Source of the DNA: Rhodoplanes elegans
GTDB taxonomy: Bacteria; Pseudomonadota; Alphaproteobacteria; Rhizobiales; Xanthobacteraceae
Assembly (NCBI RefSeq): GCF_016653355.1
Contig: NZ_NHSK01000052.1
Span: 1 to 37,181, forward strand
Reading direction: 5' to 3'
Length of the DNA: 37,181 nt
Below, piece by piece: positions 1 through 37,181 of the stretch. The position numbers and the translations under genes are program-made. Position 1 is the first letter of the stretch; each line of letters opens with the position of its first letter. The notes under the pieces were generated by a model that saw nothing but the letters and a program-made list of their open reading frames with translations, was not told where the DNA came from and made no database searches.

Positions 1-44
1 AGATCAAGCCGGCCGGCGGCCGCGGCCGCCGGCCGGCTTGATCT
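1..44. terminator. Perfect 44-bp palindrome, possible bidirectional terminator
   Basis: Positions 1-22 are the exact reverse complement of 23-44. The arms begin AGATCAAGCCGGCC and the centre is all GC. Folded in RNA this is a very stable stem followed by UUCGG. It lies upstream of the first gene and may terminate a gene outside the window. The left flank is missing, so its role is an inference. Confidence 0.45.
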
Positions 45-123
45 TTCGGCTCGTCTGTGGCCCTAAACGCTCCGGCCGACGCGCGCCAGCCGGCGAGTGC
101 GCCGCGCCGGAACCCGGCCGCTC

Positions 124-1866
124 ATGACCTCGTCCACCCACCCGACCCCGGGCGACTCGATCACGGGCGACACGCCCAAGGGCGACACGCTCGAGCGCGA
201 CACGCCCACGGGGGCCGCCCGCCTGTCGCTGCCGCGCCGCGCGATCGGCGCCTGGCTCGACACCGCCGACAGCGGTGTCGCGACCGCGATCCTGCTCGCT
301 CTGTTCGTCGCCGCCTGGACCGGCTTCCAGGTGATCTCCTACGCCTCGCTCGACCTGCATCCGGATCTCGTCGAGGTCTATGCCTGGAGCCGGCATCCGA
401 GCCCCGGCTACTACAAGCATCCGCCGCTCGGCGGCCTGATGGCGGCGGCGTGGTTCGCCGTGTTCCCGGTCGCCGACTGGGCCTTCCACCTGCTCGCGAT
501 GGTCAACGCGGCGCTCGCCCTCCTGGTGGTCGATCGCATCGCCGCGCGCTTCGTCTCCGGCGACAAGCGCGTGCTGGTGCTGCTCCTCCTGCTGCTGACG
601 CCGTTCTATCAGTTCCACGGCCAGCGCTTCGCCTCCAACCAGACGCTGCTGCTCGCGTGGCCGCTCGCCGTGTGGTGCTTCCTGCGCGCCTTCGAGACGC
701 GCACGCTCCTGTGGTCGGCCGCGGCCGGTGCCGCCTGCGCCTTCGCGATGCTCGGCAAGTACTACTCGATCTACCTGGTCGTGAGCCTGCCGCTCGCCGC
801 GCTGCTGCATCCGGCGCGCTGGGCGTATCTGAGATCGCCGTCGCCCTGGGTGTCGATGCTGGCCGGCTTCGCCGTGCTGGCGCCGCATCTGTGGTGGCTC
901 GCCACGACCGGCTTCCAGCCGTTCGGCTACGCCTATGCCGTGCACGGTGGCGCGACGCTCGGCGCAATTCTCTGGAAGGCGCTGCTGTATCTTGTCGGAT
1001 CGCTCGCCTATGTGGCGCTGCCGATCGTCGTGTGGGTGCTGATCGCGCGCCCGAGCCGCGCCGTGATCGCCGAGACGCTGTGGCCCACCGATCCCGACCG
1101 GCGCATGCTGGTGCATCTGCTCGCCCTGCCGCTGCTGGTCCCCGCTGTGACGGCGCCGTTCGTCGGCGTCGAGCTGACCTCGCTGTGGACCATGCAGGCG
1201 TGGTTCCTGCTGCCGGTCGTGCTGCTGGCGCCGCGCGACGTGACAGTCTCGCGGGCCGCCGCGACGGCCGTGGCGGGCGGCGTCGCGATCGTCACGCTCG
1301 TCGTGCTCGTCGTCGCGCCGGTGCTCGCCGTGCTGCGTCACTGGGAGGGCAACAAGGAGGGGCGCGCCTACTACGCGCCGCTCGCCGAGGCGGTCGGCCG
1401 CGAATGGACCGCCGCCACCGGGACGCGGCTGCCGATCGTCATCGGCGATGCCGATCTCGGCGCCGCGATCGCCTTCTATCACCCGGACCATCCGGACTCG
1501 GTGCCGGGCTTCACCCTGGCGCCGACCCCGTGGATCGCGCCCGATCGGCTCGTGCGCGACGGCTATGTCGTGGTGTGCCGCGCCGACGATCGCTTCTGCC
1601 TCGAAGGATTGGCGGCGCGCGCCCGTACAGAGCCCGAAGCCCGCAGCGTGGATCTCGTCGTGACCCGCACCTTCTTCGGAGACACCAACCGGCCGGCCCC
1701 GTATCGCATCCTGATCGTGCCGCCGCAGACGGGACCGCGGACCGCGGGGCACGGAGCCGTCATGCCCGCGCTCGTCGCGGGCATCCACGTCTCGGCGACG
1801 GGCACCGGCGTGGATGGCCGGGACGAGCCCGGCCATGACGAAATCAGCGATCGGAACGGACTCTGA
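124..1866 (+). CDS. GT39-family (PMT/ArnT-like) membrane glycosyltransferase
   Basis: This is a protein of about 580 aa resembling glycosyltransferase family 39, inner-membrane enzymes that take sugar from a polyprenyl-phosphate donor and transfer it to lipids or proteins on the periplasmic side. The visible signs are a soluble N-terminus, a first membrane segment near residues 50-70, a loop with WSRHPSPGYYKHPP, and then many hydrophobic helices such as VLVLLLLLLTPFYQ. A soluble C-terminal domain follows from about residue 410. ATG 124 is preferred over GTG 97 because GGAAC lies upstream at a plausible distance. The N-terminus has degenerate GDTP-type repeats. The last 30 or so residues are translated from an intergenic palindromic repeat (1759-1840), so the native end was probably replaced or extended. 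The stop is one base before the methyltransferase start, suggesting coupling. The sugar and acceptor are unknown. Confidence 0.85.
   Translation: MTSSTHPTPGDSITGDTPKGDTLERDTPTGAARLSLPRRAIGAWLDTADSGVATAILLALFVAAWTGFQVISYASLDLHPDLVEVYAWSRHPSPGYYKHPPLGGLMAAAWFAVFPVADWAFHLLAMVNAALALLVVDRIAARFVSGDKRVLVLLLLLLTPFYQFHGQRFASNQTLLLAWPLAVWCFLRAFETRTLLWSAAAGAACAFAMLGKYYSIYLVVSLPLAALLHPARWAYLRSPSPWVSMLAGFAVLAPHLWWLATTGFQPFGYAYAVHGGATLGAILWKALLYLVGSLAYVALPIVVWVLIARPSRAVIAETLWPTDPDRRMLVHLLALPLLVPAVTAPFVGVELTSLWTMQAWFLLPVVLLAPRDVTVSRAAATAVAGGVAIVTLVVLVVAPVLAVLRHWEGNKEGRAYYAPLAEAVGREWTAATGTRLPIVIGDADLGAAIAFYHPDHPDSVPGFTLAPTPWIAPDRLVRDGYVVVCRADDRFCLEGLAARARTEPEARSVDLVVTRTFFGDTNRPAPYRILIVPPQTGPRTAGHGAVMPALVAGIHVSATGTGVDGRDEPGHDEISDRNGL
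1759..1840. repeat. Alphaproteobacterial palindromic repeat inside the GT39 3' end
   Basis: The segment runs from GTCATGCCCGCGCTCGTCGC to the near-complementary end GGCCGGGACGAGCCCGGCCATGACG. It belongs to the repeat class that, translated, reads like MPALVAGIH...VDGRDEPGHDE and is common between genes in Rhizobiales. A second, split copy lies at 35868-36146. Here it is read through as the C-terminus of the glycosyltransferase. Confidence 0.7.
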
Positions 1867-1867
1867 C

Positions 1868-2572
1868 ATGAGCACCATCCGCGACTGGGTCGGCTTCTGG
1901 GACAGCCCGCATTCGATCTACGTGAATGCGCGCCACATCGACGTGCATTATCGCGACATCGCCACGGCGATCGCCGGCTTCGTGCCGGGGCCGCAGGCCC
2001 GCGTGCTCGACTTCGGCTGCGGCGAGGCGCTGCATTCCGACATCGTGGCGAAAGTCGCCCGCACCGTGGTGCTGTCGGACGCCGCGCCGACCGTGCGGCA
2101 CCATCTCGCCGATCGCTTTCGCGCGGTGCCGAACATCCAGGTCGCGAGCCCGGAGCAGCTCGCGGCGATGCCGCCCGGATCCTTCGACCTGATCGTCGCC
2201 AACTCCGTCGTCCAGTATCTCTCGCGTGACAATCTCGACGGCCTGCTCGCCGAATGGCGCCGCCTGCTCGCCCCCGACGGCGCGCTGATCGTCGCCGACG
2301 TGATTCCGCCCGATGTCGGTGCGCTGAGCGACCTCTTCGCGCTCCTGCGCTACGCCGCCGCCAACGGCTTCCTCGTCGCCGCACTGGTCGGCGTCGTGCG
2401 GACCGCGTTCTCGTCCTACAGCAAGCTGCGCCAGCAGCTCGGCATCGCCAAGTACACCGAGGAAGAGTTCCGCGCGATCCTGACGAAGGCCGGCTTCACG
2501 GCCGAGCGTCTGCCCGGCAACATGGAGCACAATCCGGCCCGCATCAGTTTTCGCGCGCGCCCGGTCGGGTGA
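1868..2572 (+). CDS. Class I SAM-dependent methyltransferase
   Basis: This 234-aa Rossmann-fold methyltransferase has motif I VLDFGCGEALH at residues 46-56, an acidic residue ending strand 2 (VVLSDAAPT), motif IV FDLIVANSVVQYL, and a post-motif segment LLAPDGALIVADVIPP. These fit the Methyltransf_11/UbiE-like group, which bind S-adenosylmethionine and methylate small molecules or lipids. ATG 1868 is chosen because it follows the glycosyltransferase stop by one base and begins the conserved N-terminus; an in-frame upstream ATG at 1814 would lie inside the repeat. The tight spacing implies cotranscription with the GT39 gene, so modification of the same glycan or lipid is plausible. The substrate cannot be told from sequence. 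Confidence 0.85.
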   Translation: MSTIRDWVGFWDSPHSIYVNARHIDVHYRDIATAIAGFVPGPQARVLDFGCGEALHSDIVAKVARTVVLSDAAPTVRHHLADRFRAVPNIQVASPEQLAAMPPGSFDLIVANSVVQYLSRDNLDGLLAEWRRLLAPDGALIVADVIPPDVGALSDLFALLRYAAANGFLVAALVGVVRTAFSSYSKLRQQLGIAKYTEEEFRAILTKAGFTAERLPGNMEHNPARISFRARPVG

Positions 2573-2679
2573 GGCGCACGCAGGATCGTGACTTCCGACA
2601 CCGCCCCGGAACCACCATAGTTCCGGTGTTCCCGGAAGAACGACGGCCGGCAGGGCGCGGGCCACAGCGGCGGTGACGG

Positions 2680-4842
2680 ATGCCTCACACCTTGCTGACG
2701 ATCCTGATCGGTGCCGCGGTCTATCTGGGCCTGACCGCGATCGCCCCATCCGCCGGAACGGAGGACTCGCCCGAGGCGCGGCCGCCGGTCGCGCGCAAGA
2801 GCGGCACCGTCCTGCACGAGCACGGCCGCGAGCGGCCCGATCCCTACGACTGGCTGGCAAATCGCGACGACCCCGCCGTGCGGGCGCATCTCGAGGCCGA
2901 GAACGCCTATGCGGAGCGCAGGCTCGCGCCGATCCGCCCGCTGATCGACGAGATCGCCGGCGAGCTGAAGGCCCGCAACGCCAGCTCGAACGCCAGCGTG
3001 CCGTATCGCGACGGCGACTTCCTCTACGAGCGGCGCTTCGCCGAGGGCGCCCAGTATCCGGTGATCCTGCGCCGGCGCGACGCGCCGGGCGCGGCCGAGG
3101 AGATCGTGATCGACGTGCCGGCGCTGGCCGCCGGGCACGCCATGTACCGGCTCGGCCGCTGGCAGCCGAGCCCGGACGGCAAGCGCGTCGCCTTCATGGT
3201 CGACTTCACGGGCGACCGGCAGAACCGGCTGTTCGTGCGCGACATCGCGACCGGCGCCGTGACCGAGCAGGGCATCACCGACGGCGCCGAGAGCTTCGCC
3301 TTCGCGGCCGATTCCACGACGCTGTTCTACGTGCGGCGCGAGCCGGTGACGCTGCGCGGCCATCAGGTCTGGCGGCACCGGATCGGCACGCCGCCCGACG
3401 CCGACGTGCTGGTTTTCGAGGAGCGCGACCCGACCTTCAGCGTCGCCGTGCACCGGAGCAAATCACGTCGTTACATCCTGATCGAGAGCGACCAGGAGCT
3501 GACCAGCGAGGTGCGCTGGCTCCCCGCCGATCAGCCCGAGGGCGCGTTCCAGGTCGTCGAGCCGCGCCGCCCGGGGCTGCGTTACGAGATCGATCACGCC
3601 GGCGACACCGTGTTCGTGCGCACCGATCTCGACGCGCCGGACTTCCGCATCATGACGGCGCCGGAGGCGACGCCCGGTGCGGCGCACTGGCGCGAGCTGG
3701 TGGCGCAACGGACCGGCGCCGTGATCCGCCGGATGGAGCCGTTCCGCGACTTCCTCGCCTACGACGTCGAGGACCAGAACGGCATCGGCATCAGGGTGAT
3801 GCGGCTGTCGGACCGCAGCGACACCGCGGTGCCGCAGCCGGCGACGATCGGCGTCGCCACCTCGGCGTTCTTCTTCGGTGCCTTCGGCGGCAACCGCGAG
3901 CCCGACGCGACCGTGCTGCGTTTCCGCTTCTCGGCGCCGCTGATCCCGGAGCGCACCTACGACTACGACATGGCGGCCGGCACGCTGACGCTTCGCCGCG
4001 AGGAGCCGGTCGCCTGGTTCCGGCCCGACGACTACGCGGTCGCCCGCATCGCGGCGACGGCGCCGGACGGCGAGCCCGTGCCGGTGACGCTCGTCTGGCG
4101 CAAGAGCCTGAAGCGGCCGGGCGGCAACCCGACACTCGTCGTCGGCTACGGCGCCTACGGCTTCAGCCAGCGGCCGGTGTTCAACGAGAATGCCTTCAGC
4201 CTGATCGACCGTGGCTTCGTCCACGCGATGGCGCATGTGCGCGGCGGTCACGAGAAGGGCGAGCGTTGGCACCGCGAGGGCCGCGGCCTTTCGAAGCGCA
4301 ACAGCTTCACCGACTTCATCGCGGTCGCCGAGGCGCTGGTCGCGCAAGGCTACGCGGACCGCCGCGCCCTGTTCTCGCGCGGCGGCAGCGCCGGCGGGCT
4401 CCTGGTCGCGGCATCGGCCAATCTGCGGCCCGACCTGTTCGCCGGGATCGTCGCCGAGGTGCCGTTCGTCGACGTGGTGACGACGACGTCGGACCCGTCG
4501 ATCCCGCTCACCACGCTCGAATGGGTGGAGTGGGGCAACCCGAAGACCCCGGCCGAGTACGAGAGCATGCGGGCGTGGTCGCCCTACGACAACGTCGCGG
4601 CGACGGCCTATCCGGCCATGTTCGTCACCACCGGCTGGCATGACAGCCAGGTGCGCTACGCCGAGCCGGCCAAGTGGGTCGCGCGGCTGCGCGCCACCAA
4701 GACCGACGACCGCGAGATCGTCTTCAAGACCGACATGGGCGCCGGCCATTCCGGCCGCTCCGGCCGGCTGGGCACCGTCCAGGAGAGCGCCGAGATCATG
4801 GCCTGGCTGGTGGCTCAGGCGGAGCGCGCGACGGGGCGGTAG
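2680..4842 (+). CDS. S9 family peptidase, prolyl oligopeptidase/oligopeptidase B-like, exported
   Basis: This 720-aa serine peptidase of the prolyl oligopeptidase clan would cleave short peptides, in the oligopeptidase B subgroup after basic residues. An N-terminal hydrophobic segment (LLTILIGAAVYLGLTAIA) suggests export or membrane anchoring. Residues of about 45-420 form the propeller domain, starting with the family hallmark DPYDWLANRDDP. The C-terminal hydrolase domain has the nucleophile motif GGSAGG with Ser570, Asp655 in GWHDSQV and His690 in GAGHSG, so the triad is complete. Length matches the family plus a signal sequence. It appears monocistronic: there is a gap of about 100 bp on its left, and the toxin-antitoxin operator begins within 30 bp of its stop. 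Oligopeptidase B rather than true prolyl oligopeptidase is favoured by the GGSAGGLL and WVEWGNP segments. Confidence 0.92.
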   Translation: MPHTLLTILIGAAVYLGLTAIAPSAGTEDSPEARPPVARKSGTVLHEHGRERPDPYDWLANRDDPAVRAHLEAENAYAERRLAPIRPLIDEIAGELKARNASSNASVPYRDGDFLYERRFAEGAQYPVILRRRDAPGAAEEIVIDVPALAAGHAMYRLGRWQPSPDGKRVAFMVDFTGDRQNRLFVRDIATGAVTEQGITDGAESFAFAADSTTLFYVRREPVTLRGHQVWRHRIGTPPDADVLVFEERDPTFSVAVHRSKSRRYILIESDQELTSEVRWLPADQPEGAFQVVEPRRPGLRYEIDHAGDTVFVRTDLDAPDFRIMTAPEATPGAAHWRELVAQRTGAVIRRMEPFRDFLAYDVEDQNGIGIRVMRLSDRSDTAVPQPATIGVATSAFFFGAFGGNREPDATVLRFRFSAPLIPERTYDYDMAAGTLTLRREEPVAWFRPDDYAVARIAATAPDGEPVPVTLVWRKSLKRPGGNPTLVVGYGAYGFSQRPVFNENAFSLIDRGFVHAMAHVRGGHEKGERWHREGRGLSKRNSFTDFIAVAEALVAQGYADRRALFSRGGSAGGLLVAASANLRPDLFAGIVAEVPFVDVVTTTSDPSIPLTTLEWVEWGNPKTPAEYESMRAWSPYDNVAATAYPAMFVTTGWHDSQVRYAEPAKWVARLRATKTDDREIVFKTDMGAGHSGRSGRLGTVQESAEIMAWLVAQAERATGR

Positions 4843-4864
4843 GCCGGCGATCCCGGCGGGCGCC

Positions 4865-4893
4865 TTGAAATGTAACACATCCGCGTTACATTT
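4865..4893 (+). promoter_or_regulatory. Promoter with overlapping inverted-repeat operator of the toxin-antitoxin operon
   Basis: AAATGTAAC (4868-4876) and GTTACATTT (4885-4893) are perfect 9-bp inverted arms with an 8-bp spacer. They overlap a candidate promoter, TTGAAA at 4865-4870 and TACATT at 4887-4892, spaced 16 bp. RelB/DinJ antitoxins normally bind such palindromes to repress their own operon, so this is the likely autoregulatory operator, 27 bp before the antitoxin start. Confidence 0.75.
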
Positions 4894-4919
4894 AGACTTG
4901 GTCGCCACGGAGCGAAGCC

Positions 4920-5201
4920 ATGGCCAAGTCAGCCTATGTCAACACCCGGATCGAGCCTGCCCTGAAGGAGAAGGCCGAGGCCGTGCTGGCCGCGCTCGGG
5001 CTCAGCCCCTCGGACGCGATCACGCTGTTTTATCGGCAAGTGGTGATGCGGCGTGGCCTGCCGTTCGAGCTGAGCATCCCCAATGCGGAAACGCTCGCCG
5101 CCATGGCCGAGCTCGACCGGGGCGGTGGCGAGGTGGTCGAGGATTCGACCGCGCAAGCCTTTGACGACATCCTCGCCGGGCGTCACCCTCGGAGGGCATG
5201 A
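4920..5201 (+). CDS. RelB/DinJ family antitoxin
   Basis: This 93-aa protein has an N-terminal ribbon-helix-helix segment (YVNTRIEPALKEKAEAVLAALGLSPSDAITLFYRQVV) typical of DinJ. The N-terminus should dimerise and bind the upstream palindrome; the C-terminus (residues about 50-93) would wrap and neutralise the toxin. GGAG at 4909-4912 lies 7 nt before the ATG. Its stop overlaps the toxin start by 4 nt, the classic coupling for these pairs. Within the type II systems the toxin partner identifies this as the DinJ-YafQ branch. Confidence 0.92.
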   Translation: MAKSAYVNTRIEPALKEKAEAVLAALGLSPSDAITLFYRQVVMRRGLPFELSIPNAETLAAMAELDRGGGEVVEDSTAQAFDDILAGRHPRRA

Positions 5202-5467
5202 AAGCTCTTCGACTTGCGACGCAGTTCAAGAAGGATCTGCGGCTGATGCAGAGCCGCGGACTGCGCATCGCCAAGCTCGAAGCGATCGTCGGCAAGCTTC
5301 GAGACGGACTGCCGCTCTCGCCGATCGACGACGATCACCCGCTGAAAGGTCCGTGGCAGAGCTATCGCTGTTGTCACGTCCAGGGCGATTGGGTGCTGAT
5401 CTACAAGATCACGCCGGACGAGGTGCTGCTGGCTCGGACCGGCGCGCACGCCGACATTTTCGAGTGA
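5198..5467 (+). CDS. YafQ-type RelE-superfamily mRNA interferase toxin
   Basis: This 89-aa protein of the RelE fold, YafQ branch, would enter the ribosomal A site and cleave mRNA when its antitoxin is degraded. The core HPLKGPWQSYRCCHV...DWVLIYKI...RTGAHADIF aligns by eye with E. coli YafQ. Its His47, His60, Asp64, Trp65, His84 and Phe88 occupy the positions of catalytic or A-site-contacting residues, so the toxin looks active. It starts within the antitoxin stop (ATGA, 5198-5201). No frameshift or truncation is seen. Confidence 0.93.
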   Translation: MKALRLATQFKKDLRLMQSRGLRIAKLEAIVGKLRDGLPLSPIDDDHPLKGPWQSYRCCHVQGDWVLIYKITPDEVLLARTGAHADIFE

Positions 5468-5609
5468 GGATGGGGACCGCCGGAATCGCCGCGTCGAACG
5501 GTGGATGACGCGCCCCGAGCCAATTCGCTACCGCTCGAACAAACCGAGAATGCGCTAGGATCGCGGCCGCGATTCGGCGCGCCGCGCCGACGCTGCGGCA
5601 GGCTGTTCC

Positions 5610-6728
5610 ATGCGTTTCGTCCACACGGCCGACTGGCAGATCGGAAAACCGTTCGTCCGCTTCGGCGACAAGGCGGAGGCGTTCCGGGCGGCGCGGCTCG
5701 ACGCCGTCGAGGCGATCGGCCGCCTCGCCGTCGCCGAGGGAGCGCCTCACGTGCTGGTCGCCGGCGACGTGTTCGACAGCGACAGCCCGACCAACGTGAC
5801 GCTGCGCGCCCCGATCGAGCGGATGCGCGGCTTTTCCGCGGTCACCTGGCATCTGCTGCCCGGCAATCACGACGCCCACCGCCCCGGCGGGCCGTGGGAG
5901 CGCCTCGCCGCCCTCGGCCTGCCGGCCAATGTCCGCCTCCATCTCTCGCCCGAGCCGGTCGCGCTCGGCGAGACCGCCGAGGTGCTGCCGGCGCCGCTGA
6001 CCAGCCGGCACGAGACGCGCGACCTCACCGCCCGCATGGACGACACCGAGACCCCGGAAGGCGCGATCCGCATCGGCCTCGCCCACGGCGCCGTCACCCG
6101 CTTCGGCACCCCGGACGACGAGGGCGAGGCGGCGAACCAGATCGACCCCGGCCGCGCCGAGAAGGCTCGCCTCGACTACCTCGCGCTCGGCGACTGGCAC
6201 CGCACCCGCCAGATCGGCCCGCGCACCTGGTACGCCGGCACGCCGGAGCCCGACCGCCACGACAGCCAGACGGTCGGCACCGCCCTGCTCGTGACCATCC
6301 CGCAGGCCGGCGCCCCGCCCACCGTGGAGCCGCGCAGCGTCGGCACCTATCGCTGGGCCACGGACGCGTTCGACCTCGCCGACACCGATACGCTCGCGGC
6401 CCGCGAAGCGGTGCTGCGCAACGCGCACGACCCGGTCTCGAAGCTGGTGCTGCGGCTGAAGATCACCGGCGCCCTGTCGATCGCGGCACGCCAAAATCTC
6501 GACGAGTGGCTGGAGCGGCTGCAGGCGTCGGTGTTCCATCTCGATGCGGCACTGTCACTGGCGATCCGGCCCGACGCCGCCGATCTCGAGCGCATCGACT
6601 TCGACGGCGTGCTGCGCCGGGTCGCCGAGAGCCTGAAGGCGCGCGCCGCCGACCCGGCGCTCGGGGCCGCCGAGCGGCAGACCGCCGAGGACGCGCTCCT
6701 CGCCCTCTATCTCGAAGCGACGGCGTGA
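5610..6728 (+). CDS. SbcD/YhaO-like metallophosphoesterase (DNA repair exonuclease)
   Basis: This 372-aa calcineurin-type phosphoesterase is of the SbcD/Mre11/YhaO group, two-metal nucleases that process DNA ends together with an SMC-like ATPase. Visible motifs are HTADWQIG (residues 5-12), AGDVFD with Asp53, PGNHD with Asn86-His87-Asp88, GLAHG, and YLALGDWH. The first metal motif is usually DxH, but here residue 10 is Gln (D-W-Q), a deviation that may alter metal 1 coordination. The ATPase partner begins 10 bp downstream, supporting a two-subunit complex. Length fits SbcD or YhaO. The start follows a 142-bp gap after the toxin, with no strong ribosome binding site. Confidence 0.88.
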   Translation: MRFVHTADWQIGKPFVRFGDKAEAFRAARLDAVEAIGRLAVAEGAPHVLVAGDVFDSDSPTNVTLRAPIERMRGFSAVTWHLLPGNHDAHRPGGPWERLAALGLPANVRLHLSPEPVALGETAEVLPAPLTSRHETRDLTARMDDTETPEGAIRIGLAHGAVTRFGTPDDEGEAANQIDPGRAEKARLDYLALGDWHRTRQIGPRTWYAGTPEPDRHDSQTVGTALLVTIPQAGAPPTVEPRSVGTYRWATDAFDLADTDTLAAREAVLRNAHDPVSKLVLRLKITGALSIAARQNLDEWLERLQASVFHLDAALSLAIRPDAADLERIDFDGVLRRVAESLKARAADPALGAAERQTAEDALLALYLEATA

Positions 6729-6738
6729 GGGTAGGGCC

Positions 6739-9420
6739 ATGATCATCACGCATCTCGCCGTCTCGGGCGTCGGCCGCTTTCGCACGCGCCATGTCGTGCG
6801 CGGCCTCGGCGCCGGCCTGAACCTTCTGTGCGCGCCCAACGAGGCCGGCAAGTCGACGCTGTTCCGCGCCCTCACGCTGGCGCTGTTCGCCCGCCACGGC
6901 AGCAAGACCGAGGAGATCCGCCGGCTGGAGAGCCTCGGGGCCGAGCTGCCCGCGTGCATCGAGGTCGGCTTCCAGCGCGGCGGCGCCGCGTATCTGCTGA
7001 AGAAGTCGTTCCTGCGCGCGACCGGCGCCAAGCTGTTCAAGAACGGCGCGCTAGTCGCCGACGGCCGCGCCGCCGACGAGGCGGTGTGGACGGCGCTCGA
7101 TCTCACGCCCGGCACCTCGGCGGCCGAAGAGGCCGCGTTCGGGCTCCTGTGGGTGCGGCAGGGCCAGTCGTTCGAGCCGGCGGCGCCCAGCGACGGCACT
7201 CGCGCCCTGCTGTCGCGCGTCATCGAGGCCGAGGTCGGAGAAGTGCTCGGCGGCGAGCGCGGCGAGCGGGTGCTGAAAAGCGTCACCGACAGGCTCGCCC
7301 TCGACGAGACGGCGAAGGGCCAGCCCAAGGCCGGCGGCGCCTGGAAGGCCGCGCTCGACCGGCGCGCCGAGGCGGAGACGACGCTGGCGGCGCTGCGGGC
7401 GACGCTCGCCGGCCTCGAGGCCGACCGGACCGCGCTCGCCGACAAGCTGCGCGAGCGCGACATGTTGGCCGACCCGGCCGAGATCGCCCGCCAGAAGGCC
7501 GACCGCGACGCGGCGCTCGCCGAGCGCGACCGGACCGTGAAGGCCGAGCAGGCGGCCCAGCAGGCCGAGACCGAGGTGGCACAGCGGGAGCTCGCGTTCG
7601 ACCGCGCCCGCAAGAGCCACGAGGAGCTGGTCGGGCTCGACCAGCGCATCGCCAAGACCCGCGACAAAATCGCGACGCTGACGCGGCGCGTCGCCGAGCA
7701 GGCCGACGCCCGCGCCGCCCAGTCGGCCCGCCTCGCATCGCATGAGCAGGCATTCGGCGCCCTCGCGACGCAGCTCGCCGAGGCCGAACGGGCCGTCGAC
7801 CGGGCACGACGGCACGAGATCGCCGCGCGCGAGGCCGAACGGGTGGCGGAGCTGTCGACGCGGCTCGCCAAGGCGCGCGAGCTGCGGGAGGCGATCGCCC
7901 GCATCAAACATCTGATCACGACCATCACGGTCCCGGCCGAAGCCGTCGCGGCGATCGAGGCCGCCATGCAGGCGCTCGACGCCGCCCGCGCCCGCGCCGA
8001 GGCCAAGGCACCGCGGGTCAGAATCACGGTCGCGCCGGCCGGGCGCGGCCGCGTCATCTGCGCGGGCGAGTCGGTCGACGCGACGCGCGACGTTGCCGCC
8101 GTGGTCCCGCTGACCGTCGCGGTCGGCGATCTCGCGACCATCGAGGTGATGCCGGCGGCCTCCGACGACGCCGCGGCGATCGACGTGGCCCGGCAGGCGC
8201 TCGACAAGGCGCTGCACGACGCCGGCGTCGGCTCGCTCGCCGAGGCGCACGAGCGCCGCGCCAAGGTGTCTGACCTGCAGACCGAGGGGCGTGGCCTCGC
8301 CGCCGAGCTCGCGGCGATCGCGCCGGCCCCCGCCAAGGGCGCCAAGGAGGACGCCATCGCGGCGCTGGAACGGGCGCTCGCGGAGGCGCAGGCGAGCCTC
8401 GACGCCGGCTTCGACGCCGGCCTCGACGGCACCGCCCTGCCCGATCGCGACGCGTTGGTGCGGGCCCGTGTCGAGGCGGAGGCGGCGCGTGACCGCCTGC
8501 GCCGCGCCCATGCCGACGCCCAGTCGGCCGTACTCGCGGCGCGCAGCGAGACCGAGGCCGAGACGCTGCGCCTGCAGGCGGCGCAGCTCGACCTCGCCGA
8601 TCAGCAGGGCAAGCTCGCCGAGGATCTCGCGATCTGCCCCGACGACCGGCGCGTCGACCGGCTGGCGCGGCTCGCCGCCGACGCCGCGCAGGCGCGGGCC
8701 GCCTTCGAGGCGGCCGCCACCAAGGCGAAAGAGCTGCGCGCGCAGGTGCCGAGCGCCGACAGCCGGGTCGCGCTCGACGCGCGGGTGAAACGCCTCGTAC
8801 AGGCGATCGACGGGCGCGAAGAGCGTCTCGCCGAGGTCGAGCGCGAGATCGCCAACCTGCAGGGTCGCGTCGCCACCCGTGGCGGCGAGGGGCTCGGCGA
8901 GCGCGAGGCCGAGACGGCCGACGCGCTCGCGCTCGCCGAGACCGAGGTCGCGGCGATCGAGCGCCGGCTCGCGGCGCTGCGGCTCCTGCGCGACACGCTG
9001 ACCGAGAGCCGCCGCGCCGCCCGCGACAGCTATCTCGGGCCGGTGAAGACCGCGATGCGGCCCTATCTGCACGCGCTGTTCCCGGGTGCCGAGGCGGCGC
9101 TCGACACCGGCTTCTCGATCGACGCGCTGACCCGGGCGGGCGCCGGCGAGCCGTTCCTCCAGCTCTCCGACGGCACCCGCGAGCAGGTCGCCATCATCGT
9201 GCGGCTGGCGCTCGGGCGGCTGCTCGCCGAGCGCGGCCAAGCCGTGCCCGTGGTGCTCGACGACTCGCTCGTCTTCTCCGACGACGACCGCATCGAGCGG
9301 ATGTTCGACGTGCTCACCCAGGCGGCCGAGAAGCAGCAGATGATCGTCCTCACCTGCCGCAGCCGCGCCTTCCTGAACTGCGGCGGCCACGCCCTGACGA
9401 TCGCCCCCGACGAGGGGTGA
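6739..9420 (+). CDS. SbcC/YhaN-like SMC-family ATPase
   Basis: This 893-aa ATPase is of the RecN/SMC/SbcC type and would use ATP to clamp DNA for the adjacent nuclease. The Walker A motif APNEAGKST lies at residues 32-40. The ABC signature region is LSDGTREQVAIIVRLALG. Walker B is VPVVLDDSLVFSDDDR near residues 836-851, followed by a terminal His-less loop with LTCRSRAF. Two long Ala/Glu/Arg-rich coiled-coil stretches (about 200-400 and 500-790) flank a small beta-rich insert near residues 415-470 (RVRITVAPAGRGRVI). No CxxC zinc hook is seen at the apex, unlike true SbcC/Rad50, which points to the YhaN branch. The gene is cotranscribed with the phosphoesterase. Confidence 0.88.
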   Translation: MIITHLAVSGVGRFRTRHVVRGLGAGLNLLCAPNEAGKSTLFRALTLALFARHGSKTEEIRRLESLGAELPACIEVGFQRGGAAYLLKKSFLRATGAKLFKNGALVADGRAADEAVWTALDLTPGTSAAEEAAFGLLWVRQGQSFEPAAPSDGTRALLSRVIEAEVGEVLGGERGERVLKSVTDRLALDETAKGQPKAGGAWKAALDRRAEAETTLAALRATLAGLEADRTALADKLRERDMLADPAEIARQKADRDAALAERDRTVKAEQAAQQAETEVAQRELAFDRARKSHEELVGLDQRIAKTRDKIATLTRRVAEQADARAAQSARLASHEQAFGALATQLAEAERAVDRARRHEIAAREAERVAELSTRLAKARELREAIARIKHLITTITVPAEAVAAIEAAMQALDAARARAEAKAPRVRITVAPAGRGRVICAGESVDATRDVAAVVPLTVAVGDLATIEVMPAASDDAAAIDVARQALDKALHDAGVGSLAEAHERRAKVSDLQTEGRGLAAELAAIAPAPAKGAKEDAIAALERALAEAQASLDAGFDAGLDGTALPDRDALVRARVEAEAARDRLRRAHADAQSAVLAARSETEAETLRLQAAQLDLADQQGKLAEDLAICPDDRRVDRLARLAADAAQARAAFEAAATKAKELRAQVPSADSRVALDARVKRLVQAIDGREERLAEVEREIANLQGRVATRGGEGLGEREAETADALALAETEVAAIERRLAALRLLRDTLTESRRAARDSYLGPVKTAMRPYLHALFPGAEAALDTGFSIDALTRAGAGEPFLQLSDGTREQVAIIVRLALGRLLAERGQAVPVVLDDSLVFSDDDRIERMFDVLTQAAEKQQMIVLTCRSRAFLNCGGHALTIAPDEG

Positions 9421-9430
9421 CTGCGATCTT

Positions 9431-9588
9431 CACCTCTCCCCGCGCGCGGGGAGAGGTCGACGTTCGCGCTTTCAGCGCGGACGTCGGGTGAGGGGGCATC
9501 TCCGCAGCTCTCTGCCACGCCGAAGCGCCCCCTCACCCGACTCGCCGCTGCGCGGCGAGCCACCCTCTCCCCGCGCGCGGGGAGAGGG
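9431..9588. repeat. Composite palindromic repeat with CCTCTCCCC...GGGGAGAGG ends, copy 1
   Basis: Each end is a small hairpin, CCTCTCCCCGCGCGCGGGGAGAGG, and the inner parts carry GGGTGAGGGGGC and its complement GCCCCCTCACCC. The element is therefore a large imperfect inverted repeat built of nested hairpins. A related copy is at 19552-19708. The rest of the gap to 9747 shows no gene. Similar elements are common between genes in Rhizobiales and may act as terminators. Confidence 0.75.
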
Positions 9589-9747
9589 AAGAACCGTGGC
9601 GCCTCCTCCCGCCCACGTTGTCACGCGCCCGTCACGCCGCTCTCATCCGGGCGCAACAGGAATCGACCATCACTGTGTGAATCACCGGACGAGCCGGGTC
9701 GCCGCGCCGGGCGGCGACCGCCTCGCCGCACGCATTCGCATTCGACG

Positions 9748-10581
9748 ATGTCGCTCTATGCCGATCCTCCCGACTGGGCGCTCGTGACGCTCGGCGAGCT
9801 GATGCAGTGGCCGCTTCCTTATCAGGACGGCTTCGCCGACCGTTGCCTGGTGCGCGCCATGGCGCTCGCCGCCCGCGGCCGCGTGCTGGCCGTGAGCGGC
9901 CTGCAGAACGTGCGCGCCGGCTACGACCCCTTCATCCTGGCGCTCAACCACTCGACCCGCACCGAGGCCCTGCTGGTGCCGGCCGTGCTGACGCTGCATC
10001 GCGGCGGACGGCTGATCCATTTCATGGCCGACTGGAATTTCCGGCTGATCCCCGGCATCGGCCTGCTCTATCGCCGGTCCGGCGCCCTGACCGTGACGGC
10101 GAAGCCGGCGCGCCCGCGCGTGCTCGATGTCCTGCGCCCGCTCTACCGGTCGCCCGGCAGCGTGCTGGACGAGGCGCGCGCCTGCCTGCGGCGCGGCCGC
10201 TCGGTCGGCATCTTCGTCGAGGGCACGGTCAATCGTGATCCCGAACGGCTGCTGCCCGGCCGGCGCAGCGCCGCCCTCCTCTCGCTCGAGACCGGCGTGC
10301 CGATCGTGCCGGTCGGCATCCGCTTCCCGCACGCGCCGCCCGGCCGCCCGATCGGCGATCGCGACGCCATGGAGGTCCGCATCGGGCCCCCGCTGCTGCC
10401 GCGCGAGCGCCTCGATCATCCTTCGCCCGCCGCGCTGCGCGCCTGGCACGCCACCGTGATGGGCGAGATCGCCCGCCTCTCCGGCAAGCACTGGTCGCCC
10501 GACGGGCCGGACGACCGCCGCGCGATCACGACGGCGCCGGCCCCTGCCCTTCCGCCCCCCTCGTTCGGAGGTTCGCCATGA
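9748..10581 (+). CDS. PlsC-like lysophospholipid/glycerol-phosphate acyltransferase family protein
   Basis: This 277-aa protein of the PlsC (LPLAT) family transfers acyl chains from acyl-ACP or acyl-CoA to a hydroxyl group. Motif I is N67-H68-S-T-R-T-E73, where the usual HxxxxD acid is replaced by Glu; motif III is FVEGT at 156-160, and a final VPIVPVGI segment fits motif IV. There is no obvious N-terminal membrane anchor, and the C-terminal 30 residues are Pro/Ala-rich. The stop overlaps the next gene's start (ATGA, 10578-10581). Pairing an O-acyltransferase with a GNAT-type N-acyltransferase recalls ornithine-lipid genes olsA/olsB and FeeM clusters. A plain lysophosphatidate acyltransferase is the conservative alternative. 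Confidence 0.82.
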   Translation: MSLYADPPDWALVTLGELMQWPLPYQDGFADRCLVRAMALAARGRVLAVSGLQNVRAGYDPFILALNHSTRTEALLVPAVLTLHRGGRLIHFMADWNFRLIPGIGLLYRRSGALTVTAKPARPRVLDVLRPLYRSPGSVLDEARACLRRGRSVGIFVEGTVNRDPERLLPGRRSAALLSLETGVPIVPVGIRFPHAPPGRPIGDRDAMEVRIGPPLLPRERLDHPSPAALRAWHATVMGEIARLSGKHWSPDGPDDRRAITTAPAPALPPPSFGGSP

Positions 10582-11255
10582 GGCAAGACGAGCGCGTGAC
10601 CGCCACCCGGGTGATCGACGACGAGGGCCGCCAGCGGGTGCTCGCCGTGCTGCAGGCGACCTATCAGCGCGAGAAGCGCTGGGTCGCCGATCCGGAAAGC
10701 CAGTTCCCCTCCGCGGACCTCGCCCGCGACGACCTCTCGTGGTTCGTCGTCGACGTGCGCTCGCGGCCGATCGGCATGCGGGTGCGCCCGGCCGGCGTCG
10801 TGCGGGTCGTCTACGATCCGCCGGTCGAGGCCTATGCCGCCTATGGCTTCGCGCCGCTCGACCCGTCGCTGACGATCGAGGACATGATCCGCGGCAGCCG
10901 CATCGCCGAGATCGGCCGCTTCGCCGTGGTGCCGCGCTTCCGCCGCCGGCTCGTCGTCGCCGCCGCGCTGATGCGGGCCGCCGCCGCCGAGACGGTCTCA
11001 CGCGGCTACACGCATTACCTCACCGACGTGTTCGAGGACGACCCGCACAGCCCCTACGGCTTCCACACCCGCGTGATGGGCTTCCACCCGGTCGCCACCC
11101 ACGAGGTCGGCGAGCTCGCCTGCTCGAGCCGGCGCATCACCATGGTACTCGACCTGAAGGCGGCGTATCAGCGGCTGAAGCGGCGCGGCAACTGGATGTT
11201 CCGCTATCTCACCAGCCAGTGGCCCGACGCGCTGCACCAGCGCCTCGTCGCCTGA
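10578..11255 (+). CDS. GNAT-fold protein resembling FeeM-type N-acyl amino acid synthase
   Basis: This is a 225-aa protein. The segment SRIAEIGRFAVVPRFRRR, followed by a helix (LVVAAALMRAAAAETVSRGY) and a strand, looks like the acyl-donor binding core of GNAT enzymes. The overall shape (AAYGFAPLDPSL...EIGRFAV...GFHPVATHEV) recalls FeeM/OlsB-like N-acyltransferases that use acyl-ACP. The proposed role, acylating an amino group on a small molecule, is inferred from fold and from the 4-nt overlap with the PlsC-like gene. A phrase such as THYLTDVFEDDPHSPYGFHTRVMGF is well conserved in style but I cannot assign its substrate. It could equally be an uncharacterised acetyltransferase. Confidence 0.68.
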   Translation: MRQDERVTATRVIDDEGRQRVLAVLQATYQREKRWVADPESQFPSADLARDDLSWFVVDVRSRPIGMRVRPAGVVRVVYDPPVEAYAAYGFAPLDPSLTIEDMIRGSRIAEIGRFAVVPRFRRRLVVAAALMRAAAAETVSRGYTHYLTDVFEDDPHSPYGFHTRVMGFHPVATHEVGELACSSRRITMVLDLKAAYQRLKRRGNWMFRYLTSQWPDALHQRLVA

Positions 11256-11471
11256 GTTCCGGTCGATCCCGAGTGCGCGCGTGGCGCAGGAAGCGCGTGA
11301 CGCGGTGCGAAACGCATTCGGATGACGAAACGCCCCTCGAATCGCTGATCCGTGATAACGCCGCGCGGCTCTGGTCGACTGCGTATCGCGCGGCGCTTGC
11401 TGGAGCCCCTCGGTGAGGAATGCTATCGCGGACAGGAGCGCCAGTCGAAAACGGCGACAGTCCGGGAGAGC

Positions 11472-12482
11472 ATGATGGCCGACAAGACGACGATCGACAC
11501 GACCCGACGGAAGCTGCTCGTCGGCAGCGCGGCGGGGCTCGCCGCCGCCGCCTTTCCGGCCCCGGCCGTGCGCGCGCAGGCCGCATGGCCGAAGGAGCGC
11601 CCGGTGAAGGTCGTCGTGCCGTTCCCGGCCGGCGCCGCCAACGACGCCATGGGCCGGATCGCCGGCCAGCGCATCCAGGACAAGCTCGGCGCCACCGTCG
11701 TGGTCGAGAACCGGCCGGGCGGCAGCGCCGTGATCGGCACCACGGCCGTGCTGCACTCGCCACCCGACGGCTACACGCTGCTCGCCTCGGCGTTCAATCA
11801 CATCGTCCTGAACCTGGTGGTGAGCGGCGTCTCGTTCGATCCGCAGAAGGACTTCGAGGTGGTGGCCCGCACCGCCAAGGCGCCGCTCGTGATGGTGATG
11901 GCGCCGAACCGGCCGGAGAAGACGGTCGCCGAGGTGATCGCCGCCGCCAAGGCGCAGCCCGACAAATGGACCTTCGCGGTCGCGGCGCTCGGCGCTCCGA
12001 GCCATCTCGCGGCCATCGACTTCCTGCGGCGCGCCGGCCTCGACATGACGATCTCGCCCTATCGCGGCACCGCACCGGCGCTGACCGACGTGATGGGCGG
12101 CCACGTCCAGCTGCTGATCGATTCCTCCTTCGCCCTGCTGCCCTCGGCCCGCGACGGCAAGGTGAAGGCGCTCGGCATCGCCTCGCCGGAACGCTCGAAG
12201 CTGGCGCCCGAGATCCCGACCATCGCCGAGTCCGGCATGCCGGGCTTCCAGTGGCAGTCCTGGTACGGGATCTGGGCGCCGAAAGGGACGCCGCTTCCCA
12301 TCCGTGAGCAGGTCAACGCGATCATGCGCGAGGCGATGGCCGATCCCGAGGTGCTCAAGCGCCTCGAGGCGACGCTGCTCGAGCCCGTCGTCGAGACCAT
12401 CTACGAGACCCGCAGCTACATCGCCAGCGAAGTGCCGCGGCTCGCCGCACTGCTCGAGAGCGTGAACTTCAAGCCGCAGTGA
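11472..12482 (+). CDS. Tripartite tricarboxylate transporter (Bug/TctC) substrate-binding protein, Tat signal
   Basis: This 336-aa periplasmic receptor is of the Bug/TctC family, which traps carboxylates for TctAB permeases or for sensing. A twin-arginine signal is visible (TTRRKLLVGSAAG, Arg12-Arg13, cut after VRAQA). Family hallmarks include VVPFPAGAANDAMGRI, VVENRPGG, PDGYTLL, SPYRGTAPALTDVMGGHVQ and LAPEIPTIAESGMPGF. ATG 11472 is immediately followed by a second ATG (11475); GGGAGA just upstream is the likely ribosome binding site. No membrane subunits adjoin it, so it is an orphan receptor that may share the TctAB pair at 15340-17353. Ligand unknown. Confidence 0.92.
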   Translation: MMADKTTIDTTRRKLLVGSAAGLAAAAFPAPAVRAQAAWPKERPVKVVVPFPAGAANDAMGRIAGQRIQDKLGATVVVENRPGGSAVIGTTAVLHSPPDGYTLLASAFNHIVLNLVVSGVSFDPQKDFEVVARTAKAPLVMVMAPNRPEKTVAEVIAAAKAQPDKWTFAVAALGAPSHLAAIDFLRRAGLDMTISPYRGTAPALTDVMGGHVQLLIDSSFALLPSARDGKVKALGIASPERSKLAPEIPTIAESGMPGFQWQSWYGIWAPKGTPLPIREQVNAIMREAMADPEVLKRLEATLLEPVVETIYETRSYIASEVPRLAALLESVNFKPQ

Positions 12483-12552
12483 GGGCGCGGCTGCGATTGT
12501 TCAATCGTTCCGGACGGCGCCGGTCGTACTTTCAGCCGGGAGCGATTCCCGG

Positions 12553-12773
12553 CCTCGTGTCCCGGACGCGCTGCAACGCGTAGCGTTGCAACGCGAGCCG
12601 GGACCCAGGGGCCATGACGTCAGGCCCCGCCGGCCTGACGAAAGCCCTCATCACGACACGCGGCGCACGCGCCGTGGCGCCCCTAGGCCCCGGCTCTGCG
12701 GCGCCTCGCGCCTGCGGCCCGAGGCACCTTGTCCGGGGCACGATACTCTGCCCGGAATGACGGGCGCGGAAAC
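12553..12773. repeat. Intergenic palindromic repeat region before ku
   Basis: The gap 12483-12908 holds no convincing gene. It contains CGCGCTGCAACGCGTAGCGT, which pairs with TTGCAACGCG to make a hairpin, flanked by GTCCCGG and CCGGGAC. Further on lies CCTTGTCCGGGGCACGAT and a CCCGGAATGACGG end. This is the pattern of the CCGGGATGAC-type mobile palindromic elements of Rhizobiales. Exact borders are uncertain. Confidence 0.55.
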
Positions 12774-12908
12774 GACTTTCGGCCTTCGAATCACGAACGA
12801 ACCGTGAATCACGCGCGTCCGCCGCCGCAGCGGAAGTGCCCGTTTCATCGAGTCGGAACGCCCCTGCCGCCGTGGCGTTGAGTCGTCGTTTGTACCGGAG
12901 TATGCCCG

Positions 12909-13784
12909 ATGGCACCGCGTGCGAACTGGAAGGGCTATCTACGCCTGTCGCTGGTCTCCTGCCCGATCGCGCTCTACCCCGCGACCACGGACCGCGAGAA
13001 GATTCGCCTGAACCTCCTCGACAAGTCGACCGGCCACCGCATCCGCATGCAGAAGGTCGATGCCGACACGGGCGATCCGGTCGAAGCCGCCGACATCGTC
13101 CGCGGCTACAAGACCGCGGACGGCTACGTCGAGATCACCGACGAGGATCTGGACACGATCGAGATCGAGAGCTCGCGCACGCTCGACATCACGCGCTTCG
13201 TGCCACGCGAGGAGATCGACGAGCTCTACAACGTGCGGCCCTACTACATCGTGCCCGACGGTGAGGCGGGCCGGCAGGCCTTCGCGGTGATCCGCGAGGC
13301 CATCAAGGCGCGGGGCATGGTGGCGCTCGGCCGCGTCGTGATCTCGAACCGTGAGCACGTCATCGCACTGGAGCCGCGCGGCAAGGGGCTGATGGGCACG
13401 CTGCTGCGCTACCCCTACGAGGTGCGCGACGAGACCGAGTTCTTCGACGACATCCCGGACGAGACGATCCCCAAGGAGATGATCGAGCTCGCCGGGCACA
13501 TCATCGACACCATGACGGGCGCGTTCCGTCCCGACGAGTTCGAGGACCGTTACGAGACGGCGCTGCGCGAGCTGATCGCCCGCAAGGAGGCCGGCGAAGC
13601 CGTCCGGGCCGCACCGCAGAAGACGCCGTCCAAGGTGGTGAACCTGATGGATGCGCTGCGCCGCAGCGTCGAGGCACAGGGCGACGCGCGATCGGGCGCG
13701 GAGCGCAAGCCGGCCACGCGCCGACGCGCCACCACGTCCAAGACGCCACGCGGTCGAACGCCGCAGCGGCGGCGGGCGAGCTGA
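12909..13784 (+). CDS. ku: Ku protein, non-homologous end joining
   Basis: This 291-aa bacterial Ku forms a homodimeric ring that threads onto DNA double-strand ends and recruits ligase D. The start APRANWKGYLRLSLVSCPIALYPA and segments KVDADTGD, GYKTADGYVEITDEDL, DITRFVPREEIDELY, YYIVPDGEAG and ARGMVALGRVV are diagnostic. A basic C-terminal tail (about residues 262-291: KPATRRRATT, TPRGRTPQRRRAS) resembles DNA-threading tails. GGAG at 12897-12900 precedes the ATG by 8 nt. No ligD gene is in the window, so its partner must be elsewhere. The gene stands alone between repeats and a 458-bp gap. Confidence 0.96.
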   Translation: MAPRANWKGYLRLSLVSCPIALYPATTDREKIRLNLLDKSTGHRIRMQKVDADTGDPVEAADIVRGYKTADGYVEITDEDLDTIEIESSRTLDITRFVPREEIDELYNVRPYYIVPDGEAGRQAFAVIREAIKARGMVALGRVVISNREHVIALEPRGKGLMGTLLRYPYEVRDETEFFDDIPDETIPKEMIELAGHIIDTMTGAFRPDEFEDRYETALRELIARKEAGEAVRAAPQKTPSKVVNLMDALRRSVEAQGDARSGAERKPATRRRATTSKTPRGRTPQRRRAS

Positions 13785-14242
13785 TCGGACAGCACGGTTC
13801 TACGACGGAGGCCGGCGCCTCGCGATACGCGCGCCGCCGGTGAGCCGGCCCGGCGCACCGCACGGGCCCGCATGCACTGCATCATCCTGACTCACCTTGC
13901 TGCAACGCGAGCGACCGCCCGGTTTGCTATTTCCTTCGACCCCCGGCGCGTAGAGGCTTATCGTCACGAGACTCGTGCGCCGACGAGCCGGGATCTGCAG
14001 GGCTTCGCCCGCCACCCCGCGTCTGATCTTCGTATCCGCTCTTCGGCACCGCAGCTTCGACGCCGCAGCCACGGCCGCGGTGACATGCCACGGGGCCACG
14101 CGACGCGGCCCCCCGCTCACGTGCGCATGCGCGCCACGCGGAGCAGGGGGGGCGAGACCGATGCTTTTCTGCATATTGCAAATCGTGCAGCATCCCAGTT
14201 GCGACAGTGACCGACGAGACTCTCCCCCGGCCGGAGGACCAG
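13785..14242. other. Gene-free gap between ku and tctC
   Basis: I see no convincing gene in these 458 bp. The last 80 bp are less GC-rich (CTGCATATTGCAAATCG near 14169-14185) and probably hold the tctCBA promoter. GGAGGA at 14232-14237 is the ribosome binding site of tctC. No strong terminator for ku is visible. Confidence 0.5.
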
Positions 14243-15217
14243 ATGAGACTGACACGGACCACTGCCACCCTGATCGCCTCGGCGACAGCCGCCGCTCTCG
14301 TTTTCACTCTTCCCTCGCCGGCCCGTGCCGAATTTCCCGACAAGACGATCGAGATGACGACGCTGTTCGGCGGCCCGGCACAGACGATCAGCCAGGTGCT
14401 CGCCGACCTGATGTCCAAGAACATCGGCCAGCCCGTCATCACGGTCAGTCGGCCGGGCGGCGGCGGGGCGATCGGCTACACGTTCCTGCACAGCGCGGCG
14501 CCCGACGGCTACAGCATCGTGTTCTCGTCGAACTCGATCTCGACCGTCTATTATCAGGGCAACCTCCCGTTCAACTACGCGGCGCTCGCCCCTGTTGCGC
14601 AGATCGGAATGGAGGTCCCGGTTCTCGCCGTGCGCTCCGACTCCGGCTGGAAGGATCTGAAGTCGATGCAGGACGCCGCGAAGGCGAGCGGCAAGAAGCT
14701 GCGCGTCGGCGTCTCGGGCCTCGGCACCTTCACGCATCTCGCCTCGGCGGCGCTGTTCAACCGCCTCGGTCTGCAGGTGGTCTATATTCCCTACGGCGAG
14801 GGCCGCGCGCCGGCCGAGCTGCTCGGCGGCCGCATCGACGCCGCGCTGCAATGGGCCAGCCAGTTCGCTCCGCACGTGAAGGCCGGCACCATCAACGTGC
14901 TGTGCATGACCAGTAAGGAGAAGGTCGAGCTGCCGGTCGATACTGTCACGTGCGACTCCGCCGGCGCCAAGGGCCTCGATCTGACCATCTGGCGCGGTAT
15001 CCACGCGCCCAAGGACACCCCGCCGGCCGCGATCGCCAGGCTCGAGGCGTCGATCAAGCAGGCGGTCGAATCGCCCGACTTCAAGAAGGCCGGCGACAAT
15101 CTCGGTTTCTCGCCGCTCTACAAGCCCGCCAAGGAGTTCGGCGCCATGGTGGCGGAGAACGACAAGGAGATCGGCGAGCTGATGACCGAGCTCGGCATCA
15201 ACAAGAAGGGCAAGTAG
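14243..15217 (+). CDS. tctC: Tripartite tricarboxylate transporter substrate-binding protein TctC
   Basis: This 324-aa Bug-family periplasmic receptor has a Sec signal of about 30 residues ending in SPARA before EFPDKTIEM. Family features are VITVSRPGGGGAIGYTF, SAAPDGYSIVF, a central GTFTHLASAALFNRLG, YIPYGEGRAPAELLGGRID, and a C-terminal lysine-rich end. It binds a carboxylate and delivers it to the TctAB permease encoded next. It lacks the canonical VPFPAGG start of the binding fold (here TTLFGGPAQTISQ), suggesting a different ligand from the receptor at 11472. ATG 14243 is set by GGAGGA 5 nt upstream and the signal peptide. It is first gene of the tctCBA operon. Confidence 0.92.
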   Translation: MRLTRTTATLIASATAAALVFTLPSPARAEFPDKTIEMTTLFGGPAQTISQVLADLMSKNIGQPVITVSRPGGGGAIGYTFLHSAAPDGYSIVFSSNSISTVYYQGNLPFNYAALAPVAQIGMEVPVLAVRSDSGWKDLKSMQDAAKASGKKLRVGVSGLGTFTHLASAALFNRLGLQVVYIPYGEGRAPAELLGGRIDAALQWASQFAPHVKAGTINVLCMTSKEKVELPVDTVTCDSAGAKGLDLTIWRGIHAPKDTPPAAIARLEASIKQAVESPDFKKAGDNLGFSPLYKPAKEFGAMVAENDKEIGELMTELGINKKGK

Positions 15218-15228
15218 ACGGCTCGCGA

Positions 15229-15249
15229 GGCGGGCGCCCCGCGCCCGCC
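15229..15249 (+). promoter_or_regulatory. GC-rich hairpin between tctC and tctB
   Basis: GGCGGGCG (15229-15236) pairs with CGCCCGCC (15242-15249) across the loop CCCCG. It starts 12 bp after the tctC stop and has no T-tract. In transporter operons such hairpins often stabilise or partly terminate the upstream message so that the binding protein exceeds the membrane subunits. That role is an inference here. Confidence 0.5.
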
Positions 15250-15339
15250 CGCACGTCGCTCCGGCCGCGCCGACCGCCCCCCTCGCGCGATCTCCAGTCT
15301 CCACCCTCTCTCGAACCAGACAGCGTAACGGAGCCTCAG

Positions 15340-15825
15340 ATGACGGCCGACCGCGGGCGCGATCTCGTGACCGGAACCCTTCTGCTCGTCGTCGCACTCG
15401 TGTGGATCGGCCTCGTCCTGACGACGATCCCCGACGCTCCCGGCAGCCCGTCGAGCGCCAGGACGTTCCCGCTCGCCTCCGGCATCGCCCTCGCGGTGCT
15501 CGCCGGCGTCGTGCTGGTCGGCGCGATGGTGCGGACCTCCGCGGCGCCGACGCAGAAGGCCGGTCCAGGCCTGGACGCCCTCGAATGGCGCGGCATCGCC
15601 GCCACCTTCGGGTTTCTGGCCGTCTACATTCTCCTGCTCAAGCTCACCGGCTTCCTGATCGGTACCGTCGTCGTGCTCGCGGCGTTTCTCCATCTCGTGC
15701 TCGGCAAGCGGTCCCCCTGGCTGCTGATCGGCTATCCGGTCGGCTTCGCATTGGCGATCTGGCTGATCCTCGGAAAGCTGCTCGCCGTCTATCTGCCGAT
15801 CGGCGAGCTGATCAACCTGTTCTGA
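15340..15825 (+). CDS. tctB: Tripartite tricarboxylate transporter small membrane subunit TctB
   Basis: This 161-aa TctB-family protein has four predicted membrane helices at about residues 9-30, 45-65, 88-105 and 110-155. The signature is a soluble DALEWRGIAATFGFLAVYILLLK step, then GFLIGTVVVLAAFLHLVLG and WLILGKLLAVYLPIG. It is the small subunit that partners with TctA in sodium-linked carboxylate uptake. ATG 15340 is preferred because GGAG precedes it; the 122-bp gap from tctC contains a hairpin. tctA starts 10 bp after its stop. Confidence 0.9.
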   Translation: MTADRGRDLVTGTLLLVVALVWIGLVLTTIPDAPGSPSSARTFPLASGIALAVLAGVVLVGAMVRTSAAPTQKAGPGLDALEWRGIAATFGFLAVYILLLKLTGFLIGTVVVLAAFLHLVLGKRSPWLLIGYPVGFALAIWLILGKLLAVYLPIGELINLF

Positions 15826-15835
15826 GGATCGCCCC

Positions 15836-17353
15836 ATGGACATCTTCATGACCGCGCTCGCCGCCTCACTGAGCTGGCAGGCGCTGCTCGGCACCTTCTT
15901 CGGGGCACTGGTCGGGCTGATCTTCGGCGCCATCCCGGGCCTCACCTACTCGATGGCGCTCGCCATGGTGCTGCCCATCACCTTCACGATGGGCCACACG
16001 GCCGCCATCGCGGTGCTGCTCGGCACCTATATCGGCGGCATGACGGGCGGCGCCGTCTCGGCCATCCTGATCGGCGTGCCCGGCACGCCCTCGGCCGCCG
16101 CCACGGTGCTGGACGGCGAGGTGATGGCGAAGAAGGGACAGGCCTCGATCGCCATCGGCATCGCCACCATCGCGGGCTGCGTCGGCGGCATCCTCAGCCT
16201 GCTCGTCATGCTGGTCTCGGTCGACGCGTTGGCCCGCGTCGCCATCTCGTTCGGCCCGGCCGAGATCACGGCGCTCGTGGTGTTCGGCCTCTCCACCATC
16301 TGCGGCCTCGCCGGCGGCTCGCTGGTCAAGGGCCTGATCGGCGGCGTGATCGGCCTGATGCTGATGAACATCGGCCAGGACCCGATCGACGGCGTGCCGC
16401 GCTTCACCTTCGGCACCACGGCGATGCTGCAGGGCGTCGACCTCCTGGTCGCGATGATCGGCCTGTTCGCCGTGCCGCACGTCGTCACCGTGTTCGCCAC
16501 CTACTGGCGCGGCAAGGAGATGAAGATCGATCCCGGCAATGTGCGCACCGAGCTGCCGGGCTGGAGGCTTCTCCTCGCGCAACGCTGGAACTTCCTGCGC
16601 TCCGCCGCCATCGGCACCGTGGTCGGCGCGATCCCGGGCACCGGCGGACCGATCGCCGCGTTCCTCGCCTACGACCAGGCGAAGCGCTGGTCGAAGCATC
16701 CGGAGACCTTCGGCAAGGGCGAGGTGTCGGGCGTCGTCGCGCCGGAGGCGTCCAATCACGCCGTCACGGGCGGCGCCATGATCCCGCTCATCGGCCTCGG
16801 CATCCCGGGCGATCCGGCGACCGCCATCATCCTCGGCGGCCTGCTGATCCACGGCATCCAGCCGGGGCCGCTGCTGTTCATGGAGAAGCCCGACGTGATC
16901 ACGTCGATCTATCTCCTGTTCGTCCTCGCCTATGTCGTCACGGCGCTGATCCAGCTCTTCGGCGTTCGCCTGTTCGTCAAGGCGCTGCGGGTGCCGCCGC
17001 ACCTGATGGCGGTCGGCATCCTGGTGATGTGCGTGATCGGCTCCTTCGCGATCCGCAACTCGCTGTTCGACGTCGGCGTGATGGGCCTGGTCGGCTTCGT
17101 CGCCTACTGGCTGATCAAGGGCGGCATCCCGGCGACCCCGATCCTGCTCGGCCTGGTGCTCGGGCCGACGCTGGAGCGCGAGGCGCGCACCGCCCTGATC
17201 ATGTCGGAAGGCTCGCCGGCGATCTTCGTGGAGTCCTACACGGCGCTGCTGTTCTGGGGCCTCGCCCTGCTGATCCTCGTCAGCCAGGTGATCACCATGG
17301 TGCGCAGCCGAAACGCCCGGACGAAAGGCGAGCCCGGCAAGGCGACGGCGTGA
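15836..17353 (+). CDS. tctA: Tripartite tricarboxylate transporter large permease TctA
   Basis: This 505-aa permease of the TctA family has about 12 hydrophobic helices and forms the carboxylate channel with TctB. Hallmarks include GAIPGLTYSMALAMVLPIT, GTYIGGMTGGAVSAILIGVP, GTPSAAATVLDG, PGTGGPIAAFLAYD, and EASNHAVTGGAMIPLIGLGIPGDPATAIILGG. Length is typical. It follows tctB by 10 bp and is clearly cotranscribed with it. A perfect 16-bp palindrome (17394-17409, GGCCGACCGGTCGGCC) downstream could weakly attenuate read-through to the sulfurtransferase. Confidence 0.95.
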   Translation: MDIFMTALAASLSWQALLGTFFGALVGLIFGAIPGLTYSMALAMVLPITFTMGHTAAIAVLLGTYIGGMTGGAVSAILIGVPGTPSAAATVLDGEVMAKKGQASIAIGIATIAGCVGGILSLLVMLVSVDALARVAISFGPAEITALVVFGLSTICGLAGGSLVKGLIGGVIGLMLMNIGQDPIDGVPRFTFGTTAMLQGVDLLVAMIGLFAVPHVVTVFATYWRGKEMKIDPGNVRTELPGWRLLLAQRWNFLRSAAIGTVVGAIPGTGGPIAAFLAYDQAKRWSKHPETFGKGEVSGVVAPEASNHAVTGGAMIPLIGLGIPGDPATAIILGGLLIHGIQPGPLLFMEKPDVITSIYLLFVLAYVVTALIQLFGVRLFVKALRVPPHLMAVGILVMCVIGSFAIRNSLFDVGVMGLVGFVAYWLIKGGIPATPILLGLVLGPTLEREARTALIMSEGSPAIFVESYTALLFWGLALLILVSQVITMVRSRNARTKGEPGKATA

Positions 17354-17474
17354 GCGCAGGTACGCCGGCCGGCGCTCGTCGCCGACAGTCTCGGGCCGAC
17401 CGGTCGGCCGGCCCGCCTTCGCATCCGGCCCTCGCACGGCAACTGCGGGGCTTTCCGATCGACCGAGGACCACC

Positions 17475-18314
17475 ATGACCTCACCGCTCGTCTCGAACGA
17501 CTGGCTGGAGAGCCACCTCACCGATCCCGATCTTCGGGTCATCGAGATCTCCGGCGAGGCCGAGCCGAAGCCCTATTGCGACGCTCACATTCCGGGTGCG
17601 ACCTTCCTGTTCTGGAAGGACGCCTGCTGGCACAAGACCGACCGTGAGCTGATCACGCCGGAGGCGCTCGCCGCGATGTTCGGCCGTCTCGGCATCGGCC
17701 CCGAGACCACGGTCGTGCTCTACGGCGAGCCGGTGCAGTACGGCACCTACGCCTACTGGGCCTTCACGATGGCGGGCCACAAGAACCTCAAGGTGCTCGA
17801 CGGCGGCCGCCGCAAGTGGATGCAGGAGAACCGCCCGCGCTCGCAGACCGTGCCGCACCACACGCCGGTCCCCTATTCCACGCCGGCCCCCGACCTGTCG
17901 ATGCGGCTCGGCCGCGACGACGTGCGCGCGAAGCTCGGGCGACCCGAGCGGCTGCTCCTCGACGTCCGTTCGGCCGAGGAATATCTCGGCGTGCGTCTCG
18001 CCGAGTACGCCACGGCGTTCGATCACGGCGCCATGCGCTACGGCCGCATCCCCGGCGCGCAACATCTCTACTTCCGGTGCGTCCTGAACGACGACAACGC
18101 CTTCAAGACACCCGACGAGATGCGCCGCGCACTCGCCGTCGCGGGTGTCGATCCGGGAGCTCACGAGGACGTCGTCGTCTATTGTCGGATGAGCCATCGC
18201 GCCACCCTGGTCTGGGTCGCGCTGGAGAAGCTGCTCGGCTACCGCAACATCAAGATCTACGACGGCTCCTGGACCGAATGGGGCAGCATCGTCGGGTTCC
18301 CCGTGGAGAAATGA
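17475..18314 (+). CDS. Tandem-rhodanese sulfurtransferase (thiosulfate/3-mercaptopyruvate type)
   Basis: This 279-aa protein has two rhodanese domains, an inactive one at about residues 5-120 and a catalytic one at about 145-279. The nucleophile is Cys237 in VVYCRMSHRATLVW, with DVRSAEEYLG beginning the catalytic domain. The family moves sulfane sulfur from thiosulfate or 3-mercaptopyruvate to thiophilic acceptors. The active loop CRMSHRAT is closer to CRIGERSS-type thiosulfate sulfurtransferases than to the CGSGVTA loop of mercaptopyruvate enzymes, so thiosulfate is favoured. GAGGA at 17465-17469 precedes the ATG by 5 nt. It lies 121 bp after tctA and 44 bp before the dehydrogenase on the same strand, so it may share their transcript. 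Confidence 0.9.
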   Translation: MTSPLVSNDWLESHLTDPDLRVIEISGEAEPKPYCDAHIPGATFLFWKDACWHKTDRELITPEALAAMFGRLGIGPETTVVLYGEPVQYGTYAYWAFTMAGHKNLKVLDGGRRKWMQENRPRSQTVPHHTPVPYSTPAPDLSMRLGRDDVRAKLGRPERLLLDVRSAEEYLGVRLAEYATAFDHGAMRYGRIPGAQHLYFRCVLNDDNAFKTPDEMRRALAVAGVDPGAHEDVVVYCRMSHRATLVWVALEKLLGYRNIKIYDGSWTEWGSIVGFPVEK

Positions 18315-18358
18315 TCGCCCGCGCGCCCCCGGCGCGCCGGACCGAGAAGGACAGTGCG

Positions 18359-19495
18359 ATGACCGCGACCGCAACCTCGACCGTTCCGAACGACTATCAC
18401 GTCCCGTCGACCATGAAGGCGTGGGTGCTCGACGATCCGGGCCAGCTCCGCCTCACCGACAAGCCGGTGCCGCAACCCGGCCACGCCGAGGTCCTGGTGC
18501 GCATCGACGCCATCGCGTTCTGCGCCGGCGACATCTCGATCATCACCAAGGGGCCGCCGGCGCTGATCGAAGGCGGCAAGCCGTTCAACAAGAACTTCAC
18601 CCCGGGCCACGAGTACATGGGAACCGTGGTGAAGCTCGGCTCCGGCGTGGACGAGTTCGCGATCGGCGATCGCGTCGTCGTCGAGGTGCATTACGGCTGC
18701 GGCCGCTGCGAGCGCTGCCGCGCCGGCATGTACACGGCCTGCCTGAACTACGGGATGAACTACAAGGGCCACGACAAGGGCCACCGCGCCAACGGCTTCA
18801 CCACCGACGGCGGCTTCTGCGAGTATCAGGTCAATCACGTCTCGACCCTGATCCACGTGCCGGACGGCGTCGGCGACGAGGAGGCGACCCTGATCGTCAC
18901 GGCCGGCACCGCCATGTACGCGCTCGACACGCTCGGCGGGCTGATCGCCGGCGAGAGCGTCGTGGTGCTCGGGCCCGGTGCCATCGGCCTGATGGTGACG
19001 GCGGTGGCGAAGGCGCTCGGCGCCGATCCGGTGATCCTCACCGGCACGCGCGAGGCGCGCCTCGCGCTCGGCAAGCGCATGGGCGCCGATCACGTCGTCA
19101 ACATCCGCAACGAGGATCCGCTCGAGGCGGTGCGACGCATCACGGGCGGGCGCGGCGTCAACTACGTGGTCGAGGCCTCGGGCGATCCGAACAGCCTGAA
19201 CGTCGCGACCGACATGCTCAAGCGCGGCGGCAAGGTGTGCCTGGTCGGCTTCCCGGAGGAGAAGGCCTCGGTCGATCTCGCCAAGCTGATCCGCCAGCAC
19301 ATCTCGGTGTTCGGCATCCGCGGCGAAGGCCGTAGCGCCACGCACCGCTGCGCCGCGCTGATCTCACAGAAGCGCTTCGACCCGAAGCCGATCCACACCC
19401 ACACGTTCCCGCTCGCCGAAGTGCCGACCGCCTTCCGCTACGCCCGCGACCGCATCGAGGACGCCATCAAGGTGGTGGTGAAGATGCGGGGGTGA
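18359..19495 (+). CDS. Zinc-dependent alcohol dehydrogenase family protein
   Basis: This is a 378-aa medium-chain dehydrogenase. The catalytic zinc site includes Cys in AFCAGDIS and GHEYMG; the structural zinc cysteines are GCGRCERCRAGMYTAC. The NAD(P)-binding region VVVLGPGAIGLMVTAVAKALGA follows, and VVEASGDPNSLN is typical of sorbitol/threonine/polyol dehydrogenases. It would oxidise a secondary alcohol or polyol with NAD(P)+. ATG 18359 gives a normal N-terminus; longer upstream reading overlaps the sulfurtransferase. Its placement after the tct and sulfurtransferase genes suggests catabolism of the imported compound, but the substrate is not readable from sequence. Confidence 0.92.
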   Translation: MTATATSTVPNDYHVPSTMKAWVLDDPGQLRLTDKPVPQPGHAEVLVRIDAIAFCAGDISIITKGPPALIEGGKPFNKNFTPGHEYMGTVVKLGSGVDEFAIGDRVVVEVHYGCGRCERCRAGMYTACLNYGMNYKGHDKGHRANGFTTDGGFCEYQVNHVSTLIHVPDGVGDEEATLIVTAGTAMYALDTLGGLIAGESVVVLGPGAIGLMVTAVAKALGADPVILTGTREARLALGKRMGADHVVNIRNEDPLEAVRRITGGRGVNYVVEASGDPNSLNVATDMLKRGGKVCLVGFPEEKASVDLAKLIRQHISVFGIRGEGRSATHRCAALISQKRFDPKPIHTHTFPLAEVPTAFRYARDRIEDAIKVVVKMRG

Positions 19496-19551
19496 GAGGC
19501 AACTCGCGTGGCTCTTCTTCGTCATGCCGCGGGGAAGACGGCGCCTGCGCT

Positions 19552-19708
19552 CCCTCTCCCCGCGCGCGGGGAGAGGGTGGCTCGCCGTGCCGCGGCGAGA
19601 CGGGTGAGGGGGCGTCTCCGCAAAGCTCAGACTCGCGGTGACGCCCCCTCACCCGAGATCCGCACCACAGGTGCGGCTCTCGACCTCTCCCCGCCAGCGG
19701 GGAGAGGT
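19552..19708. repeat. Composite palindromic repeat with CCTCTCCCC...GGGGAGAGG ends, copy 2
   Basis: This is a second member of the element at 9431-9588: CCCTCTCCCCGCGCGCGGGG hairpin, GGGTGAGGGGGCGTCTCCGC, its complement GCCCCCTCACCC, and a final CCTCTCCCCGCCAGCGGGGA hairpin. It sits between two convergent genes (18359-19495 and 19749-20759), where it may serve both as a transcription end. Inner arms differ from copy 1, so only the ends and the GGGTGAGGGGGC boxes are well kept. Confidence 0.75.
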
Positions 19709-19748
19709 GAAGAGTGCCAGCCCGCAAACCGCGGGGAGACGAGTCTCC

Positions 19749-20759
19749 TCAATCCTTTTCCAGCATCTCGGCGACCGTGACGCGGCGGCCTTCGCGGGCC
19801 GAGACGGTGCCGGCGCGGACCACGGCGAGCGACTGGTAGCCGTGGACGCCGTCGGTCTCCGGTTTCGCCTGCCCGCGCACCGCCGCGGCGAACTCCTCCA
19901 ATTCGTCGCGGATCGCGTCGTTCTTCTCGAACGGGATCGCCTCGACCTTGTCGGAATGACGTTTCTGAAGGCGCAGGCCGCCGTGCAGGTCGTAATAGGC
20001 GGTGGCCTCCTTGCCGTAGATGTTCATCAGATAGTACTCGCCGGCCGACGCATAGGAGGCGTTGACCGTGGAAAGCGCGCCGTTCTCGTGCTCGAGGATC
20101 ATCGAGGCGACGTCCGGATTGTCGCCGGGCAGCACGAGCTGGGACGCGCGCCCCGACACCGCGACGACCGGCCCCATCAGATAGCTCAGCACGTCGATGT
20201 AGTGGATGCCGATCTGCAGCATCACGCCGCCCGGCATGCCCTCGGCGGTGTGGCGCCAGTGATGCGCATCGAACTTGCCCAGCCGGTCGCGGCTGATGTT
20301 GGACTCGGCGTTGACGAGGCGGCCGAACACGCCGGCGTCGATCTGCTGCTTGATCCAGCGGAACTGGCTCTCCCGCCGGCGCTGATAGCCGAGCTGCAGC
20401 ACGATGCCGTGCGTCTTGGCGACCTCGGCGATGGCGCGGCCGGTCGCGACATTGTTGGCGATCGGCTTGTCGAGAAAGACGTGCTTGCCCGCCGCGGCGG
20501 CCTGCGCCGTGGTCTCCAGATGCACGTTGTTGGGCGTCGTGTTGACGATGCCCTCGATCGAGGGATCGGCCAGCATCTCCTCGTAGCTCGCGACCGTCTT
20601 GCAACCGTACTTCTTGGCGAAGGCGTCGCGCTTGTCGGCCGTGCGGGTGTAGCAGCTCACGATCTCGATCTTGCTCGATCGCGCGATGGCGTCGGCCAGC
20701 ACGTCGGACCACCAGCCCATGCCGATGCAGCCGACGCGTACGGGTGAGGTGTTGCTCAT
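19749..20759 (-). CDS. Gfo/Idh/MocA family oxidoreductase
   Basis: This 336-aa NAD(P)-dependent oxidoreductase of the Gfo/Idh/MocA family acts on cyclic polyols and sugar derivatives. The N-terminal Rossmann fold has VGCIGMGWWSDVL and a strand-2 SCYTRT; the conserved Lys motif appears as FLDKPIA, and the C-terminal domain has GGVMLQIGIHYIDVLSY with the catalytic His. Length is usual. The start at 20759 (MSNTSPVRVG) is preferred; the frame continues upstream but only through a repeat-like region. No good ribosome binding site is seen. It is convergent with the zinc dehydrogenase, and a repeat separates it from the GlcG-like gene upstream on the same strand. Confidence 0.9.
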   Translation of the reverse strand: MSNTSPVRVGCIGMGWWSDVLADAIARSSKIEIVSCYTRTADKRDAFAKKYGCKTVASYEEMLADPSIEGIVNTTPNNVHLETTAQAAAAGKHVFLDKPIANNVATGRAIAEVAKTHGIVLQLGYQRRRESQFRWIKQQIDAGVFGRLVNAESNISRDRLGKFDAHHWRHTAEGMPGGVMLQIGIHYIDVLSYLMGPVVAVSGRASQLVLPGDNPDVASMILEHENGALSTVNASYASAGEYYLMNIYGKEATAYYDLHGGLRLQKRHSDKVEAIPFEKNDAIRDELEEFAAAVRGQAKPETDGVHGYQSLAVVRAGTVSAREGRRVTVAEMLEKD

Positions 20760-20814
20760 GAGGAATGACCCGAGAGTTGATGCGAGGGGAGATACGGATC
20801 GAGACGGTTCGCAG

Positions 20815-20916
20815 TCATTCCGGGGCGACGCGAAGCGTCGAACCCGGAATCCAGCCGCGATCACCGCGCAGTTCGCCGGATTCCGGGTTCGCGCCTCCGG
20901 CGCGCCCCGGAATGAC
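20815..20916. repeat. Palindromic repeat with CATTCCGGGG...CCCCGGAATGAC ends
   Basis: The left arm (20815-20852: CATTCCGGGGCG...GAACCCGGAATCC) is the imperfect reverse complement of the right arm (20878-20916: GGATTCCGGGTTC...CCCCGGAATGAC). Each arm also has a small inner hairpin. It lies between two minus-strand genes and resembles CCGGAATGAC-type mobile palindromes of alphaproteobacteria. Confidence 0.75.
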
Positions 20917-20930
20917 AGGCGGAATCGGGT

Positions 20931-21419
20931 TCACTTCCCGTCGATCGACACCGAGGCGCCGATCGACCGCACCGCCTCCTCGGCGATCTGCGCGTCCATG
21001 TCCCAGCTGCCGCCCGAGACGCCGACGCCGCCGACGCATTCGCCGTCGAAGATGATCGGGCAGCCGCCCTCCATCGCGGTCCAATTCTCCGGGCCGGCGG
21101 CGAGCGCGAGGCCGAGCGCGTGGGCGACGTCGAGCGGCTGTGCCACGGCGCCCTTCGACGTGGTCGGCCGCTTGTTGGAGGCGCAGCAGCGCGCCTTGGT
21201 GGTCGAGGAATGCACCAGATGGAAGCGCGCCGTGTCCATGCGCTCCAGCAGCAGCAGATTGCCGCCGCCGTCGACGATCGCCACGGCCACCTGGATGCCG
21301 GCCGCGCGGGCCTTCTCCATGGCGGTTTCCAGGATTTGTCTGGCGCCCGCATTGGTCAGGCGCTTCGCGCTCGCGGTGTAGCTCGCGGTGTGGCTCGCGG
21401 GGTGGCTCGCGGGGTTCAT
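20931..21419 (-). CDS. GlcG/HbpS-like (DUF336, haem-degrading fold) protein
   Basis: This 162-aa protein is of the PF03928 fold (GlcG/HbpS). The core reads QILETAMEKARAAGIQVAVA, then IVDGGGNLLLLERMDTA, ...LALAAGPENWTAMEGGCPI, and GGVGVSGGSWDMDAQIAEEA. Members bind haem or small ligands or assist glycolate and diol pathways; function here is open. The N-terminus (residues about 2-17) is made from four copies of a 12-bp DNA repeat and reads NPASHPASHTASYTAS, so it is probably a non-conserved extension. No signal peptide is seen. It could be cotranscribed with the downstream Gfo/Idh/MocA gene, 171 bp away, though a repeat intervenes. Confidence 0.87.
   Translation of the reverse strand: MNPASHPASHTASYTASAKRLTNAGARQILETAMEKARAAGIQVAVAIVDGGGNLLLLERMDTARFHLVHSSTTKARCCASNKRPTTSKGAVAQPLDVAHALGLALAAGPENWTAMEGGCPIIFDGECVGGVGVSGGSWDMDAQIAEEAVRSIGASVSIDGK
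21369..21416. repeat. Four tandem copies of a 12-bp unit at the 5' end of the GlcG-like gene
   Basis: Units GCTCGCGGTGTA, GCTCGCGGTGTG, GCTCGCGGGGTG and GCTCGCGGGGTT occupy 21369-21380, 21381-21392, 21393-21404 and 21405-21416. They encode a PASH/TASY-type tetrapeptide repeat directly after the start codon. Because the unit is a multiple of three, copy number can vary without breaking the frame. Confidence 0.9.
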
Positions 21420-21705
21420 GGGGTCTCGTTCGGAAGGCTCGTTGCGGGAGGCCATTGTCGGGGCGCCCGCGCGGCGGCGCAAGGCCGCGCGGCGGCATCG
21501 CACCTGCGCGCGCATGGCTCGCGGCACTTCGAATGCAAGGGATGCAGGGCTCGGGATACCGGGCGAGACTTGTCATACAGAGTGAAGCGGCCGCGCCTGC
21601 GGCACGCCGCCGCGGCCGAGCGATTTCCCGCGCGTGCCCGCGGGCGCCCGCATGGTCGCCCGGCTCGCCGTCGCCCGCGAATCACCGCGCGGGACGGCCC
21701 ATACG

Positions 21706-21733
21706 AAAAAGGAGCGGGGGTTCGCCCCGCTCC
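21706..21733 (-). terminator. Rho-independent terminator of the PFOR-Nfn operon
   Basis: On the minus strand, GGAGCGGGG pairs with CCCCGCTCC (arms at 21725-21733 and 21711-21719, 5-nt loop) followed directly by TTTTT (21706-21710). The stem is 9 bp with high GC. It lies about 70 bp after the stop at 21802, ending the two-gene transcript. Confidence 0.9.
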
Positions 21734-21801
21734 CTCGTCTCGTTCGCCGCCTGTTGTTCGGCCGATTGCTGCGCCGCGAAAGGCGGCGGGCCGAACGCCG
21801 C

Positions 21802-24630
21802 TCAGGCGAGCCCGTGCGCCACCTTGCTGGCCTGCTCCTGCGCCTTGAAGGTGTTGAACCGGGGCAGGAACTTGTCCCAGTCGATGAGATGGGCGTCGAG
21901 CTCCGGCCCGTCGATGCAGGCGTGCTTGCGGACCATCTTGCCGTCCACCGTGATCGGCACCATGCAGGCGCCGCACATGCCCGTGGCGTCGACCATGATC
22001 GAGTTGAGGCTCGCCACCGTCTTCACGCCGTAGGGCTTGGTGAGGTCGGAGACCACCCGCATCATGATCGGCGGACCGATGGTGATCACCTCGGCGATCT
22101 TGCGACCCTTCGACGTCTTGTCGTTCTTCAGCATCTCCTCGAGCGGCGTCGTGACGAAGCCCTTGATGCCGTAGGTGCCGTCGTTGGTCGCGTAGATCAG
22201 GTCGAGCTGGTCGCCGTACTTGGCCTTCAGCTTGCCCATCCGCTCGTCGTCACCGGTCCAGAACAGGAACTCCTTCGACCGGAAGCCGGCGATCAGCGTG
22301 ACGTGGTTGCCCATCTCCAGATGCGCCCGGGCGATCGGATAGACGGGCGGCAGGCCGACGCCGCCGGCCGTGAACACCACGGTCTGGTCGGGACCGTAGT
22401 GGTGCAGCTCGCTCGCGCGGCCGAGCGGGCCGGCGATGCCCGCGAAGGCGTCGCCGATCGTCATCTTGTTCATCATGAGCGTCGAGGTGCCCATGCCCTG
22501 GATGACCAGGTCGATGGTGCCGGCCTCGGCGTCCCAGTCGGCGAGCGTCAGCGGAATCAGCTCGCCGTCGTCCCAGCCGAGCACCCGGACGAACTGGCCG
22601 GCCTGGGCCGACTGCGCCACCATCGGGGCCCGCACCTTGAACTCGACGATGCCGCCGGCGAGCGGGATCTTCTCGACGATGGTCTGCTTCACCTGACCGA
22701 GCTCGGTGTAGCGCGCCGCCTTCGCCACCCGCTCCTTGATCTCGGCCGGCGTGAACGGAATCTCGCCGACGATCTCGCGTGCCGCCGCCTGGCCATCGCC
22801 GGCCGCCCGGATGGCGGTCGAGCCGCCGCGGGCCGCGTCCCCGCCCGAGTAGACGTCCTTGATCGACGTCCTCTGCGTGCCCTCGCCGACCTCGATGGTG
22901 CCCCACTTCGAGGTCTTCAGGTCGGGCTCGGCGTCCTTCATGATCGGGTTCGCCGTGTTGCCGAGCGCCATGATCACGAGATCGACCGGAACCCGCTCGG
23001 TCTCGCCGGTGGCGACCGGCGCGCGGCGACCCGACTTGTCGGGCGGGCCGAGCTCGTTGACGGCGAGCACGGCGTGGCTGACGAAGTGGGTCTTCTCGTC
23101 GCCGATGAACTCGATCGGGGCGCGCAGCACCGCGAGGTTGATGCCCTCCTCGAGGGCGTGGTGCAGCTCCTCGACGCGGGCCGGCATCTCCGACTTGGTG
23201 CGGCGGTAGACGATCGTCACGTTGGCGCCGAGCCGGCGGGCCGTGCGGGCCGCGTCCATGGCGGTGTTGCCGCCGCCGATGACGAAGACCTCCTTGCCCT
23301 TGGTCTCGGGCAGCGGCGTCTCGTACTTCTCGTCCAGCGCTCGCATCAGGTTGACGCGGGTGAGGAACTCGTTGGCCGACATGACGCCGAGATAGTGCTC
23401 GCCCGGCACGTTCATGAAGGTCGGCAGGCCGGCGCCCGTGCCGACGAAGATCTTCCAGAAGCCGGCGTCCTTGAGGTCGTCGAGCGTCGCGGTCTTGCCG
23501 ACCACGAAGTTCTTCACGAAGCGGCCGCCGAGCAGGTTGATCTTCTCGACGACGTCGTCGATCAGCGTGTTGGGCAGGCGGAACTCCGGGATGCCGTAGC
23601 GCAGCACGCCGCCGAGCTCGTGGAACGCCTCGAACACCGTGACCGGGAAGCCTTCCACGGCCAGCAGATAGGCGTTGATCAGGCCGGACGGGCCGGAGCC
23701 GACCACCGCGATCGGCGGCTTCTCGGCACGCGCCCACGGGCTCGTCACGCCGGCGAACCGCTCGGCCGGCTTGGGACCGACCAGCTTCTCGCGCTCGGGC
23801 AGGAACCATTCGAGCTGGCCGATCTCGATCGGCCGACGCGTCTGCTTGCAGACGCCCTGGCACTGCAGCTCCTGCGGACACACGCGGCCCGTGACGTTGG
23901 GCAGCGGGTTGCAGCTCTCGATCAGCTCCATGGCCTGCCGGAACTTGCCGTTGCCGAGCAGCTCCAGCATCTCGGGGATGTGGATCTTCACCGGGCAGCC
24001 GCCCTTCGGCTCCTTCTTGCCGTGGATGATCACCCCGATCTCGCACGGCTTGTCGGTGCACTGCTTGTCGCGCAGCACCTCGAGCCAGACGAACATCTCG
24101 ACCTCGCGCTCGGTGTAGCCGAGCGCCATGTAGCCGAGATAGCCGGTGTTCACGAGTTCGAAGTCGTGGGAGCGCTCCTCCGGCGGCCGGATATAGGGCG
24201 GTATATAGGCGTCGAACGGCCACTTCGCCGACAGGCCCTTGAACATCGGGTACTTGTCGGAGAGATGATCGTCGAGCGCCTTCACGAACTTTCGCTTGAA
24301 GCGCATCGGCATCGACCAGATGAAGCGTTGCAGAAGCACGCTCATCTCGTCGTTGCGCAGCAGCAGATTCCAGAACGTCCGCGTGAAGGCGGGGCTCAGC
24401 TCCTCCTGCTGGAACTCCCAGGCGATCGCCTGCACGCCGTCCGACACGAAGGTGCCGCGCAGCGACTTGGGATCGCCGAGCAGACGCTTCTTGAGAAGCT
24501 CGAGCTGCTTCTGGAACAGCTCGACGGCTTCGGAGGATTCGAGCTCCTCCAGCTGATTGCGCGTCTGCTCCAGCGCCTGCGTGGTCTGGGCGTAGCGCAG
24601 CAGCTGCTCCTGGGGATTGGCGGTGCTCAT
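21802..24630 (-). CDS. NfnB-NfnA-like fusion: FAD-dependent GltD-type module joined to an NAD(P)H:ferredoxin reductase module
   Basis: This 942-aa fusion has three parts. Residues 1-150 are an extension I do not recognise. Residues about 165-660 are a GltD/NfnB-like module with cysteines in GCPVKIHIPEML and VCPQELQCQGVCKQ, FAD motif IAVVGSGPSG starting at 307, and second nucleotide site EVFVIGGGNTAMDAARTARR. Residues about 680-942 are an NfnA/SudB-like reductase with its [2Fe-2S] motif D881-ATGM-C886-GA-C889 and C905 (HACIDGP). The Asp plus three Cys pattern is that described for NfnA. Nfn enzymes exchange electrons among NADH, NADPH and two ferredoxins by flavin bifurcation. The start overlaps the PFOR stop (ATGA, 24627-24630), so ferredoxin reduced by PFOR may be its partner. 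Bifurcation in this fusion is inferred. Confidence 0.88.
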   Translation of the reverse strand: MSTANPQEQLLRYAQTTQALEQTRNQLEELESSEAVELFQKQLELLKKRLLGDPKSLRGTFVSDGVQAIAWEFQQEELSPAFTRTFWNLLLRNDEMSVLLQRFIWSMPMRFKRKFVKALDDHLSDKYPMFKGLSAKWPFDAYIPPYIRPPEERSHDFELVNTGYLGYMALGYTEREVEMFVWLEVLRDKQCTDKPCEIGVIIHGKKEPKGGCPVKIHIPEMLELLGNGKFRQAMELIESCNPLPNVTGRVCPQELQCQGVCKQTRRPIEIGQLEWFLPEREKLVGPKPAERFAGVTSPWARAEKPPIAVVGSGPSGLINAYLLAVEGFPVTVFEAFHELGGVLRYGIPEFRLPNTLIDDVVEKINLLGGRFVKNFVVGKTATLDDLKDAGFWKIFVGTGAGLPTFMNVPGEHYLGVMSANEFLTRVNLMRALDEKYETPLPETKGKEVFVIGGGNTAMDAARTARRLGANVTIVYRRTKSEMPARVEELHHALEEGINLAVLRAPIEFIGDEKTHFVSHAVLAVNELGPPDKSGRRAPVATGETERVPVDLVIMALGNTANPIMKDAEPDLKTSKWGTIEVGEGTQRTSIKDVYSGGDAARGGSTAIRAAGDGQAAAREIVGEIPFTPAEIKERVAKAARYTELGQVKQTIVEKIPLAGGIVEFKVRAPMVAQSAQAGQFVRVLGWDDGELIPLTLADWDAEAGTIDLVIQGMGTSTLMMNKMTIGDAFAGIAGPLGRASELHHYGPDQTVVFTAGGVGLPPVYPIARAHLEMGNHVTLIAGFRSKEFLFWTGDDERMGKLKAKYGDQLDLIYATNDGTYGIKGFVTTPLEEMLKNDKTSKGRKIAEVITIGPPIMMRVVSDLTKPYGVKTVASLNSIMVDATGMCGACMVPITVDGKMVRKHACIDGPELDAHLIDWDKFLPRFNTFKAQEQASKVAHGLA

Positions 24631-27600
24631 CGCACGATCTCCGCGTCGCAGCCGGCCGCCGCCTTGGCGAGCCGGGCCTTGAGGTCCGGCGTGACCTTAA
24701 CCGTCTCGAGCGCGCCCGGGATGGTGTGGGCGACCTCCTTGGACACGCCGTCGACCATGATCCTGGTTCGCTCGAACAGCTCGGGGACCTGCTGGTAGCA
24801 GGTCTTGCAGTTGGTGCAGGCGGCGACGTCCTCGTCGCGGATGTGCGGCCTGCTCGTAGCGCGACTTCAGCGCCTCGAGCTCGATGCGATGGTCGGCGTC
24901 CAGCCGCTCGATCGGCCGGCCGGCGAGGTACTGCAAGGTCCGCCAGTAGCGGCGCCGCTCCTCGACGAGATGCACGATGGTGTTGGACACCTCGAGCTTG
25001 ACGAGCCGCTTGTCGGCGTCGGTCGACCACACGAACGGCACCTTGCCGGCGCGCGCCGCCGGATCGAGCGCGACGAAGTCCTCGACCGGGATCGCGTCGG
25101 CCTCGTTCTTCAGCGGACGGAACTGCTTCTTGAAGCGGGTCTCCTCCTGGGCGAAGTAGGCCGGGGTGAGCACCACCTCCTTCAGCTTGGTCGCGCCGTC
25201 CTCGACATACTCAATCGTGGTCGTCGTCCAGTCCTTGTCCACGTCCGGGTTGCCGTCGAGCGAGAACCAGCCCTTGCGGCTGCGGTCGGCGCCCGGATCG
25301 TGCACGAACACCGGGTTCATGCGGGCCTCGACGGCGAGGCGGGCGCGGCGGCTGGCCGCCGCGTCGGCGATGCCATGCTCGGCCTGGCACGGCGTGTAGA
25401 CGTCGAGCACGGCCGGCGACGAGGTGTGGTTGAGGTAGCGCGTCACGTTCTGCAGGAAGTGCTGCTGCAGCGCCGTCGAGGTCTGCACCACGAAGACGTT
25501 CGGGTGGAACGCAGCGATCAGGCCGAGCTCCTTGCGGTCCTCCTGCTTGCCGGCATGGGCGGCGCCGAAGCGCGACAGATCCGAGTCCTGACCGGTGAGG
25601 CTCGCCGTGGAGGCCTGGCCGCCCGTGTTGGAGTAGACGCCGGTGTTGAGCACCACGACCTTGACGGGCGTGTTGGTGGCCAGCAGCCGCGACAGCGCGC
25701 CGAAGCCGATGTCGTAGGTGGCGCCGTCACCGCCCATGCTGATCACGGTCGGCAGCAGCGACAGCTCCTCCGGCGTGAACTGCGACCAGGCGAAGGTGCG
25801 GAAGAACTTGTCGTGCATGCCCGGATCGTAGGCGTCGTCGAGCTCGAGCTTGGCGATCCGCATCGCCTTCACGTCGTCGACGGCCGAGGCCGTCAGCCCC
25901 TCGAACAGCCCCTTGGCGACCGCCGGCGTGTCCTGGAACAGGCTGTTCACCCACGGGTCGTTGTAGGGGTTGAACGGGAAGGTCGAGGCGTAGACCGACG
26001 AGCAGCCGGTGGCGTTGGCGATCACGGCCGAGGCCGGGCCGTTGCCGGTCGGGCCGCTCTCCAGGAGGTACTGGCGCTTCTCCAGGACCTCGATCACGCC
26101 GGCGATGCGCTCGCGCCGCGCCTTGTCGTCCTGCACGGCGGGGAGCTTCGCCTTGAGCTTGTCGATCACGTTCTCCAGCTCGCGCAGATGGTCCTTGCGG
26201 CGCTTGGTCTGGATCGCGTTGTTGGTCGACGTGACGAGGCGGATCGCCGTCACCTCGCCGCAGCCGCGGCAGGCGCCGTGGCCGCCCGTGGTGGCGTAGT
26301 AGTTGGCGCGGTCGAGCATCAGCCGCTTGGTGTCGCCATCGGCCGTCAGCGCCGCGTCGGTGAAGCGGGCCGGCGTGTTCGGGGTCTGGCTGAGGAACTC
26401 GAAGCGGGACTGCAGGCTGTCGAGCAGCGCCGCGTCCTGCTCGCGCGCCTTGAGGGCGCCCGGGCCGCAGACGTCGATGCACTCCAGGCAGCCGGAGCAC
26501 TTCCACGGATCGATCGCCACCGAGTAGAGGCCGCCCGTGCCGGGCTTCTCCTTCTCCATGGAGTCGAAGAACGGCCGCGTGCGCGCCACCGGGAACTCGC
26601 CCAGCACCTCGGCGAGCTTGCCGAGATTGCGCTTGAGCGTCGGGTTGTCGACGTCGAGCCCGGCGGCCGCGGCCGCGACCACGTCGCCGAACGCCTTGGC
26701 GTCCTTGCTGCCGCGATAGGTCTCGCGCACCGCGTCGGCGAGCGCGAAGACACGGTCGCGCACCGCCTCGCGCTGCGCCTCGACCAGATCGAGATGCTTG
26801 AGACCGGTGAGCAGCAGGTCGTGGATGTCGTGCACCGTGTTGGGGATCGCGGCGTCCGGACAGACCAGCGTGCATTCCATGCAGCCCGTGCACAGGGCCG
26901 GCTCGAACTCCGGCACGTCGCGGCGGAACAGGCCCTTGTCCTTCCACGCGGCCGAGCCGGCCGGCATGAACATGCCGGTGCCGGGCAGCACCGGCGCCTC
27001 GCCGATGGTGCCGTCGCGGAACGGTGCGGCGACCATCTCCTCGTAATAGGCGCGGTCGAAGATGCCCTCGGCCGGCGCGGCGCCGGCCGCCTTGCACATC
27101 GCCGCCGAGATGGCGACGGTGCGCAGCTGCTGCACGCCCGCCTCGGTCTCCGCCTCGACGAACTCGGGCCGCGTGTAGTCGAGCGCCTGCGTCGCTTCGA
27201 GGCCCTCCTTGATCACGGCCATGTTGCCGTCGACGACGGCGGCGCCCTTGGAGCCGAACTTCTTGGAGAGCTGCTGCTGCACCTTCTTCAGGATCACGTC
27301 CATCGACGCGTCGGCGACGATGCGGTCGACATGGCCGCACACCGCACCGATGAAGGCGATGCCCATCATGCGGGTCTCGAGCTCGGGCGTCGGCGCATGG
27401 CGCTTGGCGACCGCGAAGCCGTCCACCACGAACATCTTGATCTTCTTGTCGCGGATCGTCTTGCGGGCGCGCTTCGGCAGCTCCTTCCACACCTCCAGCG
27501 GCGAGAGGTTCGACTGCAGCACGAAGGTGCCGCCCTCGACCAGGCCGCGCAGCGGGTTGGTGTGGCTGAACACCTTGTGGTCCGGCGAGACGACGATCTC

Positions 27601-29427
27601 GACGTCCTCGATCTCGGCGTTGGTGATCTTCACCGTCTCGGGGCTGAGCGTGATGTAGTAGTTGGTCGGCGCGCCGCTCTTCTCGGAGCCGTATTTCGGC
27701 GAGGCCTTGGAGTGCATGTCGAGCACGCCGGCCAGGATGTCGGTGAGGAGCTTGCCGGTCGCGATGGTGCCGTAGCCGCCGACCGAGTGGAAGCGCACCC
27801 GGAAGGCCGTCGGCGGCAGCAGGTTCGGGTTCGCCTCGGTCTCGAGCGCCATCAGCTCGGTCTCGGGATAGGCCTCCTTCAGCCTCTCCTGCAAAGCGGC
27901 GAGGCGCGGGCTCGGATCCTTGGCGAAGAACTGCGAGCCGAGATAGACGAACGGCGCGTTCTTGGTCTCCATGTTCTTGAACGCGGCGATCAGGTGGCGC
28001 GGCTGCAGGTCGTGGGCGCCGAGACCGAAGATCGCGGTCGTCATCTTGGGCAGGCGGTCGAGCGCCGGAATGCCCGGGTGGCGGGTGCCGTTGGTGGCGT
28101 TCTCGACGCCCTTGAACAGCGCCTGGGTGACGAAGCTCGTCAGCGCCGTGACATCGGAGCGCTCCAGCACCGTGACGGCCGTCTTGCCCTTCAGGGCGGC
28201 GACCAGCTCGGCCTCCGGGAACGGCTGCAGCAGCTTGATCGACACCACGCCGACCTTCTTGCCCTGGCTGCGCAGATGCTGCACGACCGCCTCGACGTCG
28301 TCCGTCACGGAGCCGAGGCCGACCATCACGTGCTCGGCGTCGTCGCACATGTAGGTCATCACCGGCTTGTACTCGCGGCCGGTCAGCGCCGCGTACTCGG
28401 CCATCGCCTCGCGCACGAAGCGCGGAACGTCGCGCACGAAGTGGGTGCGGTGGTCGACCGAGCCGGCCTGGAAGTCGGGCTGGTTCTGCACACCACCGGT
28501 GAGGCCCGGATTGTGGACGTCGACCAGCGCGGGCACGAGCTGGCGGGTGCCCTTCTCGTAGGCGTTGGTCCACTGGCGCGTCCAGGCGCCGCGCAGTTCC
28601 TCCGGCACCAGCGCCAGCGTGTCGCCGATCAGCGAGGCGGCGTTGTCGGTCTCGACCCCATCGGCCTCGGTCTTCAGCCAGGTGCGCAGCTTGGCGAGAT
28701 CGGCGGGGGCGAAGTCGCCCTCGTGCTTGATCAGCCACAGCTCGAGCTGATGCACGCGGCCCTTGGCGCCGAACAGGATCTCCTGCGCCACGGTCGGGCA
28801 CTTGATGCGGCCGGCCGGATCGCCGAGGAACTCGCGGACCAGCTCAGGCTCCGGCATCAGCGCCTCGCTCATCATGTGCGAGGTGGCGAAGCCGTCCATG
28901 GCGTTGGCGACCGGGATCAGCGAGGTGGCCGACACCTTGTAGGAGATCACGGCGAGGTCGGCCGCCTCCTGCGGGTTGGAGCCGAACAGGATCGTGTAGC
29001 CGGACTGCAGCAGCGCGTAGACGTCGTCGTGGCCGGCCATCACGTTGAGCGAGTGCTTCGACACCACGCGGGCGGCGACCTGCAGCACGAAGCCGCCGAC
29101 CTTCTTACCGACCGTCACGTAGTGGGACTCGAGCCCGTACAGGATGCCCTGGCTGGACGAGGCGTTGGAGACGAACTTGCCGCCGGTGAGCGCGGCGCCG
29201 AGCGCGCCGGACTGGGCCGAATGCTCGCCCTCCGGCTCGAAGAAGAACGGATGCTTGCCCCAGACGTTGCAGCCGCCGGCGGAGCGGAAGGCCTCGTAGA
29301 TTTCGGAGATCTCGGTGGACGGCGTGATCGGATAGCCGATGACGCCGCCGCAGACGTGCCCCATCACCTGGGCGACGGCACCGTTTCCGTTGATGACAGT
29401 CGGAATGCCCGAGTATTTCGCGTTCAT
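24627..29427 (-). CDS. nifJ: Fused pyruvate:ferredoxin/flavodoxin oxidoreductase (NifJ-like), with an apparent frameshift near 24843
   Basis: This single-chain 2-oxoacid oxidoreductase of about 1599 aa would decarboxylate pyruvate with CoA and TPP to acetyl-CoA and reduce ferredoxin. The N-terminal domain has YPITPSTEISE, then the gamma domain (FHSVGGYGTIATGKLL), two 4Fe-4S motifs (C846, 849, 852, 856 and C977, 980, 983, 987), HGACRGCGE, and the TPP site GGDGATYDIGFGALS with Asp1234 and VYSNTGGQAS. The long open frame leaves the family at Ala1528 and runs to 24697 as nonsense. Skipping one base near 24843 restores 71 residues including VAACTNCKTCYQQVPELFER and ends at 24627, overlapping the next gene's start. 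So the real end is 24627 and there is one extra base, a mutation, an assembly error, or a recoding site. Pyruvate as substrate is by family; the start has no strong ribosome binding site. Confidence 0.9.
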
Positions 29428-30081
29428 CTGTTGCGTCCGTCTGGTACGTGATCTCGCGCCGAGCAGGCGTCCGTCGCTCGCATGGGAGCCGGGGCGACCG
29501 TGGTCGCTCGAACCTTCGGTTTTCGACGTTTCGTCCCTGGCTTTTGTCCGGGTCGCGCGCCGAGTCGTGCTCAGGCGCGCCCTCCCGCCTTGACTGGAAG
29601 CGTTCTACTCCCGGGGTACCCCCCTCGCTCTGACTATTGTCAAAGGGTTCGGGCCGCATCGTTGTGCCGCAATGCGGAAAAACTGCTGCCGATCTCACAT
29701 CGGCTTTGCGTCCGACGAGGGTCGCGCTGGCACGGCGGGCGCATCACGGTCGTCTTCATGGTCGCGTCCCGATGCCGGAAGCCCCCGCCCCACGGGGGCT
29801 TTCCGCTCGCCGACCCGACCGTCACGCGGCGCGACGACGATGTGGCGCGGCCCGCTGCACTGCGGCATCGGTGCGCCGCGGTCCCGCGCCGGCCGCAAAC
29901 CGGTCATGTGAAATATCAACTGAAGGGGAAGCTGGCCGGCACGCTGATATGTCGTCCCCCCCGCCGCGCGGATGTCGGGCGGCCGACCCTCGGCCACCGG
30001 CGTCGCCCGAATCGTCGCCTCGGCGCACGCGGCTCGGGGCGCCTGTGGCGTCGCGCGAGCGCGTCCGCGGGCGGCGCCGAT
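29428..30081. other. 654-bp gap between the PFOR gene and the first peptide gene
   Basis: No gene is supported here. On the minus strand, TTGACA at 29638-29643 could be a -35 element for PFOR, but no convincing -10 follows; the palindrome GGGGTACCCC lies just downstream of it. A GC hairpin, GCCCCCG (29781-29787) with CGGGGGC (29793-29799) and a short TTTCC, may be a terminator or small RNA element. The last 50 bp diverge from the second peptide leader, so the shared block starts sharply at 30082. Confidence 0.5.
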
Positions 30082-30082
30082 C

Positions 30083-30108
30083 ATAGCCCGACGCTATCGA
30101 TCCCATAG
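30083..30108 (+). promoter_or_regulatory. Three ATAG/CTAT half-sites at 11-bp spacing, candidate LysR-type regulator site
   Basis: ATAG (30083-30086), CTAT (30094-30097) and ATAG (30105-30108) form two overlapping inverted pairs, each ATAG-N7-CTAT or CTAT-N7-ATAG, fitting the T-N11-A rule of LysR-type sites. The same array is upstream of peptide gene 4. A LysR-type gene lies between the two clusters. Binding is an inference. Confidence 0.6.
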
Positions 30109-30157
30109 GCACTCGGCATTTCAGTTCGGCCCTCTCCGCCGCGATATTCGCATCACC

Positions 30158-30174
30158 GGCTTCGAGACGAAGCC
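30158..30174 (+). promoter_or_regulatory. Perfect 5' leader hairpin before peptide gene 1
   Basis: GGCTTCG (30158-30164) pairs with CGAAGCC (30168-30174) around AGA. It ends 12 nt before AAGGAG, the ribosome binding site, and is identical at 32878-32894. It could affect translation or message stability. Confidence 0.6.
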
Positions 30175-30198
30175 AAGCGAAACCCGAAGGAGACCGAC

Positions 30199-30366
30199 AT
30201 GACCCGCAAGACCCTCGCCCTCGCCGCCCTCGTCGCCGCCACCCTCGTTTCGGCCCAGAGCATCGTGAATGCCGCGCCGTATGGCGACCAGGGCAGCCGC
30301 TATGTCGAGACCGGCCACGGTGCCGTCGAGACCGGCTCCGACCAGGCCAAGGGCGGCATCCGCTGA
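30199..30366 (+). CDS. Small secreted peptide, paralogue 1
   Basis: This 55-aa exported peptide is of no family I recognise. A Sec signal (MTRKTLALAALVAATLVSAQ then SIVNA) is expected to be cut before APYGDQG, leaving about 29-30 residues. The mature part has no Cys, is Gly-rich and polar, and holds an internal VETG repeat (RYVETGHGAVETGSD) and the end KGGIR. AAGGAG (30187-30192) lies 6 nt before the ATG. Against paralogue 4 there are eight synonymous and one nonsynonymous (Leu6 to Ile) differences, evidence for selection on the protein. First of three tandem genes; leader has a LysR-type site array. It resembles in layout, not clearly in sequence, small Rhizobiales secreted DUFs such as DUF680. 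Confidence 0.8.
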   Translation: MTRKTLALAALVAATLVSAQSIVNAAPYGDQGSRYVETGHGAVETGSDQAKGGIR

Positions 30367-30417
30367 ACGACCGCCACCCCCGAGCCCCCGAACCATCAGA
30401 TCGATAGGAGAACCCCC

Positions 30418-30579
30418 ATGAACACGCTCAAGATCGCGCTCGTCGCCCTCGCCACCCTCGCCTCGGCCCAGAGCATCGTGAACGCCGCGCCGTATGGCGA
30501 CCAGGGCAGCCGCTATGTCGAGACCGGCCACGGTGCCGTCGAGACCGGCTCCGACCAGGCCAAGGGCGGCATCCGCTGA
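30418..30579 (+). CDS. Small secreted peptide, paralogue 2
   Basis: This is a 53-aa peptide with signal MNTLKIALVALATLASAQ and SIVNA, then the same mature part as paralogue 1 (from APYGDQGSRY to KGGIR, residue for residue). Only the signal region differs, so the mature peptide is what is being conserved. AGGAG at 30406-30410 lies 7 nt before the ATG. It starts 51 bp after paralogue 1 with no separate site array, so it is probably on the same transcript. Confidence 0.78.
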   Translation: MNTLKIALVALATLASAQSIVNAAPYGDQGSRYVETGHGAVETGSDQAKGGIR

Positions 30580-30628
30580 GCCGCATCACCCCCGAACACA
30601 CATTCGATCAGACTGACAGGAGAGCCCC

Positions 30629-30790
30629 ATGAACACGATCAAGATCGCGCTCGTCGCCTTCGCCACCCTCGCCTCGGCGCAGAGCATCGTGAACGCCGCG
30701 CCGTATGGCGACCAGGGCAGCCGCTACGTCCAGACCGGCCACGGCGCCGTCGAGACCGGCAACGACCAGGCCAAGGGCGGCATCCGCTGA
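30629..30790 (+). CDS. Small secreted peptide, paralogue 3
   Basis: This 53-aa peptide has signal MNTIKIALVAFATLASAQ and SIVNA. The mature part differs from paralogue 1 at two places: RYVQTG for RYVETG and ETGNDQ for ETGSDQ. AGGAG precedes the ATG. It is the last gene of the first cluster, and a strong inverted repeat (30803-30836) follows 12 bp after its stop. Confidence 0.78.
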   Translation: MNTIKIALVAFATLASAQSIVNAAPYGDQGSRYVQTGHGAVETGNDQAKGGIR

Positions 30791-30802
30791 GCCGCAGAGC
30801 AG

Positions 30803-30836
30803 AGACGGGGGGCCGGTGCGCACCGGCCCCTCGTCT
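30803..30836 (+). terminator. Inverted repeat after the first peptide cluster
   Basis: AGACGGGGGGCCGGTGC (30803-30819) is the reverse complement of GCACCGGCCCCTCGTCT (30820-30836) except at one position. It begins 12 bp after the stop of paralogue 3. It lacks a T-tract but is a plausible 3' end or RNA-stabilising stem. Confidence 0.65.
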
Positions 30837-30975
30837 GCCGGCCCGCCGCGCCGGCGATCCGATTGCCCCGCACCGGGGGCGTGTTATAGATCGGCCGTCG
30901 CCGCGGGCGCCGGTCCGCAAAGCCCGTCCGCGGCGATGCCACGCGCGACGTGGTCCATGTCAGCCGAGGCCTGAG

Positions 30976-31668
30976 ATGTCCGATCCGGACCGGTCCGCAT
31001 TCGAATGCTGTCGCGACATGGACGCGCCGCTGTGCGAGCGCCTGGGCGCGCTCGATGCGGTCCACCAGGAGACGGTCCCGGCCCTGCACGAGGTGACCGA
31101 CCGCCTGGTCGCCCGCCTGCGCGAGAGCGGCGTCGGTGCCACGGCCCCGCAGGTCGGCGACCTGATGCCGGACTTCCTGCTGCCGGACGCGAACGGACGG
31201 CTGGTCGGTCTCGACGATCTGCTGGAGACCGGCCCGGTGGCGCTGGCGTTCCACCGCGGCCACTGGTGCTCGTATTGCCGGCTGAGCGTCGACGCGCTGG
31301 CGAAGGCGCGCGCGGCCGCCGATTCGGCCGGCCTGCACATGGTGGCGATCGTGCCGGATCTGCAGGAGTTCGCGCAGAGCTTCGCGGCGGATGCGCGCGG
31401 CGCCGTCCCGGTGCTGTGCGACGTCGACAACGGGCTCGCCGCCAGCCTCGATCTGGTCGTCTGGATGGGCGACGAGATGCTCGACCTGACGAAGAAGGCC
31501 GGCATCGACCTGCCCCGCTACCAGGGCAACGACTCGTGGTCGCTGCCGATCCCCGCGACCTTCGTGGTCGACCGCGACCGGCGGATCCTGGCGCGCTTCG
31601 TCGACCCGGACTATCGCAAGCGGATGTCGATCGAGGCCATGCTGGCCGCCGTCGCGCCCGCGACCTGA
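30976..31668 (+). CDS. AhpC/TSA-superfamily peroxiredoxin-like redoxin
   Basis: This 230-aa thioredoxin-fold protein is of the AhpC/TSA peroxiredoxin-like group. After a 60-residue helical N-terminus comes VGDLMPDFLLPDANGRLVGL, then AFHRGHWCSYCRLS with Cys98 and Cys101, and IPATFVVDRDRRILARFVDPDYRKR. The CxxC rather than the single peroxidatic Cys of TPxCT suggests disulfide exchange or thiol peroxidase activity. No signal peptide is visible, so it should be cytoplasmic. It lies between the two peptide clusters, convergent with the LysR gene, so a part in redox control of that locus is possible but unproven. Confidence 0.85.
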   Translation: MSDPDRSAFECCRDMDAPLCERLGALDAVHQETVPALHEVTDRLVARLRESGVGATAPQVGDLMPDFLLPDANGRLVGLDDLLETGPVALAFHRGHWCSYCRLSVDALAKARAAADSAGLHMVAIVPDLQEFAQSFAADARGAVPVLCDVDNGLAASLDLVVWMGDEMLDLTKKAGIDLPRYQGNDSWSLPIPATFVVDRDRRILARFVDPDYRKRMSIEAMLAAVAPAT

Positions 31669-31726
31669 TCAGCACCGAAGCGGATCGATATCGGACGCGC
31701 GCGGGCCGGCGAGGTCCGGCGCGATT

Positions 31727-32614
31727 TCACGCCAGCAGACGTTTCCAGTTGCACGCGCGCAGCATCTTCATCGCGGCGGTCGCCGCCGGCGACCGCTCGC
31801 GGCCGGCGACTCCGTACAGATAGATGGTCCGCTCCAGCTCGAAGCCGGCGAGCGGCGCCCGCACGACGCTCGCGCCCGACAGCGCGCTCGCCGGCGCGAC
31901 GGCGACGCCGAGATCCGCCTCCAGGAAATGGACGAGATCGCGCTCGCTGTGCAGCTCGTGCGCCCGGTCGACGTCGATGTCGGCCTTGCGCAGGAGCTCG
32001 GCGATGCGACCGGCGTGCTCGCAATAGACGCGCGTCAGGAGCCGCTCCTCGCGCAGATCCTCCGGCTCGACGACGGCGTGATTGGCGAGCCGACTGTCGG
32101 CGCCGATCAGCAGCTCGAACCGCTCCGAGAACAGCGGCCAGTGATCGAAGCGGTCCCAGCTCGTGTCGATCGCCGCGATCATGCCGAGCTCGGTCGTCCC
32201 GTCCTTCAGCAGGCGCGTGACGTCGGCGGCCGAGCCGCGCATCAGCCTGAGGTCGAGCCCGCGGAAATGCCGCCCGAGCTCCTGCAGATGCGGCACCAGG
32301 AGACTGCCGTCGATGCTCTCCGACACGGCGATCCGCAGCGTGCCGGCCTCGCCCTTCTTCATCGACGAGGCGAGCGCGCGGGCCGAGCGCGCGGCGTCGT
32401 CGCACTGCTGCATGAAGGGCAGCATGCGCTGGCCGAGATCTGTCAGCAGCGCCTGCGGCCGCTCGCGCCGGAACAGGTCCCCACCGAACTCGGCCTCGAG
32501 CTGCTGGATGGCGCGCGTGAGCGAGGGCTGCGAGACGTTGCACTCGCTCGCCGCCTGCGTGAAGTTGCGCGTCCTGGCGAGTGCCAGGAAATAGCGCACC
32601 TGATGCATTTCCAT
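31727..32614 (-). CDS. LysR-type transcriptional regulator
   Basis: This 295-aa LysR-family regulator has an N-terminal winged helix-turn-helix (HQVRYFLALARTRNFTQAAS...NVSQPSLTRAIQQLE) at about residues 4-60, a linker helix, and a C-terminal periplasmic-binding-like effector domain from about residue 90 (TLRIAVSESIDGSLLVPHLQ). These proteins bind T-N11-A sites as tetramers and respond to a small ligand. Its start at 32614 is 190 bp from ATAG-N7-CTAT arrays at 32803 in the divergent gap with peptide gene 4, the usual layout for LysR-type autoregulation. The same array precedes gene 1. The effector is unknown. Confidence 0.92.
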   Translation of the reverse strand: MEMHQVRYFLALARTRNFTQAASECNVSQPSLTRAIQQLEAEFGGDLFRRERPQALLTDLGQRMLPFMQQCDDAARSARALASSMKKGEAGTLRIAVSESIDGSLLVPHLQELGRHFRGLDLRLMRGSAADVTRLLKDGTTELGMIAAIDTSWDRFDHWPLFSERFELLIGADSRLANHAVVEPEDLREERLLTRVYCEHAGRIAELLRKADIDVDRAHELHSERDLVHFLEADLGVAVAPASALSGASVVRAPLAGFELERTIYLYGVAGRERSPAATAAMKMLRACNWKRLLA

Positions 32615-32802
32615 CCGGGCACCGAACCCACGGTCTCCATCCGCGGAGACTTCATTCGAAGACGTCTGACGCAGGAGACAGGCGCATCGCAGCGCCGAGC
32701 CCGCAGAAAGCGGCCTCCACGCGTGGAAGATTTAAGTTTCGAGCCCGCCAGGTCAAGGGCGAAGCGGCGCCGACCGCCGCCAGGCATCCCGTGCCGCGCG
32801 CC

Positions 32803-32828
32803 ATAGCGCGACGCTATCGATCCCATAG
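32803..32828 (+). promoter_or_regulatory. Second ATAG/CTAT/ATAG half-site array
   Basis: ATAG (32803-32806), CTAT (32814-32817) and ATAG (32825-32828) repeat the array at 30083-30108 with the same 11-bp steps. Here the first pair extends to ATAGCG-CGA-CGCTAT. It sits in the divergent gap between the LysR gene and peptide gene 4. Confidence 0.62.
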
Positions 32829-32877
32829 GCACTCGGCATTTCAGTTCGGCCCTCTCCGCCGCGATATTCGCATCACC

Positions 32878-32894
32878 GGCTTCGAGACGAAGCC
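32878..32894 (+). promoter_or_regulatory. Perfect 5' leader hairpin before peptide gene 4
   Basis: GGCTTCG and CGAAGCC pair around AGA, identical to 30158-30174, upstream of the AAGGAG ribosome binding site. Confidence 0.6.
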
Positions 32895-32918
32895 ACAGCG
32901 AAACCGAAGGAGACCGCC

Positions 32919-33086
32919 ATGACCCGCAAGACCATCGCCCTCGCCGCCCTCGTCGCCGCCACGCTGGTGTCGGCCCAGAGCATCGTGAACGCCGCGCCCT
33001 ATGGCGATCAGGGCAGCCGCTACGTCGAGACCGGCCACGGCGCCGTCGAGACCGGCTCCGACCAGGCCAAGGGCGGCATCCGCTGA
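32919..33086 (+). CDS. Small secreted peptide, paralogue 4
   Basis: This 55-aa peptide is the counterpart of paralogue 1: signal MTRKTIALAALVAATLVSAQ and SIVNA, mature part identical. The nine base differences are eight synonymous plus Leu6 to Ile. GAAGGAG precedes the ATG. It is the first gene of the second cluster and is divergent from the LysR gene. Confidence 0.8.
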   Translation: MTRKTIALAALVAATLVSAQSIVNAAPYGDQGSRYVETGHGAVETGSDQAKGGIR

Positions 33087-33136
33087 ACGACCCCACCCCC
33101 GACCACATCACTGATCAGACCAACAGGAGACCCCCC

Positions 33137-33298
33137 ATGAACACGATCAAGATCGCGCTCGTCGCCCTCGCCACCCTCGTCTCGGCCCAGAGCATCGTCA
33201 ACGCCGCGCCCTCCGGCGACCAGGGCAGCCGCTATGTCGAGACCGGCCACGGCGCCGTCGAGACCGGCAACGACCAGGCCAAGGGCAATATCCGCTGA
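33137..33298 (+). CDS. Small secreted peptide, paralogue 5
   Basis: This is a 53-aa peptide with signal MNTIKIALVALATLVSAQ and SIVNA. It is the most divergent mature form: APSGDQG for APYGDQG, ETGNDQ for ETGSDQ, and KGNIR for KGGIR. AGGAG lies upstream of the ATG. It ends the second cluster, with a hairpin (33314-33336) 16 bp after its stop. Confidence 0.78.
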   Translation: MNTIKIALVALATLVSAQSIVNAAPSGDQGSRYVETGHGAVETGNDQAKGNIR

Positions 33299-33313
33299 CG
33301 ACCAGCGGACGAC

Positions 33314-33336
33314 GGCCGGCCCCGCCGGGGCCGGCC
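33314..33336 (+). terminator. Hairpin after the second peptide cluster
   Basis: GGCCGGCCCC (33314-33323) pairs perfectly with GGGGCCGGCC (33327-33336) over a GCC loop. It lies at the same place as the inverted repeat after cluster 1 but with a different sequence. There is no T-tract. Confidence 0.68.
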
Positions 33337-33362
33337 GATCCACACGAGCGCGGAGGTGCGTC

Positions 33363-33665
33363 ATGAATCGACTGGGCTTTGCGATCGCCGTCGTCCTCGC
33401 AGTCGTCACGACAGGGATCACGATGGGTGTCACGGGCGCGCCGGCCGCGCCGTTCGGGTCAGATCAACCGCCGAACGTCGGCACGACGCCGGGCGAGGTG
33501 CGGAACGACGTGCCGCGCGGACCATTCTCGGCGCGCTCGGGGCCCGGCTTCGCGGCCGACGTCGTATGCCGCGACGCGACCCTGCTCGACACGATTCCGC
33601 CCGGCCGCGGCCGCCTGTTCGAGTGTCTTCCCGACGGCTCGCCGGCGACGCACGTTCCGCACTGA
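33363..33665 (+). CDS. Small exported protein of unknown function
   Basis: This 100-aa protein has a signal or anchor at residues 5-28 (GFAIAVVLAVVTTGITMGVTG). The rest is Pro/Gly-rich with two Cys (VVCRDATL and FECLPDG), which might form a disulfide outside the cytoplasm. GGAGGTG at 33351-33357 precedes the ATG by 5 nt, a strong start. I do not recognise a family. It shares strand with the peptides and follows them by 64 bp, but its sequence is unrelated. It is convergent with the esterase. Confidence 0.65.
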   Translation: MNRLGFAIAVVLAVVTTGITMGVTGAPAAPFGSDQPPNVGTTPGEVRNDVPRGPFSARSGPGFAADVVCRDATLLDTIPPGRGRLFECLPDGSPATHVPH

Positions 33666-33687
33666 ACGCCGTCGCGGTGTTGGACAT

Positions 33688-34902
33688 TCAGCGCCGCTTG
33701 TTCAGGCCGGCCGCGTCGAGCGCGCGCTTGATCGTGTCCTCGACGAACTTCTGGACACCCGGACGAGGTCGCGGCGGATCCGCGGCGCGGCCTCGGGGCG
33801 GCGGCACGGCGGCGTCGGCCGCCGGCGCGACCCGCGGAGACTCGACGCGTTGTGCTTCGACACGCGGCGCCGGGCGCTCGCCGGCGAACGGGTTGACGAT
33901 CGTGCGCCGCGTCTGCGTCAGCCCGAAGAAGCGGGCGATGTGATAAGACGACGAGATCCCGACCTCGATCAGATACTCGCCGGGCACGCCGTAGCTCGTG
34001 TCGTCGTCGCCACCGGCGACCGGGGCGCCGTGCGCCATCAGCGGAATGATGTAGCTCTCGATCACGTCGCGGCCCTTGGCGTCGGTCCACACGTGGCGCG
34101 GATAGCCGTCGACCGTCTCGGTCCGGTCAGGGCGCGTCGAGAGGCCGTGCACGTCGGTCCACTGCTTGAGCAGCTCCTCGGCGTTCTTCGGCTTGACCAC
34201 CGTGTCGGCGCCGCCGTGCCAGACGGAGACGCGCGGCCACGGCCCGCGATGCGGCGAGGCGGCGCGCACCAGATCGCCCCATTCCTTCGGCTCGCGCACC
34301 TTCACCCGGAACATGCTCTCCAGCGCCTGGCGCATGCCGGTCGCGCTCTTGTAGGGCAGCCCGGCCACGATGGCGCCGGCGGCGAAGACCTCCGGATAGG
34401 TCGCGAGCATCACGGCCGTCATGGCGCCGCCCGCCGAGAGACCGGTGACGAAGATCTGCTTGGGATCGACCGCATGATCCTCGGCCATCTTGCGGATCAT
34501 CTGACGGATCGAGGCGGCCTCGCCTTGCCCGCGCGTCGCGTCGTGCTCGCGGAACCAGTTGAAGCAGGTCTTCGGGTTGTTCGCCTCGGTCTGCTCGGGG
34601 AACACCAGCAGGAAGCCGTAGCGGTCGGCGAGCGTCGACCAGCCGGCGCCGAGATCGTAGCTCGCCGCCGTCTGGGTGCAGCCGTGCATCACGACGACGA
34701 GACTCTTGTTCGGCTTCTTCGGGACGTACTTGTACATCCGAAGGCCGCCCGGATTGGGCCCGAAGTCGGGCACCGCCGTGAGCCGGCTCGGCACGTCCGG
34801 CCGCTCGCGCGACGAGACGGCGCCCGGCATCATGCGCAGGAACGCTTCCCACTGCTTGCGCTGGCGCTCCAGCGCCGCGATTGTCGTCTGCAGACCGGGC
34901 AC
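33688..34902 (-). CDS. PHB-depolymerase family esterase
   Basis: This alpha/beta hydrolase of about 404 aa is of the Esterase_phd/poly(3-hydroxyalkanoate) depolymerase-like group, which cleave polyester or acyl and feruloyl esters. Visible features are VVVMHGCTQTAASYD (oxyanion region, 70-84), nucleophile Ser156 in TGLSAGGAM, WHGGADTVVKP with the acid, and IPLMAHGAPV with the likely His. A Pro/Arg-rich C-terminal tail of about 60 residues ends in a basic helix. GTG 34902 is preferred, as GAGGAG lies 8 nt upstream and the protein then begins PGLQTTIAALERQ. An ATG at 34965 is possible but adds 21 unconserved residues. No clear signal peptide is present with the GTG start, so it may act inside the cell. 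Confidence 0.87.
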   Translation of the reverse strand: MPGLQTTIAALERQRKQWEAFLRMMPGAVSSRERPDVPSRLTAVPDFGPNPGGLRMYKYVPKKPNKSLVVVMHGCTQTAASYDLGAGWSTLADRYGFLLVFPEQTEANNPKTCFNWFREHDATRGQGEAASIRQMIRKMAEDHAVDPKQIFVTGLSAGGAMTAVMLATYPEVFAAGAIVAGLPYKSATGMRQALESMFRVKVREPKEWGDLVRAASPHRGPWPRVSVWHGGADTVVKPKNAEELLKQWTDVHGLSTRPDRTETVDGYPRHVWTDAKGRDVIESYIIPLMAHGAPVAGGDDDTSYGVPGEYLIEVGISSSYHIARFFGLTQTRRTIVNPFAGERPAPRVEAQRVESPRVAPAADAAVPPPRGRAADPPRPRPGVQKFVEDTIKRALDAAGLNKRR

Positions 34903-35050
34903 TCGTGACTCTCCTCGAACGCGCGCGACCGAGACTAACGCGCCCGGCGACGCTGCGATGCACAATTTCCTTGAACAATGTGTTGATGCGCGATCGCGGC
35001 CGTCCTAAGGCGTCGCATTCTGCGGCGTGATAACGTGAAAGTGACAGCGA

Positions 35051-35833
35051 ATGGACCTCGGACTCGTCGGAAAAGTTGCAATCGTCACGGGCGCGAGCCG
35101 CGGCATCGGCCGCGCAATCGCATTGCGGCTCGCCGCGGAGGGCATGGACATCGCCCTCGTCGCCCGCTCCGCCAACGCGCTCCACGCCGTGCGCCGTGAC
35201 ATCGACGCGCTCGGCCGCGAGTGCGTCGCCTGGGCGGCGGATCTGCGCGAACCGAACGTCGCGACCGAGATCGTCGCCAAGACCAGCGGGGCGCTCGGCC
35301 GGCTCGACCTGCTCGTCAACAGCGCGGGCGCGACGAGGCGCGGCGACTTCCTCACGCTCACCGACGACGACTGGACCGACGGCTTCGCGCTGAAGTTCTT
35401 CGGCACGATGCGCCTGACGCGAGCCGCATGGCCGCTCCTGCAGGCGGCGGGCGGCAGCGTGATCACGATCGCCGGCACGGGCGGGCGCACCGGTGACGCG
35501 GAGTTCGCCATCGGCGGCAGCGTCAACGCGGCGCTCGGCCTGCTGACGAAGGTGCTGGCCGATCGCGGCATCGCCGACGGCGTGCGCGTCAACACGATCA
35601 ATCCTGGCATCATCGAGACCGAGCGCTTCTTCGCCCGCCTGGGTCGCGTGATGGAGGAAACCGGCGTGTCGGAGGCCGAGGCGCGAGAGAAAATGCTCGC
35701 CGCACATCGCGTCGCCCGTTTCGGCCGGCCCGAAGAGGTCGCCGACCTCGTCGCCGTGATGGCCTCGCCTCGCTTCGGCCATCTCGCCGGCGCCATCGTC
35801 GACCTCGACGGCGGCGAGACGCGGACGGTGTGA
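35051..35833 (+). CDS. Short-chain dehydrogenase/reductase family protein lacking the YxxxK motif
   Basis: This 260-aa SDR has the cofactor motif VTGASRGIG (residues 12-20), DLLVNSAGA, NTINPGIIET, and a C-terminal VDLDGG. The catalytic Ser-Tyr-Lys set is not visible: where YSASKAAL is expected the sequence reads GGSVNAAL, and the Ser position is in AGTGG. It may therefore bind NAD(P)H without classical reductase chemistry, or use other residues. ATG 35051 gives the normal N-terminus. It stands alone, divergent from the esterase by about 150 bp, and its substrate is unknown. Confidence 0.88.
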   Translation: MDLGLVGKVAIVTGASRGIGRAIALRLAAEGMDIALVARSANALHAVRRDIDALGRECVAWAADLREPNVATEIVAKTSGALGRLDLLVNSAGATRRGDFLTLTDDDWTDGFALKFFGTMRLTRAAWPLLQAAGGSVITIAGTGGRTGDAEFAIGGSVNAALGLLTKVLADRGIADGVRVNTINPGIIETERFFARLGRVMEETGVSEAEAREKMLAAHRVARFGRPEEVADLVAVMASPRFGHLAGAIVDLDGGETRTV

Positions 35834-35867
35834 GCCGGACGACGTGACACGCCGGGAATCCGGGACT

Positions 35868-36146
35868 CGTCATGGCCGGGCTCGTCCCCATCGGCGCTGA
35901 GTTCAGGTCCGAAGCCTCTCCGTCGTCATGCTCCGCGCAGGCGGAGCACCCAGTACGCCGCAGCGTTTCGACTGAAACAACGAACGCCGGTGGATACTGG
36001 GTCGTCCGCCTGCGCGGACGACGACCACCGAGAGGTTTTGCCTCAAGTCCTGACTTAGCGCCCAGGAGGCTCGTCCCGGCCATGCACGGTCCTGGTACGG
36101 TGCCGCCCGGAAGACATGGATGGCCGCGACCAGCGCGGCCATGACG
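35868..36146. repeat. Nested palindromic repeats between the SDR and MoeB-like genes
   Basis: The outer repeat is the class found at 1759-1840 (CGTCATGGCCGGGCTCGTCC at the left, CTCGTCCCGGCCATGCACGG and GCGCGGCCATGACG at the right). Inside it sits another imperfect palindrome: 35922-35955 (TCCGCGCAGGCGGAGCACCC) pairs with 35995-36026 (GGGTCGTCCGCCTGCGCGGA). The inner element looks inserted into the outer one. The gap 35834-36183 holds no gene. Confidence 0.65.
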
Positions 36147-36183
36147 ATGCCAGAGTTCGCGGTGGCGTTCGGCCCGCCTCGCT

Positions 36184-36990
36184 TCACCTCTCCTCGTACG
36201 CGGACAAGTCCGTGATGGTCGGCGTCTCGCCGGTCAGCGGGTTGCCCGGATCCCAGGCGTAGCGCAGCGTCTCGAAGCGCAGGCTGCGGCCGTCGACCAT
36301 CAGCAGGCGGCCGACCAGGCCCTCGCCGAAGCCGACGATCTCGCGCGCCACCTCGACGGCCATCAGCGAGCCGATCACGCCCGTGAAGGCGCCGAGAATT
36401 CCGGCCTCGGCGCAGGCCGGCACGGTGCCGGGCGGCGGCGGCTCCGGGAACAGGCAGCGATAGGTCGGGTTCGGCGTGCCGTCGGGCCCGCGCTCGTGCG
36501 GCCGCAGCGTCGTGATGGTGCCGTCGAAGATGCCGACCGCGCCGGTGACCAGCGGCCGCTTCGCGAGGCAGCAGGCATCGGAGACCATATAGCGGGTGGT
36601 GAAGTTGTCCGAGCCGTCGACGACGAGATCGTAGCGCGCGATCAGGTCGAGCGCGTTCGCCGGCCCGATGCGGGTCGGGTGGCGCTCGACCGTCACATGC
36701 GGGTTGAGCCGGCCGATCACCTCGGCGGCGCTGTCGACCTTCGGCCGGCCGAGATCCGGCGTCGCATGGATCACCTGGCGCTGCAGGTTGGAGAGCGACA
36801 CCACGTCGTCGTCGACGATGCCGAGCGTCCCGACCCCGGCGGCGGCCAGATAGAGCAGCAGCGGCGCGCCGAGCCCACCGGCCCCGACCACCAGCACCCG
36901 CGCGGCCTTCAGGGCTGCCTGGCCGGGGCCGCCGACCTCGTGCAGCACGATGTGGCGGGCGTAGCGCTCGAGCTCGTCGGGAGTCAGCAT
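36184..36990 (-). CDS. MoeB/ThiF-like E1 adenylyltransferase (HesA/MoeB/ThiF family)
   Basis: This 268-aa enzyme of the ubiquitin-activating-like family adenylates the C-terminal glycine of a ubiquitin-fold sulfur carrier (MoaD, ThiS or similar). The start ELERYARHIVLHEVGGPGQ, the ATP-binding GAGGLG (36-41), DDDVVSLSNLQRQ, and DGSDNFTTRYMVSDAC are standard. The two zinc CxxC pairs of MoeB are not present: YRCLFPEP keeps one Cys and the terminal CxxC is absent (YAWDPGNPLTG). No carrier gene lies nearby. ATG 36990 is chosen by homology of the start and an AGGTG upstream; a longer ATG at 37044 is less likely. Which carrier it activates is open. Confidence 0.9.
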   Translation of the reverse strand: MLTPDELERYARHIVLHEVGGPGQAALKAARVLVVGAGGLGAPLLLYLAAAGVGTLGIVDDDVVSLSNLQRQVIHATPDLGRPKVDSAAEVIGRLNPHVTVERHPTRIGPANALDLIARYDLVVDGSDNFTTRYMVSDACCLAKRPLVTGAVGIFDGTITTLRPHERGPDGTPNPTYRCLFPEPPPPGTVPACAEAGILGAFTGVIGSLMAVEVAREIVGFGEGLVGRLLMVDGRSLRFETLRYAWDPGNPLTGETPTITDLSAYEER

Positions 36991-37059
36991 CGTGGCACCT
37001 TTCTCCCCTCGCCCGGTTTGGCTAGGGTCGCCGCGCTCTACCACGTTCGGGAGGCCGGA

Positions 37060-37181
37060 ATGAACCGTGTCGCGCCGCTCCTGCTCGCCGCCCTGCTCGC
37101 CGCCCCGCTCGCGGGGACGATCGCCGGCACCGTGCCGGCCGCGGCGCAGGCCCCCGGCCCGGCCGCCCCGCCGGCCCGGAA
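37060..37181 (+). CDS. Exported protein, N-terminal part only
   Basis: ATG 37060 opens a frame that runs off the window. The 40 residues visible are a clear signal peptide (LLLAALLAAPLAGTIAG, cut near AAAQA) followed by a Pro/Ala linker. GGAGG at 37050-37054 is a likely ribosome binding site. It is divergent from the MoeB-like gene, with a 69-bp gap. No family can be named from this fragment. Confidence 0.6.
   Translation, partial: MNRVAPLLLAALLAAPLAGTIAGTVPAAAQAPGPAAPPAR

Follow-up and report, generated by a model that had tools for sequence, protein, structure and literature searches.

Five near-identical exported-type peptides of Rhodoplanes elegans behind a duplicated LysR-type box

Results

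In the window (the whole stretch of R. elegans DNA analysed, 37,181 nucleotides), five small genes stand in clusters behind a LysR-type box that other Hyphomicrobiales carry near the orthologous LysR-redoxin pair, as well as ahead of genes encoding a secreted cupin, bufferin precursors (DUF2282) and further small proteins of the secreted kind. The five genes therefore probably represent what a LysR regulon responding to oxidant or metal stress, apparently not described before, produces specifically in Rhodoplanes.

ORF calls placed small genes at all five starts proposed by the initial annotation, in two clusters flanking a redoxin gene and a LysR-type gene that also lay where they had been located (Table 1). 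The products are 53-55 aa long. Their mature part, described there as about 29 residues, has 30 if cleavage occurs before AP (APYGDQGSRYVETGHGAVETGSDQAKGGIR, about 3064 Da if unmodified), and alignment bore out its identity in copies 1, 2 and 4, from which copy 3 differs at 2 residues and copy 5 at 3. Two types of signal part were found, MTRKT in copies 1 and 4, each the first gene of its cluster, and MNT in copies 2, 3 and 5. The peptides look Sec-type exported, and their copy number may be a matter of gene dosage. The mature peptide is acidic and hydrophilic (pI 5.5, GRAVY -0.96), and AlphaFold gave no confident fold (mean pLDDT 61.9), modelling a single weak hairpin. Cys is absent from all 9 aligned peptides, there is no conserved His and, in this genome, the mature part contains no Met; therefore, the peptides are not obvious candidates for an oxidant sink or a metal ligand. 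Between species they evolve faster than their neighbours (full-CDS pN about 0.24 versus about 0.10), and this comparison gave no clear support for strong purifying selection acting on the mature part.

Table 1. Positions of the peptide genes, their neighbours and the associated sequence elements in the window.
Feature	Position	Strand	Basis and remarks
LysR-type box, cluster 1	30094..30123	+	CTATCGATCCCATAG (T-N11-A, CTAT-N7-ATAG) plus CGGCATTTCA; exact duplicate at 32814
Putative -35 (TTCAGT) / -10 (GATATT), cluster 1	30120..30148	+	Read by eye; 17-bp spacing
5'-UTR hairpin GGCTTCG-AGA-CGAAGCC, cluster 1	30158..30174	+	z -2.19; 4/200 shuffles fold as well
Peptide 1	30199..30366	+	55 aa; ORF call and peptide alignment
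Tail DQAKGGIR-stop, peptide 1	30340..30366	+	Pattern search
Peptide 2	30418..30579	+	53 aa; ORF call and peptide alignment
Peptide 3	30629..30790	+	53 aa; ORF call and peptide alignment
Same tail, peptides 2, 3, 4	30553-30579, 30764-30790, 33060-33086	+	
GC-rich hairpin downstream of cluster 1	30803..30836	+	60-nt stretch, -40.2 kcal/mol, no shuffle comparison
Redoxin (AhpC-TSA, CxxC)	30976..31668	+	Pfam AhpC-TSA 1.1e-18; convergent with lysR
LysR-type regulator	31727..32614	-	Pfam LysR_substrate 1.1e-32 and HTH_1 1.7e-19
LysR-type box, cluster 2	32814..32843	+	Between divergent lysR and peptide 4; duplicate search and alignment
5'-UTR hairpin, cluster 2	32878..32894	+	z -2.28; 4/200 shuffles fold as well
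Peptide 4	32919..33086	+	55 aa; ORF call and peptide alignment
Peptide 5	33137..33298	+	53 aa; ORF call and peptide alignment
Tail DQAKGNIR, peptide 5	33272-33298	+	
GC-rich hairpin downstream of cluster 2	33313..33337	+	50-nt stretch, -30.6 kcal/mol, no shuffle comparison
100-aa secreted-type protein, two Cys	33363..33665	+	Start chosen by us; ORF call

The same promoter of ~115 bp, in near-identical form, opens both clusters and carries a LysR-type box whose full form is CTATCGATCCCATAG-N8-CATTTCA. This genome holds only two full-box matches, each 75 nt ahead of a peptide ATG, while none of ten further 3-mismatch matches to the 17-base half pattern scores as a box. The box also precedes the peptides in the sister species G001, again at 75 nt in both clusters, and at 77 nt in a third species, G004. 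A T-N11-A dyad, by which a LysR box is recognised, occurs both upstream of the peptides and beside the regulator gene. We read the promoter hexamers of cluster 1 as weak and of the activator type, and alignment showed them to be conserved in G001. The 5'-UTR hairpin is present in both leaders of this genome and both of G001, and not in that of G004.

We also looked for the box in relatives. At up to 2 mismatches, 34 matches were obtained in 23 of 120 relatives versus 1 for the reversed control, and a gene similar to the window LysR lay within about 3 kb at 10 of the 30 matches examined as loci, compared with 0 of 51 control loci. A matrix built from 12 sites was then applied to 8 LysR-redoxin loci outside that set (79,426 bases), giving 11 matches scoring at least 20, against 0 on the reversed sequence and 0 in five shuffles. 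Moreover, a signal-like ORF starts 55-95 nt past 24 of the 41 sites scoring at least 24, some of which had contributed to the matrix, versus 196 of 2000 random positions; 17 of the 41 have no signal-like ORF at this distance. Bufferin-like precursors stand behind the box at L102, L105, L109, L115, L116 and L169, the DUF2282 assignment having been tested for L105 only. On the sequence evidence, control of the peptides by the LysR-type regulator appears well supported. The proposal of a regulated exported set linked to redox stress fits the near-identical LysR-box promoters, the conserved LysR-redoxin pair and the presence of the box at bufferin and cupin genes elsewhere; the nutrient stress offered as an alternative found no support.

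The convergent LysR-redoxin pair of the window recurs at 9 of 9 loci encoding a full-length LysR at least 39% identical. Cys25 and Cys198 of the regulator are invariant in all 11 aligned proteins, and Cys198 lines up with the GHC Cys, which we take to be the peroxidatic one, in OxyR of C. glutamicum (two 6g1b chains), with a gap there against P. aeruginosa OxyR (4x6g). The LysR fold and the thiol-redox nature of the partner recall OxyR; however, the second (resolving) OxyR Cys, about nine residues later, is not conserved in our alignment (by eye), and the window protein scored 75 bits with the NCBI OxyR model, far under the cut-off of 329.

The statement that no described family has this mature sequence held for Pfam, NCBIfam, PHROGs and PDB sequences, where nothing rose above cut-off; in Pfam, four of the five peptides had no family at E<=1 and the fifth a sub-cut-off porin match (E 0.013). 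An Rfam search of 29300-33700 gave no match, and literature searches, judged by titles and abstract openings, turned up nothing on the peptides, the box or the tail. A mobile origin was discarded, there being no matches among plasmids or viral contigs. A search of the whole genome at E<=0.001 returned these five copies and no others, and the only clear copies found were in 3 of 6 Rhodoplanes genomes. Among 296 genomes of the host's family, 9 had a match at E<=0.01, 4 of them Rhodoplanes. In Rhodoplanes G003 the only match was weak (4.5e-4), corresponding to a tail-bearing 59-aa protein elsewhere in the genome. The five matches outside Rhodoplanes were rejected: all five lack a signal-like start ahead of them, two are interrupted by stops, and a better-scoring gene overlaps the strongest of them (L046, 5.3e-5) from the opposite strand. 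A pattern scan of a genome-contig collection found no peptide, a weak negative because R. tepidamans, present in that collection, was missed. The neighbourhood conservation that the initial annotation proposed to look for is complete in R. tepidamans, with the same gene order and 3 copies, and only partial in G004, where one copy lies behind the same box beside a different LysR gene (33% identical), without the redoxin and with no match to the window LysR at E<=1e-50 in the genome. This arrangement suggests that one box serves several related LysR proteins, or that its link to the regulator may be loose.

All five peptides end in the pattern D[QRP]A[KT]GxI[RHYD]-stop, which forms the last eight residues and runs to the final one. 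The exact pattern was found 17 times in 6 genomes of the genus, always ending a small ORF with a signal-like start; 9 of these are the peptides and the others end mostly dissimilar small secreted-type proteins. Most tail-bearing proteins outside the peptide locus have no box. With one mismatch allowed, the genus yielded 31 matches versus 3 in the control, 27 of them without a stop codon; among the four with a stop, L210 (DAPKGSIR) is a further small secreted-type protein, and L208, L220 and L221 were rejected as not being of this kind. Outside the genus (192 of the 198 family genomes searched), the one-mismatch pattern matched 11 times versus 9 for the reversed control, only two of the 11 ending an ORF and neither looking exported. 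Searched with one mismatch allowed, the tail looks confined to the genus. A shuffle test of the tails was discarded as circular, because the proteins had themselves been found by their tail.

Discussion

We tentatively favour, with slightly less than even confidence, a reading in which a LysR oxidant switch leads to abundant protective envelope peptides whose tail is read by an envelope partner. The regulator would probably sense oxidant or oxidant-linked metal stress, perhaps via Cys198, and bind the CTAT-N7-ATAG box, switching on both near-identical promoters. Highly expressed short mRNAs, bounded by the 5' and 3' hairpins, would encode, five times over, a peptide of ~30 residues, which Sec would export into the envelope and which would protect through abundance. 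We infer that the peptides occupy a position which, in box-bearing relatives, goes to a secreted cupin, to bufferin precursors or to secreted proteins of ~100 aa. Against this reading, only a minority of the ~100-aa family has a box (3 of 30 loci, plus L110). The tail would most likely be a recognition element for one envelope partner (a receptor, protease or anchoring factor), and the same partner would handle the other tail-bearing small proteins.

LPXTG, PEP-CTERM and GlyGly-CTERM are C-terminal sorting signals, those of the PEP-CTERM/LPXTG type having a hydrophobic helix and basic residues after the motif. The Rhodoplanes tail is likewise short, conserved, C-terminal and common to otherwise unlike exported-type proteins, but its motif is followed by neither a transmembrane helix nor a basic end; if functional, it would direct sorting or processing while lacking the membrane anchor that the known signals possess. 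We consider it unlikely that the tail represents a novel C-terminal tag by which a single envelope factor recognises small Sec-exported proteins of Rhodoplanes, with the peptides close to the smallest cargo so tagged and supplied in large amounts once a LysR stress switch is turned on.

The peptides could instead be shortened descendants of A3, a ~100-aa secreted family defined in this analysis, some members of which use the same box; they would have kept the signal, first hairpin and tail, lost the middle, and either retain part of the role or be heading for loss. We find this possible but rather doubtful. In G004, a peptide and a 107-aa A3 member adjoin behind one box and end in DQAKGYIR and DQATGYIR, and a second member (104 aa), also with a box, ends in DPAKGYIR. 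Profile comparison (hhalign) aligned the signal part and first hairpin (probability 49%, E 1.7e-4), much of the match being signal peptide. The A3 fold was modelled as bb-a-bb (mean pLDDT 72.9), and a PDB fold search with this model gave no match at E<=0.001; the peptides, with one weak modelled hairpin, are too short for such a core. The tail is also carried by proteins without evident likeness to A3, and between copies 1 and 4 the mature part shows four synonymous and zero amino-acid changes, which argues against decay. Release into the medium as signalling or antibacterial peptides, with copy number serving dose, would suit small, secreted-type, multi-copy and lineage-specific products, but no immunity, exporter or receptor gene was recognised adjoining them, their tail is common to unlinked proteins, and their acidic, hydrophilic character is unlike that of typical membrane-active peptides; this reading is improbable.

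The likeness to bufferins (BufA1/DUF2282) lies in small Sec-exported products, a stress setting and the LysR-type box, which in other Hyphomicrobiales precedes bufferin genes at a comparable distance. The stress is copper for bufferins in the available part of PMC12452194, which has 0 occurrences of 'LysR', and DUF2282 genes of Caulobacter are placed under SigF, with chromium, in that of PMC3511200. It is improbable that the peptides are precursors of a modified, bufferin-like RiPP whose enzyme is encoded elsewhere: they share the box slot and a signal peptide with such precursors, whose genes in sizeable proportions are not beside an MNIO gene (PMC12452194, same part), but they have no DUF2282 match and no Cys, whereas BufA1 has four conserved ones. 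Moreover, no modifying-enzyme gene, MNIO (DUF692) included, was recognised among the genes called at 24.7-37.2 kb, where Pfam was run on five non-peptide proteins.

E. coli reportedly has a regulator-controlled methionine-rich peptide system for hypochlorite that can be likened to the window peptides. With RclR-rclABC, E. coli also places a small periplasmic protein under a regulator as part of its response to oxidant (available part of PMC7464077). Both differ in their regulator, and Met is missing from the mature part of the window peptides. The regulon offered here would be testable: a single box and a single LysR-redoxin pair come with small secreted outputs, bufferins among them, that can be exchanged for one another. 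The host is a phototroph that is not known as a pathogen.

The gene of the 100-aa secreted-type protein (Table 1), like the duplicated promoter with its box and the common tail, was absent from the initial annotation. Its product has no Pfam, NCBIfam or PHROG match, and its link to the peptides is uncertain; a 44% identical counterpart is found in G001.

Peptide genes and their promoter

All five small ORFs proposed in the initial annotation are real and lie where it had placed them, and copies 1, 2 and 4 indeed have identical mature parts. Copies 1 and 4, the first genes of the two clusters, share the start MTRKT, and copies 2, 3 and 5 share MNT. Signal peptides were called from hydropathy and the A-x-A rule rather than with a trained predictor; the predicted mature peptide, APYGDQGSRYVETGHGAVETGSDQAKGGIR, has 30 residues (3064 Da, pI 5.5) without Cys or Met, and its AlphaFold model was uninformative. 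Between copies 1 and 4 this part carries four synonymous changes and no amino-acid change. A search of the window genome (G000) at E<=0.001 found no sixth copy.

The ~115 bp preceding each cluster are near-identical and well kept in R. tepidamans. They contain, in this order, CTATCGATCCCATAG (T-N11-A) and CGGCATTTCA, the elements of a LysR-type box, with what we read as putative weak -35/-10 hexamers 3' of them. The two species that have the complete locus both carry a 7-bp hairpin close to the presumed 5' end of the mRNA, and GC hairpins lie 3' of each cluster. With the pattern used, the full box occurs at only two sites in the window genome, both at the peptide clusters, and the box-to-ATG gap is 75 nt there and in R. 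tepidamans and 77 nt in G004, another Rhodoplanes genome. The half pattern gave ten more three-mismatch matches in the window genome vs one control match, and none of these ten loci has a box-like matrix score.

Coordinates and sizes of the features
Feature	Genome	Location	Strand	Size or remark
Peptides 1-3, cluster 1	G000	30199, 30418, 30629		
Peptides 4-5, cluster 2	G000	32919, 33137		
Redoxin	G000	30976-31668	+	
lysR	G000	31727-32614	-	
nifJ-type gene	G000	24697-29427		
Inverted repeat	G000	29908-29954		
Inverted repeat	G001	L025 ~7233-7279		
Inverted repeat	G004	L026 ~10336-10383		
Tail ORF	G004			107 aa, downstream of box
Tail ORF	G004			104 aa, downstream of box
Tail ORF	G004	C39		60 aa
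Tail ORF	G004	C55		88 aa
Tail ORF	G000	C106		87 aa
Tail ORF	G000	C241		90 aa
Tail ORF	G003	C44		59 aa
Tail ORF	G001	C2		82 aa
Repeat protein	G070	L112:6677-7111		145 aa
Secreted-type ORF	G098	L115 near 14322		66 codons

The box in relatives and the LysR-redoxin pair

Among 120 relatives, allowing <=2 mismatches, we found 34 box-pattern matches across 23 genomes vs 1 reversed-control match; some two-mismatch matches sit within long ORFs and are probably due to chance. A LysR gene similar to that of the window lay within ~3 kb at 10 of the 30 box loci covered from these 34 matches vs 0 of 51 control loci. At a score >=20, a matrix built from 12 sites and applied to loci separate from the building set gave 11 matches in eight LysR-redoxin loci (79,426 bases; none in reversed sequence or five shuffles) and 4 in fifteen redoxin loci in which no LysR was called (140,984 bases). 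Across all neighbourhoods covered, and by a crude rule that some SDR genes also pass, a signal-like ORF started 55-95 nt 3' of 24/41 sites scoring >=24 vs 196/2000 random positions. Downstream of the box lie, among others, genes for bufferin precursors (Pfam confirmed DUF2282 for L105; the rest were judged by eye), small secreted proteins, LysR proteins, a hydroxybutyrate-type SDR and a secreted cupin, the last confirmed for L101. From these sequence patterns, LysR likely controls the peptide genes.

A convergent redoxin gene adjoins lysR in the window and in 9/9 full-length loci with a LysR >=39% identical, a count that leaves out L111 (cut by the contig end) and the 91-residue LysR fragment of L103; in that comparison none adjoins the 33-35% identical LysR genes (L026, L103, L111, L112). 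Among the redoxin loci of named genomes, a LysR was called by sequence pattern in 9/24, convergent in 8 of those 9, and these belong to Rhodoplanes, Hyphomicrobium and kin and one unplaced MAG; the other 15 come mostly from sphingomonads and Caulobacter kin, with one Hyphomicrobium. Cys25 and Cys198 of LysR are invariant in 11/11 aligned proteins. Cys198 aligns with the Cys of the GHC of C. glutamicum OxyR, the motif that holds the peroxide-reacting Cys, whereas the P. aeruginosa OxyR alignment has a gap at this position and the second OxyR Cys is absent from this LysR. As a lead only, the Cys198 pattern may point to thiol-based sensing.

Three loci with a box or box-like sites showed further features. 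L106 (G037) has tandem redoxin genes adjoining a LysR orthologue, with one box-like site upstream of each (GTATCGAAACCATAC, GTATTGAAACCATAC). The box-linked secreted-type protein of L112, divergent from a LysR gene, contains the repeat [AV]PENKIGDR[YF]P three times. The secreted-type ORF of L115, 3' of a box-like site, ends in SDPWIR and lies near a bufferin-like gene with a separate box-like site.

Spread of the peptides, their tail and the A3 family

Conservation of the neighbourhood, proposed earlier as a check, was complete in the sister genome, R. tepidamans DSM 9987 (G001), whose order (nifJ, two peptides, redoxin, lysR, one peptide, small secreted gene, PHB esterase, SDR) is that of the window. 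It was only partial in G004, where a single peptide keeps the slot between nifJ and the esterase but has as neighbours a different LysR, 33% identical, and a secreted-type protein of 107 aa. Copy 1 is 79-98% identical to the other copies of its genome, 58-63% to those of R. tepidamans and 54% to that of G004; since identity within the genome exceeds that between species, either the copies arose by separate duplications or gene conversion has kept them similar. Outside the genus, peptide matches at E<=0.01 occurred in 5/290 family genomes, and on reading none of the five resembles a genuine relative.

In the six genus genomes, the DNA pattern of the C-terminal tail, D-x-A-[K/N/T]-G-x-I-x-[stop or Trp], was matched exactly at 17 sites, each with a true stop. 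Nine are the peptides, and the remaining eight likewise terminate small ORFs with a signal-like start, their start codons being partly our choice; G002 and G005 (58% complete) had no exact match. Tail codons vary between matches, and therefore it is the protein sequence that is conserved. Some of the eight proteins are cross-species counterparts, and the bodies of separate groups are unlike. A ninth non-peptide tail protein, with one mismatch, is found in G003 (L210), and across 192 further genomes of the family the tail occurs no more often than expected by chance. Among tail bearers, only the peptides and the 107-aa and 104-aa G004 proteins have the box.

The A3 family of ~100-aa secreted-type proteins (L120-L149) has matches in 23/120 relatives at E<=0.01, the weakest doubtful, with ten in one genome (G009); none of the four members scanned reached the cut-off in Pfam or NCBIfam. 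The box is present at 3/30 A3 loci, plus L110, and most A3 loci are without it. A link by descent between the peptides and A3 is suggestive only.

On the most economical reading, a conserved LysR-redoxin-box stress module would have these peptides as its output in Rhodoplanes; elsewhere, bufferins, a cupin or A3-family proteins hold their slot. The peptides would most likely act in the envelope through abundance, with the tail as their recognition element. We consider a protective envelope role possible, at somewhat below an even chance, and the tail a slightly more tentative candidate for a read signal.

The nifJ side of the locus

An inverted-repeat element, GTGAAATATCA-N26-TGATATGTCG, lies between nifJ and cluster 1 and recurs in R. 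tepidamans and G004. The window element has no Rfam match and may be a site that regulates the nifJ-type gene. The nifJ-type pyruvate:ferredoxin oxidoreductase is matched by relatives up to ~residue 1527 and then, after a gap, only in another frame, which indicates that the window copy or its sequence shifts frame close to the 3' end.
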